A program made the translations under genes and the position numbers. DNA of 64,000 nucleotides, taken from assembly GCF_000423665.1 (NCBI RefSeq), contig NZ_AUIK01000010.1, positions 62,001-126,000 on the forward strand. Direction: 5' to 3'. Origin of the DNA: Solirubrobacter soli DSM 22325 (GTDB lineage Bacteria > Actinomycetota > Thermoleophilia > Solirubrobacterales > Solirubrobacteraceae). Positions 1 through 64,000 of the stretch are shown one piece after another (within the stretch, counting starts at the first letter, position 1; the number at the start of each line of letters is the position of its first letter). The notes under the pieces are model-generated. The model did not search any database, was not told the origin of the DNA, and was given only the letters and a program-made list of their open reading frames with translations.

Positions 1-627
1 CTCGAGGATCGCGAACAGCATCACCAGCGTCGCCCCGGCGCCGAACGCCAGGCCGAGCTGACGCATCGGCAGCCCCGCCGCGACGACCATCGCGCCGACG
101 GTCGCGCAGATCACGAGGTCGGTGCCCAGGTCCGGCTGCAGCGCGATCAGCAGCACCGCCGCGCCCGCGACCCCGATCACTGGGCCGGTCAGCGTCCGAA
201 TCGAGCGGGCGATCTTCGGCCGGTTGGCGATCACCCCGCTGATGTGCAGCACGAGCGCGATCTTCATGATCTCGCTCGGCTGGAACTGCAGCGGACCGAA
301 GCCCAGCCAGCGGTGCGCGCCGTTGACCCGCACACCCACCCCTGGCACCTTGACCATCAGCAGCATCACGAACGCGGCGATCAGCAGCGCCCCCGTGTAG
401 CGCCGCACGTGCTCCAGGTTCAGCCGGGACACGACGTGCATCCCGAGCAGCCCGACCGCCCCGTACGTGACGTACTTGATCAGGTACGACGTCCCATCGC
501 CCTGACCCTGGAGCAGTGTTCTCGCGCTCGACGCCGAATACACCATCACCGCGCCGCCCGCGAGGAGGCAGAACGTGGCCGTGAGCAGCAGTCGATGCTC
601 GAGCGGCTGCTGCATTTTTCGGCCCAT
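1..627 (-). CDS. ftsW: FtsW/RodA/SpoVE-family lipid II polymerase, partial (C-terminal part lies beyond the window)
   Basis: The reverse strand encodes 209 residues of an uninterrupted SEDS-family protein that runs off the left edge. The first hydrophobic helix and the VMVYSASSARTL segment lie near residues 10-35, then several further membrane helices, and the family-typical RWLGFGPLQFQPSEIMKIAL stretch follows near residue 100. SEDS proteins polymerise lipid II glycan strands with a class B penicillin-binding protein; FtsI of this cluster is the natural partner. The start is taken as the ATG whose complement is 625-627; a second in-frame ATG lies four codons on. It begins 41 bases after the murD stop, so it belongs to the murD transcript, as in ordinary dcw clusters. 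FtsW rather than RodA is inferred from position. Confidence 0.93.
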   Translation of the reverse strand, partial: MGRKMQQPLEHRLLLTATFCLLAGGAVMVYSASSARTLLQGQGDGTSYLIKYVTYGAVGLLGMHVVSRLNLEHVRRYTGALLIAAFVMLLMVKVPGVGVRVNGAHRWLGFGPLQFQPSEIMKIALVLHISGVIANRPKIARSIRTLTGPVIGVAGAAVLLIALQPDLGTDLVICATVGAMVVAAGLPMRQLGLAFGAGATLVMLFAILE

Positions 628-668
628 CGGAGCGCCATTCGACGCGCCCCGCCGGACGCCTGCCGCGA

Positions 669-2288
669 TTATCCGAGGTTCTCGACCAGGCGGCGGAAAT
701 GGTCCCCGCGCTCCTCATATGAGCGGTATTGGTCATACGACGCGCACCCGGGCGAGAGCAGCACTATGTCCCCCGGCCGCGCGTTGTCGCTCGCATGCGC
801 GAACGCGGTCGCGAGGTCGTGCGCGTCGTCGATCGGGACGCCCGTGGGTCGCAGCGCCTCATCGATCCGCGGCGCGGTCTGGCCGATCGTGTAGACGGCC
901 GTGCAGCGCTCCTTGACGGGCGCCGCGAGCGGCGTGAAGTCCGAGTGCTTCTCGCTCCCGCCGGCGATCAGGTGCACCCCGCGCGGGAAGCTCCGGACGC
1001 CCACCTCCGCCGACGCCACATTGGTCGCCTTGGAGTCGTTGACGTAGGTGACACCACCGACCGTCGCGATCTCCTCGAGCCGGTGCGGCACCCCGGCGAA
1101 CGTCATCAACCCCTCGCGCACGGCGCCGGGGCCGATCCCCCGCGCGAGACACACCGCCGCCGCGGCCATCGCGTTCTCCCGATTGTGCGGTCCGCGCAAC
1201 CGGATCTCGTCGGCCCGGACGAACGCCTCGCCGCGCCAGAAGAGCGACCCGTCGCGGTGCACGAGGTCGGCCTCCTCGCCGCCCGCCGCCCCGCCAGGCG
1301 CCGGCTCGCCGCCCACCGCCTCGCCCGGCGCCGCCTCGTCGTTCGGCGCCACCTCGCCGCCCGCTGCCGCGCCGCCCGGCGCCGCATCGCCGCCCGCCGC
1401 CCCGCCAGGCGCCACCTCGCCGCCCACCGCCCCGCCAGGCGCCGGCTCGCCGCCCACCGCCTCGCCCGGCGCCGCCTCGCCGTTCGGCGCCGCCTCGCCG
1501 CCCGCTGCCGCGCCGCCCGGCGCCGCGTCGTCGCCCGCCGCGCCGCCCGCTGCCGCGTCCTCGCCGAACGTCACCCTCGTGGCCTCGCCGCCGGCGTCCT
1601 CCAGCGGCAGTCCGGCCGGGACGACCGCGAGGGCGCCTGGCGGTTGGTGGGCGAAGATGGCGAGCTTGGCGGCGCGGTAGTTGGCGAACGTGCCGTGGCG
1701 GTCGAGGTGGTCCTCCTGGAGGTTGAGCAGGACGGCGGCGTCGGGCGCGAAGGCCAGCGTGTCCTCGAGCTGGAACGACGAGGCCTCGCAGACGATCACC
1801 GCGTCCGGGTCGAGCGTTCCCGGCAGCGAGGTCAGGGCCGTCCCGACGTTGCCGGCGACCGTCACCGGCACGCCCGCCGTACGGTGGATGTGACCGATCA
1901 GCTCGACCGTGGTCGTCTTGCCGTTGGAGCCCGTGAGCGCGATGAACGGGTGCTCGAGCAGCCGCCAGCCGAGCTCGAGCTCGCCCAGGACCGTGATCCC
2001 TCGCTCGAGCGCGGCGGCGACGAGCGGCGCCTCGCGCGGCACGCCGGGGCTCTTGATCAGCGTCGCGACCCCCTCGAGCAACTCGAGCCCGCCCTCCCCA
2101 TCTCGGACCTCGGCGCCCATCGCCCGCAGCGCCTCCCGCACGTCATCGCCAACCCGCCGCGCGTCGGACGCCACGACCCGACCCCCGCGCGCCGTGAGCA
2201 CGCGTGCGGCCGCGACCCCCGAACGGGCGAGTCCGAGCACGAGATACGGCCCAGGCGGCAACGGCGGACGAACGATCACGCGCCCCAT
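669..2288 (-). CDS. murD: UDP-N-acetylmuramoyl-L-alanine:D-glutamate ligase with a ~95-residue Gly/Ala/Pro/Glu insertion
   Basis: MurD adds D-glutamate to UDP-MurNAc-L-Ala in the cytoplasm. The ATP loop GSNGKTTT is at residues 120-127, the central-domain stretch LNLQEDHLDRHGT near 188-200, and the C-terminal domain starts around VPHRLEEIATVGGVTYVNDS. The protein is 539 residues, about 80-100 longer than usual, because residues about 244-339 are a low-complexity insertion built from a 47-residue tandem duplication. The flanking enzyme sequence is intact and in frame on both sides, so the insertion is probably tolerated in a surface loop of the central domain. The gene is followed after 41 bases by ftsW and preceded by a 0.7 kb gap with no gene. 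The ATG at 2288 gives the normal N-terminal Rossmann start with LVLGLARSG. Confidence 0.96.
   Translation of the reverse strand: MGRVIVRPPLPPGPYLVLGLARSGVAAARVLTARGGRVVASDARRVGDDVREALRAMGAEVRDGEGGLELLEGVATLIKSPGVPREAPLVAAALERGITVLGELELGWRLLEHPFIALTGSNGKTTTVELIGHIHRTAGVPVTVAGNVGTALTSLPGTLDPDAVIVCEASSFQLEDTLAFAPDAAVLLNLQEDHLDRHGTFANYRAAKLAIFAHQPPGALAVVPAGLPLEDAGGEATRVTFGEDAAAGGAAGDDAAPGGAAAGGEAAPNGEAAPGEAVGGEPAPGGAVGGEVAPGGAAGGDAAPGGAAAGGEVAPNDEAAPGEAVGGEPAPGGAAGGEEADLVHRDGSLFWRGEAFVRADEIRLRGPHNRENAMAAAAVCLARGIGPGAVREGLMTFAGVPHRLEEIATVGGVTYVNDSKATNVASAEVGVRSFPRGVHLIAGGSEKHSDFTPLAAPVKERCTAVYTIGQTAPRIDEALRPTGVPIDDAHDLATAFAHASDNARPGDIVLLSPGCASYDQYRSYEERGDHFRRLVENLG
1293..1545. repeat. In-frame tandem repeat inside murD, 141-bp period
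   Basis: A 141-bp unit (1293-1433) is followed directly by a second, slightly diverged and partial copy (1434 to about 1545). The period is exactly 47 codons, so the reading frame is kept. Each unit is itself made of shorter GC-rich modules encoding words such as EPAPGGA, GGEVAPGGA and AAPGEAVGGE. It looks like a minisatellite that expanded by slippage or unequal crossing-over inside a coding region. Confidence 0.9.
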
Positions 2289-2312
2289 TCAAGCGGCCGC
2301 CCCGGTCGGGAG

Positions 2313-2361
2313 GGGGTGTGATGCTCCGCTCCCGCATATCGAAACACCACCATCACACCCC
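2313..2361. repeat. Inverted repeat with GGGGTGTGATG arms (copy 1)
   Basis: The arms GGGGTGTGATG (2313-2323) and CATCACACCCC (2351-2361) are perfect complements of 11 bp around a 27-base loop. The element sits just upstream of the murD start in a region without a gene. The same arm sequence recurs at 2499-2547, which suggests a repeated extragenic element rather than a chance hairpin. Confidence 0.75.
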
Positions 2362-2498
2362 ACGACCGTCGCCCAGGAGGCTCACGAGACGCCACGGTCG
2401 GACCTGGACCCCGGCCGGCCGAGCTCGCCGCGCCGACCCGCCGCATCTCAGCTCGCCCGCGAGGCCGCGCGCTTCGCCAAACGGGGCCCGGCGCCCCG

Positions 2499-2547
2499 GG
2501 GGTGTGATTCTGAACCGTCCTGTCAGGACGGCAGAGCATCACACCCC
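2499..2547. repeat. Long near-perfect hairpin with GGGGTGTGAT arms (copy 2)
   Basis: The outer arms GGGGTGTGAT (2499-2508) and ATCACACCCC (2538-2547) enclose a second stem TCTG/CAGA and a third stem CCGTCCTG/CAGGACGG (2515-2522 and 2524-2531) with a one-base loop. Only two 2-base bulges break the structure. It would fold strongly in RNA of either strand. It lacks a T tract, so a terminator role is possible but not shown; a mobile REP-like element is at least as likely. Confidence 0.8.
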
Positions 2548-2614
2548 AGACGAATCGCCCAGGCTCGCGAGACACCGCGGTCGACGGCATCACGGCCGCA
2601 GCGCCACCGGCCGC

Positions 2615-2817
2615 GCCGCGCAGCGACGAGGCTCGCGGGTCACGGCCGCGCCGCGGACCCCCGCCGCGCGAGTCACGAGCCGCGCCGCGCAACGACGAGG
2701 CGCGCGGGTCGCCGGCCGAGCCGCGCAGCGACGAGGCGCGCGGGTCGCCGGCCGAGCCGCGCAGCGACGAGGCACGCGGGTCACGGCCGCGCCGCGGACC
2801 CCCGCCGCGCGAATCAC
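2615..2817. repeat. GC-rich direct repeats in the gap upstream of murD
   Basis: A 62-bp sequence at 2615-2676 recurs at 2756-2817 with two mismatches. Between them lie about two copies of a related 36-bp unit containing GCGGGTCGCCGGCCGAGC. The whole 2289-2987 stretch has no supported gene: its apparent reading frames are Arg/Ala-rich by-products of base composition. Apart from the hairpins and these repeats I see nothing else in it. Confidence 0.75.
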
Positions 2818-2987
2818 CCGCCATGCCGCGGCGCGACGAGGCGCGCGGCCTGGGGCCGCGCGGAACGGCGTTGCGGTGCGCTGCGGTGCGCCGGGGCACG
2901 CCGCGTCGTGCGAGGGTCGTGACGACGAGGCGCGTGCGGAGGGCTGCCGAGGGGAGCGCGTGACGGGGCGGGCAGCGCCGCGGGTGG

Positions 2988-3350
2988 TCACGCCGCCGCG
3001 GCGGGCTCGGGCGTGGCCGCGGCGGGCTCGGGCGTGGCCTCGCCGGACGGCGGGGTGAGGCGGGGTGGGCGGATGCGGGCGGCCTTGTCGGCGCGGCCGC
3101 CCTCGAACTCGAGGCCCTCGGACTCGAGGAGGCGGCGGACCCTGGCCGGGTCGCCGAGGGCGGTGCCGCCGATCGTGCCGTCGGACTTCAGGACGCGGTG
3201 GGCGCCGTCCAGCTCCTCGCGGATGAAGCGCTGGTTGAGGGTGCGCGCGTGGATGTCCGAGCCGCCCGCGGCGGCCGCGACGTCGCCGTAGCTCATCCAG
3301 GCGCCGGGCGGGATGGCGGCGACGGTCTCGCGCATCAGGTCGAGGTCCAT
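2988..3350 (-). CDS. MGMT/alkyltransferase-like (ATL) domain protein lacking the acceptor cysteine
   Basis: The 120-residue product matches the DNA-binding domain of O6-alkylguanine-DNA alkyltransferases: [17 protein letters not shown] near residues 14-30 and the [12 protein letters not shown] segment near 52-63. In active enzymes the PCHR motif carries the alkyl-accepting Cys; here the equivalent is GAHR, so it cannot be a self-alkylating repair enzyme. Known ATL proteins lacking this Cys bind alkylated DNA and recruit nucleotide excision repair, which is the best guess here. The C-terminus is a Pro/Glu/Ala-rich tail. The ATG at 3350 is preceded by GAAGGAG at good spacing; the frame is open further upstream but that part only shadows mraY. 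It interrupts the mraY-murD order. Confidence 0.75.
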
Positions 3351-3448
3351 GACGAGGGCTCCTTCCGGGTGGTCTTCACCGGGCCAGCACATCATGGGAT
3401 CCGCGCGAATCCCCTGGATTGCGCAGATTTGTTGCAAAGAATGTGCAG

Positions 3449-4417
3449 TTATGTGAGGGACTGCTGGTAAAGCGTGAAGCCGATCGCCGCGCAGACCGCC
3501 GCGACGATCCAGAAGCGGAGGATGATCTTGGTCTCCGACCACCCTTCGAGCTCGAAGTGGTGGTGGATGGGCGCCATCTTGAAGACCCGCTTGCGGAAGG
3601 TCTGGAAGGAGAAGACCTGGATCAGGACCGACAGGGCCTCGATCACGAAGATCCCGCCGAGGATGATCAGCAGCACCTCGGTCTTGGTCATCACGGCCAT
3701 GCCGGCGATCGCGCCGCCCAGCCCCAAGGACCCGGTATCCCCCATGAAGATCGACGCGGGGAACGAGTTGAACCAAAGGAAGCCCACGCACGCGCCCACC
3801 AGACAGCCGGCGACCAGCGACAACCCCAGTTGACCGGTCGTGAACGTGATCGCGATGTACGCGAGGAGCACGATCGCCGCACAGCCCGCGGCGAGCCCGT
3901 CCAGGCCGTCCGTCAGGTTCACCGCCGACGTCGTCCCCGCCACGACGAGATAGATGAAGAACGGGTACGTGATCCCGAGGTTGATGGAAGCGTCGACGAT
4001 CCGCAGGTTCAGCGTGTCCGGCAGCCCCGCGCCCTCGGTCGCGGCCAGCCACAACCCGACCGAGATGAGCAGCGTGACGATCAGCTTCGTGCGCCCGCGC
4101 AGGCCCAGGGAGCGCCGCTTGACCAGCTTCGTGTAATCGTCGGCGAACCCCAGCAGCGCGCACGCGACCGCGACCCCGAAGACCCCCCACGACCGCCAGT
4201 CGATGTAGTCGGTCAAGAGCAGGAACGGCACCGCGATCGCGGTGAAGATGATGATCCCGCCCATCGTCGGCGTGCCGGCCTTCGCGTGGTGACCCTCGGG
4301 GCCCTCCTCGCGGATGTTCTGGCCGAACTCGCGCGCCCGCAGGAACGCGATGAACTTCGGCGACAGGAAGACGCAGATCAACAGCGAGGCGGTCCCGGCG
4401 ATCAGGACCTCACCCAC
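3449..4417 (-). CDS. mraY: Phospho-N-acetylmuramoyl-pentapeptide transferase (MraY)
   Basis: MraY transfers phospho-MurNAc-pentapeptide to undecaprenyl phosphate to make lipid I at the membrane. The 322-residue sequence has the full set of family landmarks: AGTPTMGG near residue 48, the aspartates of GFADDYTK near 93, [10 protein letters not shown] near 165, [14 protein letters not shown] near 220, and the [14 protein letters not shown] loop near 283-297. About ten membrane helices can be recognised. Its start overlaps the murF stop by 8 bases, so the two are translationally coupled. A 98-base gap separates it from the alkyltransferase-like gene downstream. Confidence 0.98.
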
Positions 4418-5717
4418 GCGCCAGCGCCTCCGCGACCGTCTCGAGCCCGATTCCCCGCGAGGCCTTCACGAGCACCACGTCGCCCGGCCGCACGAGCGAC
4501 GACACCAGCGAAGCGGCCGCGGCAGCGTCGTCGACATGGTGCGACTCGCCCTCGTACGTGGAGAGCATGTGCGCGGACAACGGCCCCACGGCCACCAGGA
4601 CGTCGGCGACGGAGGCATCCACACCGAGCGACCGGTGCTCCTCGACCTCGCCGTCCCCGAGCTCCAGCATGTCCCCGAGAACGGCCAAACGTCGCCCCCC
4701 ATCAGGCGCCTGCGTGGCGAGATCGTCGAGCGCGGCGCGCATGGACAGCGGGTTGGCGTTGTAGCAGTCGTTGATGATGACGACCCCCGAGGGCAGCTCG
4801 ATGCGCTCCCCCCGCATCGCCCCGAACGACACGTCGACGCGGCCGGAAGGCTCCACCCCGACCGCCTGGGCCGCCGCAACCGCGGCCGTCAGGTTGACGA
4901 GCTGGTGTCGGGAAGTGAACGGCACCTCGAGCTCCACCCGCAGCTCGCGGGCGAGGATCGTCACCCGCGGCGGGTCGAAGTCCTCCAGGGCGACATCCGA
5001 GCCGAACCGCACGACATCGAGCTCGGAAGCCAGATACGGATCCAACAGCGGCTCCTCGGCCGGAACCACCGCCACCGGCACGTGCGCCAGCAGTTCGCCC
5101 TTGGCGCGCGCGACGCCCTCCAAGGACCCCACGAGCTCGAGGTGGACCGGGCCGATGTTCGTGATCACGCCCACGTCGGGCTCCGCGATCCGCGCCAGCT
5201 CGTCGATCTGCCCGAACCCGCGCATCCCCATCTCCAGCACGAGCACCTCGGTGCCGGGCGGAGCGGCGAGGATGGCCAGCGGCAGCCCGATCTCGGTGTT
5301 CCAGTTCGCCGGGTTGGCCGCCACGCGCCGCCACGGCGAGATCAGCGCGGCGATCAACTGCTTGGTCGACGTCTTGCCGACCGACCCGGTCACGCCGATC
5401 ACGGCCGCGTCGAGCTCCCGCCGCCATGCGGTGGCGAGCGTCTGCAAAGCGACCAGCGGGTCCGGGGCGACGAGAACGACGCCGGAGAGCCCCGCCGCGT
5501 GCTCGGGAGCGACCAGGACGCCCCACGCGCCGGCCGCGAGCGCGTCGGCGGCGAAGCGCCCCCCGTCCACCCGCTCCCCGCGCAAGCCGACGAAGAGGTC
5601 CCCCGGCTCGATCGAGCGGGTGTCGATGACGGCACGCGTCGGGCCCGCGTCCGCCGCCCCCGCAACCAGCGACGCTCCCGCGGCCGCGCCCACCTGTTCC
5701 GCGCTCCAGCCGATCAC
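4410..5717 (-). CDS. murF: UDP-N-acetylmuramoyl-tripeptide:D-Ala-D-Ala ligase (MurF)
   Basis: MurF adds D-alanyl-D-alanine to the UDP-MurNAc-tripeptide, completing the cytoplasmic precursor. The 435-residue length is normal. The N-terminal domain recognises the nucleotide (AVIDTRSIEPGDLFVGLRGE near 29-48), the ATP loop GVTGSVGKTST is at 108-118, and the C-terminal domain has VIINDCYNANPLSM near 312-325. It overlaps murE by 4 bases (ATGA) and mraY by 8 bases, so murE-murF-mraY is one tight operon. Confidence 0.98.
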   Translation of the reverse strand: MIGWSAEQVGAAAGASLVAGAADAGPTRAVIDTRSIEPGDLFVGLRGERVDGGRFAADALAAGAWGVLVAPEHAAGLSGVVLVAPDPLVALQTLATAWRRELDAAVIGVTGSVGKTSTKQLIAALISPWRRVAANPANWNTEIGLPLAILAAPPGTEVLVLEMGMRGFGQIDELARIAEPDVGVITNIGPVHLELVGSLEGVARAKGELLAHVPVAVVPAEEPLLDPYLASELDVVRFGSDVALEDFDPPRVTILARELRVELEVPFTSRHQLVNLTAAVAAAQAVGVEPSGRVDVSFGAMRGERIELPSGVVIINDCYNANPLSMRAALDDLATQAPDGGRRLAVLGDMLELGDGEVEEHRSLGVDASVADVLVAVGPLSAHMLSTYEGESHHVDDAAAAASLVSSLVRPGDVVLVKASRGIGLETVAEALARG

Positions 5718-7138
5718 GCGCGCTCCGCGATCGCCTCACGGGCGACGGTCGTGTCGTCGAACGGCTCCTTGCGGCCGTTCTCGAACTCCTGGCCCTGCTC
5801 GTGGCCCTTGCCCGCGATCACCACCACGTCACCCGGCTCAGCCATCCCGATCGCGCGGAAGATCGACGCACGCCGATCCACATCGTGCGAGACCACGGCG
5901 TGCGGAGAGGACGGAATCCCGGCGACGATCTCGTCGATGATCGCCGACGGCTCCTCCGATCGCGGGTTGTCGGAGGTGATGAAGGCGTAGTCGGCCAGCC
6001 GAGCCGAGATCTCACCCATGATCGGGCGCTTGCCCCGGTCGCGGTCGCCGCCCGCGCCGACGACGACGATCAGCCGCCCCGAGGCCATCTCACGGGCCGC
6101 CAGCAGCACCTGCTCCAAGGCATCCGGCTTGTGGGCGTAGTCGACGACGACGCCGAACGGCTGGCCCGCGTCGACGGGCTGGAAACGGCCCGGGGCCGTG
6201 GCGGCGTGCGCCAGCGAGTCCGCCAGACCGGAAGCCGGCGCGCCAAGCGCCCGCGCCGCCGCCCACGCTCCCAGCGCGTTGAGCACGTTGAACCGGCCCG
6301 GCAACGGCACCCGCGCGGCGAACGAACCGTCCGGCGACTCCACGACGAAGTCGCACCCCGTCGCGTCCGTGCGCACATCCACCGCCCGGTAATCAGCGTC
6401 GCGCGAGATCGCGAACGTCACGCAGTCGAACTCCTCGATCAGCCGCCGCCCGTAGTCCGAATCCGCGTTGACGATGCGCGCACCTGTGAGCTCGGACGCG
6501 AACAGCAGCCGCTTGGCCTGGAAGTAGTCCTCCATCGTGGGATGGAAGTCGAGGTGATCCTGGGTCAAGTTGGTGAACACGGCCGCGGCGACGTGGATGC
6601 CGGTGGCGCGCTTGAGCTCCAGCGCGTGCGAGGAGATCTCCATCGCGCACGCCGCGTCGCCGGCGTCGAGCATCTCGCGGAACGTGCGCTGGAGGTCGAA
6701 CGCCTCGGGCGTCGTGCGCACGACCGCCCGCTCCTCCCCGCCCACGACGGACTTGACCGTGCCGAGCAGGCCGGTCCGGATGCCCGCGCCCTCGAGCAGC
6801 GCGCGGGTGAGGAACGCCGTCGTCGTCTTGCCGTTGGTGCCGGTGATGCCGGCGACGCGCAACTCCTTCGTCGGGTCGCCGTAGAAGCGCGCCGCGGCGA
6901 TCGACATCGCCTCGCGGACGTCGTCGACCAGGACCTCGGGCACGCCGAGCCTGAGCGGGCGCTGGACGACCAAGCCGACGGCGCCGCGCGCCACGGCATC
7001 CGGGGCGAAGTCATGCCCGTCACGGGTGAACCCGGGCACGCAGAAGAACAGGGTGCCCGGCGCGACGAGCCGATTGTCGAAAGTCAGGCCCGTGACGACC
7101 ACGTCGGGGCCGTCCCCGAGCAGCTCGCGGAGCGTCAT
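5714..7138 (-). CDS. murE: UDP-N-acetylmuramoyl-L-alanyl-D-glutamate:meso-diaminopimelate ligase (MurE)
   Basis: MurE adds the third residue of the stem peptide. The ATP loop GITGTNGKTTT lies at residues 97-107, EISSHAL near 193, NLTQDHLDFH near 215, and DNPRSEEP near 390-397. The DNPR tetrapeptide is the established marker for meso-diaminopimelate as substrate, so the peptidoglycan should be of the A1-gamma type. The C-terminus has VVIAGKGHEQGQ. The ATG at 7138 lies only 36 bases from a divergent GNAT gene; a TAGACT hexamer at 7148-7153 (reverse strand) ends 9 bases before the start and may be the -10 of a nearly leaderless transcript. Confidence 0.98.
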   Translation of the reverse strand: MTLRELLGDGPDVVVTGLTFDNRLVAPGTLFFCVPGFTRDGHDFAPDAVARGAVGLVVQRPLRLGVPEVLVDDVREAMSIAAARFYGDPTKELRVAGITGTNGKTTTAFLTRALLEGAGIRTGLLGTVKSVVGGEERAVVRTTPEAFDLQRTFREMLDAGDAACAMEISSHALELKRATGIHVAAAVFTNLTQDHLDFHPTMEDYFQAKRLLFASELTGARIVNADSDYGRRLIEEFDCVTFAISRDADYRAVDVRTDATGCDFVVESPDGSFAARVPLPGRFNVLNALGAWAAARALGAPASGLADSLAHAATAPGRFQPVDAGQPFGVVVDYAHKPDALEQVLLAAREMASGRLIVVVGAGGDRDRGKRPIMGEISARLADYAFITSDNPRSEEPSAIIDEIVAGIPSSPHAVVSHDVDRRASIFRAIGMAEPGDVVVIAGKGHEQGQEFENGRKEPFDDTTVAREAIAERA

Positions 7139-7174
7139 GCGTCCGGCAGTCTACGAGCGCGTCCGGCGGCGAGA

Positions 7175-7900
7175 ATGCGCGGAGTGCCCATCGTCGGAGA
7201 TATCGATCGCCCGGAACGCCGCACGCTGGTGGATGAGAACGGCCGGTCTGTCGCGCGCTACGTCCACGTCGAGCGCGACGGGCGGCCGATCGCGGACCTG
7301 CTCGCGCTCGACGTCCCGGTCGAGCGCGCGTTGCCCTACATCACGCGTGAGCTGCGGGGCATGCGCGTCGCCGGTTCGGAGGACCTCGGCCGCGCGCTCG
7401 TGGCCGTGGGCGCGCGGCTGTACCGGCACTCGCACGCCTACACGCACGATCTCGTCGCGCTCCCGCCGCTCGACTCCAGCCACCTCCTCACCCCGGTCGA
7501 TCGCCCCGCGAGCGAGCTCCTCCCGGTCTACCTGACCGCGTTCGCCGTCGGCCACCCGGACCGGATGGAGGCCGACGAGGCCGCGCGCCACCTGGACGGT
7601 GTCGTCGCGGGCAAGCTCGGCGGCCTCCTCCCGGGGAGCGGGCTGGCGATCGAGGACGGCCGCGTCGTCGCGGCGATCCTGATCGGGACGATCACCGACG
7701 CCCCACCGCCGTTCGGCGGTCCGTGGATCATGGAGGTCTTCAGCACCGCCCGCGGGGCAGGACGTGCGCTGCTGGCGCGGGCGCTGCACCGCACCGAGGG
7801 AAGCCTGGGGCTGGCCGTGACGGAGGGGAACCCGGCGATCGCCGTGTACGAGTCGCTCGGCTTCCGCCGCACGTTCACGGCCTACACGGTCGATCTTTAG
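7175..7900 (+). CDS. GNAT-family N-acetyltransferase with an unrecognised N-terminal part
   Basis: The C-terminal third carries the GNAT fold: the acetyl-CoA-binding loop is seen in EVFSTARGAGRALLARAL, followed by LAVTEGNPAIAVYESLGF, the usual terminal strand-helix region. The first ~100 residues (VDENGRSVARYVHVERDG and onward) contain no motif I recognise. The substrate cannot be predicted. The ATG at 7175 is the first plausible start after the divergent murE; the frame is open far upstream but only as a shadow of murE. The stop overlaps that of the convergent acyl-CoA dehydrogenase. It lies on the strand opposite to all dcw genes, so it is probably an insertion into the cluster. Confidence 0.8.
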   Translation: MRGVPIVGDIDRPERRTLVDENGRSVARYVHVERDGRPIADLLALDVPVERALPYITRELRGMRVAGSEDLGRALVAVGARLYRHSHAYTHDLVALPPLDSSHLLTPVDRPASELLPVYLTAFAVGHPDRMEADEAARHLDGVVAGKLGGLLPGSGLAIEDGRVVAAILIGTITDAPPPFGGPWIMEVFSTARGAGRALLARALHRTEGSLGLAVTEGNPAIAVYESLGFRRTFTAYTVDL

Positions 7901-9411
7901 AGCTCGAGCGCGCGGGCAACGATCGCCGGCCCGTCAGCACCAGCCGGCAGCGTCCCGTAGACGCGCCCGCCGCCGCCCAGGCGGGCCGCGCAGAACGCGT
8001 CGGCGACGAACGGGGGAGCGAAGCGCACGAGCAAAGACGCCTGGAACGCCAGCGCGAGGTCCTCGACGGCGCGGCGCGCGCTCCACTGGTCGAGCTCGTT
8101 CGACAAGCCGTTCAGGTGCGCGTCGAGGCGGGCGTCGGCGCCGCGGGCGAGCTCGCACTCCGCGAGGAAGGCCTCGAGGCCGTCCGGCTCGCGGGCCAGT
8201 GCGCGGAGGACGTCGAGCGCGATGACGTTGCCCGACCCCTCCCAGATCCCGTTCAGCGGCGCGTCGCGGAGCAGGCGCGGCATCGGCGACTCCTCGACGT
8301 AGCCGTTGCCGCCGAGGCATTCGAGCGACTCGACCGCGTGCGGTGTCGCCCGCTTGCAGACCCAGTACTTCGCGATCGCGGTGGCGAAGCGGCGCAGCGC
8401 GTGATCGCCCTCGTCGTACGCCCGCGCCAGACGCAGGGCGGTCGCGGTGGCGGCCTCGCTCTCGAGCGCGAGGTCGGCGAGCACGTTGATCATCGCCGGC
8501 TGCTCGACCAGCCGCGCGCCGAACGCGGAACGGTGCCGCGCGTGCCAGATCGCCTCGGCGACGCCGCGCCGCATGGATGAGGCGCTGCCGATCACGCAGT
8601 CCAGGCGCGTGTGCGTGACCATCTCGATGATCGTCGCGACCCCGCGGCCCTCCGCGCCCAGCAACCGCGCCTCCGCGCCGCGGAACTCGACCTCCGAGGA
8701 CGGCAGTGACCGCGTGCCCAGCTTGTCCTTGAGCCGCTGGAACTCCATCCCCTCGCCCCGCTCGAGCAGGAAGCACGAGACGCCGGCGTCGGTCTGCGCG
8801 AGGACGAGGAAGATGTCGCACGGCGGGTAGGAGCAGAACCACTTGTGGCCGGTCAGCTCGTACCAGCCGTCGCCGACCGGCTCGGCGCGGGTGACGTTGG
8901 CGCGCACGTCCGAGCCGCCCTGCTTCTCGGTCATCGCCATCCCGCAGAGCGCGCCGTCGAGCAGCCGCGGCTCCCACTCGGCCGCCAGCGACGGGTCGAC
9001 CCGCAGCGCCGGCACCGCCGAGTACGTCATCGAGACCGGGCACATGACGCCCGCGTTGGCGTGCGTCCACACGTATTCCAAGGCCGCGCGGGCGACATGC
9101 GCGCCGGGCCGCGGATCGGCCCACGGCGCAGACGCGATGCCACGTGACACCGCGCCGTCGAGCAGCCAATGCCAGGACGGGTCGAGCTCGACCTGGTCGA
9201 CGCGGGTGCCGAAACGGTCGAAGGCCACGAGCCGCGGCTCGTTGCGCTCGGCCCGGCGCGAGTGGGCCTGCGCCTCGGCCGAGGCGGCCACGACGCCCGC
9301 CTCGCGCACGCGATCGACGGCCCACCCCGCGCCCTCGCGCTCCAGCGCCTCGCGCAGCGCCGGGTCGCCCGCGAGCAGGTCGACATCCTCGAAGGGGACC
9401 GACTGGTTCAC
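7897..9411 (-). CDS. AidB-like acyl-CoA dehydrogenase family protein
   Basis: The protein has the acyl-CoA dehydrogenase layout: an N-terminal helical domain, the middle-domain flavin motif CGMAMTEKQGGSDVRANVT, and the C-terminal helical domain with the ECLGGNGYVEESPMPRLLRD and LNGIWEGSGNV segments. The long form with an N-terminal extension and the NGIWEGSGNV signature is typical of the AidB subgroup, flavoproteins linked to the adaptive alkylation response in enterobacteria. A GTG at 9411 (VNQSVPFEDVDLLAGDP) gives 504 residues and a family-like N-terminus. The frame is open further to 9495, but those codons look like leader sequence. An alkyltransferase-like gene in the same cluster makes a shared role in alkylation damage tempting but unproven. 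Confidence 0.88.
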   Translation of the reverse strand: MNQSVPFEDVDLLAGDPALREALEREGAGWAVDRVREAGVVAASAEAQAHSRRAERNEPRLVAFDRFGTRVDQVELDPSWHWLLDGAVSRGIASAPWADPRPGAHVARAALEYVWTHANAGVMCPVSMTYSAVPALRVDPSLAAEWEPRLLDGALCGMAMTEKQGGSDVRANVTRAEPVGDGWYELTGHKWFCSYPPCDIFLVLAQTDAGVSCFLLERGEGMEFQRLKDKLGTRSLPSSEVEFRGAEARLLGAEGRGVATIIEMVTHTRLDCVIGSASSMRRGVAEAIWHARHRSAFGARLVEQPAMINVLADLALESEAATATALRLARAYDEGDHALRRFATAIAKYWVCKRATPHAVESLECLGGNGYVEESPMPRLLRDAPLNGIWEGSGNVIALDVLRALAREPDGLEAFLAECELARGADARLDAHLNGLSNELDQWSARRAVEDLALAFQASLLVRFAPPFVADAFCAARLGGGGRVYGTLPAGADGPAIVARALEL

Positions 9412-9579
9412 ACGCCTAGTGTCGCGAATCGGAAGTTCGCGCGTTGATAGCGGCCCGCATCGTCGTGGCTGGGGGTCGCCGGTGATCCAGCGCATACTGG
9501 TGGTACGTGCGGGATCGCCGGCGGCCGCCCGGCGCGGCGAGGCGTCCGCTAGCGGCCCGCGAACTTCTGAATCGGGACA

Positions 9580-11232
9580 TCAGTCTGGCGCGATCTTCAA
9601 GTAGGAGAGCGAGAAGTTCACGATCTCCTTCCAGGCGGGCGCGGCGACCTGGCCGCCGTAGATCTCTCCATTGGGCTCGTCGACCATCACGGCCACGAGC
9701 AGCTTCGGCTTGTCGGCGGGCGCGAACCCGATGAACGAGGCGACGTACTTGTCCTTGGAGTAGGTGCCGTTGATCGCCTTCTCGGCGGTGCCGGTCTTGC
9801 CGGCCAGCGTGTAGCCCTTGATCTCGGCGCCGGACGCGGTGCCGCCCGGCCCGAGCACGCCCTCGAGCATCTTGCGCACGGAGGCCGCGGTGGCCGCGGA
9901 GATCACGCGGTGGCCGGCCGGCAGCTTGGTCTTCTTGCCGCCGACGGAGGCGACGATGTGCGGCGGGCGCAGGATGCCGCCGTTGGCGATCGCGGCGTAG
10001 CCCGCGGCCATCTGCATCGGCGTGACGCCGATGCCCTGGCCGATCGGCAGGTTGCCCATCGTCGCGCCCGAGTACTGCTTGAGCGGCAGCACGAGGCCCT
10101 GCTCCTCGCCCGGCAGATCGACGCCGGTCGGCTTGCCGAAGCCCCAGGTGTGGATCCACGAGTCGAACCGGGGGGTGCCGACGCGCTTGGCGATCAGCAC
10201 CGCGCCGATGTTCGAGGAGACCTTGAGGATGTCCGAGACCGACTTGGTCTCGTACCCGTGGGCCTCCGCGTCCTTGATCTCGCGGTCGGCGACCTGGAGC
10301 GTCGGCGGAAGATCGAACGTCGTGTCCGGCGTGACCTTGCCGTCCTCCAGCGCCGCGGCGACGGTGAACGCCTTGAAGGTCGAGCCCGGCTCGTAGATGG
10401 CGCCGATCGCGCGGTTCAGGCTGGCGTACGGCGGCGCCTCGTCGAGCGCGTTGGCGTTCACGAGCGGCCAGTTGGCCAACGCGAGGATCGCCCCGCTGTT
10501 GGGGTCCATGACCAGTGCGGTCGCACCCTTCGGCCGCCAGGTCTTGCCGACCTCCTTGAGCACGTCCTCGGCGCGGCCCTGGATGTTGGCGTCGAGCGTC
10601 AGCCGGACGTTGTGTCCCGGGCGGACCGGCTTGATGTCACGCATCTCGATCGGCTGGCCCATCGCGTCCTTGACCAGCTTGCGCTCGCCGTCGGTGCCGG
10701 TGAGCTGCTTGTCCAGCGAGATCTCGAGCCCGCCGAGGCCCTGGTCGTCGGTGCCGGTGCTGCCGAGCAGCTGCGATGCCAGCCAGTCGTTCGGATAGTC
10801 GCGCTTGTAGCGCGGGATGAACTCCAGCCCGGGGATCTTGAGCTTGACGATCTTGTCGGCGGTGTCGGCCGGGATGCCGCGGCCGAGATAGACGAACCCG
10901 GCGCGCTTGGCGAGCTTGCGCAGCAGCTCGTCCTCGCCCACGCCGATCAGCGGGGCGAGCTGTTGCGCCGCCTTGGTGACGTCCTTGATCAGGTACGTCG
11001 TCGCGGCGATGTCGACCGCGGGCTCCGAGACCGCGAGGTCGTTCCCGTTGACATCGGTGATCGACCCGCGGCGCGCGGGGATCGTGACGTCGGCCTCCTG
11101 CTGGATCACCGCGGCGCGCTTGAGCGGGCCGGCCTTGACGACGCCGAGCCACGCCGCCTTGGTCGCGCCGACGGCGAGCGCGAACAGGAAGACCGCGAAG
11201 AGCAGGCCGATGCGGCGCTCTACTAACGACAC
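9580..11232 (-). CDS. ftsI: Class B penicillin-binding protein, division transpeptidase FtsI
   Basis: FtsI cross-links septal peptidoglycan on the outer face of the membrane. One N-terminal membrane helix (residues 8-28) is followed by the pedestal domain (IPARRGSITDVNGNDLAVSE near 51-70) and the transpeptidase domain. All three active-site motifs are present: STFK at 284-287 with the nucleophilic serine, SSN at 339-341, and KTGT at 479-482. The 550-residue length is normal, and no PASTA domains follow. The start is a GTG 3 bases after the stop of the FtsL-like gene. A 168-base gap with a weak GC hairpin (9516-9534) separates it from the acyl-CoA dehydrogenase gene. Confidence 0.96.
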   Translation of the reverse strand: MSLVERRIGLLFAVFLFALAVGATKAAWLGVVKAGPLKRAAVIQQEADVTIPARRGSITDVNGNDLAVSEPAVDIAATTYLIKDVTKAAQQLAPLIGVGEDELLRKLAKRAGFVYLGRGIPADTADKIVKLKIPGLEFIPRYKRDYPNDWLASQLLGSTGTDDQGLGGLEISLDKQLTGTDGERKLVKDAMGQPIEMRDIKPVRPGHNVRLTLDANIQGRAEDVLKEVGKTWRPKGATALVMDPNSGAILALANWPLVNANALDEAPPYASLNRAIGAIYEPGSTFKAFTVAAALEDGKVTPDTTFDLPPTLQVADREIKDAEAHGYETKSVSDILKVSSNIGAVLIAKRVGTPRFDSWIHTWGFGKPTGVDLPGEEQGLVLPLKQYSGATMGNLPIGQGIGVTPMQMAAGYAAIANGGILRPPHIVASVGGKKTKLPAGHRVISAATAASVRKMLEGVLGPGGTASGAEIKGYTLAGKTGTAEKAINGTYSKDKYVASFIGFAPADKPKLLVAVMVDEPNGEIYGGQVAAPAWKEIVNFSLSYLKIAPD

Positions 11233-11235
11233 GAC

Positions 11236-12015
11236 CTAGCCCACCGGCGACGTCGCCGCGCCCGTCGCGGGATCGGTCGTCACCGAGGGTGTCGTGGTGG
11301 GAACCGCGGTCGCGGTGGGGACCTGCGCCGTCGTGGCGGGCGGCGTGGCCGTCGCCTGCGGCGTCGTCGTGCCCGCCTGTGGCGTCGTCGACGTGTCCGC
11401 CTGCGGTGTGGCCGTTGCCACAGGCGGCGTCGCGCCCGCGGCCGCGGTCGACGCGTTCAGCGAGGCCGCCAGCTGCGCGGCCGCGGAGCCCGGCTCAGCC
11501 ATCGCCCCGGGCAGCATGCCGTTGTTGGCCATGATCGCCTGCGCGCGCTCGCTCGGCGGCTTGTAGCGGCGTGCCGCGCGGGCGGGATCGGTCGCCGGGC
11601 GTGCCTCGAGATAGCGGGTCTGGCCCGCGGGCGGGTCGACCATCTGCCCCCCGGCGGCGCCCGCCGTGACGCGATCGCTCGATGTCAGCTCCGCGATCGA
11701 GCTCTGCAATCCCATGTTCTGCTTCTCGAGCGTCTGCTGCGTCTGGACCGCGCGGCTGATGCCACTGTTCAGGCGCAGCAGCGACACCTGCATCGCGACG
11801 ATGCCACCGAGCAGCAGGCCGATCAGCCAGATGACGCCGCGGCTGCGCAGGACGCGGTCGACCACGAAGTGGTCGGGGAAGCGGCTGATGCGCTCGAAGA
11901 CGCCGGTATGCCCGCGCGGGATCGGCGCCGCCGGCGCCAGCCTTCGCGACGGACCGGAGACCCGGCGCGGGTGGATCGGTGCGGTGCGGGTACGTACAGC
12001 TGCGTGCTCGGGCAT
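11236..12015 (-). CDS. FtsL-like septum protein with a Thr/Pro/Ala-rich tail
   Basis: The 259-residue product has a basic cytoplasmic N-terminus, one membrane helix at about residues 60-80 (GVIWLIGLLLGGIVAMQVSLL) and a coiled-coil segment at about 82-112. This layout, and the place between rsmH and ftsI, is that of FtsL, the bitopic partner of FtsB/DivIC and FtsQ that activates FtsW-FtsI. FtsL is too divergent for motif proof. The last ~100 residues are repetitive Thr/Ala/Pro (ATPQADTSTTPQAG and similar), unusual in length and likely an extended cell-wall-spanning segment. The ATG at 12015 begins 2 bases after the rsmH stop. The frame continues upstream only as a shadow of rsmH. Confidence 0.8.
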   Translation of the reverse strand: MPEHAAVRTRTAPIHPRRVSGPSRRLAPAAPIPRGHTGVFERISRFPDHFVVDRVLRSRGVIWLIGLLLGGIVAMQVSLLRLNSGISRAVQTQQTLEKQNMGLQSSIAELTSSDRVTAGAAGGQMVDPPAGQTRYLEARPATDPARAARRYKPPSERAQAIMANNGMLPGAMAEPGSAAAQLAASLNASTAAAGATPPVATATPQADTSTTPQAGTTTPQATATPPATTAQVPTATAVPTTTPSVTTDPATGAATSPVG

Positions 12016-12017
12016 GA

Positions 12018-12962
12018 CTAGCGCTCCTCCCTGAGCTTGCGGGCGGCCCGGAGGCGAGCCGACTTCGATCGGGGGTTCGCCGCGATCTCGCCCGGGGTGG
12101 GCACGATCGAACGACGGTGCACGAGCTCCGCCTCGGGCGTGTTGCCGCACACGCACACGGGCAGGTCGGGCGGGCAGATGCAGCTGCGGGCCTTCTCGGC
12201 GAAGAACCGCTTCACGCGACGGTCCTCCAGCGAGTGGAAGGTGAGCGCCGCGACGCGGCCGCCGACCTTCGTCGCCTGCCAGGAGAGCGGGAGCGCCTCG
12301 TCGAGCTGCTGCAGCTCGCCGTTGACGGCGATCCGGATCGCCTGGAACGTCCGCTTGGCGGGGTGGCCGCCGGCGAAGCGGGCGGGCGCGGGGATCGCGG
12401 CCGTGATCGCCTCGTTGAGCTCGAAGGTCGTGGTCAGCTCCGCGCGGCCGCGGCGGCGGACGATCTCCCCCGCGATCCGGTCGGCGAAGCGCTCCTCGCC
12501 GTACTCGCGCAGCGTGCGCGCGATCCGGCGCCGGTCCCACGTGTTGACGACCTCGAAGGCGGTCAGCTGCTGGTCCGGGTCCATGCGCATGTCCAGCGGC
12601 GCGTCGTACGCGTAGGCGAAGCCGCGCTCGCGGTTGTCGACCTGCATCGAGCTCATCCCGAGGTCCATGTAGACCAGGTCGGCGCGCATGCCCTCCTCGA
12701 TCAGCTGTGCAAGACCGCTGACGAAGTCGGCGCGGATGAACCGCGTCTCGCACGCCACCTCGGCGGCGAACTGGTTGAACGTGGCCTCTGCGGTCGGGTC
12801 GCGATCGATCGCGATCAGCGTTCCCGTGGGGCCGATCCGCTCGGCGACGAGGCGCGCGTGACCGGCGCCGCCGAGCGTGCAGTCGACGGCGATCATGCCG
12901 GGGCGCGGGTCAAGCGCCTCGATCAGCTCACCGGCAAGAACCGGGACGTGCGTCTGAGGCAT
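12018..12962 (-). CDS. rsmH: 16S rRNA m4C1402 methyltransferase RsmH (MraW)
   Basis: RsmH uses S-adenosylmethionine to methylate N4 of C1402 in 16S rRNA. The sequence shows the family start HVPVLAGELIEAL, the SAM loop DCTLGGAGHA near residues 28-37, YMDLGMSSMQVD near 100-111, and the tail with TFHSLEDRRVKRFF and CICPPDLPVCVCG. The ATG at 12962 (MPQTHVPVL) is preferred; a TTG six codons upstream at 12980 would overlap the mraZ stop and adds residues not usual for the family. The gene follows the mraZ stop by one base and precedes the FtsL-like gene by two. Confidence 0.96.
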   Translation of the reverse strand: MPQTHVPVLAGELIEALDPRPGMIAVDCTLGGAGHARLVAERIGPTGTLIAIDRDPTAEATFNQFAAEVACETRFIRADFVSGLAQLIEEGMRADLVYMDLGMSSMQVDNRERGFAYAYDAPLDMRMDPDQQLTAFEVVNTWDRRRIARTLREYGEERFADRIAGEIVRRRGRAELTTTFELNEAITAAIPAPARFAGGHPAKRTFQAIRIAVNGELQQLDEALPLSWQATKVGGRVAALTFHSLEDRRVKRFFAEKARSCICPPDLPVCVCGNTPEAELVHRRSIVPTPGEIAANPRSKSARLRAARKLREER

Positions 12963-12963
12963 G

Positions 12964-13401
12964 TCAAGAAGTGTGGCCAAGGGACTCGGTGAGGTCAGAG
13001 GCTCGCGCCGTCAGGTCGGATTCGTAGCCCTCCCAGGTGGAGCGGTCCCAGAGCTCGAGACAGTCGCCGACGCCGGTGATGACGACCTCGCGGCCGATCC
13101 CCGCGTGATCCAGGAAGCGCTGCGTCAGCATCACGCGACCGGCCGAGTCCAGCTCGGTCTCCAAGGCGTTGCCGTAGAGCAGGCGCCGGAGTTCCCGTCC
13201 CTGCTGAGAGAGCGGGTTCGGCACCTGCGAAAGGGCTTGCTCCGCCATCTGCGTATAGGTCTGTGCGGGATACAGCGACACGCAGTTCTCCATTGCCCTC
13301 GAAAGGAAGACGCCCTTGCTGAGGTCCGCCCGGAACTTGGACGGGATGGTCAGCCGGTTCTTGGCGTCGAGGTTGTGTTCGAAGGTGCCGGTGAAGGCCA
13401 A
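12964..13401 (-). CDS. mraZ: Transcriptional regulator MraZ
   Basis: MraZ is an AbrB-fold DNA-binding protein that controls dcw transcription, binding GTGGG-type repeats in its own promoter. The 145-residue sequence has both AbrB-like halves: EHNLDAKNRLTIPSKFR near residues 8-24 and ETELDSAGRVMLTQRF near 81-96. The start must be a TTG (13401), because an in-frame stop lies a short way upstream and no ATG or GTG intervenes; no purine-rich ribosome-binding site precedes it. It is the first gene of the cluster, with a promoter and leader hairpin upstream. Confidence 0.95.
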   Translation of the reverse strand: MAFTGTFEHNLDAKNRLTIPSKFRADLSKGVFLSRAMENCVSLYPAQTYTQMAEQALSQVPNPLSQQGRELRRLLYGNALETELDSAGRVMLTQRFLDHAGIGREVVITGVGDCLELWDRSTWEGYESDLTARASDLTESLGHTS

Positions 13402-13443
13402 GGCGCATGTCGGATCGCGAAGCGGGAGGGGAGGTCAGTCGAT

Positions 13444-13480
13444 CCCGGGTGGCGGAGTGGGAGGAGCCCCGCCACCCGGG
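13444..13480 (-). promoter_or_regulatory. 12-bp hairpin in the mraZ leader
   Basis: The arms CCCGGGTGGCGG (13444-13455) and CCGCCACCCGGG (13469-13480) are perfectly complementary with a 13-base loop. The hairpin lies inside the predicted 5' leader of mraZ, 42 bases before the TTG start. No U tract follows, so it is not a classical intrinsic terminator. It may act on translation or RNA stability, or host a protein. Confidence 0.7.
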
Positions 13481-13498
13481 AACGGCTTCGCATGAGGC

Positions 13499-13527
13499 AA
13501 AGTACCCCACTTCGTCCCACTCTGCAA
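13499..13527 (-). promoter_or_regulatory. mraZ promoter with two GTGGG (MraZ-box) repeats in the spacer
   Basis: On the reverse strand TTGCAG (13522-13527) and TACTTT (13499-13504) are separated by exactly 17 bases, a good housekeeping-sigma promoter. The spacer contains GTGGG twice with a 10-base period (13516-13520 and 13506-13510). Direct GTGGG/TGGG repeats spaced this way are the established MraZ operator in several bacteria, so binding would sit squarely between -35 and -10 and repress. The predicted leader is about 90 bases. Confidence 0.75.
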
Positions 13528-13688
13528 CACAGAACCCGCATTGCGACCCACATCAGCTCACGTTTGTCCGATCGCGCACGTGAAAGTCTTTGATTTGCAG
13601 GGAGTTCGTGGTGGGGCGATTTTCGTGCAGATCGACCGGCGTTTTGCACGTGGCGCTGCAACCCGCGCGTCTGCACGGCGGCTTGCGG

Positions 13689-13717
13689 TTCGGGGGCCCG
13701 AACTCGCCCCTTTGGGG
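13689..13717 (-). terminator. Possible terminator of the tad genes
   Basis: Two short palindromes follow the tadC-like stop: CCCC-TTT-GGGG (13707-13717) and TTCGGG-GG-CCCGAA (13689-13702). No T tract is present. An upstream copy of GGGACGAAGTGGG (13716-13728) overlaps this region and mirrors the MraZ box at 13506-13518. The rest of the 13402-13739 gap holds the mraZ promoter and leader and no gene. Confidence 0.4.
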
Positions 13718-13739
13718 GACGAAGTGGGAGGAATTGGCG

Positions 13740-14540
13740 TCAGCGTGTCGTGAGCGCGGGGATCAGCGCCGCGGCGATCAGCAGCAGCACCGCGGGCACG
13801 AGCAGCAGCGCGACGACCAGCTGGATCTTCGGGGCGGCCTTCGCGGCCTGCTCCGAGCGTTGGGCCGCGCGCTTGGCCCGCGCCTCGAGGGCCTGGGCCT
13901 GCAGGGTGGTTGAAAGTGGGGCGCCCTGTCGCTCGGCACGCTTGAGGGCGGCGACCAGCGGCGCGGCCAACGGGGCGCGGTGTTGGAGGTTGTCGAGCGC
14001 TTGTGCGGCGGGCTCCCCCATGTCGGCCCGGTCGGCGGCGCGCTTGAGCTCCTTCGCGAGCAGCCCGGGGTGGCGGCGGCCCACCTCCTGAAGCGCTCTG
14101 CGCGGTGCCAGACCGGCGGCGATGGCGACCCTGAGCAGGTCGAGCACGTCCGGCAGTTCGGACTCCATCACGCGTGCGCGCGTACGTGCGCGGGAACGGA
14201 GGGCGTACTCCGGCGCGAGGTAGCCGGCGATCGGCGCGGCGAGCAACAGCGCCGGCCCGAGGCGCCCCGGCGCGGTGGTGGCCAGTGGGAGGGTCGCCAA
14301 CGAGGTCAGGAGCGCGAGCCCGGCCTGCAGGGCCACGATCTCGCTCGTCGGACGGTCGATGCCGGCCGCGGCGACGCGTCGTTGCAGCCCACCGGAGGGC
14401 TTGAAGCCGAGGCTGCGGCCGAGCTGCGCGATCAGGTGGAGCACGGTGGGACGGCGTGTGCGGGGGCGTCGCGCCGCGAGTACATCGGTGAAGCCGGCCG
14501 CCGCGGCGAGCGCGGCGGCGAGCGCGAGGACGACGCTCAC
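13740..14540 (-). CDS. Type II secretion system F-domain protein, TadC-like
   Basis: The 266-residue protein has an N-terminal hydrophobic helix, a T2SF domain (ESELPDVLDLLRVAIAAGLAPRRAL near residues 135-160) and two C-terminal membrane helices (IQLVVALLLVPAVLLLIAAAL). TadC with TadB forms the inner-membrane platform of Tad/Flp pili, driven by the CpaF ATPase encoded upstream. The GTG at 14540 is chosen because it follows a GAGGGCGGG ribosome-binding site and puts the hydrophobic helix at the N-terminus. The frame stays open upstream through an Arg-rich minisatellite that is unlikely to be translated. No prepilin or prepilin peptidase gene is seen nearby. Confidence 0.85.
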   Translation of the reverse strand: MSVVLALAAALAAAAGFTDVLAARRPRTRRPTVLHLIAQLGRSLGFKPSGGLQRRVAAAGIDRPTSEIVALQAGLALLTSLATLPLATTAPGRLGPALLLAAPIAGYLAPEYALRSRARTRARVMESELPDVLDLLRVAIAAGLAPRRALQEVGRRHPGLLAKELKRAADRADMGEPAAQALDNLQHRAPLAAPLVAALKRAERQGAPLSTTLQAQALEARAKRAAQRSEQAAKAAPKIQLVVALLLVPAVLLLIAAALIPALTTR

Positions 14541-14569
14541 CGCGTGCCCGCCCTCACCGCGCCGCGCCC

Positions 14570-14725
14570 GCACGGCCCGCCGCCCGGCGCGACCCCGGCG
14601 CCGCGCGCGCACGGCCCACCCACCGGCGCGACCGCCGCGCCGCGCGCGCACGACCCACCCACCGGCGCGGCCGCCGCGCCGCGCGCGCACGACCCACCCA
14701 CCGGCGCGGCCGCGGCGCCGGGTGC
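14570..14725. repeat. 39-bp tandem repeat, four copies, between the tadB- and tadC-like genes
   Basis: Four contiguous 39-bp units (14570-14608, 14609-14647, 14648-14686, 14687-14725) share the core CACCCACCGGCGCG, with the outer copies most diverged. The array fills most of the 220-base gap between the two genes, which are otherwise tightly packed. The period is a multiple of three and would encode 13-residue Arg/Gly-rich repeats in the tadC frame, but there is no sign that it is translated. Confidence 0.85.
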
Positions 14726-14760
14726 GCCGGTTTCGTCGCGGAAGGCCAGACCAAACCGGC

Positions 14761-15609
14761 TCACCTGGTGACCGCCTTGGCGAGGCGGCGGACCGCGACC
14801 AGCGCGACGAGCTGCAGCAGCAGGGCGAGCGAGGTCAGCCACGCGCTCACCGGGTTGCTGAACAGGCCTTCGATGAGGCCGGGCTGGGCGAGCTCGGCCA
14901 GCAGCGCGGCGCCCACCGGCAACGTGAGGACGACCTTGGCGGTGAAGCGCGCTTGGGCGGTCGCCGCGATCGCGTCGCGATCCTGGCGTGCGGCGGCCTC
15001 CAGCGTGCGCGCGAGGTCGCGGAGCAGCGCGGGCAGGTCCCCGCCCGCGTCGCGCTGGAGCAGGATGCCCGCGACCATCGCGTCCCAGGCGGGTGAGGCG
15101 GCCTTGCGGCGGAGCCGTTCGAGCGCCGCCTCGGTGGGTGCCCCCAGCCGCAGATCGCGCGCCGTGTTCGTCAACTCATGGCCGGCCGGGCCGGGCGTCT
15201 GCGCGGCGACGAGGTCGAGCGCGCCCCGGACCGCGTGACCGGCGGACAGCGCGTCGGCGAACGCGCGGGCGACCCCGGGCGCGGCGGCGTTGACCGCCGC
15301 GCGAAAGCGCTTTCGTCGGGCTCGGAGCAGGGTCGCCGCGGCGGCCGGCCCGGCAACGGCGGCGACGAGCGCGAGCGGCACCCCGCCGACGAGCCACCCG
15401 GCCGCGGCCAGCGCCGCCGCCGCCAACATCGCCAGCCGCCGCCGCTCGCCGGTCGTCGGCGAGACGCCGTGACCCGCTCGGACGACGGGCGCGACCGCGT
15501 CCGTGACGGCCGCGACGACCCGCGTCCGCTCGACGGCCCCGAGCAGCTCCCACGCCCCGACGACACCGGCGGCGCCCGCCCCGAACGCGAGCACGACCGC
15601 AGGCGTCAC
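14761..15609 (-). CDS. Type II secretion system F-domain protein, TadB-like
   Basis: A 282-residue membrane protein with two N-terminal helices (residues about 5-25 and 60-90), a cytoplasmic T2SF domain (AFADALSAGHAVRGALDLVA and DLRLGAPTEAALERL) and a C-terminal helix pair ending VALVAVRRLAKAVTR. It is the partner of the TadC-like protein in the pilus platform. It starts at a GTG whose GTGA overlaps the CpaF stop, so the two are translationally coupled. The frame remains open upstream only as a shadow of cpaF. Confidence 0.86.
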   Translation of the reverse strand: MTPAVVLAFGAGAAGVVGAWELLGAVERTRVVAAVTDAVAPVVRAGHGVSPTTGERRRLAMLAAAALAAAGWLVGGVPLALVAAVAGPAAAATLLRARRKRFRAAVNAAAPGVARAFADALSAGHAVRGALDLVAAQTPGPAGHELTNTARDLRLGAPTEAALERLRRKAASPAWDAMVAGILLQRDAGGDLPALLRDLARTLEAAARQDRDAIAATAQARFTAKVVLTLPVGAALLAELAQPGLIEGLFSNPVSAWLTSLALLLQLVALVAVRRLAKAVTR

Positions 15610-16775
15610 GCCGCGGCCTCCAGCCGCGCCGCGAGGGCGTCTCCCAGCGCGGAGGACCAGTGCGGGGCTCCGTCTCGCCACACGTAGAGGTCTCGAGTGG
15701 CCGGGCCGGCGGCGACGCGGATGACTTCGGCGACCGCGACGACGCGGCGGGTGCCGTCGGGGCAGCGGGCTTGGCAGACGACGAGGTCGAAGGCGTCGGC
15801 GATCTGTTCGCGGATCGCGGCGTGTGGGAGGCCGACGTCGGACATAAGGGCGAGCACCTCGACGCGGCGCAGGGCCTCGGTGGGTGAGCCCGCGTGGACG
15901 GTGCAGAGCGAGCCGTCGTGGCCGGTCGACAACGCGGTGAGCATGTCGAGCGCCTCGGCGCCCCGCACCTCGCCGACGATGATCCGGTCCGGGCGCATGC
16001 GCAGGGCGTTGCGGACGAGGCGCCGGATCGTCACCTCGCCGCGGCCCTCCAGGTTGGGCGGGCGCGCTTCCAACCGCACCACGTGGGGCTGGCGCAACCG
16101 CAACTCGGCGGCGTCTTCGATCGTCACGACGCGCTCGTCGTCGCCCACGAATGAGCTCAACACGTTCAAGGTCGTCGTCTTGCCGGAGCCGGTCCCGCCG
16201 CACACCAGGATCGTCGCCCGCGCGCGCACGGCACGGCCGAGGAAGTCCAACAGCGGGCGGGTCAGCGTCCCGTTCTCGACCAGCTCCAACGGAGAGAACC
16301 CGCGACGGCGGAACCGCCGGATCGTCAAAGCCGGGCCATCCAGAGCCAAAGGCGGCAGGACGACGTTGATGCGCGAGCCGTCGGGCAGCCGGGCGTCCGC
16401 CAGCGGCTCCGCCTCGTCGACGCGCCGCCCCAGCGGAGCGAGGATGCGTTCGATCGCGTCGCGCAGGTCGGCCTCGCGCTCGAAGCGCACGCCGGTCGCT
16501 TCCAACCGCCCACCCCGCTCCACCCACACCGGCGCGGTCCCGCTGACCATGATCTCGTCGACCGACGGATCGCCCAGCAACGGCTCCAGCGGGCCGAGCC
16601 CGAACGCCCGCTCGGCGATCCGCGCCACGAGCTCCGCGCGCCGGTCCTCGCTCAGCACTCCCGCCTCGCGGTCGACCAGCGCGCGGATGCGCCCCGGCAG
16701 GTCCGGACCGTCCTCCCCCGCGCCCGCCAACAGGCGCTCCCGCAGGTCGGTGGCGAGGCGGTCGAGAAGGTCCAT
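15606..16775 (-). CDS. cpaF: CpaF/TadA-family secretion ATPase
   Basis: This hexameric ATPase powers Tad pilus assembly or type II-like secretion from the cytoplasmic side. The N-terminal domain has DPSVDEIMVSGTAPVWVERGG near residues 69-89; Walker A is CGGTGSGKTTT at 192-202, the Asp box DDERVVTIEDAAELRL near 212-227, Walker B RIIVGEVRG at 264-272, and the His box STGHDGSLCTVHAGSP follows near 282-297. At 389 residues it is compact for the family. It is the first gene of cpaF-tadB-tadC and begins 12 bases after the stop of the upstream short-chain dehydrogenase, which may share its transcript. Confidence 0.93.
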   Translation of the reverse strand: MDLLDRLATDLRERLLAGAGEDGPDLPGRIRALVDREAGVLSEDRRAELVARIAERAFGLGPLEPLLGDPSVDEIMVSGTAPVWVERGGRLEATGVRFEREADLRDAIERILAPLGRRVDEAEPLADARLPDGSRINVVLPPLALDGPALTIRRFRRRGFSPLELVENGTLTRPLLDFLGRAVRARATILVCGGTGSGKTTTLNVLSSFVGDDERVVTIEDAAELRLRQPHVVRLEARPPNLEGRGEVTIRRLVRNALRMRPDRIIVGEVRGAEALDMLTALSTGHDGSLCTVHAGSPTEALRRVEVLALMSDVGLPHAAIREQIADAFDLVVCQARCPDGTRRVVAVAEVIRVAAGPATRDLYVWRDGAPHWSSALGDALAARLEAAA

Positions 16776-16787
16776 GTACCTCCTAGC

Positions 16788-17528
16788 TCACCCCGCGGAG
16801 ACTTCGCCCCCCAGGTACGCATCGCTCAGCGCCCGCAACGCGGCGCGCGCGTCCGAGTCGTACGCCTGCGCGTCCGCCCGCGCCTCCGCCAGGCCGTTGA
16901 AGTACCGGCCGGAGACGTCGGTGCGCCCGACCAGCGACAGCGTCGCCTCCACCCCCTGCTCCAGTGACGAGATCGGATCGATCCCCGCCTGCACGACCAT
17001 CTTGGTCGGCATGAACGTCGCGGGATGCAGGGCGTTCGCGGTCACGCCCGCCTCGGCGAGGTCGAACGCGTGCATGATCTGGGCGAGCTTGCTCTGGCAG
17101 TACGCGCGGTCGCCGCTGTAGCCCCGGGTGATCATCGGATCGTCGAAGTCGATCGGCGCCTGCCCGGCGCTCGCCACGTTGATCACCCGCGACGGAGCCA
17201 ACGCGCCCGCCAGCAGATAGCCCGCCAGGTAGTTGACCTGGAAGCGCAGCTCGATCCCGTCCTCGCTCTCCTCCCGATCACCGAACCCGAGGCCGGCGTT
17301 GTTGACGAGGACGTCGATCGGCGGGAGCGCCGCAGCCAACCCGCGGACCGCATCCAGAGACGCGAAGTCGGCGAGGAAGAGCTCGCTGGCGCCGGTCTCG
17401 GCCAACGCGGCGGCGCCGCGGTCGGGGTCGCGGCCGTGGATGAGCACGGTGTCGCCGGCCTGCACCAATTCGCGCGCGAGCGCCCGGCCGAGGCCGTCGG
17501 TCGCGCCGGTCACGAGGACGGTGGTCAT
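16788..17528 (-). CDS. Short-chain dehydrogenase/reductase
   Basis: The cofactor motif TGATDGLG lies at residues 7-14, NNAG near 76-79, the catalytic serine in NVASAGQ, and the catalytic pair in the YCQSK (YxxxK) motif near residue 143. The 246-residue length and the TNAL-type tail region HPATFMPTKM place it in the classical SDR group with NAD(P). The substrate is unknown. It is divergent from the triple-domain kinase/aminotransferase gene, with only 11 bases between the start codons. Confidence 0.88.
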   Translation of the reverse strand: MTTVLVTGATDGLGRALARELVQAGDTVLIHGRDPDRGAAALAETGASELFLADFASLDAVRGLAAALPPIDVLVNNAGLGFGDREESEDGIELRFQVNYLAGYLLAGALAPSRVINVASAGQAPIDFDDPMITRGYSGDRAYCQSKLAQIMHAFDLAEAGVTANALHPATFMPTKMVVQAGIDPISSLEQGVEATLSLVGRTDVSGRYFNGLAEARADAQAYDSDARAALRALSDAYLGGEVSAG

Positions 17529-17539
17529 AGGCTGAGAGC

Positions 17540-20125
17540 ATGATCGACCCGGTCCGCATCGCGCAGGAGTACTTCGGCCTCGACACCACCGCGACGCCGT
17601 TGCCGGGCGAGCACGACCTCAATTACGGCCTCGAGGAGCGCCACGTCCTCAAGGTCCATCGTCCGGGCGCGGACCTCAGTTATGAGGACGCGGTGCTCGA
17701 GCACCTGCGCGACGAGCCGTTCGCGCCGCACCTGCTCGGCCGCGTCCAGCACGAGGACCGGACCGTGCGGCTGCTCAGCTGGCTTCCGGGGCGGATGTGG
17801 GCCGAGCACCCCGGTGACATGGCGTCGCTCGGCCGCGTCGTGGCGCATGTCGACCGGGCGCTGGCGAGCTTCGACCAGCGCCGCGACCACCCGTGGGAGC
17901 TGCGCCACGCGCGCGACTTCGGGATCGACGTCCCGGAGCTCGACCACCTCCCCCACCAGGTCATCCACAACGACGCCAACGAGCACAACGTGCTGGTCGG
18001 CGACGACGGCATCGTCACCGGGCTCATCGACTTCGGCGACGTCGTCTACTCCGCGCGCGTCTGCGGCCTGGCGATCGCCGCCGCCTACGCGATGCAGGGC
18101 GCCGCCGATCCCGCCCGCGCGGTCGTCCCCGTCGTCCGCGGCTACCACGAGGTCACGCCGCTGCGCGAGGACGAGCTGGAGGTGCTGTACCCGCTGATCC
18201 GCGCGCGGCTGCAGATGAGCGTCGCGATGGCGGTCACCCAACACGCCGCCGCCCCGGACAACGAGTACCTGCTGATCTCGCAGGCCGGCGTGCGCGAGGC
18301 GCTGTCACGGCTGGAGGGCGAGGACGCGAGGCTGGCGCACTTCCGCTTCCGCGACGCGTGCGGATACGAGGCGAGCCCGCGGGCGCGCGCGGTCCGGCAG
18401 TTCCTGGCGACGTCGCGCGCGCACCCCGTCATGGACGGCGACCTCGCCAACGCGCCCGTGCTCGACCTCGGCAACGGGATGCCGCCCGTCGACGGGCTGG
18501 CGATCGGGCGCTACGACGAGGAGCGCTCGATCTACACCGCGCCCGAGTTCGAGACGCCGGACGGGCGCTGGCGGACGCGGCACATGGCGGTCGACATCTT
18601 CGCGCCGGCAGGCGCGCCCGTGTACGCGCCGTTCGACGGCACCGTGGTCGTGCGGGAGAACCGCAAGGCGCTCGGCGACTACGGCGGCCTGCTGGTGCTC
18701 GAGCACGACGGCTTCTTCACGCTGCACGGGCATCTGGATCCGGAGTCGCTGGCGACCGGCTCGGTGCGTGCGGGTGAGCCGATCGCGCGGCTGGGGTCTC
18801 CCGAAGTGAACGGCGGGTGGGAGCCGCACCTGCACCTGCAGCTGTTCACCGACCTGGTCTCAGACCTCCCCGGCGTGGCGTTGAGCGACGAGGCGGACCT
18901 GTGGCGCAGCGTCTGCCCTGATCCGAACCTGCTGCTCGGGCTGCCGGGCGGCGTCGCGGCGCGACCGCCGCGGACGGACATCGCGGCGCGGCGGCCGATC
19001 GTGCTCAGCCAGGCGCTCTCGAACACGGGGTTGCACATCGTCCGCGGCTCGGGCGCCTACCTCTATGACGCGGAGGGACGCGAGTACCTCGACCTCGTCA
19101 ACAACGTCGCCCACGTCGGCCACTGCCACCCGCGGGTGGTCGAGGCGGGCGCGCGGCAGATGCGCGTCCTGAACACCAACACGCGCTACCTGCACGGCTC
19201 GGTGATCGACTACGCGCGGCGGCTCGCGGCGACGCTCCCGGACCCGCTCCACGTGTGCTTCTTCGTGAACAGCGGCTCCGAGGCCAACGACCTCGCTCTG
19301 CGGCTCGCGGCCGCGCACACGGGGCGCGAGGACGTCATCGTGCTCGACCACGCCTACCACGGGCACCTGCGCTCGACGATCGATCTGAGTCCGTACAAGT
19401 TCCGCGACGCTCGTCCGTCACGCACGCACGTCGCCGCGCTGCCGACCGAGCCGGGCGCGCTGGAGTCGTTGTACGCCGAGATCGACGCTCCCGCCGCCTT
19501 CTACGCCGAGTCGGTCCAGGGCTGCGGCGGGCAGATCGTCTACCCGCGGGGATATCTGACGGCGGCGTTCGAGGCGGTGCGCGCGGCCGGCGGTGTCTGC
19601 GTCGCCGATGAGGTGCAGGTCGGCTTCGGGCGCATCGGCGAGCACTTCTGGGGCTTCGAGCTCGACGGCGTCGTCCCCGACATCGTCACTCTGGGGAAGC
19701 CGATCGGCAACGGCCACCCGCTGGGCGCCGTCGTGACGACGCCGGAGATCGCCGACTCCTTCCTGACCGGGATGGAGTACTTCAACACGTTCGGCGGGAA
19801 CCCGGTGTCGGCGGAGATCGGGCTCGCGGTCCTGGATGTGATCGAGGACGAGCGGCTCCAGGAGCACGCGCTGGAGATGGGCGCACGGTTGACGGCCGGG
19901 CTGCGCGAGTTCGACTTCGTCGACGTGCGCGGGCACGGGCTCTTCCTCGGCGTTCAGCTGGAGAGCCGGGAGCACGCTCACGCGCTGAAGGAAGGGCTGA
20001 AGGCGCGCGGCGTGCTGATCTCCACCGACGGCCCCAACGACGATGTCCTGAAGATCAAGCCGCCGCTGGTGCTCTCGGCGGCGGACTGCGACCGCTTCCT
20101 GGAGGCACTGTGGGATGTGCGCTAG
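17540..20125 (+). CDS. Fusion: aminoglycoside-phosphotransferase-type kinase, M23 peptidase domain, class III aminotransferase/phospho-lyase
   Basis: Three complete domains are joined in 861 residues. Residues 1-290 are an APH-type kinase with the catalytic loop HNDANEHN (143-150) and magnesium motif IDFGD (163-167). Residues 300-470 are an M23/LytM domain with the zinc ligands H348, D352 and the HLH pair at 430-432. Residues 490-861 are a class III PLP enzyme with DEVQVGFGR (690-698) and the PLP lysine K720. The nearest logic is mammalian hydroxylysine kinase plus phosphohydroxylysine or phosphoethanolamine phospho-lyase: phosphorylate an amino alcohol, then eliminate phosphate and ammonia. 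Related bacterial fusions with this order exist. The role of the peptidase domain, which has no signal peptide here, is unclear. The following short-chain dehydrogenase overlaps and could act on the aldehyde product. Confidence 0.88.
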
Positions 20126-20832
20126 TCACCGGGGCGGGAAGCCCCGACGGGATCGGGTTCGCCACCGCGCGGCTGCTGGCCGCGCGGGGGTTCGACGTGG
20201 TTTTGAGCTCGACGACCGAGCGGGTCCACGAGCGCGCGTCGGAGCTGGGCGCGCGGGGCGTGGTGGCGGATCTGACCGTCTGGGACGACGCGGAACGGCT
20301 GGTCGCGGACGCCGGGCCGATCGACGTGCTCGTCAACAACGCGGGGATGGTCCAGACGGGCGTGTCATCGCCCGATCGCCTCTTCACCGAGACCACCGAG
20401 GCCGAGTGGCTGCGCGGGATCGACATCAACCTGCACACGACGTTCCGGCTGTGCCGGCTGGTGGCGCCGTCGATGGGTCCCGGCGGGCGGATCGTCAACG
20501 TCTCGTCGCTGACCGGGCCATACACGGCGCTGATCTACTCGGCCGCCTATGGTGCGGCGAAGGCGGGCGTGGACGGGCTCACGCGGGCGCTGGCGCTCGA
20601 GTTGGCACCGCGCGGCGTGACGGTCAACGCGGTGGCACCGGGGTGGATCGGGACCGGCTCGTCGACCGAGGAGGAGCTGCGGGCGGGTGCGAACACGCCG
20701 GTCGGGCGGCCGGGGACGCCGGACGAGGTCGCCGAGGTGATCGCGTTCCTGGCCTCGCCGGGCGCGTCCTACGTCACCGGTCAGTCGATCGTGATCGACG
20801 GCGGGAACACGCTCCAGGAGCTGAAGCTATAG
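20110..20832 (+). CDS. Short-chain dehydrogenase/reductase (FabG-like)
   Basis: The GTG at 20110 overlaps the previous stop by 16 bases and is preceded by GGAGG, so this gene is translated with the kinase/aminotransferase fusion. The cofactor loop [12 protein letters not shown] is near residues 7-18, NNAG near 76, the catalytic serine in NVSSLTG, and YGAAK (YxxxK) near 153. The tail [16 protein letters not shown] is typical of FabG-like SDRs. Given the neighbour, oxidation or reduction of a semialdehyde formed by the phospho-lyase is a reasonable but untested guess. The stop lies back to back with that of the convergent kinase gene. Confidence 0.88.
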
Positions 20833-21444
20833 GCGGACGAGGACGTCGGCTCGTGAGGCCGTCATCTTCACGAGGTCCGCGTTGCGCTCGTCGGAGCGCA
20901 TCACCCACGCGCGGGCGTACTCCGGGGTCTTGCCGAACTGGATGTGACGCTGGATGAGGCGCTGCACCCGCAGCTCCTCGTCGGTCTCCACGTACCAGGT
21001 CTCGTCGAGCAGCGCTCGGATCGGACCCCAACGCTCGTCGTCGAGCAGCAGGTAGTTGCCTTCGGTGACGACGAGGGGCGTCGTGCTCGGGATCGCGATC
21101 GCGCCCGCGATCGGCTCCTCGATCTCGCGGCGGAACTCGGGCGCGTAGACGACGGGCTCGTCGGACTTCAACCGCGCGAGCAGGGCGGCGTAGCCCGCGG
21201 CGTCGAAGGTGTCGGGCGCGCCCATCCGGTCCCTGCGGCCGAGCCGCACGAGCTCCGACTGCGCGAGGTGGAACCCGTCCATCGGCACCAGCCGCGCCTG
21301 CTCCCCCAGCTCGGCGACGACCTGCCGCGCCACGGTCGACTTCCCGCCGCCCGGCGGGCCCGCGATGCCGAGGATCCTTCGTTCGCCGGCCTGCGCGAGC
21401 TCACGCGCGCGGGTGACGAGCGCCGCTCCGTCCTCAATGACCAT
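20827..21444 (-). CDS. P-loop nucleoside/sugar kinase family protein (PanK/uridine-kinase-like)
   Basis: The 205-residue product has Walker [10 protein letters not shown] near residues 29-37, the substrate-binding MDGFHL near 55-60, and [14 protein letters not shown] near 124-137, the fingerprint of the FrcK/YggC/uridine-kinase-like family. Members phosphorylate fructose or nucleosides, or are uncharacterised; the substrate is not evident. It starts 9 bases after the stop of the CpaB-like gene; TAGTGT, which includes that stop codon, lies 6 bases before the ATG and could serve as a -10. The stop abuts the convergent SDR stop. Confidence 0.85.
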
Positions 21445-21453
21445 GCGGGCACA

Positions 21454-22113
21454 CTAGAGGCCGTCGTCGACGACCAGCGCTCCCACCTTCCGGCGGTCGC
21501 CGGGCGCGCGGGCCAGGAGGCGCACGTCGCGGGCGAAGGTCTGCGCGGCGGCGAGGTAGACCGCCTGGGCCGCGCTGACGCGCAGGGTCGCCGTGACCTT
21601 CGGGCCGTTCTCGTCCTTGGCCGGGCGGGCGGCGAGGACCTCGACGTCCTCGAGCGCGACCCGCGTCGCCCCGTGGTCGTTGCGGTCCGTGGTGACGAGG
21701 ACGTCCACGTGCGTGCCCGCGGTCACGGCCTGCGGCGAGCCGGTCGCGTTGATGTCGACCGCGCGCTGCCCGCGCTCGATCGCCGCCTCGGGCGCGGCCG
21801 AACGCCGCACGAGCAGCTCGGGCGTGACCGGCGCGCCCTTGGGCACCGGCACCGCGAGCTTCTGCCCGGCCAGCGCCGCCGCGAACGCCGGCTCCCCCGG
21901 CGGCGCGTACCGCTGCGGGAGCGAACGGACGCCGAGGTCGGACAGCTGGAGCGTCCGCCCGGCCGGCAGGTCGGTCCGCGCGACCACGACGTCGACCGCG
22001 GGCCCGAGCTGCGCTTTGAGGGCCGCCTCGCGGCGGGACATGTGCGTCGCCGACAACGTCCCGAGCAGCAGCGCGAGCCCGAGAAGGACCGCGGCCCGCC
22101 GACGGCGCGTCAC
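21454..22113 (-). CDS. CpaB/RcpC-like SAF-domain protein of a Tad pilus system
   Basis: After a basic N-terminus and one membrane helix (residues 7-23), the 219-residue protein has an SAF domain (VVVARTDLPAGRTLQLSDLGVRSLP near 42-66) and the RcpC-like region with GQRAVDINATGSPQAVTAGTHVDVLV split around residues 114-140. CpaB/RcpC proteins act outside the membrane in Flp pilus assembly. It lies 4.7 kb from cpaF-tadB-tadC on the same strand. The start is a GTG overlapping a preceding short ORF (GTGA), within an operon headed by a two-component pair. Confidence 0.82.
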   Translation of the reverse strand: MTRRRRAAVLLGLALLLGTLSATHMSRREAALKAQLGPAVDVVVARTDLPAGRTLQLSDLGVRSLPQRYAPPGEPAFAAALAGQKLAVPVPKGAPVTPELLVRRSAAPEAAIERGQRAVDINATGSPQAVTAGTHVDVLVTTDRNDHGATRVALEDVEVLAARPAKDENGPKVTATLRVSAAQAVYLAAAQTFARDVRLLARAPGDRRKVGALVVDDGL

Positions 22114-22238
22114 GCCGCGCCGAGGTCGTCGGGGGCGAAGCGGCGGCGGGTCTCGGCGCGCGCGCCGAGACCGCCGTGCGCTGCGGCGCGGGCGTGCGTC
22201 GGGTGCGCGGCGGCGGAATCGGGCGCGAGCGGCGTCAC
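22110..22238 (-). CDS. Possible 42-residue small protein between a histidine kinase and a CpaB-like gene
   Basis: A GTG at 22238 overlaps the kinase stop (GTGA), and the ORF's own TGA overlaps the GTG of the CpaB-like gene in the same way. The product runs VTPLAPDSAAAHPTHARAA then a short basic stretch and ends FAPDDLGAA. It has no signal, helix or known motif. Two 4-base overlaps in a row are the usual sign of coupled genes in this window. In GC-rich DNA such overlaps can arise by chance, so it may instead be a spacer. Confidence 0.45.
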   Translation of the reverse strand: MTPLAPDSAAAHPTHARAAAHGGLGARAETRRRFAPDDLGAA

Positions 22239-23191
22239 GCGGCGGCGGGGTCGTGGGCGGCGGGCATCTCGAGCATCAGCCGGGCGCCGCCGTCCGAGGG
22301 CGCGGCGTGGAGGCGACCGCCGTGGTGCTCGGCGATCGCGGCCGCGATCGCGAGCCCGTGGCCGCGCCGACCCCGGCGCGCACGGGCGGCCGCGGTGAGC
22401 ACGGAGACGCTCGCCGGCAGCCCCGGCCCGTCGTCGGCGACCTCGATCAGCACACGCCGGCCGGTGGCACGCACGCGCACCCGGACGACCCCTCCCCCGT
22501 GCTCGGCGGCGTTGCCCACGAGGTTCGCGCACGCCTGCGCGATCCGCAGCGGGTCAGCGAAGACCACCGCGGCCGGCGAGGCCGCGCGCGGCGAGCCGGC
22601 CGCGGCGTGACGCGGCGACGCCGCGGGCGGCGACGCGGCAACTGCGGCGTGGCGCGGCGACGCCGCGGGCGGCGACGCGGCAACCGCGGCGTGGCGCTGC
22701 GACGGCGCGGCGGGCGACGGCGTCGCGCGCGACGGCGCGGCGGGCGGCCTTGCGGCGGCTGCGCGGGCGCGGCGGCGAGACCACGCGCACGTCGCGGCCG
22801 CCGCGGGCGACACGGCCTCCCCGGTCGCGACGATCAGCGGCGGTTCCACCCGCAGCTCGGCGCCGTAGCCCGCGGCCAGGGTGCGCCACGCCGGGGCGTA
22901 GGACTCAACGAGGGCGATCACGTCGACGAGCTCGCGGGCGGTGCGGGGCTTCGCGCCCGCCGGGGCGGCGGCGAGGTCGTCGAGGGCGCGGCCGGCGCGG
23001 GCGAGTTCGAGCTCGATCGCGGCCAGGCGGGCGGGTTCGCCGCCGAGGGCGTGCAGGCCGAGGCCGACGGCGAAGAGCGGGCCGCGGAGCTCGTGGGTCG
23101 CGCGCGCGACGCGCACCAGTCGCAGGTGGGCGCGCAGGTAGGACACGATGAACGCGATCGTCAGCGCCCAGCTCGCCAGCATGAAGATCAT
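22235..23191 (-). CDS. Sensor histidine kinase with a low-complexity insertion
   Basis: A single N-terminal membrane helix (residues 3-19) leads directly to the dimerisation box ATHELRGPLFAVGLGL with H33 as phospho-acceptor. The ATPase domain has NLVGNAAEHGG (N box), DDGPGLP (G1) and RRGHGLAIAAAIAEHHGG (G2), so it looks active. Between them, residues about 135-205 are an Arg/Ser/Pro/Ala region with the repeat VAASPPAASPRHAA occurring twice. There is no extracellular sensor domain. The ATG at 23191 overlaps the response-regulator stop by 4 bases, so the pair is coupled. Confidence 0.88.
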   Translation of the reverse strand: MIFMLASWALTIAFIVSYLRAHLRLVRVARATHELRGPLFAVGLGLHALGGEPARLAAIELELARAGRALDDLAAAPAGAKPRTARELVDVIALVESYAPAWRTLAAGYGAELRVEPPLIVATGEAVSPAAAATCAWSRRRARAAAARPPAAPSRATPSPAAPSQRHAAVAASPPAASPRHAAVAASPPAASPRHAAAGSPRAASPAAVVFADPLRIAQACANLVGNAAEHGGGVVRVRVRATGRRVLIEVADDGPGLPASVSVLTAAARARRGRRGHGLAIAAAIAEHHGGRLHAAPSDGGARLMLEMPAAHDPAAA

Positions 23192-23916
23192 GCGGCCCCG
23201 CTCTCGATCGGGCCGTCGACGAGGCGATAGCCGATGCCCCAGACGTTGACCACGAAGGCGTCTCCGTCGGCTCGCAGCTTCGTGCGCAGGCGGCAGGCGT
23301 GGGAGTCGAGCGTCCGGGTCGACCCGTGGGTGCGGAAGCCCCACACGTCGCGGAGCAGCTCGTCCTTGGTGAAGACGCGCGTCGGGGACGAGGCGAGCAT
23401 CCGCAGCAGCGCGAACTCCTTCGCCGCGAGGTCGACGGGTTGTCCGCGCAGCTTCGTGGTGCGGCCCGCCGGGTCGATCTCCAGCTCGCCCACCCGCAGC
23501 AGCCCGCGCTGCATTCGCAGCTGGGAGCGTCGCAGCACCGCCGCGATCCGCAACCGGAGCTCCGGGTACGAGAACGGCTTCACCACATAGTCGTCGAGGC
23601 CGCGTTCAAAGCCGCGGATGCGGTCCAGGTCCGATCCGGAGCCGGAGAGCATCAGCAGCGGGAGCTCGGGGTCGAGGCGGCCGACGACCCCGTCCGCCGC
23701 CCGCACCCGACGGACGAGCTCGAGCCCGGAGCCGTCGGGGAGCTTGAGGTCGATGATCGCGAGGTCGGGGCGTTTGAACTCGAGCTCGCGGAGGGCGTCC
23801 TCGAGCGTCGACGTGACCACCAGCTCGTAGCCGTCGGCGGTCAGGTTGTCGGCGAGGAATGTCCGGATCAGCGGGTCGTCTTCGAGCAGCAGCAGGGTGG
23901 CGGTTTCGACGGACAT
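23188..23916 (-). CDS. OmpR/PhoB-family response regulator
   Basis: The receiver domain has the acidic pair ED near residues 12-14, the phospho-acceptor D56 in IIDLKLPDG, the Ser switch in LMLSGSGS and the Lys in VVKPFSYPELRLR. The C-terminal winged helix runs LRGQPVDLAAKEFALLRML to RTLDSHACRLRTKL and ends WGIGYRLVDG. It is the first gene of an operon with the kinase, the 42-residue ORF and the CpaB-like gene, so it may control pilus or surface functions. Confidence 0.93.
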   Translation of the reverse strand: MSVETATLLLLEDDPLIRTFLADNLTADGYELVVTSTLEDALRELEFKRPDLAIIDLKLPDGSGLELVRRVRAADGVVGRLDPELPLLMLSGSGSDLDRIRGFERGLDDYVVKPFSYPELRLRIAAVLRRSQLRMQRGLLRVGELEIDPAGRTTKLRGQPVDLAAKEFALLRMLASSPTRVFTKDELLRDVWGFRTHGSTRTLDSHACRLRTKLRADGDAFVVNVWGIGYRLVDGPIESGAA

Positions 23917-23953
23917 GCCCAGCAGAGGGCGCGCCCGCGAAAGTTCGCCCCCC

Positions 23954-24433
23954 TCAGCGCAGCTGCACGGAGGTCGGCCGCGCGATCGAGCAGCGCGAGA
24001 TGACCTTGCCGCCGCTCTTGATCACGGCGCTGCCGGTGACGGTCGCGGTGGCGGTGGTCGCGGAGGTGAAGCGGCCGTTCAGCTTCCAGGTGAACTCGCC
24101 CGTGCGCCCCGCCACACCGCCGAAGTTGCGCTCGGTTCCACGCACGGTCGCGGAGAAGCGTCCGCCGCGGGCGCGGACGGTCGGCTTGGCCTCGAGCGTC
24201 GAGACCCACGCCTCCTGGAGCCCGCCGCCCTTGCACTTGCCGTCGAAGCCCATGCGGACGAGGAACTTGTTGCCGTCGCGCGTGTCGGTCTCGATCCGCA
24301 TCTGCTGCTGGCGCGGGAACTTGAGCGTGCCGCTGAGGATCGCGCCCGGGCGCGGGACCACGTCGGCCGCGACGGCGGTTCCCGCCAGCACAAGCGGGAC
24401 GGCGAAGAGGGCGACGAGGGCGCGAACGGTCAT
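23954..24433 (-). CDS. Secreted protein of unknown function
   Basis: The product starts with a signal peptide (residues 1-22, ending AGTAVAAD) and has a mature part of ~135 residues rich in beta-strand-like, Thr/Lys/Arg/Gly sequence (GTLKFPRQQQMRIETDT, FTWKLNGRFTSATTATATV). Cysteines near residues 67 and 149 may form a disulfide. I recognise no family. The ATG at 24433 is preferred over a GTG one codon upstream because TAGGTT lies 6 bases before it. It is divergent from the Cys-rich gene at 24529. Confidence 0.75.
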   Translation of the reverse strand: MTVRALVALFAVPLVLAGTAVAADVVPRPGAILSGTLKFPRQQQMRIETDTRDGNKFLVRMGFDGKCKGGGLQEAWVSTLEAKPTVRARGGRFSATVRGTERNFGGVAGRTGEFTWKLNGRFTSATTATATVTGSAVIKSGGKVISRCSIARPTSVQLR

Positions 24434-24528
24434 CACACGAACCTATCCGCGCCAGCCGTACCTAAACACGGTGTATTGGGCACACCCTGGCTACTCGTCT
24501 AGTCACGGGCCGCCGGTAAACTCGCGGA

Positions 24529-24924
24529 ATGGGCCGAATAGCCCGCAGGACGGCGACGACCGAGTGTCGCCTTTGCTTGACGTACTGCGACCGCGTGATC
24601 GCGCCCGCGAGCTGCGTGAGGGCGCAGTGCTCCTCGCTCTACGCGTACGACGACCCGCTCAGCGGCAACCGCTACATGGGCTGTGCACAGAACGTGTTCG
24701 CGACCGAGATCGACGTCGCGCTCTTCGAGGAGGCCGAGCGCGGGCGCGGGTACGGCACGTTGAAGCTGGCGCGCGAACCGCTCGCCTGCTGCGCCTTCTC
24801 GGTCGAGAAAGCGCACGAGAGTCCCGAGTTCCTCTGCCGCAACCGGCGCTTCGCGGATTTCCCCGAAACCGGTCCAGATGCCATAACGGCGTTCGACCTC
24901 AGACACGGTTTGGCGTCCTCATGA
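24529..24924 (+). CDS. Cysteine-rich protein of unknown function
   Basis: A 131-residue protein with nine cysteines, most in an N-terminal pattern CRLCLTYC (13, 16, 20), then C29 and C34, with GC at 52, a CC pair at 87-88 and C103. The spacing suggests metal (zinc or Fe-S) binding. Strings such as YRYMGC-like SGNRYMGCAQNVF and EIDVALFEEAERGRGYGTLK read as a conserved compact domain. No signal peptide or known family is apparent. A TAAACT hexamer ends 6 bases before the ATG, consistent with a leaderless transcript. Confidence 0.7.
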   Translation: MGRIARRTATTECRLCLTYCDRVIAPASCVRAQCSSLYAYDDPLSGNRYMGCAQNVFATEIDVALFEEAERGRGYGTLKLAREPLACCAFSVEKAHESPEFLCRNRRFADFPETGPDAITAFDLRHGLASS

Positions 24925-25004
24925 AAGATCGCCTTCAAGGGCAGACCGAGGGCAGGAACCGCGCATAAGATGCAGACGCCCCGGCGACCCCGGGCCCTCA
25001 CGTT

Positions 25005-25475
25005 ATGGATCAAATTCGCCGCGGCAACTATGACTCCGGTCAGGACTACGTGCTCGAGTACGGGGAGCTCCGCTTCACGTTCAACGAGCGCGACTTCAGC
25101 GAGCGGGTCGAGCAGGCCGCCCGCAAGCTCGGCTTCGTCGGGAACCCTCTCGAGGAGACCGAGCTCGAAGACCTCGTGAACCTCACGGTCAACGGCGAGG
25201 TCGTCGACCCCGCCTCCGGCCTGGGCGAGCACGTCAACGACTGCTGGCCCGACCTCGTCGGCCCCGCCGACCGCTCGCTCGTCCACTGGCTGCGGCGCCT
25301 CGTGTTCCGCTCCGCCTGGCTCGACCAGCGCGTGAAGGAAGGCGAGCTCGACGTCGTCTTCGACGAGATCACCCACACCTTCGGCTACGTCCAGCCGGAA
25401 CGCGACCGCGAGCCGATCGAGCTCTCGCCCGAGCCGTCCTGGCGCCGGGTGGCCTACGGGCCGCGCCGCTTCTAG
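25005..25475 (+). CDS. Hypothetical acidic protein
   Basis: The 156-residue acidic product has ordinary soluble-protein composition (MDQIRRGNYDSGQDYVLEYG to the basic end RRVAYGPRRF) with a strong coding pattern and an ATG start. No signal peptide, membrane helix or recognised motif. It may be a small conserved actinobacterial protein. It converges on the Rho-like gene across a strong hairpin terminator. Confidence 0.75.
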   Translation: MDQIRRGNYDSGQDYVLEYGELRFTFNERDFSERVEQAARKLGFVGNPLEETELEDLVNLTVNGEVVDPASGLGEHVNDCWPDLVGPADRSLVHWLRRLVFRSAWLDQRVKEGELDVVFDEITHTFGYVQPERDREPIELSPEPSWRRVAYGPRRF

Positions 25476-25501
25476 GGCGGGCGGCGCGGCGCGGGCCGGG
25501 T

Positions 25502-25550
25502 GGGGTGGGCGACGAGAGGGTCCGCTGTGGACCTTCTCGTCGCCCACCCC
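25502..25550. terminator. 22-bp-stem hairpin between convergent genes
   Basis: The arms 25502-25523 and 25529-25550 pair over 22 bases with one mismatch around the loop GCTGT. It lies between the end of the hypothetical gene and the end of the Rho-like gene, so it can serve both. No T tract follows, as is common in very GC-rich actinobacteria. Confidence 0.85.
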
Positions 25551-25596
25551 CAGGACGCGGCGCCGGCGACGGGTGCCGCCGGCGCCAGGATGACCG

Positions 25597-27252
25597 CTAG
25601 CTCGCGGCCGGCTTCTTGGCGGCGGGCTTGCGCTTGGCGGCGGGCTTCTTGGCCGCCGCCGGCTTCTTCGCGGCGGCGGGCTTCTTCGCGGCCGCCGCGG
25701 GCTTCTTGGCCGCCGCGGCCGGCTTCTTGGCCGCCGCCGCCGGCTTCTTCGCCGCGGCCGGCTTGGCCTTCGCCGCGGGCTTGGCCTTCGCGGCCGGCTT
25801 CTTGGCCGCCGCCGCGGGCTTCTTGGCCGCCGCGGCGGGCTTCTTCGCGGCCGCCGCGGGCTTCTTCGCCGCCGCCGCGGGCCGCTTCTTCGCGGCCGCC
25901 GCCGGCTTCGCCGCGGGGGCGGGCGTCGCAGCGGCCGGCTTCGCCTCGGGCGTCGCGGCGGCCGGCTTCGGCGTCGCCGTCTCGGCGGCCGCGGCCTTCG
26001 GCGCGCGCTTGCGGGCGCGGCCGGCCGGCTTCTTCGCCGCCGCCGGCGGAGTGGAAACGACGGGCTCGGCGACGGGCGCCGGCTCCTCGACCACGACGGG
26101 CGGCGCGGGCGGCGCCTCGACGAGCAGCTCCGGGCGCAGCGTGCCCGACTCCTCCGCGATCAGCGACGGGAAGGTGCCCGTGCGGCCGAGCGCGATGACC
26201 GTCGTCTCGCCGCCGAGCGCCGCCGGGGCGGTCGCGATCAGCGTCAGCGAGCCCGCGCCGGCCAGGTTGCGGCCCGCGGCCAGGGCACGGCGCGCGGCGG
26301 TGGCCGGGAGGTACTCGAGGGTGTCGATCAGCACGACGGCGTCGCCCCCGCGGGCGGCGACGCGGCGACCCACCTCGACCGCCTGCTCGATCGCCTGCGC
26401 CTGCGCGTCGACAGACGCCGCGAAGGTCAGCGCCGCGCCCGGCGCGATCGGGAACTCGGCGATCTCCTCGGGCCGCACGCCGACCAGCACCGCCGAGACC
26501 TCGAGACCGGAGGTGCCGGCCAGGGCGCCTGCGATGCGCCGCAGCGCCTCGGACTTGCCCGAGCGCGACGGCCCGGCGATCACGACGCGCGAGCCCTTGC
26601 CGAAGCGCACCGTGTTCGAGATCCCCTCGAGCGTCGGGTCGTTGCCGCCGAGGACGATCAGCTCGTTCGGCCACGCGACCGCCAGCTCCTCGAAGCGGGT
26701 GCCCTCGGCGACCTCCTCGGCCGGGCGGCCGTTGATCGTGTCGACGCGGATCAGCGACGGGAAGCGCTCCGAGCGACGCGCCGCGCGGACCGGGCCGGCG
26801 ACGCGGTCGCCGGAGACGAGCTCGCAGCGCTTGACCTGCGCGGCGGAGATGTAGACGTCGTCGTCGGTCTGATCCGGCGGCGAGAGGCGCAGGAAGCCCG
26901 ACCCGTTGGCGAGCAGCTCGACCGCGCCCTCGACGACACGGTCCTCGCCGCCACCGCGCGGCTCGGGCGTCTCGTCGCGCTCCTCGCGCCCGTCGCCGCC
27001 CTCGTCCTCGTCGCGGCGGCGGCCGCGACCGCCGCGGCGCCCGCGGCGCGAGCGCTTCGGCTGGTCGTCGTCGTCGGAGGGAGCAACGGCGGCGGCGGGA
27101 GCCTCCTCACCCGACTGGCGGCTGAGAATGGCGTCGACGAGGTCCTCCTTGCGGAGGCGGCGGAAGCCGTCGACCCCGAGCTCGTTGGCGAGCAGGTGCA
27201 GGTCGGCGAGTGGGCTCTGCTCCAGGGCGGAGCGGTCCAGGACGGAAGGCAT
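25597..27252 (-). CDS. Divergent Rho-like protein with degenerate ATPase motifs and a histone-H1-like tail
   Basis: Rho architecture is clear: the Rho N-terminal domain (residues 17-45, LHLLANELGVDGFRRLRKED), an acidic/basic linker, an RNA-binding cold-shock-like domain (108-180, GFLRLSPPDQTDDDVYIS) and a RecA-like core (190-378). But the P-loop is GPSRSGKS (227-234) instead of GPPKAGKT, the usual DERPEEV is VGVRPEEI, the Walker B/Q-loop region reads VLIDTLEYLPATAARRAL, and the EFKGTGN segment after LTLIATA is missing. Residues 380-551 are Ala/Lys/Pro repeats (AAAKKPAAA), like bacterial H1-type proteins. It is therefore probably a paralogue that binds RNA or DNA rather than a canonical terminator; a normal rho may exist elsewhere. 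A GAGGAGA ribosome-binding site precedes the ATG. Confidence 0.85.
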   Translation of the reverse strand: MPSVLDRSALEQSPLADLHLLANELGVDGFRRLRKEDLVDAILSRQSGEEAPAAAVAPSDDDDQPKRSRRGRRGGRGRRRDEDEGGDGREERDETPEPRGGGEDRVVEGAVELLANGSGFLRLSPPDQTDDDVYISAAQVKRCELVSGDRVAGPVRAARRSERFPSLIRVDTINGRPAEEVAEGTRFEELAVAWPNELIVLGGNDPTLEGISNTVRFGKGSRVVIAGPSRSGKSEALRRIAGALAGTSGLEVSAVLVGVRPEEIAEFPIAPGAALTFAASVDAQAQAIEQAVEVGRRVAARGGDAVVLIDTLEYLPATAARRALAAGRNLAGAGSLTLIATAPAALGGETTVIALGRTGTFPSLIAEESGTLRPELLVEAPPAPPVVVEEPAPVAEPVVSTPPAAAKKPAGRARKRAPKAAAAETATPKPAAATPEAKPAAATPAPAAKPAAAAKKRPAAAAKKPAAAAKKPAAAAKKPAAAAKKPAAKAKPAAKAKPAAAKKPAAAAKKPAAAAKKPAAAAKKPAAAKKPAAAKKPAAKRKPAAKKPAAS

Positions 27253-27253
27253 G

Positions 27254-27268
27254 TTCTCCTCGAGAGAA
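27254..27268 (-). promoter_or_regulatory. Hairpin covering the ribosome-binding site of the Rho-like gene
   Basis: On the transcript TTCTC pairs with GAGAA around a five-base loop, with the GGAG ribosome-binding site inside the structure, two bases before the ATG. It could limit initiation or be opened by a bound protein. The stem is only 5 bp. Confidence 0.35.
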
Positions 27269-27329
27269 TCGGTGGGCTCCGGCCGCGTTGGGTTCAGCGA
27301 CCGGCGATCGGGGCGCAGCCTAGCGTGCG

Positions 27330-28232
27330 CTACAGCGAGAGATGATCAGGGACACCGTCTGGGTACCGCTCGGGCGACAACCCCTCAAGCGGCCCGAGCA
27401 CCCGCTCACCGCGCAGCACGGACCGCACGGCGAAGTAGTCGAACGCCCCCGCGACGTCGTGCACGCGCAGGATCGAAGCGCCCTCGTCGGCGCCCCAGCC
27501 CAGAGCGGCGAGCGTGCCCGCGTCGCGCTCCGCGGGCGCCCGCCCGGTGATCGCGCCCACGAAGTCCTTGCGCGACGCGGCCAGCAGGATCGGGCGGTCA
27601 AGTGCGCGCAGCAGGTCCATCCGCCGCAGCACCGCGACGGTCTGCGCGGGCGTCTTGGCGAAGTCCGGCCCCGGGTCGAGGATCAGCTGCTCGAGCTCGA
27701 CGCCCGCCGCCAGCGCCACGACCATCCGCGCACGCAGGAACGACACGACCTCGGCCGACGGATCGCCATATGTCGCCGGATCGAGCAGCGTCCCCTTGGG
27801 CTCGACCGCGGTGTGCATGATCACGAGCGCCGCCCCTGTCGACGCGCACAACGACGCCAACCGCTCGTCCCGCAACCCCGACACGTCGTTGACGATCGAC
27901 GCCCCCGCCGCGATCGCTGCCGCCGCGACGTCGTATTTGTACGTATCGATCGACGTGATCACGTCGTCCTTCACCAGCGCGGCGACGAGTTCTTCGACCC
28001 TGGCGATCTCCTCCGCCGCCGACACCGCCGGCCGGTCGCCGCGCGCGGACTCCCCGCCCACGTCGACGATGTCCGCCCCCGCGGCGACCAACGCCCGGCC
28101 CCGCGCCAGCCGCACGGACACGGGCTCGTCGCCGCGCCCGTCCGAGAACGAGTCGGGCGTGGCGTTGAGGATCCCCATCAGCAGCGGTCGCCCGCCGAGC
28201 GAGAGACGCTGCTGCCCCGCCCGCAGGATCAC
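27330..28232 (-). CDS. folP: Dihydropteroate synthase (FolP family)
   Basis: DHPS condenses p-aminobenzoate with 6-hydroxymethyl-dihydropterin pyrophosphate in folate synthesis. Landmarks are GILNATPDSFSDG near residues 20-32, DVGGES near 57-62, IVNDVSGLR near 112, LILDPGPDFAKT near 184-195, SRKDFVGAITG and RVHDVAGAFDY near the end. The loop normally GGESTRPG reads GGESARGDRP, and DPGIGFGK reads DPGPDFAK, so two substrate-binding loops are altered. That may mean a second, divergent paralogue, as some actinobacteria carry. No other folate genes are adjacent. The GTG start overlaps the upstream stop by 4 bases. Confidence 0.87.
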   Translation of the reverse strand: MILRAGQQRLSLGGRPLLMGILNATPDSFSDGRGDEPVSVRLARGRALVAAGADIVDVGGESARGDRPAVSAAEEIARVEELVAALVKDDVITSIDTYKYDVAAAAIAAGASIVNDVSGLRDERLASLCASTGAALVIMHTAVEPKGTLLDPATYGDPSAEVVSFLRARMVVALAAGVELEQLILDPGPDFAKTPAQTVAVLRRMDLLRALDRPILLAASRKDFVGAITGRAPAERDAGTLAALGWGADEGASILRVHDVAGAFDYFAVRSVLRGERVLGPLEGLSPERYPDGVPDHLSL

Positions 28233-30052
28233 GACTTCTTGATGGTCAGCTTCGTCTCCTTGCGGGTCACGTTGCCCGCCTTGTCGACGGCGGCGACCTT
28301 CAGGGTGAACTTGCCGCGCTTGTAGCGGTGCCGCGTCGTGCGGGTCTGCGTCGTGGCCGACTTGTCGCCGTAGTCCACGGTCACATGATCCAGGCCCGAG
28401 CCGCCCGCGTCACGCACGGTCACGGAGATCTTCAGCGACTTGCCCGCCGCGCGCTTGCCGGAGACCTTCACGGTCAGCGTCGGCGGCGTCGCGTCGATCT
28501 TCAGGGTCCGCACGCGGCTGCGCGAGACCTGGCCCGCGCGGTCGACCGACACGACCTGCCAGGTGTGCTTGCCGGTGGTCAGCGGCGTCGCCGGCACGAG
28601 CGTCGAGGCCGTGGTCTGGCCGATCTGGACGCCGTCCATGAAGACCTGGAACGTCTGCACGCCCCACGGGTCGTTGCCGGGTCGCCAGCGCAGCTCCGGG
28701 CGCGTCTGGCGCTTGTAGGCCTCGGTCTCGTCGATGAACGGCGCGCCCGGCGGACGGTCGTAGATCGCGACCGCCAGCGTCCGCGCGCCCGGCGTGCCCT
28801 GGACCATCGCGACCGCGACGTCGCCCGAGCGATCCGCGGACACGGAGACCCCCGGGTCCGCCACCGGCCCGAGATCCGCGCGCGAGAGCGTCACCTCGGC
28901 GCCGAGCGCGCCGTTGGCGTCCTCGCCGTCGTGGTAGCGGGCGCGCACGAGCGAGCTGCCGTCCAAGCCGTTGAGGCGCCACGCGATCGCCGAGTCCTGC
29001 TGGTCGGTGGACGCGACCTCGGGGTTGTCGCCGCCGATCGAGTCGATGCTGTCCAGCCGCGCCGGCGAGTTGAAGTGGTCGTGATCGAGCCAGGCGCCGA
29101 AGACCTGAGCCCCTGCGGGCGTCTGCGCGACCGCGTAGCCCTGCCCGAGCCCGTTCATGTCGACCCGCGGGTCCTTCGACGGCACGCCCGCGTCGATGTA
29201 CTCGGGCGCCTCGTACTGCGAGCCGACCAGGCGCCGCCCCATCGTCCGCGACGTCCCGCCCACGTCCTGGCGGAACACGATCCACGCGTAGGAGCCGTCG
29301 TTCTCGATGTCGATGTCCGGCGAGTCCGCGTTGCCCTCCCCGGGGATGTTGAGGTCCTGCGGGACCAGCGAGAGGTTCATCCCGGTGATCCGGCGGCCCC
29401 AGACGTGCGAGATGCCGTCGGGCATGACCTCGCCCCAGGTCGCGACGGCATAGCCCTCGGCGGAGACGGCCACGCGGGGCCGCAGCGCGCCCGTGCCGGC
29501 GATCCGGTTCGGGTCGATGTCGAGCGGCTGCGCGATCCGCGTCCACGTCGTGTCCTGCAGCCGGGCGGAGACGACGTTCCCGCCCTCCTGCCAGATCGCG
29601 TAGGCCGCGCCGTTGACGCCGAGGTCGACGTCCAGGTCCGACGCGCCCGGGCCGCCGATCGGCACCGCCGGGACGAACCCGCCCGGCGTGTCCCCGCCGG
29701 GCGTGACCGTGGCCCACACGTTCCCGTCGGCGATCCACGCGACCGCGAGCCGGTTGCCGTCGCCCGCGGCGACCTTGACGTCGGTCACGGTGCCGCCCGC
29801 GTAGCTGATCCGCTCGGGGGTCTGCCAGGCGCCGCCGTAGATCCGCGAGACCCACGCCTGCGGGACGCCGTCGCCGTTCTTGAGGTACGCGACAGCACCG
29901 GTGCCGTCGCGGGCGAGGTCGACGTTCCCGAGCGAGATGACGTCGGCGTTCGGACCGTCGACCGGGGCGGCCGGGAACCAGCCCGCGTGGGCGGGGCCCG
30001 CGAACGCGAGTAGGAAACCGAAGGTGAGCAGGACGATCAGACGGCGTGGCAA
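28229..30052 (-). CDS. Large secreted beta-rich protein with C-terminal Ig-like domains
   Basis: A signal peptide (residues 1-23, AFAGPAHAG) is followed by ~400 residues with recurring strands of beta-propeller type (AVAWIADGNVWATVT, AYAIWQEGGNVVSARL, SAIAWRLNGLDG), each ~50 residues apart. Then come an Ig/FN3-like domain (TRPELRWRPGNDPWGVQTF, DRAGQVS) and a PKD/Ig-like domain ending in a Lys/Thr-rich tail (DKAGNVTRKETKLTIKKS). No catalytic motif or sorting signal is seen. It is probably an extracellular or wall-associated protein of unknown role. It overlaps folP by 4 bases, an odd partner. Confidence 0.85.
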   Translation of the reverse strand: MPRRLIVLLTFGFLLAFAGPAHAGWFPAAPVDGPNADVISLGNVDLARDGTGAVAYLKNGDGVPQAWVSRIYGGAWQTPERISYAGGTVTDVKVAAGDGNRLAVAWIADGNVWATVTPGGDTPGGFVPAVPIGGPGASDLDVDLGVNGAAYAIWQEGGNVVSARLQDTTWTRIAQPLDIDPNRIAGTGALRPRVAVSAEGYAVATWGEVMPDGISHVWGRRITGMNLSLVPQDLNIPGEGNADSPDIDIENDGSYAWIVFRQDVGGTSRTMGRRLVGSQYEAPEYIDAGVPSKDPRVDMNGLGQGYAVAQTPAGAQVFGAWLDHDHFNSPARLDSIDSIGGDNPEVASTDQQDSAIAWRLNGLDGSSLVRARYHDGEDANGALGAEVTLSRADLGPVADPGVSVSADRSGDVAVAMVQGTPGARTLAVAIYDRPPGAPFIDETEAYKRQTRPELRWRPGNDPWGVQTFQVFMDGVQIGQTTASTLVPATPLTTGKHTWQVVSVDRAGQVSRSRVRTLKIDATPPTLTVKVSGKRAAGKSLKISVTVRDAGGSGLDHVTVDYGDKSATTQTRTTRHRYKRGKFTLKVAAVDKAGNVTRKETKLTIKKS

Positions 30053-30118
30053 AGCGGCTCCAGGTCGAGGGGCTCCGCCGCCTCCAACCGGCGAGGGACC
30101 CGAAAGTTCCGGCGGACC

Positions 30119-31735
30119 TTACGACCCCGGCAGGATGCCTTCCGCGCGGGCCTCGTCGCGGAACGCGCCCGCCTCGCGCGCGACGCGCGTCTCATCCCAG
30201 CCGAGTTCGGCGCCCATCACGGCCGCGACGCGCTCGACGGCGTCGGATTCCAGGAGCGGTCGCGCCGCCGTCAACCCAAGCCGGGTGCGGCGCAGGAGCA
30301 CATCCCCGACGGTGCGCGCCTGCTCGCGCCGCGAGGCGTAGATCACCTCCGCCATGAGGTCGGGCCGGCCCTCGACGACGGGCTCCAGGCGCCCGCACGC
30401 GATCACGTCGTGGGCGATGTGGCCGTAGCGGGCGGCGAGCTGCTCACGCGACGCGGGCGGCGCGGCCACGAGGTCCGCGGCGTCCACCGGCATCCCGAGC
30501 GGGACCGCGTGCGTGCGGCACTTTGTCTCCGAGCCGTCGCGCCAGACGATCCGGTCGACGGTCTCCTTGGCCATCCGCCGCCAGGTCGTGAGCTTGCCGC
30601 CGGTGATCGTGATCATCCCGGACGAGGTCTCGTAGAGCTCGGCCTTGCGCGAGATGTCGACCGACTTGCGCGGGTCGCCGGTCGAGATCAGCGGCCGCAC
30701 CCCCGCGTAGGCGCCGACGAGATCGCCCTGATCGAGCGAGGTGGCGAAGAACGCGTTGACGGCGTCGAGCAGGTACGAGACCTCCTGCGACGACGGCTGG
30801 ACGTGCTCGGCGGGACCGTCGTGATCGGTGTCGGTGGTGCCGATCAGCGTCTGGCCGAGCCAGGGCAGCACGAAGATCGTCCGCCCCTCCCCCGCCGGGA
30901 CGATCGCGCCGGCGGTCAGCGGGAGCTGTTCGCGCTCGATGACCAGATGCGTACCGCGCGAGGGCCGGATGACCGGGACCTCGGCCTCGTCGTGCAGCTC
31001 GGCGGGCCTGAGCCGGTCCGCCCACACGCCGGTGGCGTTGACGACGTTCGTGGCGCGGACCTCGAGCTCGGAGCCGCTCTCGGCGTCGCGCAGGAGCGCC
31101 CCGATCGCCCGCCCGCCCTCCTCCAGCAGCCCGACGGCGTCGAGCCGGTTGGCGAACACCGCGCCGAAGCGTTCCGCCTCGGCCAGGACGGTCAGGACCA
31201 GGCGGGCGTCGTCGGTCTGGCAGTCGTAGAACAGGTAGCCGCCCGTCGGGGTGCGGTCGGCGAGCGCGGGCAGCAGCTCGAGGACGTCCGCGCCGGAGAT
31301 CGCGCGGTGGCGCGCCGGGCTCCAGTCGGCCTCGTCGCGCCGGCGTCGCCGCAGCCGGTCCACGGCCATGACGTCGTAGGCGTTGAGGCCGAGCCCGACG
31401 ACGCGATCGAGCCGCGCGCCGTCGAACGCGGGGACGACGAACCGCAGCGGCCGCACGAGGTGCGGCGCGAGGTTGACGTTGATCTGGCGCTCGAGCAGCG
31501 CCTCTCGCACCAACCCGAGATCGAAGTTCTGCAGGTAGCGCAGGCCGCCGTGGACCAGCTTGGAGGAGCGCGACGACGTGCCGGACGCGTAGTCCGCGCG
31601 CTCGATCAGGGCGACGCTGTACCCGCGCGTGGCCGCGTCGAGCGCGACGCCGGCGCCCGTGATCCCCCCGCCGATGACGAGGACGTCGAACGGCTCTGAG
31701 GCCAGCGTGGCGACGGCGTCGGCGCGGGAGAGCAC
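30119..31735 (-). CDS. glpD: Glycerol-3-phosphate dehydrogenase (FAD-dependent)
   Basis: GlpD oxidises sn-glycerol-3-phosphate to dihydroxyacetone phosphate at the membrane and passes electrons to quinone. The FAD-binding GxGxxG is in VLVIGGGITGAGVALDAATRG near residues 17-37, followed by SGTSSRSSKLVHGGLRYL, the STGDPRKSVD and TITGGKLTTWRRMA segments, and a C-terminal GlpD-type cap domain with RYGHIAHDV. A GTG at 31735 (VLSRADAVATL) gives 538 residues; TAGGGT lies 8 bases upstream. The frame extends to 31873 but that part overlaps the divergent MOSC gene. No glpK or glpF is adjacent. Confidence 0.94.
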   Translation of the reverse strand: MLSRADAVATLASEPFDVLVIGGGITGAGVALDAATRGYSVALIERADYASGTSSRSSKLVHGGLRYLQNFDLGLVREALLERQINVNLAPHLVRPLRFVVPAFDGARLDRVVGLGLNAYDVMAVDRLRRRRRDEADWSPARHRAISGADVLELLPALADRTPTGGYLFYDCQTDDARLVLTVLAEAERFGAVFANRLDAVGLLEEGGRAIGALLRDAESGSELEVRATNVVNATGVWADRLRPAELHDEAEVPVIRPSRGTHLVIEREQLPLTAGAIVPAGEGRTIFVLPWLGQTLIGTTDTDHDGPAEHVQPSSQEVSYLLDAVNAFFATSLDQGDLVGAYAGVRPLISTGDPRKSVDISRKAELYETSSGMITITGGKLTTWRRMAKETVDRIVWRDGSETKCRTHAVPLGMPVDAADLVAAPPASREQLAARYGHIAHDVIACGRLEPVVEGRPDLMAEVIYASRREQARTVGDVLLRRTRLGLTAARPLLESDAVERVAAVMGAELGWDETRVAREAGAFRDEARAEGILPGS

Positions 31736-31759
31736 GTCCTGCGACCCTATCGACCTCGT

Positions 31760-32344
31760 ATGGCCGACGGGTATGTGCAGGGTCTGTGGCGATTCCCCGT
31801 GCTCGGGATGAAGGGCGAGCAGCTGCGTTCCTCGCAGGTGGACACCCGCGGGGTCGCTGGCGATCGCCAGCATTTCGCCGCCGGTCCCGAAGGGCAGCTG
31901 GACGCCCGCGATCTGCCCCGCCTGGCGCTCTGGGGCGCCGCGTACCCGTTCAACCCGGACGGGGCGATCATGCCCGACCGCCCGCCGCCGTTCCCGCTGC
32001 TGACGGCGCCCAACGGGCAGAAGGCGTGGCGCTGGGGCGATCCGCGGCTCGCGTACGCGCTCGAACGCGACCTCGGCCGCGAGGTGGAACTGGTGCGCGA
32101 CCTGGACCTCACCCGCGGCGTGATCGTCGCCGCCAGCCCGCCCGACGGGGACCGCTCCGCGGCCGGGATCAACGTGCAGCTCAAGATCGCGCCGCCGGAG
32201 GGCGGATGGTCCGGCCGGGAGCTCGCGTTCCGCGACGGCGTGCGGCTCCGCCTGGTGGCTTCACGCGGCGACGGACCGGGAATCGAAGCGCGCGTGGTCG
32301 AGGCCGGGCGGCTGTTGCTCGGCGAGCCGGTCACGCTCAGTTAG
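31760..32344 (+). CDS. MOSC-domain-like protein
   Basis: The start GLWRFPVLGMKGEQL resembles the N-terminal beta barrel of MOSC proteins, and DTRGVAGDRQHFAAGPEG matches the GDR motif of the family, in which molybdenum-cofactor sulfurases and mARC-type reductases occur. The C-terminus (LTRGVIVAASPPDGDRSAAGINVQLK, then FRDGVRLRLVA) fits the MOSC domain in a short form. The catalytic Cys typical of many MOSC proteins is absent, as no Cys is seen. It is divergent from glpD and only 24 bases away. Confidence 0.72.
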   Translation: MADGYVQGLWRFPVLGMKGEQLRSSQVDTRGVAGDRQHFAAGPEGQLDARDLPRLALWGAAYPFNPDGAIMPDRPPPFPLLTAPNGQKAWRWGDPRLAYALERDLGREVELVRDLDLTRGVIVAASPPDGDRSAAGINVQLKIAPPEGGWSGRELAFRDGVRLRLVASRGDGPGIEARVVEAGRLLLGEPVTLS

Positions 32345-32388
32345 GCTTCGCACGTTCAACGCGAAACTCGAAGGGAGACCCGACGGCC

Positions 32389-33018
32389 GTGCTGCGCATC
32401 GATGAGACTTCTGGGACGCTCGTGGCGCCGCAGGCTTCAGGCCTCGTGCAGGAGAGCCCGCCCGACCGCGAGGAGCTGCTCGGGCTCGTGACCTCCTCGT
32501 GGGACGCCTTCGCCGGCGAGCTCGGCCTGTCGGGCGTGCGGCTGCTGGCGCGCGAGCCCGTTCCGTACGTGGATCTGCTCGGGGTCGACGAGGCCGCGGG
32601 CCGCGTCGTCGTGATCCTGGTCACCGGCGACACGGTCGAGTGGCAGCTCGGGCGCGCGCTCGGCGCCGCGGCCGACGTCGCCTCGTGGGACCGCGAGCGC
32701 CTGCTGAGCGTCAACACCGAGCTCGAGTCGATCGACGGCAACCAGTCGCCCGCGCTCGTGCTCGTCGCGGGCGGGTACGACCCGCGCGCGCTGGCGACGA
32801 TCGACTGGCTCGCGAGTCGCCACGACGTGCCCGTGTCCGCCTACACGGTGGCGATGGTGCGCTTCGGCGGCGAGCGCCTGCTGTCGGTCCGCCGCGAGCC
32901 CTCGGAGGAGTCCGAGCGCCCGCACGACGTCGACTGGCTGCTCTCCGGCGGCTCCTCCTCCGCAGCCCCGCGCCCGGCGCAGCCGGACGAGGCCGACGAG
33001 TACACGGAAGCTCCCTAA
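32389..33018 (+). CDS. Protein of unknown function with a NucS/PD-(D/E)XK-like core that lacks the catalytic residues
   Basis: A GTG at 32389, preceded by AAGGGAGA, gives 209 residues. The stretch VPYVDLLGVDEAAGRVVVIL followed by VTGDTVEWQLGRALGAAADV resembles the active-site strands of NucS-type and other PD-(D/E)XK nucleases, where the second strand ends in ExK. Here that position reads ILV-T, so nuclease activity is unlikely. The C-terminus is Ser/Pro/Glu-rich and disordered. Assignment rests on pattern alone. It converges with the acetyltransferase gene with a 4-base overlap. Confidence 0.6.
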   Translation: MLRIDETSGTLVAPQASGLVQESPPDREELLGLVTSSWDAFAGELGLSGVRLLAREPVPYVDLLGVDEAAGRVVVILVTGDTVEWQLGRALGAAADVASWDRERLLSVNTELESIDGNQSPALVLVAGGYDPRALATIDWLASRHDVPVSAYTVAMVRFGGERLLSVRREPSEESERPHDVDWLLSGGSSSAAPRPAQPDEADEYTEAP

Positions 33019-33803
33019 CCAAAGAAGAGGCTGAACACGCCCCAGAGCTCGTCGGGGCGCCACTGAACCGGCGCCCCGCTGCGCATCCGGACGACGTCGC
33101 GGCCGGGTGTGCAGCCGAGCGCGCGCAGCGTCTCGAGCGCGGCGGCGTTGGACTCCGGGACGGCGAGCCGCAGGCCCGGGGCGATCAGCGCGCGCAGCAG
33201 GGTCGCGCCCGCGTCGGGGTCCGAGGCGACGATCGGGAGCGCGGGCCACGGCGGCCGGAAGGCGACGGCGGAGAGGTCCGGCGTGGCGATCGCTCCGTCC
33301 AGGCCGACGTCGAGCACGAGCGAGCGGGCCTCGCCGGTGACGCGGGCGTCGAGCGCGGCGACGGCGTCGCGGTCCGCGGCGGTGAGGCGGCGCAGGCCGT
33401 TGGCAGCGGGCGTCGCGGATTCCGGCCCCCACATCACCACGTAGCGCTCCTCGACCTCGAAGCCGAGGCGCTCGTAGATCGGGCGGCCGGCGTCGCTGGC
33501 CAGCAGGAGCAGGGTCTCGCGCGGGCCCAGCGCGTCGATCACGGCCTCGGTCAGCGCCTGGCCGAGCCGGGCGCCGCGGGCCTCCGGGGCGACCGCGATC
33601 CCGCCGATCCAGCCCGTCGGGCCGAACCCGACGCTGGCGCCGGTGGCCACGATGGCGCCGTCGCGCTCGACGGCCAGGAAGTGGCCGTCGTCGGCCTCGG
33701 CGACGGTCGTGTGGACGGTCGGGGGGCGGACGACGATCGAGAACGCGTCGCCGATGACCTTCAGGGCGGCGGGATATTCCTCAGCACGGACGGGGCGGAT
33801 CAC
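33015..33803 (-). CDS. Two-domain GNAT acetyltransferase (YitH/Acetyltransf_18-like)
   Basis: The N-terminal half is a GNAT domain: IGGIAVAPEARGARLGQAL is the acetyl-CoA loop and DAGRPIYERLGFEVEERYVVMW the closing strand. The C-terminal half (LRRLTAADRDAVAALDARVTG to GCTPGRDVVRMRSG) matches the second domain of YitH-like proteins, which ends in the RMRxG pattern. The GTG at 33803 (VIRPVRAEEYP) is the family-like start; codons further up to 33947 lie in the divergent promoter region. Substrate unknown. Confidence 0.85.
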   Translation of the reverse strand: MIRPVRAEEYPAALKVIGDAFSIVVRPPTVHTTVAEADDGHFLAVERDGAIVATGASVGFGPTGWIGGIAVAPEARGARLGQALTEAVIDALGPRETLLLLASDAGRPIYERLGFEVEERYVVMWGPESATPAANGLRRLTAADRDAVAALDARVTGEARSLVLDVGLDGAIATPDLSAVAFRPPWPALPIVASDPDAGATLLRALIAPGLRLAVPESNAAALETLRALGCTPGRDVVRMRSGAPVQWRPDELWGVFSLFFG

Positions 33804-33875
33804 GGCGCATTGTCCTAGCACTGACCGCGGTCCTGCCCGATGGTCCAGGCGTTCGGGCACGCGAGCGAAAAGCCC

Positions 33876-33904
33876 TTCACGCGCCACCCATGCGTGTGTA
33901 GGTT
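33876..33904 (+). promoter_or_regulatory. Candidate promoter of the Rhs gene
   Basis: TTCACG (33876-33881) and TAGGTT (33899-33904) are 17 bases apart, a reasonable actinobacterial housekeeping-type promoter. It would give a leader of about 40 bases ending in GGGAGGG at 33932-33938, the ribosome-binding site. Confidence 0.5.
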
Positions 33905-33949
33905 CGCGCCGCTGGGTCGGAGAACGCTGACGGGAGGGTGAAGACAAGG

Positions 33950-36900
33950 ATGTCGGGTCGACGCGCGCTGCGCGCCATGGTCGTGGCGTCCCTTGCCCTG
34001 TTCGCGGCCGCCCCCGCGCAGGCCGCGAAGCCCAGGCCCGACCTCACGGTCTCCAAGGCGAGCGCGAAGGCCGCGAGCGGCCGCTACGACGTCACGTGGA
34101 CGATCAAGAACGGCGGCAAGGGCGCGGCGGGCAAGTCGACGACCGCGCTCGTCCTGTCCGCCGACGCGAAGCTCGACGCCAAGGACGCCAAGCTCGGCAC
34201 CGCCGCCCAGAAGGCGATCAAGGCCAAGAAAGCCGCGACCGGCAAGCGCACGGCGACCGTCCCGCCCACCCTCGCCGCGGGCCGCTACTCGCTGCTCGTC
34301 TGCGCGGACTCGGCGAACAAGGTCAAGGAGAACTCGGAGGGCAACAACTGCCGCGTCGCGACCACGGTCGACGTCAAAGCCACCCTGCCCACGACGCCCG
34401 CCGCCACGCCGATCCCGCAGCCGTCGCAGCCGACGCCGCCGCCCGGCCCGATCGACAACCCGCCCGAGCCGCTCACCGTCGGTATCGACGCGCCCGCCGT
34501 CTTCGGCTCCACGACGGTCACGTTCAAGTTCGTCTCCGCCGGCACCTTCGAGTGCCGCATCGACGCCCGCCCGTACCAGGCCTGCGACGCCACCCAGACC
34601 TTCACCGGCGTCCTCGCGGGCGAGCACACCGTCGACGTGATCGCCCACCGCGGCGGCGAGACCGCCACCGCCCACAAGACCTTCCGGGTCGAGTTCGAGG
34701 CCCCCGCCCCCGGTCCCACCCCGCCCGCCGCGGCCGACCCGCAGACCCGCGCGACCGGCGTCACCGACGCCCAGGTCACGACGGTCTCGGACGCCACGAA
34801 GTTCCTCTACACCGGCAACGACCCGATCCAGAAGGGCGTCGCCGCCGACGCCGTCAAGCCGCTCCAGGCCGCGGTCATGCGCGGCCGGGTCGTCAGACGC
34901 AACGGCACCCCGGTGGAGGGCGTCGAGGTCACCGTGCTCGACCACCCCGAGCTCGGCCGCACCGCGACCCGCACCGACGGCGGCTTCGACATCGCCGTCA
35001 ACGGCGGCGGGTCGGTCACGCTCAGCTTCGCCCGCGCCGGCTACATCCCGAGCCAGCGCCGCCTGGACGTCCCGACGCAGGACTACGACATCGTCGACCC
35101 CGTCGTGATCGTCCCCTACGAGGACAAGGTCACGGGCGTCGATCTCGCCACGAACGAGATCCAGGTCGCCACCGGCTCCGAGATCACCGATTCAGACGGC
35201 ACCCGCAAGGCCACGCTGCTGCTGGACCCGGGCACGAACGCCACCGCGACGCTCCCCGACGGCACGACGAAGGACCTCGGCGACACGCTGAACATCCGCG
35301 CGACCGAGTTCACGATCGGCGACTCCGGCCCCGCCGCGATGCCCGGCGAGCTGCCGCCCACCTCGGCCTACACCTACGCCGTCGAGTACTCGGTCGACGA
35401 GGCCGACGCGCAGAAGGCCGTCGACGTCGAGTTCGACAAGCCGGTCGTCACCTACGTCGACAACCTGCTCGACTTCCCCGCCGGCACGGCCGTCCCGATG
35501 GGGTACTACGACCGCGAGAAGGCGCAGTGGGTCGCGGCCAAGAACGGCATCGTGATCAAGATCGTCGGCGAGTCCGGCGGCCGCGCGCAGCTCGACGTCA
35601 CGGGCGACGGCCGGCCCGACAGCGTCACCACGCTCGGCATCGACGACGCCGAGCTGCAGAAGCTGGCGCAGCTCTACGACCCGGGCAAGAGCCTCTGGCG
35701 CGCCGCGATCGACCACTTCACGCCGTGGGACTACAACTGGCCGTACGGCCTCCCGGACGGCGCCGGCGGCCCCGGTCAGGGCGGCCCGAACGGCGGTGAC
35801 CCGCCCGGCGACGACCCGTGCAACTCGCACGGCTCGATCATCCTCTGCGAGAACCAGGTCCTGGGCGAGCGCTCGCCCATCAGCGGCACCCCGTACACGC
35901 TCGCCTACCAGTCCGACCGCGTCCCCGGCCGGCGCACGGGCGACACGCTCGTGGTCCCGCTCACCGGCGCGACGCTCCCGCCCTCGCTCAAGCGCGTCGA
36001 CCTGCAGATCGACGTCGCCGGGCGCACGTTCAAGTTCCCGTTCACCCCGAAGGTCAACGACAGCTACACGTTCGTCTTCGACGGCAAGGACGCCTACGGA
36101 CGCCGCGTCCAGGGCCGGCAGAAGGCGGACATCACGCTCGACTACGTCTATCCGGCCGTCTACCGCACGCCCGACACGTTCCAGTCGAGCTTCGCGCAGG
36201 TCGGCGGCGCGATCCTCTCGACCAACTCGACCCGCACCGAGATCTCCGTCGCGCAGCGGTGGAGCGGCGTCGTCGGCGACGGCCTCCAGGCGCCGGCGAG
36301 CGCCCTGGCGGGCTGGAGCATCGACGTCCACCACACCTACGACCCCGTCGGCCACACGCTCTACCTCGGCGACGGGTCCAAGCGCAGCGCCGACGGCCAG
36401 AACTTCGACGTCATCCGCACCTTCAAGGCCGGCTTCGCAAGCCCGGAGGGCATGACCCGCACCGCCGACGGCGCGCTCCTGATCGCCGACGGCGCCGCCC
36501 AGGTGATCCGCAAGGTCGAGCCCGACGGGACCTCCACGATCGTCGCCGGCACGCTCAACAGTGCCGGCTTCGGCGGCGACGGCGGGCCCGCCACCGACGC
36601 CGAGCTCGACCACCCCGCCGACGTCGCGGTCGGCCCCGACGGCGCGCTCTATATCGCCGATCAGGGCAACAACCGCATCCGCCGCGTGCTCAAGGGCACG
36701 ATCAGCACGATCGCGGGCACCGGCGACGGGGGCTATGCGGGCGACGGCGGACCCGCGCACCAAGCCCTGCTCGACGAGCCGACGGACGTCGCCGCCGACG
36801 GCAGCGGAGCGGTGCTGATCATCGACCGCGCCAACCAGGCGGTCCGCCGGATCGGCCCCGACGGCGTCATCACGACGCTCGCCGGCACGGGCGTCCCCGG

Positions 36901-39900
36901 CTTCAGCGGTGACGGCGACGTCGCCACCAAGGCCAAGCTGCGCAACCCCCGCGACCTCGTCGTCACCGGCGACGGCAGCGTCCTGATCGCCGACAGCGGC
37001 AACCAGCGGGTGCGGCGGATCGGCCCGGACGGCGTCATCGCCACGATCGCCGGCAACGGCGAGACGACGTTCGGCGGCGACGGCGGCCTGGCGACCGCCG
37101 CCCACCTGGACACGCCGTCGGCCGTCGCGCCCACCCCTGACGGCGGCCTGGTGATCGCCGACTCCGGCCACTGGCGCGTGCGCAAGGTCCAGTCCGACGG
37201 GACGATGGTCACGATCGCCGGCAACGGCGAGCAGGGCACGCGCGGCGACGGCGGGCCCGCCGGTCAGTCGCGGCTCCAGTTCCCGTCGGCGATCGTCCTC
37301 GGCGCCGACGGCACCATCTACTTCAGCGACGAGACGGCCGGCCGCGTGCGCAGCGTCGCCCCGAGCCTGCCCGCGCTGCAGCTGGGCGAGACCACGATCG
37401 CCTCCGACGACGGCCGCTCGGTCTACGTCTTCGACCCCAACGGCCGCCACCTGCGCACGGTCGACTCGCTCACCAAGGCGACCGTGCTGACGTTCGGCTA
37501 CGACGCCGCGGGACGCCTGACCAGCATCACCGACGGCGACGGCCACAAGACGACGATCACCCGCGACGGGGCCGGCACGCCGACGTCGATCCTCGCCCCA
37601 TACGGCCAGGTCACGACGCTCGGCGTGACCAACGGCTACCTGAGCTCGATCAAGAACTTCGCGGGCGACGAGATCAAGGCCACGTACGACGCCGGCGGCC
37701 TGCTCAAGACCCTGACCGACCCGCGCGGCGAGCTCCACAGCTTCGACTACGACCCCGCCGGACGCCTGATCCGCGACACGGCGCCGGGCAACGCGTCCCA
37801 GACGCTCACCCGGACCTCGAACGGCGACATCGTGACCGTCGTGCGCCGCAGCGCCGAGGGCCGCACGACGACCTACCGGGTCGAGCCGCGCAAGTCCGGG
37901 GAGATCGAGCGCTCGGTGACCGACGGGAAGGGCGCGAAGACGACGACGCTCGTCGGCACCGACGGCGTCGTCACCGTCACCCGCCCCGACGGGACGGTCG
38001 TGACCGAGGAGGCGGGGCCGGACCCGCGCTTCGGCATGGACGCGCCGCTCACCGCGCGGATGACCGTCACCAGCCCCGCGGGCCTGCGCACGGTGATGTC
38101 GCGCGCGCGGACGGTCGACCTCGCCACGCCCGGCGCGCCGCTCTCGCTGCGCTCCTTCACCGAGACGACCACGGTCAACGGCCGCGTGCAGACGTCGCGC
38201 TTCGACGCCGACACGCTGCGCTGGACCGACACCTCCCCCGCCGGGCGTCAGAAGGTCACGACCGTCGACGGCCAAGGCCGCCCGCTGCGGGTCGAGAGCG
38301 CGCAGATCACGCCCTCGGTCTTCACGTACGTCGACGGGCGGCTGACGAAGTCCGCGCAGGGCGCGCGCACCGAGTCCTACGCGTATGACGCGCGCGGGCG
38401 CGTGCAGAAGGTCACCGACGCGCTCGGGCGCGACACGACGTTCACCTACGACGACGCCGACCGCCCGCTCACGCAGACGACGCCCGACAACCGCGTCATC
38501 GCGTACTCGTACGACCGCAACGGCAACCTGCTGACGACGACGCCGCCCGGGAAGACGGCCCACAAGTTCGACTACTCCACCCGCGGCGTGATGACGAAGT
38601 ACACACCGCCGCAGGTCGGCGCGACGACGGCGCCCACGTCCTACACCGCCGACGACGACGCGCTCGTGACGGCGATCGACCGCCCGAGCGGGGACGACAT
38701 CGCGTTCGCGTACGACGACGCCTCGCGGCTGGAGAAGATCACCCACGGGGCGCGGTCGACCACGTACGCGTACAACAACGCGACCGGCCGCCTGACCAGC
38801 GCGACCGCGGGCGTCGAGAAGATCGCCTACCTCTACGACGGCGCGCTGCCGACCAAGACGACGGTCACCGGCAGCGTCGCGGGCGTGATCGACGACACGT
38901 ACGACGACGAGTTCCGCGTCAAGACCGAGGCGGTGAGCGGCGGGCCGGCCGTCGCGTACGCGTTCGACCCCGACGGGCAGCTGACCGGCGCGGGCGCGCT
39001 GACGATCGCCCGCAACCCGGCCAACGGCCTGATCACCGGGCTGACCGCCGGCGTGAGCACGACGACGATCACGCCCAACGCCTTTGGCGAGACCGGCGCG
39101 TTCGACGCCGACGTCTACGCCGAGACCTACGCGCGCGACGACAGCGGCCGGATCACGGGCAAGACCGAGAAGCGCACCGCGGCCATCACGACGTACGAGT
39201 ACGGCTACGACACCGCCGACCGGCTGGCGACGATCAAGCGCAACGGCGCGACGGTCCAGTCCTTCACCTACGACGCCAACGGCAACCGCGACAAGACGTC
39301 CGACGGGCAGCCGCTGACCTACGACGGCCAGGACCGGATCAACTCCGCGGGCTACGAGTACACCCCGGCGGGCGAGCTGCACAAGACGCCCGACGGCACG
39401 ACCTACGACTACGACGCGCTCGGGGCGCTGCGCAAGGTCACGTTCGCCAACGGCAAGACGATCGACTACGCGATCGACTCCGGCGGCCGGCGCGTCGCGG
39501 AGAGCGGCGACGGCAGCACGCTCAAGCGGCGGTTCCTCTACGGCCGCGGGCTCGGGCCGGTGGCCGAGCTCGACTCCAACGACAACGTCGTCAGCCGCTT
39601 CATCTACGCGACGCACTCCAACGTCCCGGACCTGATGATCAAGGGCGGCAAGACCTACCGGATCGTCACCGACCAGGTCGGCAGCCCGCGCTCGGTCATC
39701 GACGTCGCCACCGGCACGGCGATGCAGGAGATCGACTACGACGCGTTCGGCAACATCACCCGGGACACGGACCCGGGCTTCCAGCCGTTCCGCTTCGCCG
39801 GCGGCCTGTACGACGTCGACACCAAGCTCGTGCGCTTCGGCGCGCGCGACTACGACCCGCGCACAGGCCGCTTCCTCGCCCCCGACCCGCTGCGCTTCGG

Positions 39901-40441
39901 CGGCGGCGGGACGAACCTCTACGGCTACGCGCTCGCGGACCCGGTCAACCTGACCGACCCGAGCGGCCAGATCCTGGACACGATCCTCGACATCGGGTTC
40001 ATCGCGTACGACCTGTACCGGATCGGGAAGTCGCTGATGAACGGGTGCGGCGTCGACCCGTGGGACGTCGCCGCGCTCGGCGCCGACGTCGCGGGCGCGT
40101 TGATCCCGTTCGCCACCGGCGGCGGCGCCGCGGTCCGCGCCGGGCGCGAGGCCACCGAGGGCGTCTATGAGGTGGTGACCAAGGAAGGGCTCCCCTACGT
40201 CGGCCAGTCCAACAACATCGACCGGCGGCTCGCCGAGCACGTCCGCGACGGCAAGATCACGCAGGAGGCGGCGGACGCCGCCGCGCGCACCGAGGTGCTG
40301 GGCGGCAAGACCGCCCGCGAGGTCGCCGAGCAGCGGCGGATCAACGACCTGACCAACGGCGTCGGCGCGTCGGACCCGGGGATCGCCAATAAGGTGAACC
40401 CGATCGGGCCCAAACGCCAACACCTGATGGACCTGTATTGA
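33950..40441 (+). CDS. Exported Rhs/YD-repeat polymorphic toxin with CARDB, carboxypeptidase-like, NHL and GIY-YIG-like nuclease domains
   Basis: The 2163-residue protein begins with a signal peptide (MVVASLALFAAAPAQA). Then come a CARDB domain (about 25-145), a Pro linker, an Ig-like domain, a carboxypeptidase-regulatory-like domain (VMRGRVVRRNGTPVEGVEV, ~305-380), about six NHL repeats (~825-1140, IADGAAQVIRKVEPDG, IADQGNNRIRRV and others), YD repeats (~1150-1960), and the Rhs core RDYDPRTGRFLAPDPL (~1967). Downstream of the core the C-terminal ~160 residues are variable-type toxin: GVYEVV then YVGQSNNIDRRLAEH and EQRRI match GIY-YIG nucleases, with a terminal NKVNPIG. Export by Sec with a shell-encased toxin is as in WapA-type contact toxins. 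The ATG at 33950 fits the GGGAGGG site better than the GTG at 33938. Confidence 0.92.
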   Translation: MSGRRALRAMVVASLALFAAAPAQAAKPRPDLTVSKASAKAASGRYDVTWTIKNGGKGAAGKSTTALVLSADAKLDAKDAKLGTAAQKAIKAKKAATGKRTATVPPTLAAGRYSLLVCADSANKVKENSEGNNCRVATTVDVKATLPTTPAATPIPQPSQPTPPPGPIDNPPEPLTVGIDAPAVFGSTTVTFKFVSAGTFECRIDARPYQACDATQTFTGVLAGEHTVDVIAHRGGETATAHKTFRVEFEAPAPGPTPPAAADPQTRATGVTDAQVTTVSDATKFLYTGNDPIQKGVAADAVKPLQAAVMRGRVVRRNGTPVEGVEVTVLDHPELGRTATRTDGGFDIAVNGGGSVTLSFARAGYIPSQRRLDVPTQDYDIVDPVVIVPYEDKVTGVDLATNEIQVATGSEITDSDGTRKATLLLDPGTNATATLPDGTTKDLGDTLNIRATEFTIGDSGPAAMPGELPPTSAYTYAVEYSVDEADAQKAVDVEFDKPVVTYVDNLLDFPAGTAVPMGYYDREKAQWVAAKNGIVIKIVGESGGRAQLDVTGDGRPDSVTTLGIDDAELQKLAQLYDPGKSLWRAAIDHFTPWDYNWPYGLPDGAGGPGQGGPNGGDPPGDDPCNSHGSIILCENQVLGERSPISGTPYTLAYQSDRVPGRRTGDTLVVPLTGATLPPSLKRVDLQIDVAGRTFKFPFTPKVNDSYTFVFDGKDAYGRRVQGRQKADITLDYVYPAVYRTPDTFQSSFAQVGGAILSTNSTRTEISVAQRWSGVVGDGLQAPASALAGWSIDVHHTYDPVGHTLYLGDGSKRSADGQNFDVIRTFKAGFASPEGMTRTADGALLIADGAAQVIRKVEPDGTSTIVAGTLNSAGFGGDGGPATDAELDHPADVAVGPDGALYIADQGNNRIRRVLKGTISTIAGTGDGGYAGDGGPAHQALLDEPTDVAADGSGAVLIIDRANQAVRRIGPDGVITTLAGTGVPGFSGDGDVATKAKLRNPRDLVVTGDGSVLIADSGNQRVRRIGPDGVIATIAGNGETTFGGDGGLATAAHLDTPSAVAPTPDGGLVIADSGHWRVRKVQSDGTMVTIAGNGEQGTRGDGGPAGQSRLQFPSAIVLGADGTIYFSDETAGRVRSVAPSLPALQLGETTIASDDGRSVYVFDPNGRHLRTVDSLTKATVLTFGYDAAGRLTSITDGDGHKTTITRDGAGTPTSILAPYGQVTTLGVTNGYLSSIKNFAGDEIKATYDAGGLLKTLTDPRGELHSFDYDPAGRLIRDTAPGNASQTLTRTSNGDIVTVVRRSAEGRTTTYRVEPRKSGEIERSVTDGKGAKTTTLVGTDGVVTVTRPDGTVVTEEAGPDPRFGMDAPLTARMTVTSPAGLRTVMSRARTVDLATPGAPLSLRSFTETTTVNGRVQTSRFDADTLRWTDTSPAGRQKVTTVDGQGRPLRVESAQITPSVFTYVDGRLTKSAQGARTESYAYDARGRVQKVTDALGRDTTFTYDDADRPLTQTTPDNRVIAYSYDRNGNLLTTTPPGKTAHKFDYSTRGVMTKYTPPQVGATTAPTSYTADDDALVTAIDRPSGDDIAFAYDDASRLEKITHGARSTTYAYNNATGRLTSATAGVEKIAYLYDGALPTKTTVTGSVAGVIDDTYDDEFRVKTEAVSGGPAVAYAFDPDGQLTGAGALTIARNPANGLITGLTAGVSTTTITPNAFGETGAFDADVYAETYARDDSGRITGKTEKRTAAITTYEYGYDTADRLATIKRNGATVQSFTYDANGNRDKTSDGQPLTYDGQDRINSAGYEYTPAGELHKTPDGTTYDYDALGALRKVTFANGKTIDYAIDSGGRRVAESGDGSTLKRRFLYGRGLGPVAELDSNDNVVSRFIYATHSNVPDLMIKGGKTYRIVTDQVGSPRSVIDVATGTAMQEIDYDAFGNITRDTDPGFQPFRFAGGLYDVDTKLVRFGARDYDPRTGRFLAPDPLRFGGGGTNLYGYALADPVNLTDPSGQILDTILDIGFIAYDLYRIGKSLMNGCGVDPWDVAALGADVAGALIPFATGGGAAVRAGREATEGVYEVVTKEGLPYVGQSNNIDRRLAEHVRDGKITQEAADAAARTEVLGGKTAREVAEQRRINDLTNGVGASDPGIANKVNPIGPKRQHLMDLY

Positions 40442-41256
40442 CGATCGGCGAGATCGACGGCCTGCCCGCCCTCGTCGTGCTCGAGGGCGGGTGGCGGGAC
40501 GAGTACGCGCGCACGATCTCCGAGCGAGGGCTCGAGGTGCTCTCGATCCGTGAGGACGACCTGTCGTTCCTCGCGCAGGTACCGCGGCTGCGCGGGCTGG
40601 TCCTGAACGGGGGCGGCGTGCGCGACCTCTCCCCCGTGGCGCGGCTGGGCGCGTTGGAGACCCTGACGCTGAACACGCCGTCCAAGCCGAAGCTGCCGCT
40701 CGACTTCGGCGCGTTCGGAGCGTTGAAGACCCTGCGCATGTACTGGAACCCGGGCTTCGAGTCGGTGTTCGATTGCGGGTCGCTGGAGTCGCTGTTCGTC
40801 TTCGGGCCGCCGGACGCGGATCTGACCCGCTTCGGCGCGTTCGGACGCCTGCGCCGGCTGGAGCTCTCGCAAGGGCGCAAGCTGACCTCCACCGCCGGAC
40901 TCGGCGCGAGCGTGCGCTTCCTCGGCCTCTACCAGCAGGGCGCGCTCAGCGAGCTGGCGGACCTCCCGCCGCTCGAGGTGCTGGCGATCGAGGGCTGCAA
41001 GCAGCTCGCGGAGATCGTCACGGTGCCGACGCTGCGCTCGCTGAAGGTCGCCAACTGCGGCGACATCGCCTCACTCGCGCCGCTGCGAGGCCTCACCCAC
41101 TTGGAGGAGTTCTTCGCGTGGGAATCCACCCGCGTCCTCGACGGCGACCTGTCTGTGTTGCTCGAGCTCCCGCGCCTGCGGACGATCGGGATGCGCGACC
41201 GCCGCGAATATCGCCCGCGCGTCGCCGAGATCGAGGAGGCGTTGCAGGGTAGGTGA
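40438..41256 (+). CDS. Leucine-rich-repeat protein, probable immunity protein for the Rhs toxin
   Basis: The TTG start overlaps the toxin stop (TTGA), so translation is coupled one to one with the toxin. The 272-residue protein has no signal peptide and about nine LRR units of 20-24 residues (LRGLVLNGGGVRDLSPVARL, LKTLRMYWNPGF, LRRLELSQGRKL, LEVLAIEGCKQL, LRSLKVANCGDI). Immunity proteins are normally encoded directly after the toxin domain and stay in the cytoplasm, both true here. Repeat proteins such as ankyrin and HEAT types are known in this role; an LRR immunity protein for a GIY-YIG toxin is inference. Expression independent of the toxin is possible from a site inside the 3' end. Confidence 0.75.
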   Translation: MTIGEIDGLPALVVLEGGWRDEYARTISERGLEVLSIREDDLSFLAQVPRLRGLVLNGGGVRDLSPVARLGALETLTLNTPSKPKLPLDFGAFGALKTLRMYWNPGFESVFDCGSLESLFVFGPPDADLTRFGAFGRLRRLELSQGRKLTSTAGLGASVRFLGLYQQGALSELADLPPLEVLAIEGCKQLAEIVTVPTLRSLKVANCGDIASLAPLRGLTHLEEFFAWESTRVLDGDLSVLLELPRLRTIGMRDRREYRPRVAEIEEALQGR

Positions 41257-41262
41257 CCTGCG

Positions 41263-42882
41263 ATGAGCATCAAGGCCACCAGCGACCTGTGGTTCAAGGA
41301 CGCGATCTTCTACTGCCTGGACGTCGAGACGTTCCTGGACTGGGACGGCGACGGCTGCGGCGACCTGCTGGGGCTGACCGAGCGCGTCGACTACCTCGCC
41401 GGCCTCGGGATCAGCTGCCTGTGGCTGATGCCGTTCTATCCGTCACCCAACCGGGACGACGGCTACGACATCACGGACTACTTCACCGTCGACCCGTCGT
41501 TGGGCACGTTCGGCGAGTTCACCGAGCTGATCCGCACCTGCCACGACCGCGGCATCCGCGTGATCGCGGACTTCGTCATGAACCACACGTCCGACCAGCA
41601 CCCCTGGTTTCAGGCGGCGCGTGCGGACCCGGAGTCGCGGTACCGCGACTTCTACGTCTGGCGCGACGAGCGGCCGCCGGAGAAGCCGGGCGACGTCGTC
41701 TTCCCGGACCAGGAGAGCTCCAACTGGGCGTATGACCGCAAGGCCAAGCGGTACTACCTGCACAAGTTCTATGCGCACCAGCCGGATCTCAACCTCTCCA
41801 ACCCGGCGGTCCGCGACGAGCTCGCGCAGGTCATGGCCTTCTGGCTCGCCCAGGGGCTGAGCGGGTTCCGGGTCGACGCCGTCCCGTTCCTGATCGAGGG
41901 CTCGATCGACGATCCGCACCAGGTCCTGCGCGACCTGCGCGCCTCCCTGAACCGCCGCGACGGGCAGGCGGTCCTGCTCGGCGAGGTCAACCTCGAGCCG
42001 CCCCAGGTGCGCGAGTTCCTCGGCGACGCCGACGGCGACGAATTGCACATGGTGCTCGACTTCATCGGCAACCAGGCGCTCTACCTGGCGCTCGCCCGCG
42101 GCGTCGCCGAGCCACTCGAGCGGGCGCTGCGCGACTTCCCGCCGATCCCGCCATCGGCCTCGCTCGGGCGCTTCGTGCGCAACCACGACGAGCTGACGCT
42201 GGACAAGCTGAGCGCATCCGAGCGCGCCGAGGTGTTCGCCCGCTTCGGTCCCGAGAAGGAGCTGCAGCTCTACGGCCGCGGCCTGCGGCGCCGGCTGCCG
42301 ACGATGCTCGACGGCGACGAGCGCGCGATCCGGATGGTCTACTCGCTCGTCTTCTCGCTCCCCGGCACGCCGGTGCTGTTCTACGGCGAGGAGATCGGCA
42401 TGGCCGAGAACCTCGCGATCGAGGGCCGCTACAGCGTGCGCGCGCCGATGCAATGGTCGCCCGACGGCGGCTTCTCCACGTCGGACACGCCGCGGCGGCC
42501 GCTGGTCGAGGGCGAATACGGGCCTGAGCGCATCAACGTCGCCGCCCAGCGCCGCGATCCCCACTCGCTGCTGAACTGGTTCGAGCGCCTGATCCGCCGC
42601 CGGCGCGAGTGTCCGGAGCTGGGGTTCGGGACGCTGACGCTGCTCGACACCGGCGCGCCGTCGGTCCTCGCCCACCGCTGCGACTGGGAGGGCGAGACGA
42701 TCGTCGCCGTCCACGAGCTCTCCGGCCGCCCGGTCCGCGTCTCGCTGCCGGTCGAGGACGGCCTGGCGCTCGTCGACCTCCTGGGCGACCCGGAGCATCC
42801 GCTCCCGGCGACGCTCGACCTCGAGCCCTACGCCGCCCACTGGTACCGCGTGCGGCGCGCGGGCCGCCGCATGCCGCCGTGA
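41263..42882 (+). CDS. Trehalose synthase-like GH13 alpha-amylase-family enzyme
   Basis: GH13 subfamily-16 proteins interconvert maltose and trehalose. The 539-residue sequence has the barrel landmarks DGYDITDYFTVDP, ADFVMNHTSDQHPWF, the nucleophile Asp in GFRVDAVPF near residue 203, the acid/base Glu in LLGEVN near 240 and the third Asp in FVRNHDEL near 308, plus LFYGEEIGMAEN and RAPMQWS. A short C-terminal beta domain follows. It lacks a fused maltokinase. The start lies 6 bases after the LRR gene stop with the ribosome-binding site AGGTGA inside it, so it shares that transcript despite an unrelated role. Confidence 0.9.
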   Translation: MSIKATSDLWFKDAIFYCLDVETFLDWDGDGCGDLLGLTERVDYLAGLGISCLWLMPFYPSPNRDDGYDITDYFTVDPSLGTFGEFTELIRTCHDRGIRVIADFVMNHTSDQHPWFQAARADPESRYRDFYVWRDERPPEKPGDVVFPDQESSNWAYDRKAKRYYLHKFYAHQPDLNLSNPAVRDELAQVMAFWLAQGLSGFRVDAVPFLIEGSIDDPHQVLRDLRASLNRRDGQAVLLGEVNLEPPQVREFLGDADGDELHMVLDFIGNQALYLALARGVAEPLERALRDFPPIPPSASLGRFVRNHDELTLDKLSASERAEVFARFGPEKELQLYGRGLRRRLPTMLDGDERAIRMVYSLVFSLPGTPVLFYGEEIGMAENLAIEGRYSVRAPMQWSPDGGFSTSDTPRRPLVEGEYGPERINVAAQRRDPHSLLNWFERLIRRRRECPELGFGTLTLLDTGAPSVLAHRCDWEGETIVAVHELSGRPVRVSLPVEDGLALVDLLGDPEHPLPATLDLEPYAAHWYRVRRAGRRMPP

Positions 42883-42883
42883 A

Positions 42884-42908
42884 CCTAAAGGGGCCTGACC
42901 CCTTTAGG
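42884..42908. terminator. Perfect palindrome between convergent genes, related to the GGGGTCTGACCCC element
   Basis: The arms CCTAAAGGGG (42884-42893) and CCCCTTTAGG (42899-42908) are perfectly complementary with a five-base loop CCTGA. It lies one base after the trehalose-synthase-like stop and contains the TAA stop of the S4 gene, so it can end both transcripts. Its core GGGG-YCTGA-CCCC is shared with the two palindromes at 52685-52766. Confidence 0.8.
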
Positions 42909-43293
42909 TGTCGCGGCCGCGCAGCCGGTCGAACTGGCGGCGGTCGCGCTTGGTGGGGCGGGCGTTGCGGTCCACGCCCTGCGGGCGGGTCATCCGCATC
43001 TCGGCGACGCGCCGCTCGCGCTCGGTGCGGCTCTCCTCGGTCTCGGCGTAGAGGAGTTGCGCGTCGGCCGCGGGCAGGCGGCGCTCGGCCGTGGCCTTGA
43101 TCAGGGCCTCGAGGCGGATCACGCCCTGGCTGAACTCGATCCGGTCACCGGGCTTGACGTCCTTGCTCGGCTTGGCCGGGAAGCCGTTGAGCTTCACGCG
43201 GCCGCCGCGGATCGCGTCGACCGCCAGCGCGCGGGTCTTGACCAGGCGCGCGGCCCACAACCACTTGTCGATCCGGACGGGTGTCTGATCCAT
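42904..43293 (-). CDS. S4-domain RNA-binding protein, Hsp15-like
   Basis: The 129-residue protein opens with an S4 domain (VRIDKWLWAARLVKTRALAVDAI, GGRVKLNGFPAKPSKDVKPGD), followed by a charged C-terminal extension rich in Arg and Glu, as in Hsp15 (HslR). Hsp15 binds 50S subunits carrying a stalled nascent chain and helps recycle them. The start is an ATG at 43293, divergent from a secreted-protein gene 50 bases away. Its TAA lies inside a palindromic terminator. Confidence 0.88.
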   Translation of the reverse strand: MDQTPVRIDKWLWAARLVKTRALAVDAIRGGRVKLNGFPAKPSKDVKPGDRIEFSQGVIRLEALIKATAERRLPAADAQLLYAETEESRTERERRVAEMRMTRPQGVDRNARPTKRDRRQFDRLRGRDT

Positions 43294-43343
43294 CGGTCCT
43301 CATATTGTTCCCAACCTTCTCGGCGAACCGACGTTGTCGGAGT

Positions 43344-44057
43344 ATGAGAAGGCTCCTCCCACTGCTCGTCGTGCCCGCGGTGGCACTCGTTCCGAGCACT
43401 GCACTCGCCCACGGCAAGTCCAAGACGAAGGTCTACAAGGGCACGTTCACGCTCGTCGGCGCCGACGGCGACTACGTGACCGGCAACTTCGGCAAGGTCC
43501 AGCTCGTCGACAACAAGCGCAACGACAAGCTGAGCGTCCATGTCCGCCGCGTCGCGGCGAAGACGACCTACACGTACAAGCTCGTTGCGGGCGTCTGCAA
43601 GCAGGGCGCGGCCGGCGGCGCCGAGGTGCCGGGCTTCAAGTACAAGCCGCTCAAGACCAACCGCAAGGGCGTCGGCAACTCGACCGCCCGCTCTCGGACG
43701 TTCACCGCCAAGCGCGGCGTCACGTACTCCGTCACGGTCTCGGCCGGCGGCGAGGTCGTCCTGTGCGCGCAGCTGCGCACCAAGGACTGGCCGAAGGAGC
43801 ACGGCAAGAAGGACAAGCCGCACGGCAAGTCCGACAAGCCGCACGGCAAGTCCGAGGACAAGTCCAAGGGCAAGAAGGACGACGACCAGGGCGAGGACAA
43901 GGGCAACCAGGGCAAGCGCGACGACGCCCCGGGCCACGCCGAGGACAAGCAGCGCGGCAAGAGCGAGGACGCTCCCGGGCAGGCCGACGACAAGCAGCGC
44001 GGCAAGTCCGACGACGCCCCCGGCCACGACAAGGACAAGGGTAAGCCCCGCAAGTAG
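43344..44057 (+). CDS. Secreted protein with a Lys/Asp/Gly-rich repetitive C-terminus
   Basis: A signal peptide (residues 1-23, ALVPSTALAHG) precedes a ~125-residue beta-rich domain (KVYKGTFTLVGADGDYVTG, SVTVSAGGEVVLCAQLRTKD) and then a ~90-residue disordered charged tail with near-repeats of DKPHGKS and EDKQRGKSEDAPGQ-like units. The tail could bind wall polymers, nucleic acid or metal. No family recognised. The ATG at 43344 is preceded by CGGAG. A strong terminator hairpin follows. Confidence 0.78.
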   Translation: MRRLLPLLVVPAVALVPSTALAHGKSKTKVYKGTFTLVGADGDYVTGNFGKVQLVDNKRNDKLSVHVRRVAAKTTYTYKLVAGVCKQGAAGGAEVPGFKYKPLKTNRKGVGNSTARSRTFTAKRGVTYSVTVSAGGEVVLCAQLRTKDWPKEHGKKDKPHGKSDKPHGKSEDKSKGKKDDDQGEDKGNQGKRDDAPGHAEDKQRGKSEDAPGQADDKQRGKSDDAPGHDKDKGKPRK

Positions 44058-44066
44058 GGGGCGATC

Positions 44067-44100
44067 GCGACCCGCCGCCACCCCTGCGGCGGCGGGTCGC
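44067..44100. terminator. 13-bp GC hairpin between convergent genes
   Basis: GCGACCCGCCGCC (44067-44079) and GGCGGCGGGTCGC (44088-44100) are perfect complements around an eight-base loop. It lies between the ends of two convergent genes. No T tract. Confidence 0.8.
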
Positions 44101-44108
44101 ACAGCTCG

Positions 44109-44633
44109 CTAGTCGCGCGCGGCGGTGTCCAGCCAGCGCTGCAACGCGGCGTGGCCGGTCAGCGTGACCTCGCCGTCGGAGTCGATCCAGTCGCGCACCC
44201 GCAGCTCGCGCACGAGCCCGAGCGCGTCGCTCGGGCCGGGGCCCTCGCCGGTGGAGGACAACGCGCTCGTGCCGGGCTCGACGGTCCAGCGGCCGGAGTC
44301 CAGCGCCGCGAGCGCGCGGCCCTGATCCTCGGTCGGGACGTCGAGCGGGTCCGGGCCCGCGCCGGTCGGGAACGTCGTCCACGGCGTCTCGGCCGGACGC
44401 GACTCGCTGGATGGGCCCGGCCGCGACCCGGCGGTGTTGAAGGCGTCGGTCTGCGCGCGCAGCCAGCTGCCCGCGTCGTCCATGAAGCGCTTCGCGCGGT
44501 CGGAGTCGACGCCGAACTCGCGGGCCAGGTCCTCGATCTCGCCGCGCTGGACGCGCTCGATCCCGCGGGTGACCTCGTCGGCGAGAGCGCGCAGCGTCTC
44601 CTCGAAGGACTTCGGCTTGTCTTCGTCGCTCAT
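44109..44633 (-). CDS. Protein of unknown function
   Basis: A 174-residue acidic protein starting MSDEDKPKSFEETLRALADEV. The N-terminal part is helical and mildly coiled (GIERVQRGEIEDLAREFGVD), the middle Ser/Pro-rich, and the C-terminus compact (LVRELRVRDWIDSDGEVTLTGHAALQRWLD), perhaps a small winged-helix-like unit. No motif known to me. The ATG at 44633 is chosen because upstream codons fall in the divergent promoter region of the lipoprotein gene. Confidence 0.7.
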   Translation of the reverse strand: MSDEDKPKSFEETLRALADEVTRGIERVQRGEIEDLAREFGVDSDRAKRFMDDAGSWLRAQTDAFNTAGSRPGPSSESRPAETPWTTFPTGAGPDPLDVPTEDQGRALAALDSGRWTVEPGTSALSSTGEGPGPSDALGLVRELRVRDWIDSDGEVTLTGHAALQRWLDTAARD

Positions 44634-44656
44634 GGACGCGATCATCGCACCCGAAC

Positions 44657-45118
44657 ATGCACGCCAGATCAAGGATCGTCGTGCTCGCCGCGATTGGCCT
44701 GCTGGCCGCATGCGGCGGTTCGGGTAAACCCCCGGCGCAGGCCTGCGGCAAGGTCGATCGCGGCGTCCTGCCCACCTGGGCGCGCGGCGGGTTCTCCGAC
44801 GCGGAGCCGAAGATCCCGCACGTGATCGGCGACCGCGGCCAGATCACCGCGATCCTCTTCGAGGACATGACCACGGGCGACCGCGAGAAGAAGGTCCTGT
44901 GGGTCGCCCGCGAGCCCTGGACGGGAATGACCGACCTCAAGATCAGCGCGCGCGACGGCAAGGACGTCGTCCAGCGGACGGTCGCCGGCGGCCCCGGCCC
45001 TTCGGGCCTCGAGCTCCCCCACGCCGGCTGCTGGGACCTCACATTGCACTGGGCAGGGCGCCAGGATCGCCTCCAACTTGCTTACGGAGCATCGGATCCG
45101 GGACAATCGGTCCGGTGA
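44657..45118 (+). CDS. Small lipoprotein of unknown function
   Basis: The N-terminus is a lipoprotein signal, with lipobox LLAACGGSG and modified C19. The 153-residue product has further cysteines (ACGKVD and AGCWDL) that may pair, and a beta-rich body (HVIGDRGQITAILFEDM, VLWVAREPWTGMTDLKIS). The end, ELPHAGCWDLTLHWAGRQDRLQL, is like that of small actinobacterial lipoproteins. It overlaps the FG-GAP protein gene by four bases (GTGA), so the two are coupled and probably act together at the surface. Confidence 0.78.
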   Translation: MHARSRIVVLAAIGLLAACGGSGKPPAQACGKVDRGVLPTWARGGFSDAEPKIPHVIGDRGQITAILFEDMTTGDREKKVLWVAREPWTGMTDLKISARDGKDVVQRTVAGGPGPSGLELPHAGCWDLTLHWAGRQDRLQLAYGASDPGQSVR

Positions 45119-46806
45119 GGGGACGGATCCTGGCCGCGAGCGCCGCGGCAGCAGTACTCGTAGGCGCAGGGGCAGCTTGGGCGGATCTGACTCCGGAGGC
45201 CGGGTCGCCATACGCGACCGGTCCCGGCCCGTACGGCGTCTACGCCGCTGACTTCAACGCGGACGGCCGCCCCGACCTGATCACGGCCAACGGCGACACC
45301 GGCCCGCCCGGGACGATGACGCTCTATCTGCGCCAGGCGGGCGGCGGCTTCGCCGAGGAGACCTCCTCGCCGCCGTACTCCGGCGGGACCAGCACCGGCG
45401 CGGTCGGGGACTTCAACGGCGACGGGCTGCCGGACATCGCGATCGCCGACTACACGGGCGGCACGGTCGCGATCAGGATCCGCTCGGCCGCCGGCGGCGG
45501 GTTCACGTCGGAGACGTCGCCGGTCGGCGGGTTCGGCTTCAGCGACGTGGCCGTCGCCGACTTCAACGGCGATCAGCGGCCGGACCTCGCGATCTCCAGC
45601 CTCGGCACCAACAACGTGACGATCGCGGTGCGCAACGCCGCCAACACCGGCTTCGACGTCCTCACGAACATCGCGGCCGGCGCCGGCCCGCGCGCCGTCG
45701 CGGCCGCCGACTTCGACGGCGACGGCGACAACGACGTGGCCGTTTCCGACGAGTCCGGCAACGACGTGATGCTGCTGCGCAACAACGGCCCGGGCGGCTT
45801 CGGACAGGAGAACCCGTCCGGAACGCCCACAGGAGCGCGTCCGGGCGACCTCGTCGCCGCCGACTTCAATGGCGACGGCCGTCCCGACGTCGCGGTCGTC
45901 AACCGCGACGCGAACACCGTCTCGGTGCTGCTGCGCAACGCGAGCAACGACGGCTTCACGGCCGGACTCGGCTCACCGATCGCCGTCAGTGCCGGCCCGA
46001 GCGGGATCGCCACCGCGGACTTCGACCGCAACGGCCAACCCGACCTGATCGTCGCCTCCTCCAGCGGCTTCGCCACCGTGCTGCGGCGCTCGGGCGACGG
46101 CTTCGCCGCCGACGCGCCGATCGCGCTGACCGGCAGCCCGGTCGCCGCCACGACGGCGGACTTCAACCTCGACGGCGTCCCCGACGCGGCGGTCAGCTCG
46201 CTCGGCTCCAACCACGTGGCCGTGCTGCTCTCGCCCTCCCCGCCCGCGCAGCCGACGCCCACACCGACCCCGTCCCCCACGCCCACCCCGCTCGACCAGC
46301 CCAAGTCGGGCGAGGTGAACCTGTTGCCCGTCAAGGGCACGGTCAAGGTCAAGCTCAAGGGCGCGAAGTCCTATGTGGACCTCAAGACCGGCATCCAGAT
46401 CCCGGTGGGCGCGTCGGTCGACGCGCGCAAGGGCACGGTGACGATCGTCGGGCCCGGCAAGGACGACAAGGCGAACTTCTTCGACGGGCTGTTCAAGATC
46501 AGCCAGGCCAAGGGGCTCACGACGCTGACGCTTACCGAGGCGCTGGACTGCCGGACGAAGGCGAAGACCGCCGCGAAGAAGCCCAAGTCGCGCAAGCTGT
46601 GGGGCGACGGCAAGGGCAAGTTCCGCACGAAGGGCTCCTACAGCGCGGCGACCGTGCGCGGCACGAAGTGGCTCGTCAAGGACACGTGCACGTCGACCAC
46701 GACGACGGTGACGCAGGGCGTCGTCCAGGTCGAGGACTTCGTCAAGCACGTCAAGAAGACCGTGCGCAAGGGCAAGCACTACACCGCGCGCAAGAAGAAG
46801 CGCTGA
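45115..46806 (+). CDS. Exported FG-GAP/VCBS beta-propeller protein with a FecR-like C-terminal region
   Basis: The GTG at 45115 overlaps the lipoprotein stop. After a signal peptide (AVLVGAGAAWAD) come seven or so repeats of the FG-GAP/VCBS type, each with ADFNGDGRPD-like calcium-binding loops (ADFNADGRPD, GDFNGDGLPD, ADFDGDGDND, ADFDRNGQPD), forming a calcium-dependent propeller. A Pro/Thr linker follows, then a ~165-residue region (GEVNLLPVKGTVKVKLKG, PVGASVDARKGTVTIVG) that resembles the FecR domain found in actinobacterial envelope proteins, ending in a Lys/Arg tail. The protein is 563 residues and has no catalytic motif. Confidence 0.88.
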   Translation: MRGRILAASAAAAVLVGAGAAWADLTPEAGSPYATGPGPYGVYAADFNADGRPDLITANGDTGPPGTMTLYLRQAGGGFAEETSSPPYSGGTSTGAVGDFNGDGLPDIAIADYTGGTVAIRIRSAAGGGFTSETSPVGGFGFSDVAVADFNGDQRPDLAISSLGTNNVTIAVRNAANTGFDVLTNIAAGAGPRAVAAADFDGDGDNDVAVSDESGNDVMLLRNNGPGGFGQENPSGTPTGARPGDLVAADFNGDGRPDVAVVNRDANTVSVLLRNASNDGFTAGLGSPIAVSAGPSGIATADFDRNGQPDLIVASSSGFATVLRRSGDGFAADAPIALTGSPVAATTADFNLDGVPDAAVSSLGSNHVAVLLSPSPPAQPTPTPTPSPTPTPLDQPKSGEVNLLPVKGTVKVKLKGAKSYVDLKTGIQIPVGASVDARKGTVTIVGPGKDDKANFFDGLFKISQAKGLTTLTLTEALDCRTKAKTAAKKPKSRKLWGDGKGKFRTKGSYSAATVRGTKWLVKDTCTSTTTTVTQGVVQVEDFVKHVKKTVRKGKHYTARKKKR

Positions 46807-46807
46807 C

Positions 46808-47431
46808 TCACCGCTGCATCCTCGGATCCTGGGTGGGGTCCGCGTACATGGCGGGGCATCCCTGCGCCGCGGCGTCGGGGCGCAGCTCGTAGTGCCAGGG
46901 CTCGTTGGCGTAGATCTGGCAGAGCCCGTAGGCGGCGCCGTGCCGCGACAGCCACGCCGTCGCGGTCGCGGGACCGACGTCGACCGCGTCTCCCGACACG
47001 TGCGCCGACGTCTTGGGCGTGGCCACCCAGCGGGCGGCCTCCTGGACCGAGCCGTACTTCGCGATCGCCTGATCGCGTAGGTGCTTCTGGTAGGCGGACG
47101 AACGCCAGCCGCTGTCGACCAGGAACTCGAGCCCGGCATCGGTCGACGCGCGGCGCACGGCGTCGAGGAGGTCGGCGTCGAGGTTGGCCACGCCCGGCAC
47201 GTCGTCGTCGAAGACGGTCGTGCCGTCCGGGACCGCGCCGCCGGCCACGCCGAGCGCGGCGCGGGGCGGTTTCTCGTGATCCGGGCGCTCGGTGTGAAGG
47301 ACGGGCGCGACCGTCTCCGACGAGGAGGCCGGCAACTGATGGCCCACGGCGATCGCGGCGAGCAGGCCGACGAGGACGGCGACCCGTCGCCGGCGAATCC
47401 GCGTCCGGTAGATCGTTGGTGGTGCGGTCAC
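46808..47431 (-). CDS. VanY-like M15 D,D-carboxypeptidase
   Basis: A single membrane helix near residues 15-30 anchors a periplasmic M15 peptidase domain. The zinc site is complete: H144 and D151 in SAHVSGDAVD, and H180 with the catalytic E177 in EPWH. VanY-type enzymes remove the terminal D-Ala of stem peptides and in vancomycin-resistance clusters lower the number of drug targets. The GTG start lies 86 bases from a divergent VanS-like kinase, which supports a glycopeptide-responsive role. No vanH, vanA or vanX is seen. Confidence 0.87.
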   Translation of the reverse strand: MTAPPTIYRTRIRRRRVAVLVGLLAAIAVGHQLPASSSETVAPVLHTERPDHEKPPRAALGVAGGAVPDGTTVFDDDVPGVANLDADLLDAVRRASTDAGLEFLVDSGWRSSAYQKHLRDQAIAKYGSVQEAARWVATPKTSAHVSGDAVDVGPATATAWLSRHGAAYGLCQIYANEPWHYELRPDAAAQGCPAMYADPTQDPRMQR

Positions 47432-47477
47432 GCCGCCATTGAAGGCAGCGGGGCGTTGCCGGCACGTATGTGGTTTT

Positions 47478-47499
47478 CGATATGCCGACGATATGGCGA
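47478..47499 (+). promoter_or_regulatory. Candidate operator: abutting direct repeats CGATATGCCGA / CGATATGGCGA
   Basis: Two 11-bp direct repeats (47478-47488 and 47489-47499) differ at one base. They lie in the 86-base interval between the divergent vanY-like and vanS-like genes, just upstream of TAGCAT (47506-47511), a likely -10 six bases before the vanS-like ATG. An 11-bp period places both on one face of the helix, as OmpR-family regulators such as VanR bind. Confidence 0.6.
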
Positions 47500-47517
47500 C
47501 GGCCCTAGCATCCGTAC

Positions 47518-48600
47518 ATGCGCGATCGGCCGCCCGGCTTGAGCGTTCGCCTCAAGCTCACCCTCAGCTACGCCGGATTCGTGATCGTCGCCGGCGTCCT
47601 GCTCCTCGCCGTCGTGTGGGTGTTCCTGCTGCGCTACGTCCCCGACCGCTACATCTTCGGGCCCGGCCCGTCGTTCCCGAACCGCACCGACCTCCTGCGC
47701 GCGTTCGTCCCGAAGGCGGCGATGATGTCGGGGTTCCTGGTCGTGTTCGGCCTGGTGGGAGGCTGGCTCCTCGCCGGCCAGATGCTCAGGCCGCTGACCC
47801 GCATCACCGACGCCACGCGCATCGCGGCGACCGGGTCGCTCTCCCACCGCATCCGGCTGCACGGCCGCAACGACGAGTTCCGTGAGCTCGCCGACGCCTT
47901 CGACGCCATGCTCGCGCGGCTCGAAGCCCACGTCGCCGAGCAGCAGCGCTTCGCCGCCAATGCCTCGCACGAGCTGCGCACGCCGCTGGCGGTCACGCAG
48001 ACCTTGCTCGACGTCGCCCGCAAGGATCCGAGCCGCGACCCCGCCGAGCTCGTCGAGCGCCTGTATACCGTCAACACCCGGGCGATCACCCTCACCGAGG
48101 CGTTGCTGCTGCTCAGCCGCGCGGACCAGCGGTCCTTCGCCCTCGAGCACGTCGACCTGTCACTGATCGCGGAGGAGTCCACCGAGACCCTCCTGCCGCT
48201 CGCGGAGAAGAGCGGCCTCACGATCGAGACGTCCGGGGACGCGGCCCCCACCGTCGGCTCTCCCGCGCTCCTGCAGCAGTTGAGCACGAACCTCGTGCAC
48301 AACGCAATCGTCCACAACCTGCACGACGCGGGCACCGTGTGGGTCACGACCAGCGTTCACCCCAAGAGCGTGGTGCTGACCGTCGAGAACACCGGCGAGA
48401 AGCTGACGCCGCAACTGGTGTCCACGCTCGTCGAGCCGTTCCGCCGCGGCACCGGACGCATCCACGGCGACCATGTGGGCGTCGGCCTCGGCCTGGCGAT
48501 CGCCAAGAGCATCACGCAGGCACACGACGGCACGCTCACCCTCACGCCCCGGGCAGCCGGCGGCCTGCGCGTCGCGGTCGAGCTCCCCGCCGCCTCTTAG
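47518..48600 (+). CDS. VanS-like sensor histidine kinase without an adjacent VanR
   Basis: Two membrane helices (residues 17-38 and 65-88) flank a short extracellular loop, followed by HAMP (RPLTRITDATRIAATGSLSHRI), the phospho-acceptor H151 in NASHELRTPLAVTQTLL, the N box NLVHNAIVHN, and the G box VGVGLGLAIAKS. The strings GLSVRLKLTLSYAGF and LLLAVVWVFLLRYVPDR near the N-terminus closely resemble VanS of glycopeptide-sensing actinomycetes as I recall it. VanS normally follows vanR directly, but here only 86 non-coding bases precede it. The stop overlaps that of the convergent cupin gene. Confidence 0.85.
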   Translation: MRDRPPGLSVRLKLTLSYAGFVIVAGVLLLAVVWVFLLRYVPDRYIFGPGPSFPNRTDLLRAFVPKAAMMSGFLVVFGLVGGWLLAGQMLRPLTRITDATRIAATGSLSHRIRLHGRNDEFRELADAFDAMLARLEAHVAEQQRFAANASHELRTPLAVTQTLLDVARKDPSRDPAELVERLYTVNTRAITLTEALLLLSRADQRSFALEHVDLSLIAEESTETLLPLAEKSGLTIETSGDAAPTVGSPALLQQLSTNLVHNAIVHNLHDAGTVWVTTSVHPKSVVLTVENTGEKLTPQLVSTLVEPFRRGTGRIHGDHVGVGLGLAIAKSITQAHDGTLTLTPRAAGGLRVAVELPAAS

Positions 48601-49127
48601 AACGGCATCGTCGCCGGCGGGCCAGGCCGCCACTTGCCGAACGTCGCGTACGCCTCGCTCGGCTGCGTCGTCTCGGTCTCGACGCCGGCGCCGTGCTCGA
48701 GCGCGGTCTCGTCGCGTGTGTAGACGGCGCTGCCGCGATGCTCCCGCGCGCCCGCCATGAAGATCACGCACGGACCGTCGCCCGCGCCGACGAAGATGTG
48801 CTCGGTGCCCGGCGGGCAGTGGACGAAGTCCCAGGCCTTCAACGTTCGCGCTTGGCCGTCGAGGATCGCGACGCACTCGCCGGAGAGGACGAGGAAATCC
48901 TCCTGGTCGTCCTCGCGGTGGTACATCCCGTTCGGCTGTCCCGGCGCCAGGACCGCGAGCGTGTAGCCGATCTGGCCGAAGTCGACCGGCCCGCCCTCGA
49001 AGATGCAGCAGTCACCGAACGTTTCGCTCGTCACCCAGGCGGCGTCGCGGACGTTGACGGTGAACCAGCCGTCGTCGGCGGCGACCAGCCCGTATTCGCT
49101 GTCTACCAGTTGCGCTTCGTGTGTCAT
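48597..49127 (-). CDS. Cupin-domain protein
   Basis: The 176-residue product is a single cupin barrel: PGQPNGMYHREDDQEDFLVLSGE carries the first metal-binding motif (G-x5-H-x-E-like) and PPGTEHIFVGAGDGPCVIF the second with its His. Many such proteins are dioxygenases, isomerases or simple ligand binders; the substrate is not evident. The ATG at 49127 overlaps the RarD stop by 4 bases, so the two are translationally coupled. Confidence 0.82.
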   Translation of the reverse strand: MTHEAQLVDSEYGLVAADDGWFTVNVRDAAWVTSETFGDCCIFEGGPVDFGQIGYTLAVLAPGQPNGMYHREDDQEDFLVLSGECVAILDGQARTLKAWDFVHCPPGTEHIFVGAGDGPCVIFMAGAREHRGSAVYTRDETALEHGAGVETETTQPSEAYATFGKWRPGPPATMPF

Positions 49128-49999
49128 GCACGCACTGGTACCCGCACGCGCCGCAACGAGTCCCACGTGAAGACGCACACCGCGGCCCAGACGAGCACGA
49201 ACCCCGCCCAGCGCGAGGCGGGCATGGCCTCGTGCTTGATCGCCACGCCGATGACGAACTGGATGATCGGCGCGACGTACTGGAGCAGGCCGATCGTGGT
49301 CAGCGGGATGCGCACCGCCGCCGCGCCGAAGAGGATCAGCGGCACCGCGGTCGCGATCCCGCCGCCCGCGAGCAGTAGCACGTGCCCGGTGCCCTCGGTC
49401 GTCAGCGTGCCGCTTCCGGTCGCCTGCAGGACGAGGATGCACGCGAGCGCGGGGACGAACAGGAACGTCGTCTCGACCGCGAGGCTCTGCGTCCCGCCCA
49501 CGCCCACCTGCTTCTTGACCAGGCCGTAGAAGCCGAACGAGAACGCCAGCGTGAGCGCGATCCACGGCGGGCGGCCGTAGGCGATCGTGAGCACGACGAC
49601 GGCGACGGCCGCGATCCCCACGGCCACCCACTGCGGGCGGCGCAGGCGTTCTCCCACCACGAGCACCGCGAGCGCGACCGTGACGAGGGGGTTGATGAAG
49701 TAGCCGAGCGCGGTCTCGACGACGTGGCCGCTGTTGACGCCGTAGATGTAGCCGCCCCAGTTGACCGTGATCAGCGCGGCGGCGAGGCCGAGCAGGAGCG
49801 TGCGGCGCCGGCCGAGCTCGCGCACCCAGCGAAAGCCCTGCGTCGCGGCCAACAGGACGGCGACGACGACCATCGACCAGACGATCCGGTGGGCGAGGAT
49901 CTCGACCGCGCCCGCGGGCTCGAGCAGCGGCCAGTACAGCGGGAAGAGGCCCCACAGCAGGTACGCCGCGAGACCCGCGGCGAAGCCTGAACGGAGCAC
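49124..49999 (-). CDS. rarD: EamA/RarD-family transporter
   Basis: The 291-residue protein has ten membrane helices in two EamA repeats. YLLWGLFPLYWPLLEPAGAVEILAHRIVWS is the RarD family fingerprint, followed by NWGGYIYGVNSGHVVETALGYFINPLV and the second repeat ending QYVAPIIQFVIGVAIKHEAM. RarD proteins are drug/metabolite exporters of largely unknown substrate. The GTG at 49999 is the best start. The divergent hybrid kinase begins 21 bases away, so the promoters must overlap the coding starts. Confidence 0.9.
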   Translation of the reverse strand: MLRSGFAAGLAAYLLWGLFPLYWPLLEPAGAVEILAHRIVWSMVVVAVLLAATQGFRWVRELGRRRTLLLGLAAALITVNWGGYIYGVNSGHVVETALGYFINPLVTVALAVLVVGERLRRPQWVAVGIAAVAVVVLTIAYGRPPWIALTLAFSFGFYGLVKKQVGVGGTQSLAVETTFLFVPALACILVLQATGSGTLTTEGTGHVLLLAGGGIATAVPLILFGAAAVRIPLTTIGLLQYVAPIIQFVIGVAIKHEAMPASRWAGFVLVWAAVCVFTWDSLRRVRVPVRA

Positions 50000-50020
50000 T
50001 CGTTTGACGATAGCCTGCCC

Positions 50021-51475
50021 TTGATCGATCTTCAGGCCATCCTCGACGCCACGATGGACGTCGTCGCCGTGTTCGACTCGCAGCGGCGCTTCGTCTTCGT
50101 CAACGCCGCGGCCTGCCGGTTCTACGGCCGCCCGCGGGAGGAGATCGTCGGCTCGCGGCTGGACGACTTCATCGGGGCCGAGCGCGCCGAGGCCGACTGG
50201 AAGGACTTCCTGACGCCGGAGCGGATCGCCGTCGGCATGGTCGAGCACGTCTGGGACGGCGAGCAGGACGGTCGCCGCACCGTGCTCGAGGTGCGGTCCA
50301 CGCCCGAGTTCCTCCCGGGTCTGCACCTGTTCGTCGTGCGCGACATCACCCAGCACCGGATCACCGAGGAGCAGCTGCGCCAAGCGCAGAAGATGGAGGC
50401 GGTCGGGCAGCTGGCGGGCGGGATCGCGCACGACTTCAACAACCTGCTGACGGTGATCGCGGGCTACGGGGAGATCGCGCGGCGGCGGATCGGCGCCGGT
50501 CCCGGCTCGGGGGAGCTGGAGGAGATCGTCCGCGCCGCCGGCCGTGCGGGCGACCTGACGAAGCAGCTGCTGGCGTTCGCCCGCCGCCAGGTGCTCGAGC
50601 CGGTGCTGCTGGACGTCAACGCGGTCGTCGCGGGGCTCGTGCCGATGCTCTCGCGGCTGATCGGCGAGGCGATCGAGATCGCGATGCTGGCCGGCCGCGA
50701 GCTCCCGCCGGTGCTGGCCGACCGCGCCCAGCTCGAGCAGGTGGTCATCAACCTCGCCATCAACGCGCGCGACGCGATGCCCGCGGGCGGCACGCTGGCG
50801 ATCGAGACCTCGGTGGCGGAGGACCACGTGCGGCTCGCGGTCTCCGACACCGGCACGGGGATCGACCCCGGGTCGCTCGAGCGGATCTTCGAGCCGTTCT
50901 ACACGACCAAGGACGTCGGGCTCGGAACGGGGCTCGGGCTCGCGACCGTGCACGGGATCGTCAGCCAGTCGGGCGGGCACGTCGAGGTGCGCTCAGAGCA
51001 CGGGCTCGGGTCGACGTTCACCGTCTTCCTGCCCGCGGCGGCGGGCGTGCGGGCGCCCGCGATCGAGCCGCCGCAGCCCCGGCCGCGGCACGGCGGCCAC
51101 GAGACGCTGCTGCTGTGCGAGGACGAGGCCGGTGTGCGCAAGCTCGTCGAGGTCGTGCTCAGCGGCGCCGGCTACACGGTCCACGCGGCCGCGCATCCGG
51201 ACGAGGCGCTGGCCATCGCGGGTCGCTGCGGCGGCGCGATCGACGCGCTCGTCACCGACATCGTGATGCCGGGCATGTCCGGGCTCGAACTCGCCGAGCG
51301 CCTGGCACCGATCCGCACGCTGTTCATCTCCGGCTACTCGGCCGAGGCTTTCGAGCGCGCCGGTGGCCTCCCGGCGGGCAGCTCGTTCCTGGAGAAGCCG
51401 TTCGACCATGGCGCGCTGCTGGCGGAGGTCCGGTCCCTGCTGGACTCCGCGCGCCCCATAGAGTCCCGCCCATGA
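50021..51475 (+). CDS. PAS-histidine kinase-receiver hybrid (soluble)
   Basis: Residues 1-115 are a PAS domain ([30 protein letters not shown]), 120-355 a histidine kinase core with phospho-acceptor H in [16 protein letters not shown] near residue 137, N box [11 protein letters not shown]1 DTGTGI, F box FEPFYTTK and G2 [14 protein letters not shown]. Residues 365-475 are a receiver with DIVMPG (Asp near 411) and FLEKPFD. There are no membrane helices, so the signal is sensed in the cytoplasm by PAS. The start is a TTG; an ATG twelve codons on is an alternative. It overlaps the FMN-binding protein gene by 4 bases. Confidence 0.9.
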
Positions 51476-51894
51476 TCGACGAGAGCACGGATCTGGGGGC
51501 GCTGGTCGGGCGCCACCTGCGCGACGACCGCATCGTCTGGCTGACGACCGTCACGCCCGGCGGCTCCCCGGTGCCCAGCCCGGTGTGGTTCTGGTGGGAC
51601 GGGGACAGCACGGTGCACGTGTTCTCGTTGCCCGATACCGCCCGCACCCGCAACATCGAGGGCAACGCGAAGGTGTCGCTGAACTTCGCGGGCGACGGCT
51701 CGGGCGGGGACATCGTGATCCTCTCGGGCGTCGCGTCGCTCACCGCGGACGGTCCGGGCGCCCACGAGTTCCCGGGCTTCGTGCGCAAGTACGGCTGGGG
51801 CTTCGAGCGGTTGCGGATCACCCCCGAGCAGTTCGCGACGCGCTACTCGATGCCGGTGCGGATCCGCTTGACCAAGGTGCGAGGGCACAAGTGA
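51472..51894 (+). CDS. Pyridoxamine 5'-phosphate oxidase-family FMN/F420-binding protein
   Basis: A 140-residue split-barrel protein: IVWLTTVTPGGSPVPSPVWFWWDGDS at the N-terminus and SLPDTARTRNIEGNAKVSLNF are typical of the PPOX class, in which the RxxNIxxNxxV segment binds the flavin phosphate. Members in actinobacteria often use F420 as well as FMN; which applies here cannot be told. The ATG overlaps the hybrid kinase stop and the stop overlaps the GNAT start, so the three genes are coupled. Confidence 0.86.
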   Translation: MIDESTDLGALVGRHLRDDRIVWLTTVTPGGSPVPSPVWFWWDGDSTVHVFSLPDTARTRNIEGNAKVSLNFAGDGSGGDIVILSGVASLTADGPGAHEFPGFVRKYGWGFERLRITPEQFATRYSMPVRIRLTKVRGHK

Positions 51895-52361
51895 CGGACG
51901 CCGTCCGCGTGGCGGCGGGCCCGGACGACGCGGCGGTCGTCGCCTCGCTCCTGATGGCCTTCCGCGACTGGATGGGCTACGCGCCGCCGGAGGTCGAGAC
52001 GGTCCCCGCGACGGTCGCGCGGCTGATCGAGGACCCGAACACGGTGTACCTGCTGGCCGGCGACGCCGGGTTCGCGCAGGTGCGCTTTCGTCTGAGCGCC
52101 TGGACCGGCGTCGAGGACTGCTGGCTGGAGGACGTCTTCGTGCGCGAGTCCGCTCGCGGCACCGGGCTCGGGCGGGCGCTGGTGGACAAGGTCCTCGCCG
52201 TCGCCCGCGAGCGCGGCTGCAAGCGGGTCGAGCTCGACGTGCAGTCCGACAACGCCGGCGCCCGCGCGCTCTACACGTCGGTCGGGTTCTCCGACACGCC
52301 GAAGGGCCCGGTCCACACCTACTTCATGAGCTGCCGGCTCGACGACAGCAGCGCGGCGTAG
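51891..52361 (+). CDS. GNAT-family N-acetyltransferase
   Basis: The 156-residue single-domain acetyltransferase has the acetyl-CoA loop VRESARGTGLGRALVDKVL and the closing segment VQSDNAGARALYTSVGFSDTP. Substrate unknown. The GTG start overlaps the previous stop by four bases. Its 3' end overlaps the convergent membrane-protein gene by 43 bases, an unusually long convergent overlap for this window. Confidence 0.87.
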   Translation: MTDAVRVAAGPDDAAVVASLLMAFRDWMGYAPPEVETVPATVARLIEDPNTVYLLAGDAGFAQVRFRLSAWTGVEDCWLEDVFVRESARGTGLGRALVDKVLAVARERGCKRVELDVQSDNAGARALYTSVGFSDTPKGPVHTYFMSCRLDDSSAA

Positions 52362-53125
52362 GTGATCAGGCACAGCGCCAGCGCGAGTGGCACCGCGGTG
52401 TAGACGCCGAGCCCCGGCGCGGCGAGCGCGACCGTCACGGTGAAGACCAGGTAGGCGCGCAGCCCGCCGATCAGGCCCCGCAGCGCGGTCGCGGCGGACC
52501 GCGGGCCGCGGGTGCGGACGAGCAGGACCGCGAACGCCGTGCTCAACGCTGGGAACGCGCCGATCGCGCCCGCCGCCGCGGGCCCGGCGAGCTCCGCCGT
52601 GGTCAGCGCCGCGGCGACCATGACGAGGGCGGCCGCGGCACCGACCGCGGTCGCGCCGCGCATCGGGCCAGAGCGCGCCGGAACTAAGGGGTCTGACCCC
52701 TTAACGCTGCGTTCGCATGAAAATGCCTGCTCAGAGCGATTTCGCAATGTTGAGGGGTCTGACCCCAGGGTGAGGGCCGGGATGGCGAGGACGATGGCCA
52801 GCGGGGTTGGGAGCGGGGCGAGAAGCAGCGAGCCGAGGGCGAAGGCGGAGGCGCCGGCGAGGACGCCGAGGGCGGCGCCGCGGCGTTCGACGACCGCGGC
52901 GAAGGCGAGTGCGAACGCGACTTGGGCGACGACGTGGGCGGCGGCGCCGGCGGCGAGGGTCGCGCCGGCGTCGGCGCCGAGCTCGGCGCCGACGGCGAGC
53001 AGGATGACCGAGAGGGCGACCGGCATGGCGGCCATGGCGCCGGCGACGGCGGCGCCGAAGCGGCGCTCGGCGGCCGATACCGCGAACATCAGGGAGGGAG
53101 CGGCGACGAGGGGAACGAGGACCAT
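52319..53125 (-). CDS. Polytopic membrane protein with an embedded palindromic repeat
   Basis: A 268-residue protein of about eight hydrophobic helices in two halves (PLVAAPSLMFAVSAAERRFG to AIVLAIPALTL and RGATAVGAAAALVMVAAAL to CLITYAALLSSS). I recognise no family. Between helices, at residues 120-147, a charged loop LGSDPSTLRNRSEQAF and KGSDPLVP is encoded by a repeated DNA element (52685-52766) rather than by ordinary sequence, and the frame is kept. The ATG has an AAAGGA ribosome-binding site. The divergent LysR regulator is its likely controller. Confidence 0.82.
   Translation of the reverse strand: MVLVPLVAAPSLMFAVSAAERRFGAAVAGAMAAMPVALSVILLAVGAELGADAGATLAAGAAAHVVAQVAFALAFAAVVERRGAALGVLAGASAFALGSLLLAPLPTPLAIVLAIPALTLGSDPSTLRNRSEQAFSCERSVKGSDPLVPARSGPMRGATAVGAAAALVMVAAALTTAELAGPAAAGAIGAFPALSTAFAVLLVRTRGPRSAATALRGLIGGLRAYLVFTVTVALAAPGLGVYTAVPLALALCLITYAALLSSSRQLMK
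52685..52766. repeat. REP/BIME-like element: two GGGG-TCTGA-CCCC palindromes 50 bp apart, inside a coding gene
   Basis: The first palindrome TAAGGGG-TCTGA-CCCCTTA (52685-52703) and the second GGGG-TCTGA-CCCC (52754-52766) flank a 50-bp centre with noticeably lower GC than its surroundings and its own small hairpin GCAT-GAAA-ATGC. The pair resembles bacterial interspersed mosaic elements. A third related palindrome is at 42884-42908. Confidence 0.8.
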
Positions 53126-53202
53126 GTCCTTTCACCCTCGGTGACGCGACGCGTTATTTCCAGCGACGGTTTCACACGGAAAAGCGTGAGATAATCCGAA
53201 CG

Positions 53203-54141
53203 ATGGAGCTTCGACGGCTGCGGCTGCTGCACGAGTTCTCGCGCCGTGGGACGGTCGCGGCGGTCGCCGAGGCGCTCAGCTACAGCCCGTCGTCGGTCTC
53301 GGTCCAGCTGGCCGAGCTCGAGCGCGAGGCGGGGACGCCGCTGCTGCGGCGCGTCGGGCGCACGCTGGAACTCACGCCCGCCGGGGTCCGCCTCGCCGAG
53401 CACGCGGCGCAGGCGCTCGCCGCGGACGAGGCGGTCCTCGCCGAGCTGGCGCGCCTGAGCGGCACGCCACGCGGCACCGTGCGGATGACGTTCGTGCAGA
53501 CGCCGGCGCTCGCGCTGCTCTCCACCGCCCTGCGCGAGCTGGCCGAGACCGCGCCCGAGCTGCGTGTCGAGGTCACCCATCGCGAGACCGCGCCCGCGAT
53601 CGCGTCACTGCGTTCCCGCGAGGTCGACCTCGTGGTGGGCATCGACTACGACCCGGTCCCCGTCCCCCGCCACCGCGACGTCGACCGCGAGGACCTGATC
53701 CGCGAAGCCGTCCTGCTCTGCGTCCCGACCGACCACCCGGCCGCCGCCGCCCCAGGCCCGATCTCGCTCGCCGCCTTCGAGCACGCCGCTTGGGCGGCCG
53801 ACTTCCCCGGCAGCGGCCATCGCACCGCGCTCGAGCATCTCTGCAACGGCCTCGGCGGCTACGCGCCCGACATCGTCCACCACACCGACGACGCCCTGAT
53901 CCTGCGAGCGCTCGTCGCCTCCGGCCGCGCGGTGACGATCCTCGCCGCCCTGATCGCCGCCGCGACCCCGCAGGTCGCCGCCCGCCCGATCGCCGAGGGC
54001 GCCGTGCACCGCACGATCTTCACCGCCGCCCGCGCCACGACCGTCGACGCGCCCGCGATCCAGGCCGTTCGCACCGCCCTGCGTCACGCCGCGGACGCCG
54101 CCACCCAGGGTCGTGAGGACGTCACGCTGCTCGCGGACTAG
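53203..54141 (+). CDS. LysR-family transcriptional regulator
   Basis: The N-terminal winged helix-turn-helix is clear (MELRRLRLLHEFSRRGTVAAVAEAL, SYSPSSVSVQLAELEREAG, GRTLELTPAGVRLAEHA). The C-terminal effector-binding domain has the type 2 periplasmic fold (GTVRMTFVQTPALALL, LRSREVDLVVGIDYDP). The 76-base divergent region to the membrane protein gene contains GATAAT (53190-53195) seven bases before the ATG and the inverted repeat TTTCC-N16-GGAAA, a possible LysR-type site. LysR regulators usually control the divergent gene; mannitol dehydrogenase downstream is the other candidate target. Confidence 0.92.
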   Translation: MELRRLRLLHEFSRRGTVAAVAEALSYSPSSVSVQLAELEREAGTPLLRRVGRTLELTPAGVRLAEHAAQALAADEAVLAELARLSGTPRGTVRMTFVQTPALALLSTALRELAETAPELRVEVTHRETAPAIASLRSREVDLVVGIDYDPVPVPRHRDVDREDLIREAVLLCVPTDHPAAAAPGPISLAAFEHAAWAADFPGSGHRTALEHLCNGLGGYAPDIVHHTDDALILRALVASGRAVTILAALIAAATPQVAARPIAEGAVHRTIFTAARATTVDAPAIQAVRTALRHAADAATQGREDVTLLAD

Positions 54142-54151
54142 GCTTGCCCAC

Positions 54152-55486
54152 GTGTCGTTGGTCCCGGGGCCGGAGTACGACCGCGCGAAGCTGATCGGCG
54201 GAGTGGTGCACTTCGGTGTGGGCGGCTTCCATCGCGCGCACCAGGCGATGTACCACGACCGCCTGCTCAACGCGGGCAAGGGGTTCGAGTACGGGATCGT
54301 CGGCGTCGGGGTGATGCCGCAGGACCGGGCGATGAAGGACGCGCTCGAGCGCCAGGACCACCTCTACACGCTCGTCGTCAAGCACGCGGACGGGACGTAC
54401 GAGCCGCGGGTGATCGGGTCGATCGTCGACTACCTGTTCGCGCCCGACGACCCCGAGCGCGTGGTCGAGCAACTGGCGGCGCAGACCACGCGGATCGTCT
54501 CGCTGACGGTCACCGAGGGCGGCTATGAGCCCGACAACGTCGTCTTCCGCTACATCCTCGACGCGCTGGCGCTGCGCCGCGAACGAGGCCTCGAGCCCTT
54601 CACGGTGATGTCATGCGACAACCTGCCCGGCAACGGGCACCGGACGCGCCAGGTGTGCCTGGAGCTCGGGGGACCGGGGGCGATCGAGGGCGTCGCGTTC
54701 CCGAACGCGATGGTCGACCGGATCACGCCGCAGACGACCGACGCCGACCGCGCCGAGGTCAAGCAGCGCTTCGGCATCGAGGACGCGTGGCCCGTGGTCT
54801 GCGAGCCGTTCACGCAATGGGTGCTGGAGGACCACTTCACGCTCGGCCGGCCGCCGTACGAGGAGGCCGGTGCGCAGTTGGTGGCCGACGTCGAGCCGTA
54901 CGAGCTGATGAAGCTGCGGCTGCTCAACGCGTCCCACCAGGCGCTCTGCTATTTCGCCTACCTCGACGGCTACCGGCTCGTCCACGAGGCGGCGCAGGAT
55001 CCGCTGTACCGCACCTTCCTGCGGGATTACATGGACCGCGAGGGAACGCCGACGCTGCCGCCCGTCCCCGGCGTCGATCTCGACGACTACAAGACGACGC
55101 TGATCGAGCGATTCTCCAATCCGGAGGTCCGCGACACGGTCGCCCGCCTGTGCGCCGAGTCCAGCGACCGGATCCCGAAGTGGCTGCTCCCCGTCGTCCG
55201 CCACAACCTCGAGCACGACGGCGAGATCGAGCGCAGCGCCGCCGTCGTGGCCAGCTGGGCGCGCTACGCCGAGGGCACGGACGAGCAGGGCGAGCCGATC
55301 GCGGTCGTCGACCCGCTCGCGGACCGCGTGATGGTCAACGCGCAGGACGGCGGGTTCCTCGAGGACGCGGAGCTCTTCGGCGACCTCGGCGCCAACCACC
55401 GCTTCCGGTCGGCGTTCGACGAGGCGCTGAACTCACTGCACGAACACGGCGCCCGCAAGACGCTCGAGCGCTACCAGAGCGTGTAA
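54152..55486 (+). CDS. Mannitol dehydrogenase-family (long-chain polyol) NAD-dependent dehydrogenase
   Basis: The N-terminal nucleotide domain has VHFGVGGFHRAHQAMYHDRLL near residues 15-35, and the C-terminal domain carries the polyol signature KLRLLNASHQALCYFAYLDG near 250-270, with the catalytic Lys near the start of that string and the conserved Asn and His. Such enzymes oxidise mannitol, arabinitol or hexuronates to ketoses. The GTG at 54152 fits the family start; TAGGCT, which includes the LysR stop codon, ends 7 bases before it. The 444-residue length is normal. It ends overlapping a convergent SDR gene by 16 bases. Confidence 0.92.
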   Translation: MSLVPGPEYDRAKLIGGVVHFGVGGFHRAHQAMYHDRLLNAGKGFEYGIVGVGVMPQDRAMKDALERQDHLYTLVVKHADGTYEPRVIGSIVDYLFAPDDPERVVEQLAAQTTRIVSLTVTEGGYEPDNVVFRYILDALALRRERGLEPFTVMSCDNLPGNGHRTRQVCLELGGPGAIEGVAFPNAMVDRITPQTTDADRAEVKQRFGIEDAWPVVCEPFTQWVLEDHFTLGRPPYEEAGAQLVADVEPYELMKLRLLNASHQALCYFAYLDGYRLVHEAAQDPLYRTFLRDYMDREGTPTLPPVPGVDLDDYKTTLIERFSNPEVRDTVARLCAESSDRIPKWLLPVVRHNLEHDGEIERSAAVVASWARYAEGTDEQGEPIAVVDPLADRVMVNAQDGGFLEDAELFGDLGANHRFRSAFDEALNSLHEHGARKTLERYQSV

Positions 55487-56172
55487 CCGCCGTCGAGAAC
55501 GACCACCGAGCCGGTCATGAAGCTCGACGCGTCCGAGGCCATGAAGACGACCGGCGGCCCCAGCTCCTCCGGCAGCGCGTAGCGTCCCATCGGCGGGTCG
55601 TCGACCCACAGCGGCTTGAACTTCGGGTCGTCGACCGGTGCCATCTCGGTCTTCACATAGCCGGGCGCGAGCGCGTTGACGCGCACGTTGTGCGGCGCCC
55701 ACTCCGCCGCCAGCGACTTCGTCAGCTGATGCACCGCCGCCTTGGACGCGTTGTACGCGGGCTGCCACTGCGGCCGGTTGACGATCTGCGCCGAGATCGA
55801 GCCGATGTTGACGATCACCCCTCCCCCGCGCTCGATCATCTGCTCGCCGACGACCCGCGAGCAGTTCCAGACGCCGTCGACGTTGACGTCCCACACGGAC
55901 CGCCACTCGTCGTCGGGCACCTCGAGCGCCGGCCGGTGGTAACAGACGCCGGCGTTGTTGACCAGCACGTCGATCGGGCCGACCTCGGCGACCATCGCGC
56001 GCACGCTGTCGACGTCGGTCACGTCGGTGATCACGCCCTCGCTGCGCGACGCGATCACCACCTCGGCGCCGGCCTCGCGGAGTGCCGTCGCGACGGCGGC
56101 GCCGATCCCGCGGCCGCCGCCGGTGACGACGGCGCGTTTGCCGTCCAGGCGGAACGAGTCCATGACCGTCAT
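55471..56172 (-). CDS. Short-chain dehydrogenase/reductase
   Basis: Classical SDR of 233 residues: TGGGRGIG cofactor loop near residues 17-24, NNAG near 74-77, catalytic serine in NIGSISAQ, YNASK (YxxxK) near 146, and the TGSVVVLDGGYT terminus. Two tandem ATGs (56172 and 56163) are possible. Its convergence with a polyol dehydrogenase and nearness to a sugar-ABC ATPase suggest a sugar or polyol substrate. Confidence 0.9.
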   Translation of the reverse strand: MTVMDSFRLDGKRAVVTGGGRGIGAAVATALREAGAEVVIASRSEGVITDVTDVDSVRAMVAEVGPIDVLVNNAGVCYHRPALEVPDDEWRSVWDVNVDGVWNCSRVVGEQMIERGGGVIVNIGSISAQIVNRPQWQPAYNASKAAVHQLTKSLAAEWAPHNVRVNALAPGYVKTEMAPVDDPKFKPLWVDDPPMGRYALPEELGPPVVFMASDASSFMTGSVVVLDGGYTLW

Positions 56173-56271
56173 GCAATGGAGTATCCCGCCGGAACAACGG
56201 GAATTGGCAGACGAGGGCGAAATACGCAACGCTGTGAGCTGACAGTGTCGAGGATGGGGGAGTGAAGCGGG

Positions 56272-57435
56272 ATGGCCGAGATCACGTTCCAGAACGTGTG
56301 GAAGCGGTACCCGGATGGCTTCGAGGCCGTCAAGGACATGAATCTCGAGATCGGCGACGGGGAGTTCATGATCCTCGTCGGCCCGTCGGGCTGCGGGAAG
56401 TCGACAGCGCTGCGGATGGTCGCGGGTCTGGAGGACATCACCGACGGTGAGTTGGTCATCGGCGGCGAGCGGGTCAACGAGCTCGCCCCGCGCGACCGCG
56501 ACATCGCGATGGTCTTTCAAAACTACGCGCTGTACCCGCACATGACCGTGCGCGAGAACATGGGCTTCGCGCTCAAGCTGGCCAAGGTCAACAAGTCAGA
56601 GATCGACAAGAAAGTCGACGAGGCCGCCGAGATCCTCGAGCTCGGCTCACACCTGGACCGCAAGCCCGCCAACCTCTCCGGCGGCCAGCGCCAGCGCGTC
56701 GCGATGGGCCGCGCGATCGTGCGCGACCCGAAGGCGTTCCTGATGGACGAGCCGCTCTCCAACCTCGACGCCAAACTCAGAGTGCAGATGCGCACCCAGG
56801 TCGCGCGCATCCAGCAACAGCTCGGCACCACGATGCTCTACGTCACCCACGACCAGACCGAGGCGATGACCCTCGGCGACCGCGTCGCCGTCATGCGCGC
56901 CGGCATCATCCAGCAAGTCGACACGCCCAAGGTCCTCTACGAAGACCCGATCAACCTCTTCGTCGCCGGCTTCATCGGCTCCCCCGCGATGAACTTCGTC
57001 CCCGCGCGCCTGGAGGAGAACAAGGTCCGCCTCCCCTTCGGCGACGCGCCGATCCCCGCCGGCGTGACCACCGACAAGCGCGAAGTGATCGCCGGCATCC
57101 GCCCCGAGCACTTCGAGGACGCCGCCTACGGCGACGACATCGTCGACGGCCTGCGCTTCAAGACGACCGTCGACGTCGTCGAGTCGATGGGCTCCGAGCT
57201 CTACGCCTACTTCGACATCAAGGGCGCCGAGGACCTGCACTCCGAACAGCTGGACGAGCTCGCCGCAGACGCCGGCATGGACGACGTCCCGGGCGGCGGC
57301 GCCTCGCACGTGGTCGCTCGCCTCGACGCCCGCTCCCAGGCCGAGCACGGCAAGGAGGTCGAGGTCGTCCTCGACACCTCGCAGATCAAGCTCTTCGACA
57401 CCGACGGCGGCCGATCCCTCACGACGAAACGCTGA
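56272..57435 (+). CDS. Sugar ABC transporter ATP-binding protein, MalK/UgpC/MsmK family
   Basis: Walker A GPSGCGKST near residues 38-46, Q loop VFQNYALYPHMTV near 83, ABC signature LSGGQRQRVAMGRAIV near 136-151, Walker B AFLMDEPLSNLDA near 157, H loop YVTHDQTEAM near 190, and a C-terminal OB-fold regulatory domain (GIRPEHFEDA) to residue 387. No permease or binding-protein genes adjoin it, so it is probably the shared (MsmK-type) ATPase for several sugar importers. It is divergent from the SDR gene. The 3' end overlaps the convergent beta-helix gene by 17 bases. Confidence 0.95.
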   Translation: MAEITFQNVWKRYPDGFEAVKDMNLEIGDGEFMILVGPSGCGKSTALRMVAGLEDITDGELVIGGERVNELAPRDRDIAMVFQNYALYPHMTVRENMGFALKLAKVNKSEIDKKVDEAAEILELGSHLDRKPANLSGGQRQRVAMGRAIVRDPKAFLMDEPLSNLDAKLRVQMRTQVARIQQQLGTTMLYVTHDQTEAMTLGDRVAVMRAGIIQQVDTPKVLYEDPINLFVAGFIGSPAMNFVPARLEENKVRLPFGDAPIPAGVTTDKREVIAGIRPEHFEDAAYGDDIVDGLRFKTTVDVVESMGSELYAYFDIKGAEDLHSEQLDELAADAGMDDVPGGGASHVVARLDARSQAEHGKEVEVVLDTSQIKLFDTDGGRSLTTKR

Positions 57436-58954
57436 CCACCTGGTCGGGGGCGTTCCGGCTGAACAGCGTCCCCGTCTGCGTGAACGGAGTGCTGGTGAAG
57501 AGCCCGCCGCCCCGGCGGGTTCCGCCGATCAGCCGGTTGGCCGTGATCGCCACGTGGTCGAGCGTCAACTCGACCGGCGGGCCTGACAGGGCGACGCCGT
57601 TCCAGACGCCGCCGCCCTCGGTCCGGCCGGCCGCTTGGACGCTGTTGTCGTGCACGAGCGTGCGGCGCAGCGTGAGGAGGCTGTTGTTGAAGACGCCGCC
57701 GCCGCGTGCGACGGCGTCGCCGGTGCGGGTGATCGCGGTCGCCTGGTTGCCCGCGACGACACTGTCGGTCATCACGACCGGCTTCGGATCGCCTTCGAAG
57801 GTGAAGACCGCGAGCGCGCCGTAGATCGCCGCCAAGCCCTGCGTGGTGCGCTGGACGGAGACGTTGCGGGTGAGGGCGGTGCGGGTCAGCGTGCCGCCGC
57901 CGTCGAGCTCGACCGCCCCGCCCGCGTCGCCCGTGTCCTCGGTGCTGGTGGCGACCCCGGTCAGGCGGTTGGCGTCGATCACCGTGTCGGAGATCGCCGC
58001 CGGTCCCTGCAGCAGCATCGCGGAGTTGAACGCCAGCGGTGCGCCGACCGGGTCGACGGCGGAGATCTCGTTGCGCGAGATCGAGCTGCGGTCGATCGTC
58101 GCGCTGACGCTCGGGTCGGTGTGGATCGCGCCCGCGTGGGCGTTCATGTCGATGTTGGCGTCGCCGACCTTGGCCGGCAGCGTGCTGGTCAGGTCGGCCA
58201 CGTTGTCGTCGATCCGCGAGTCGCGGACGGTCAGCGTCCCACCGGTGACGAACAGGCCGCCGCCCTCGGCGAAGCGGCCGTGGGGTGGGACGGCGACGGC
58301 GCGGTTGTCGCTGACGACGCTGTGGTCGAGCGTAAGGCTGCCGGCGCCGCTGGAGATGCCGCCGCCGTCGGCGTCCGAGCTCAGAGGCCCGCCGGCCTGG
58401 TTGCCGGTCACACGCGTGCGGACCAGGGTCAGGTTGCCCCAGTTGTCGATCCCGCCGCCGGAGCCGAGCCCGAACCGGCACGGGCCGCCCGGGCAGACCG
58501 CGCGGATGCTCGACACCGTCTGCCCGTTCGCGGCGCGGTTGCCGGTGATGACGCTGTCTGTGATCGTCACGGTCGCGGGCGCGATGTCGTCCGGCGGCGG
58601 GCCGATCTCGACGCCGCCGCCGAGCGCCGTGCCCTTGACGTAGTCGGGCCCGCACAGCGGGCCGCAGTAGTCGCTGGCGGTGGTCACGCCGCCCGTGATC
58701 GTCACACCGTCGATCGAGACGGCCGCAGGGGCGTCGATCCGCACGACCGGGCCGCCGCCGCGGATCACCGACCCGTTGCCGATCAGCGCCAGGCTGTGGT
58801 CGATGTGGATCGGGCCGGCGTACGTGCCGCGGGTCAGGCGGATCGTGTCGCCCGGCTTGGACTGGTCGATGCGGGCCTGCAGCGAAGGCGCGGCCTGTGC
58901 CGCGGGGGCGAAGGCGAGCGCCGCCGCGAGCGCGATGAACGGAGTGGGCTTCAT
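57419..58954 (-). CDS. Secreted right-handed parallel beta-helix protein
   Basis: A signal peptide (residues 1-21, AFAPAAQAAP) is followed by a series of ~25-residue coils ending in motifs of the GNxA/DN type (TITDSVITGNRAANG, LVRTRVTGNQAGG, LDHSVVSDNRAVA, VRDSRIDDNVADL, IDRSSISRNEISA), the pattern of pectate-lyase-like beta-helices. The four Cys in CGPLCG and CPGGPC may form disulfides. No catalytic residues are obvious; it may be a surface adhesin or carbohydrate binder. TAGCGT ends 9 bases before the ATG. The palindrome at 59015-59030 lies 60 bases upstream, so the NarL-type regulator may control it. Confidence 0.87.
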   Translation of the reverse strand: MKPTPFIALAAALAFAPAAQAAPSLQARIDQSKPGDTIRLTRGTYAGPIHIDHSLALIGNGSVIRGGGPVVRIDAPAAVSIDGVTITGGVTTASDYCGPLCGPDYVKGTALGGGVEIGPPPDDIAPATVTITDSVITGNRAANGQTVSSIRAVCPGGPCRFGLGSGGGIDNWGNLTLVRTRVTGNQAGGPLSSDADGGGISSGAGSLTLDHSVVSDNRAVAVPPHGRFAEGGGLFVTGGTLTVRDSRIDDNVADLTSTLPAKVGDANIDMNAHAGAIHTDPSVSATIDRSSISRNEISAVDPVGAPLAFNSAMLLQGPAAISDTVIDANRLTGVATSTEDTGDAGGAVELDGGGTLTRTALTRNVSVQRTTQGLAAIYGALAVFTFEGDPKPVVMTDSVVAGNQATAITRTGDAVARGGGVFNNSLLTLRRTLVHDNSVQAAGRTEGGGVWNGVALSGPPVELTLDHVAITANRLIGGTRRGGGLFTSTPFTQTGTLFSRNAPDQVVSVSS

Positions 58955-59014
58955 GGTCAGGCGACGCTAAGCGGCGGCGTGCGGCGCGGAAACAGGTCCC
59001 GCACCGAACCTCCG

Positions 59015-59030
59015 TCAGGGTCTGCCCTGA
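59015..59030. promoter_or_regulatory. Palindrome TCAGGG-TCTG-CCCTGA, candidate regulator-binding site 1
   Basis: A perfect 6-bp-arm palindrome lies between the response-regulator stop (59032) and the beta-helix gene start (58954). A near-identical 17-mer recurs at 61340-61356 on the far side of the two-component pair. Both copies lie in gene-free gaps beside likely promoters, as expected for an operator of the local regulator. It could also act as a weak terminator for the regulator gene. Confidence 0.6.
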
Positions 59031-59031
59031 T

Positions 59032-59676
59032 CTATCCGCGCAGGTAGGTGAGCACGGCGAGGACGCGGCGGCTGCTGTCCGAGGACTCGAGCAGGCCGAG
59101 CTTGATGAAGATGTGGCGCACGTGGCTCTCGACCGTCTTCGGGCTCAGGAAGCAGAGCTCGCAGATGCGCTTGTTCGAGTGGCCTTCGGCCATCAGGCCC
59201 AAGATCTCCCGCTCTCGCGCGGAGAGCTCGTCGAGTGGCCCCGGCTCGCGGACGCGGTTGAGCAGGCGGTTGACGATCGCGGGATCGAGCACGCACTCCC
59301 CGTGACTGATGCGGCGCAGGGCGTCGCCGAGCACGCCGGGGTCGCCGACGCGCTCCTTGAGCAGATAGCCCGTACCCGCCGGGTAGTCGGCGAACAGCGC
59401 CGCGGCGTAGCGGGCGTCGAGGTAGCTCGAGAGCAGCAGCACCGCCGTCTGCGGGTGATGCTTGCGGATCTCGGCCGCCGCCTTGAGGCCCTCGTCGGTC
59501 TGCGTCGGCGGCATCCGGATGTCGACCAGCGCCGCATCCGGGCGCTCGCGCGCGATCAGCCGGAGCAGCGCCTCGGGCTCCTCGGCCTCGCCCACGACCT
59601 CGAAGTCGCGGTCGGCGAGCAGCCGCGCCAGGCCGGCGCGCATGAGCGCCATGTCCTCGGCGATCACGATCCGCAC
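59032..59676 (-). CDS. NarL/LuxR-family response regulator
   Basis: The receiver (residues 1-120) has the ED pair, phospho-acceptor D52 in LVDIRMPP, Ser in LLLSSYLD, and the Lys in YLLKERV. The C-terminal LuxR-type helix-turn-helix runs SAREREILGLMAEGHSNKRI to SPKTVESHVRHIFIKLGLLE. A GGGAGG ribosome-binding site precedes the GTG at 59676. It overlaps the kinase gene by 13 bases and so forms a pair with it. The frame is open further upstream, as a shadow of the kinase. Confidence 0.93.
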   Translation of the reverse strand: MRIVIAEDMALMRAGLARLLADRDFEVVGEAEEPEALLRLIARERPDAALVDIRMPPTQTDEGLKAAAEIRKHHPQTAVLLLSSYLDARYAAALFADYPAGTGYLLKERVGDPGVLGDALRRISHGECVLDPAIVNRLLNRVREPGPLDELSAREREILGLMAEGHSNKRICELCFLSPKTVESHVRHIFIKLGLLESSDSSRRVLAVLTYLRG

Positions 59677-61295
59677 GGCAGCCTCCCTTCCGCACCGCCG
59701 GACGCGATCGCGAGCGTGCCGCCGAGCGCCTCGAAGCGGTCGGCCGCATCCTGCAGGGCGGGCAGCGCGACGCCCGGGAGCGCGATCCGCGCGCTCACCT
59801 GCTCCGCGTCGCGCTCGACCGTGATCCGGACCGCGCGGCCGTCGCCGTGCCGTTCGGCGCACCGCACGCCGTCGAGGATCAGGCGGTAGACCGCGGATTC
59901 AAGGCTCGGGTGCAGGCGGTTGTGCGGCATCGCCTCGATCTTCAGCGGCACCGCCGCCTCGTCGGCGAGCTCGAGCGTCGCCGACTCCAGGCCGGCATCC
60001 GTGAGCGCGGCGGGATGGATGCCGTGCGCGAGCGCCCGCAGATCCGCCAGCGCTGCCTTGACCTCATCGCGAGCGCGGTCGTCGAGGGTCATCGACAGCG
60101 CGATCAGCCGCTGCTGGGCTCCGTCGTGGAGGTCGCGCTCGATCCGGCGGCGCTCGGCGTCGCCGACCTCGACGATGCGCCGGCGCGAGGCCGCGAGTTC
60201 GCTCAGCTCGGCCCTGACGCGGGCGCGCAGCGAGGCGTGCTCGAGCGCCAGACCGGCGCCGCGAGCCGCGGCGGCGACGTGCTCGGCCGTGGCTTGGTCG
60301 TGGCGCAACTCGGCGATGACGTCCGCTCCGCGGGTGACCTGCGTGACGGCGCGGCCCGGACTCGCCGGCGCCGGACGTCCGTCGGCGTCGACCGCACCGG
60401 CCCCGTGCGGGAAGACGATCTCGAGGCCGGGATCGCCGAACGCGGCGCGCAGTCCCACGGGCGACGGGAGCGCGGCCGCGACGAGGTCGGCGATCCGGCG
60501 GCTCAACCGCCGCGCGCGGACGTACTCGAACGCGACCGTGCCCGCGGCTACAGCCAGCGCGGTGGTCTGGGCGAGCCAGAGGGTGCGAGTGGTCTCGTCG
60601 ATCGTCGGCACGCCGTGGGTCGCGTTGACCGCGAACCCGGCCGCGCCGAGCAATGCGGCCGCGGCCGCCGCGGCCCGCCGCCGCAGCCCGAGGAGCCCCG
60701 CCGCGGCGCAGGTCAAGGCGGCGGCGTAGAGGCCGCTGTGGACGAGCGCGTCGTGCAGGTCGGCGTCGGAGACGACGAGCAGGAGGTTGCGCGGGCAGTC
60801 GAAGCAGCCCGTGGCCTCCGGGTCGAACGTCGCGGTCGCGAGCAGACCGAGCCAGCCTGCGGTGGCCGCGAGCGCCGCGACCGCGAGGGCGGGGGGCACC
60901 CGCGATCCGGCGCGTGCGGCCACGCCGGCCTGCGCCGGCGCGACGGACTCGCGGCCTCGGCGCGGCGCGCGCCGGTGCAGCAGCGCGGCGGTCGCGGCCA
61001 GCGCCGGCGCGGTCGCGCCGAGCGTCAGCGCGGCCGTGAAGGCGAGCGCGCCACCGGCCTCGGGCAGCGGCCAGGCGGCGAGAAACAGCGCGGGGCCGGC
61101 GGCGGCGAGTGCGATGCCGCCCCGGTCGCGGGGCGCCACGTACACGCCGGCCACCCAGGCGCCGAGGCCGGCGACGAGCATCAGCGCGAGCGCCGCGGCT
61201 TCACCGCCCGTCAGCGTGTCCGCCGGGTGGGCGCGCGCGTGGGCGGCCGCGGCGACCCCGAGGGCGGCGACGACGCATGTGGAGGGGATCCCCAT
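59664..61295 (-). CDS. Multipass membrane histidine kinase (HisKA_3 type) with a degenerate ATPase domain
   Basis: The 543-residue protein has about eight membrane helices in residues 5-250, then a coiled linker and the HisKA_3 dimerisation helix with DAERRRIERDLHDGAQQRL, phospho-acceptor H390 intact, and the LRALAHGIHPAALTDAGLE segment. The ATPase-like end keeps the fold outline but lacks the motifs: the N-box position reads LILDGVRCAERHG with no Asn, the DxGxG box is replaced by ARIALPGVALPA, and the second glycine box by LAIASGGAEGRLPC. It probably cannot bind ATP. It may be phosphorylated by another kinase. The ATG at 61295 (MGIPSTCVV) fits the first helix. Confidence 0.88.
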   Translation of the reverse strand: MGIPSTCVVAALGVAAAAHARAHPADTLTGGEAAALALMLVAGLGAWVAGVYVAPRDRGGIALAAAGPALFLAAWPLPEAGGALAFTAALTLGATAPALAATAALLHRRAPRRGRESVAPAQAGVAARAGSRVPPALAVAALAATAGWLGLLATATFDPEATGCFDCPRNLLLVVSDADLHDALVHSGLYAAALTCAAAGLLGLRRRAAAAAAALLGAAGFAVNATHGVPTIDETTRTLWLAQTTALAVAAGTVAFEYVRARRLSRRIADLVAAALPSPVGLRAAFGDPGLEIVFPHGAGAVDADGRPAPASPGRAVTQVTRGADVIAELRHDQATAEHVAAAARGAGLALEHASLRARVRAELSELAASRRRIVEVGDAERRRIERDLHDGAQQRLIALSMTLDDRARDEVKAALADLRALAHGIHPAALTDAGLESATLELADEAAVPLKIEAMPHNRLHPSLESAVYRLILDGVRCAERHGDGRAVRITVERDAEQVSARIALPGVALPALQDAADRFEALGGTLAIASGGAEGRLPCGS

Positions 61296-61316
61296 GGCCG
61301 GGCGATCATCTCGCGT

Positions 61317-61356
61317 TTGACAGGGGCCAGTGCACCGGTTCAGGGTCTGCACTGAT
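61317..61356 (+). promoter_or_regulatory. TTGACA -35 and palindromic site 2 (TCAGGGTCTGCACTGAT) upstream of the DctP-like gene
   Basis: TTGACA at 61317-61322 is a perfect -35 consensus. Exactly 17 bases on, at 61340-61356, lies the second copy of the palindromic motif, differing at one base from site 1 over 17 bases. The site thus covers the -10 position, which suggests that a bound regulator controls the divergent kinase and lipoprotein genes. Confidence 0.55.
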
Positions 61357-61389
61357 GACAGTCGGCGCGCGAGGCGCGAGCGTGAGACC

Positions 61390-62826
61390 ATGAGAGCCCT
61401 CCTGAGCACCGCGGTCGTCTTCGCCGCCGTCGCGCTGGCCGGCTGCGCGAGCGCGTCCGACAAGACCGGCGGCCGCGTCACCGAGCACGTGACGCTGACG
61501 CTTCAGATGCCGGACGCGGGCGACCCGCTCGGCGAGCGCTTCGCCCAGCTCGTCACCGAACGCTCCGGCGGGAGCGTGCGCATACGGGTCGACGACCGGT
61601 TCCGCTACGACAGCCGCGATCCGGCGGCCGAGGTGCGGCTCGCGCAGGCGTTGCGCGCGGGCAAGGAGGACATCGGCTATCTGCCGGCGCGCGCGTGGGC
61701 CGTCGAAGGGCTGTCGGCGTTCCGCGCGCTGCTCGCCCCGTTCACGGTGACGACCTATCCGGCCGCGCAGGCGCTGGCGACCGGCCCGATCGCGCGCGAC
61801 GCGCTCGCCTCGCTGCCGGACACCGTGATCGGGCTCGCGCTGGTTCCCGCCCAGCTGCGGCGGGTGATCGCGACACGCCCGCTGACGAGCCTCGGCACGT
61901 TCCGCGGGCTGCGGGTCCGCGTCATCGACAATCCGCAGTCGGCGCGCGACTTCACCGCGCTCGCCACCGACCCGGTCGAGGGCCTGCACGCCGACGACGT
62001 CAGCGAGTTGCTGCATTCCGGTGGCCTCGACGCCGCGGAGACCTCCCCGAAGCCCGTGCTCGACAACAGCTACGGGGTCGACGCGAAGTACCTGACCTCC
62101 TACGCGATCTTTCCGAAGTTCCAGAGCATCGTCATCGGCGCCCATGTGTGGAAGCGACTGTCTGACCGCCAGCGATCGGTCCTGCGGTCGGCGGCGCGTG
62201 ACGTGGTGGCGGCGGCCGGGACCGAGATCCCACGCGATGAGACGTCGCAGCTCGCGCAACTGTGCCGGACCGGCGTGCGGGTCCTGGTCCCGACGCCGGC
62301 GGAGCTGGCGTCGCTGGCGAAGGCCGCCGAACCCGCCGCGGCTGAGCTGGACCCGAAGCTGCTCGCCGCGCTGCGCGCGCTGCCCGGCGCCGGGCCGCAG
62401 GCCGAGGCGACCCGGCTGCCGCAGGACTGTCGCTCGCCCGCGGCGCCGCACCGGCCGGCGGCGAAGGGCCCGCGCTTCCCCGAGGGCGTCTTCGTCACCC
62501 GTATCACCGAGGAGGACGAGCGCCGCGGCAACGTCACCAACGAGGACATGCTGCAGGATCTGACGATCCGCACCCGCATGCGCGACGGGCGCTGGTACCA
62601 GACGCTGGACCCGAACCCACCCGGCCAAGGTCCCTTCAGCGGCACCTACACCGTCGATGGCGACGAGCTGACGTTCGTGATGCTCGAGGCCAACGGACCG
62701 GTCGCGGCCCCCGAGACCCTCCGCTGGAGCTACTTCAACGGGCGGCTGCGCTTCGAGATCGTCGAGGTCGCCGACTCCGCCGGGCGCGTCATGTACGCAG
62801 CGCACCCATGGCGAAAGGTCGGCTGA
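61390..62826 (+). CDS. DctP-like solute-binding lipoprotein with an added C-terminal beta domain
   Basis: The lipobox LALAGCAS anchors the protein outside the membrane. Residues ~40-330 follow the TRAP-transporter DctP fold (TLTLQMPDAGDPLGERFAQLV, GTFRGLRVRVIDNPQ, VDAKYLTSYAIFPKFQSIV, WKRLSDRQRSVLRSAARDV). Residues ~365-478 are an extra domain with strands ending in FSGTYTVDGDELTFVML and PETLRWSYFNGRLRFEIVEV. No TRAP permease genes (dctQ, dctM) are adjacent, but a membrane kinase-like protein overlaps its end by 19 bases. A sensory solute-binding role, presenting ligand to the kinases, is the inference. Confidence 0.82.
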   Translation: MRALLSTAVVFAAVALAGCASASDKTGGRVTEHVTLTLQMPDAGDPLGERFAQLVTERSGGSVRIRVDDRFRYDSRDPAAEVRLAQALRAGKEDIGYLPARAWAVEGLSAFRALLAPFTVTTYPAAQALATGPIARDALASLPDTVIGLALVPAQLRRVIATRPLTSLGTFRGLRVRVIDNPQSARDFTALATDPVEGLHADDVSELLHSGGLDAAETSPKPVLDNSYGVDAKYLTSYAIFPKFQSIVIGAHVWKRLSDRQRSVLRSAARDVVAAAGTEIPRDETSQLAQLCRTGVRVLVPTPAELASLAKAAEPAAAELDPKLLAALRALPGAGPQAEATRLPQDCRSPAAPHRPAAKGPRFPEGVFVTRITEEDERRGNVTNEDMLQDLTIRTRMRDGRWYQTLDPNPPGQGPFSGTYTVDGDELTFVMLEANGPVAAPETLRWSYFNGRLRFEIVEVADSAGRVMYAAHPWRKVG

Positions 62827-64000
62827 TCGCAGGAACCGTCGTGGCGCTCGGCGTCGCGGCCGAGCTGCTGGGAGGCGTGACGGCGCGCGGCCTCGCCGTG
62901 GCCGACCTGCTCACCGGCATCGCCGCCGGCCTGGGCGGTGCCTGGCTGCTGCGCCGCGCCGGCGCCACGGCGGACCTGGCGGTGGCGACCGCGGTCGCGT
63001 GGTTCGCCGGAACGCTCGACGGGAGTGCGAACGCGGCGCTCGACGCGATCGGCGGCGTCTGCGTGCTCGCCTATCGCGGGCCGCTGCTGCATTTGCTGCT
63101 CCGCGTGGTGGGTGGGCGTGTGGCGCGCGGCCTCGTCGTCGCGGCGTGGCTCGGCGCGTTCCTGCCGAGCACGGTGACGATCGCGGTGGCGGCCGCGACG
63201 GGCGCCGTGGCACTGGCCCACGCGCGGCGTGCGGGAGCGGACCGGCGCCGGGCGCTGCTCGCGGCCGCCGCCTGCGCCATCGCTCTCGCGGCGCTCTGGA
63301 CCGCGGCGCTCGAGGGAGGCGGCAGCACGGCGCTGACGCTGCTCAACGACGGGCTGGTGATCGCGACCGTGTCCGTCGGGCTCGCCGCCGCGAGCGGCCT
63401 GTGGGCGCGGGCGGCGGCGAGCCGCCTCGTCGTGGCGCTCGACCGCGACCGCCACCCCGGCCGACCGGTCACCGCGCAGCTCGCCCGCGCCCTCGCCGAC
63501 CCGGACCTCGAGCTCTGTTACGCCGTACCCGGCCTCGGGTGGGTCGACGAGCGTGGCCAGCCGGTGACCGAGCCCGACGGTCGGGTCGTCTCCCGTGCGG
63601 CGGCGCCCGGTGGAGCGGAGGTCGCACTGGTGCACGGCGGCACCGCCGACCCGCGGCTCGTGGCGGCGGCGACTGCGGCCGCGGCGCTCGCACTGGACTC
63701 GGCGCGGCTCGAAGCGGAGCTGCGGGCGACCGCGGCCGGGGTGCGGGCCTCCCGGCGCCGTTTGCTGACGACCGCCGACGACGAGCGGCGCACGCTCGGG
63801 GAACAGCTCGAGACGCGCGTCCTCGCCCGCTTGCGGCGGGTCGAGCCGCTGCTCGCCGACGACCGCGCCCGCGCCGAGCTTGAAGCGGTGCGGGGCGAGC
63901 TCGCGGCGCTCGGGACCGGGCTCTACCCGCCCGCGCTGCGCAACGGCACGGGGATCGCCGAGGCGCTGAACGAGCTGGTCGCCCGCGCGGTCGTCCCGAC
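62808..64000 (+). CDS. Membrane histidine-kinase-like protein lacking the phospho-acceptor His, partial (runs off the window)
   Basis: The 397 codons present begin ATG at 62808 and read through the edge. Five to seven hydrophobic helices fill residues 5-200, followed by a soluble region with LCYAVPGLGWVDERGQPV near 235-255 and a GAF/PAS-like spacer. The dimerisation helix TADDERRTLGEQLETRVLARL aligns with ERRRIERDLHDGAQQRL of the neighbouring kinase, but the acceptor position is E335 rather than His. LAALGTGLYPPALRNGTGIAEALNEL matches the segment after it. The ATPase domain lies beyond the window. It overlaps the lipoprotein gene and is coupled to it. Confidence 0.8.
   Translation, partial: MAKGRLIAGTVVALGVAAELLGGVTARGLAVADLLTGIAAGLGGAWLLRRAGATADLAVATAVAWFAGTLDGSANAALDAIGGVCVLAYRGPLLHLLLRVVGGRVARGLVVAAWLGAFLPSTVTIAVAAATGAVALAHARRAGADRRRALLAAAACAIALAALWTAALEGGGSTALTLLNDGLVIATVSVGLAAASGLWARAAASRLVVALDRDRHPGRPVTAQLARALADPDLELCYAVPGLGWVDERGQPVTEPDGRVVSRAAAPGGAEVALVHGGTADPRLVAAATAAAALALDSARLEAELRATAAGVRASRRRLLTTADDERRTLGEQLETRVLARLRRVEPLLADDRARAELEAVRGELAALGTGLYPPALRNGTGIAEALNELVARAVVP

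Follow-up and report, generated by a model that had tools for sequence, protein, structure and literature searches.

Genes and motifs at the locus

The window, a stretch of 64,000 nucleotides from Solirubrobacter soli DSM 22325 (G000:C7:62001-126000), a soil actinobacterium, carries near its right end the genes of a response regulator, a membrane kinase-like protein (HK1), a solute-binding lipoprotein of the DctP family and a second kinase-like protein (HK2; Table 1). These genes form a four-gene module, because the DctP lipoprotein gene stands between the kinases and the NarL-type regulator overlaps HK1. The preliminary description of this DNA had presented two adjacent kinases as a possible two-member system. 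Both kinases are confirmed and they are neighbours, but not immediate ones since the DctP gene intervenes, and the lipoprotein and the response regulator are further members. The GTG start of the regulator is located inside the end of HK1 (overlap of 13 nt), the first 19 nt of HK2 lie within the DctP gene, and a gap of 94 nt separates the two diverging transcription units, HK1-regulator and DctP-HK2. The whole HK2 gene (G000:C7:124808-126301) encodes 497 amino acids; 301 nt of it extend past the end of the window and were read from the genome. An Rfam scan of the flanks found no RNA.

Table 1. Features of the module (positions in the window)
Feature	Position	Strand	Remarks
NarL/LuxR-type response regulator	59032..59676	-	Response_reg 58 bits, GerE 55 bits
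HK1, membrane HisKA_3 kinase-like protein, 543 aa	59664..61295	-	Phospho-acceptor half, no usable ATP site
HK1 degenerate catalytic (ATP-binding) domain	59667..59957	-	Lacks the N, G1 and G2 boxes; predicted to retain the core fold
Codon of H390, HK1 phospho-acceptor His (HDGAQQ)	60126..60128	-	Located via the reading frame
DctP-family (TRAP type) solute-binding lipoprotein, 478 aa	61390..62826	+	DctP 75.9 bits, lipobox ALAGC
HK2, in-window part	62808..64000	+	ATPase half, no phospho-acceptor His
Codon of HK2 E335, at the position of the phospho-acceptor His	63810..63812	+	

HK1 contains the box RDLHDGAQQRL, in which the His is residue 390. This is a DHp box with the HDxxxQ His of the HisKA_3 family, and HisKA_3 is the only Pfam match of the protein (24.9 bits for a cut-off of 24); the ATPase domain has no Pfam match even at E values up to 10. 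The sequence at the position of the N box is DGVRCAERHG (EALTNVAKYA in complete relatives), at the G1 position ALPGV, without DxGxG (DDGVGG in complete relatives), and at the G2 position LPALQDAADR, without a second glycine box (GSGLRGLADR in complete relatives). Translation and Pfam agree with the earlier reading that HK1 keeps H390 and is devoid of the N-box Asn, DxGxG and the second glycine box. In the predicted model, whose top fold match is DesK, the core of the catalytic domain is confident (about 84-95 pLDDT) and the ATP-lid region is absent. The missing motifs are not explained by a frameshift or decay, since the frame stays in register up to the overlapping regulator and all copies have the loss in common.

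At the corresponding His-box position HK2 displays EQLETRVLARL, where the Glu is residue 335; the replacement of the His, already described, is thus read in the translation. No HisKA_3 match was obtained for HK2 in Pfam up to an E value of 10, and the DHp His is lacking. Past the end of the window, the N box is EALANVDKHAG (N426), G1 is LADDGRGG and G2 is RGLRGIGDR, and HATPase_c is detected with an E value of 1.3e-4 and 22.8 bits, under the cut-off of 26.4. As these three boxes are all present beyond position 64000, the ATPase of HK2, on which the earlier hypothesis had depended, is predicted to be intact. Neither HK1 nor HK2 combines the N, G1 and G2 boxes with the His; jointly they hold one full set, with the acceptor His and the ATPase site on different polypeptides, as in a split or heterodimeric kinase. 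Counted from the His position to GIHP/GLYP, the DHp hairpin is unusually short in HK1 and HK2 of the window, at 39 and 40 residues, compared with 48-56 in complete relatives. Matching hairpin lengths fail elsewhere as a general proof of pairing (58/42 at L043, 54/45 at L101), so that the match in the window has the value of an observation only.

The predicted fold of the DctP protein (mean pLDDT of 82.5) matches the TRAP solute-binding proteins with a TM score of up to 0.84 on the target, which assigns it to the family on fold as well as on sequence. It carries an extra C-terminal beta-rich domain (residues about 360-478) that is conserved in most copies of the module, has no Pfam match and is lipocalin-like by impression only. 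The large TRAP permease DctM was not detected in the genome; a control search was positive in 7 of 14 genomes. Because the genome is about 95% complete, the absence of DctM is strong but not absolute. Given that no DctM is detectable in the genome, a role of the lipoprotein as a sensor is more probable than one in transport. The regulator is composed of a receiver with its phospho-acceptor Asp (VDIRMP) and a GerE helix-turn-helix, and belongs to the NarL type.

Recurrence in Actinomycetota and complementary losses

Relatives were found by searches with HK2 and with a profile of the lipoprotein, followed by annotation of the neighbourhoods; an alignment of five HK1 copies was used for the scan of named genomes. 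HK1, HK2 and DctP occur together at 12 loci, to which fragments at contig ends (L080, L104-L107) are added. All four gene types are present in the window and at L040 and L043 (same genome), in other genomes of the order (L049, L050 and L081) and elsewhere in the phylum (L101, L102 and L103). At L100 the contig stops ahead of the regulator, and at L108 (Micromonospora sp. CPCC 205371) a run of N interrupts HK2. An Ilumatobacteraceae assembly (L172) contains one complete and one partial set. The module therefore ranges from Thermoleophilia to Micromonospora and Acidimicrobiia, and the same pair with the same losses, which the preliminary description had proposed to look for in related genomes, was found in several families and classes of Actinomycetota. 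It is rare: the lipoprotein was detected in 5 of the 232 genomes of the order. HK1 is accompanied by HK2 at every module locus where the contig is long enough. The gene order differs among loci, the commonest being HK2, DctP reversed, HK1 and regulator, so that inheritance of one arrangement does not by itself explain the shared content.

Several loci deserve a separate description. At L172, HK2, DctP, HK1 and regulator are followed by a DctP in reverse orientation, another HK2 and another HK1 that is cut; the His is missing from both HK2 copies. At L101, the HK1 frame is broken downstream of the DHp domain and DctP is divided over two frames, owing to decay or to errors of a draft assembly. 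Genes of DctP-type lipoproteins are arranged in tandem, up to five, at L104, L105 and L106, from two related genomes, and the L106 array adjoins HK1 and the regulator; this multiplication hints at several ligands feeding into one kinase. L107 is a contig of 5.8 kb encoding a DctP protein near the module family (E value of 7e-88), with no kinase nearby. The f5 matches of DctP (L082-L099), from another family of the class, likewise have no kinases nearby and were discarded as ordinary solute-binding proteins.

Twelve HK1 copies have both sites readable (L009, L040, L043, L049, L050, L081, L100, L102, L103, L106, L108 and L172). HDGxQQ is kept in 12/12 of them and the N-box Asn in 0/12. The HK1 of L101 has the His box, with the frame broken downstream. 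Conversely, the catalytic domain is readable in 13 HK2 copies, all of which keep the N box and the glycine boxes (one G1 being DEG instead of DDG), and the His is replaced in 9 of these 13 (by E, R, S, Q, N, Q and R, plus E and R at L172). The Gln situated one turn after the His is kept in all HK1 copies and lost in 10 of the 11 HK2 copies of the motif table. Both halves are intact in 41/41 unpaired relatives of the same table. A frameshift artefact or chance was ruled out as the origin of this complementary pattern, which is seen at 12 loci while none of the 41 unpaired relatives has lost either half. Among further kinases examined, the unpaired L153 and L168 have deviating catalytic boxes; intact motifs are consequently the rule in the wider family and not universal.

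The His is still kept in 5 of 14 HK2 copies (L049, L081, L100, L101 and L108), with the boxes HETVER, HDGAER, HDGAEA, HEGAQR and HDGPR, where the neighbouring acidic residue and/or the downstream Gln is changed. HK2 might be functional alone in these five copies, and because of them the division between HK1 and HK2 is not strict everywhere. The obligate pairing suggested initially is consistent with the complementary motifs, but may not extend to the five copies with a His.

Phylogeny, co-evolution and selection

After masking of the motif columns, the HK2 proteins constitute one group (support 100/97), the HK1 proteins another (90/66) and the complete kinases a third. With this moderate support, HK1 is probably monophyletic. 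The support in the unmasked cytoplasmic tree is 99 for HK1 and 100 for HK2, and a tree of the upstream regions alone gives 96 for HK2 and 56 for HK1. The truncated kinase of L045 (310 aa) was left out, as its misplacement had split HK2. On the masked tree, the loss of the N box in HK1 corresponds to one change and the state of the His to at least 5 changes. As a lost His would probably not be regained, these changes suggest that HK2 lost it more than once.

The distances among HK1 and among HK2 proteins are correlated (Mantel r of 0.87, p of 5e-5, 10 loci). Those of the regulator and the lipoprotein correlate too, and a shared history of the locus explains part of these correlations. The dN/dS ratios, calculated by the Nei-Gojobori method on one pair of related genomes, are about 0.12 for the HK1 DHp, 0.29 for the dead catalytic domain of HK1, 0.18 for the degenerate DHp of HK2 and 0.21 for the HK2 catalytic domain. 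With values of 0.12-0.29, dead domains included, the degenerate domains of HK1 and HK2 are still under constraint. The 12 loci, the dN/dS ratios and the Mantel correlation together indicate that the pair is kept jointly and under purifying selection, as befits a split kinase.

Proposed mechanism and relation to known systems

We consider it likely that the four genes encode one signalling system, in which an HK1/HK2 heterodimer would be controlled by the solute-binding protein and HK2 would phosphorylate HK1 in trans. As the set of active-site residues is complete only in HK1 and HK2 combined, neither protein should be functional alone, and this heterodimer would be the most economical arrangement. 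The DctP-type lipoprotein would take an extracellular ligand and control the membrane heterodimer, the ATP-binding domain of HK2 would phosphorylate H390 of HK1 within the dimer, and HK1 would then hand the phosphate on to the Asp of its co-encoded NarL-type regulator. When HK2 is not engaged, HK1 probably dephosphorylates the regulator, because it keeps the Gln of HDxxxQ in all copies and HK2 has mostly lost it. In HisKA_3 kinases, dephosphorylation depends on this Gln, which places the water molecule, and does not require the His (PMC5231405).

Two other explanations appear unlikely, to a similar degree. According to one, another complete HisKA_3 kinase phosphorylates HK1, HK2 has other partners and the neighbourhood is incidental. 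The genome has many complete paralogues of the family, and cross-phosphorylation between paralogous systems is known for ChrSA/HrrSA (PMC9491836), but the co-occurrence of HK1 and HK2 despite their rearranged order and the correlation of their trees argue against it. According to the other, which we regard as equally improbable, HK1 acts as a phosphatase and docking protein only, and ATP binding by HK2 is an allosteric switch with no phosphate transfer. The retention of the phosphatase signature HDxxxQ in HK1, whose function depends on the Gln and not on the His (PMC5231405), is compatible with such a role, as are DivL and RetS, which modulate other kinases (PMC9491836, PMC12189002). Yet the His, dispensable for a phosphatase, is kept in every scored HK1 copy and lost from HK2 in several lineages. 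Gene decay, with redundant kinases randomly losing parts, is very improbable: it could account for the long branches of the window copies and for the broken HK1 frame and split DctP of L101, but the losses complement each other in every copy, each domain measured has a dN/dS far under 1, and 10 of the 12 loci have both kinase frames open (the exceptions being L101 and L108, the latter through its run of N).

The HK1/HK2 heterodimer thus remains our preferred interpretation. At the level of sequence, it is backed by the complementary motifs, the gene content, the separate lineages, the correlated trees, the purifying selection and the lack of DctM; the conserved and complementary two-subunit module is real, and the heterodimer put forward in the preliminary description is supported wherever sequences can test it. 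Since HK1-regulator and DctP-HK2 are separate transcription units, the ratio of their expression could set a threshold. In models of CheA3/CheA4, a split kinase can be ultrasensitive or bistable if its acceptor half, when free, acts as the phosphatase (PMC3591291). More tentatively, the module may represent an old, phylum-wide and constitutively heterodimeric HisKA_3 lineage controlled by a TRAP-type binding protein that has lost its transport role, where HK1 alone would be the phosphatase and HK1 with HK2 the kinase, and where a promoter-set ratio would fix the threshold of a possibly ultrasensitive or bistable response.

The textbook histidine kinase is a homodimer, and few obligate heterodimers are known, mostly as isolated cases. 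In Mycobacterium tuberculosis, the kinase acting with TcrA consists of two proteins, one with the ATPase and one with the His (Rv0600c/Rv0601c); they differ from HK1/HK2 in that each lacks an entire domain and in that no DctP gene is known to take part. A literature search on Rv0600c/Rv0601c/TcrA returned passing mentions only, and a search by name for described heterodimeric kinases returned none. No description of the four-gene module was found in the literature, within which subscription journals were thinly covered.

In its working, the closest known system appears to be FasBC/FasA of group A Streptococcus, reported in 2025, with two full-length membrane kinase-like proteins and one regulator (PMC12675982). 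According to the available text of that report, two-hybrid assays detected heterodimers of FasB and FasC and no homodimers; FasC gives the His (H246) and its own ATPase domain is dispensable, and the kinase domain of FasB is active (PMC12675982). The likeness concerns the two membrane proteins, one with the acceptor His and the other with the active kinase. The same text indicates the differences: FasA is ComE-like whereas the regulator is here of the NarL type, FasB has candidate His residues, and no solute-binding protein is involved. A phylum-wide record of complementary losses, found for the present module, is absent from the text available. In CheA3/CheA4 of Rhodobacter sphaeroides, the acceptor and the ATPase are also on different proteins, neither autophosphorylates alone and the acceptor protein doubles as a phosphatase (PMC3591291). 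There, however, whole domains are missing, the acceptor is a P1 domain and the cluster is a cytoplasmic chemotaxis one, whereas HK1 and HK2 are membrane proteins that retain both halves, as degenerate domains. Hik36-Hik43 of Synechocystis, called a split histidine kinase, similarly has two gene products and one regulator, but Hik43 is CheA-like, with CheW-interaction and receiver domains, and comes from a different family (PMC7656254). DesK/DesR and NarX/NarL share the DHp family, the HDxxxQ motif and the NarL-type regulator (PMC5231405), but each kinase is a single complete protein acting as a homodimer. ChrS and HrrS are paralogous kinases able to heterodimerise (PMC9491836). Judged from its genes and motifs, the module would be a new variant of the split or heterodimeric kinases exemplified by FasBC and CheA3/CheA4.

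Some dozen natural copies allow the two halves to be traced: the His persists in every acceptor partner, has disappeared more than once from the ATPase partner, and intermediate forms still exist. How a duplicated kinase evolves into an obligate heterodimer can thereby be tested directly, and the module offers orthogonal two-subunit sensors whose output would depend on the subunit ratio.
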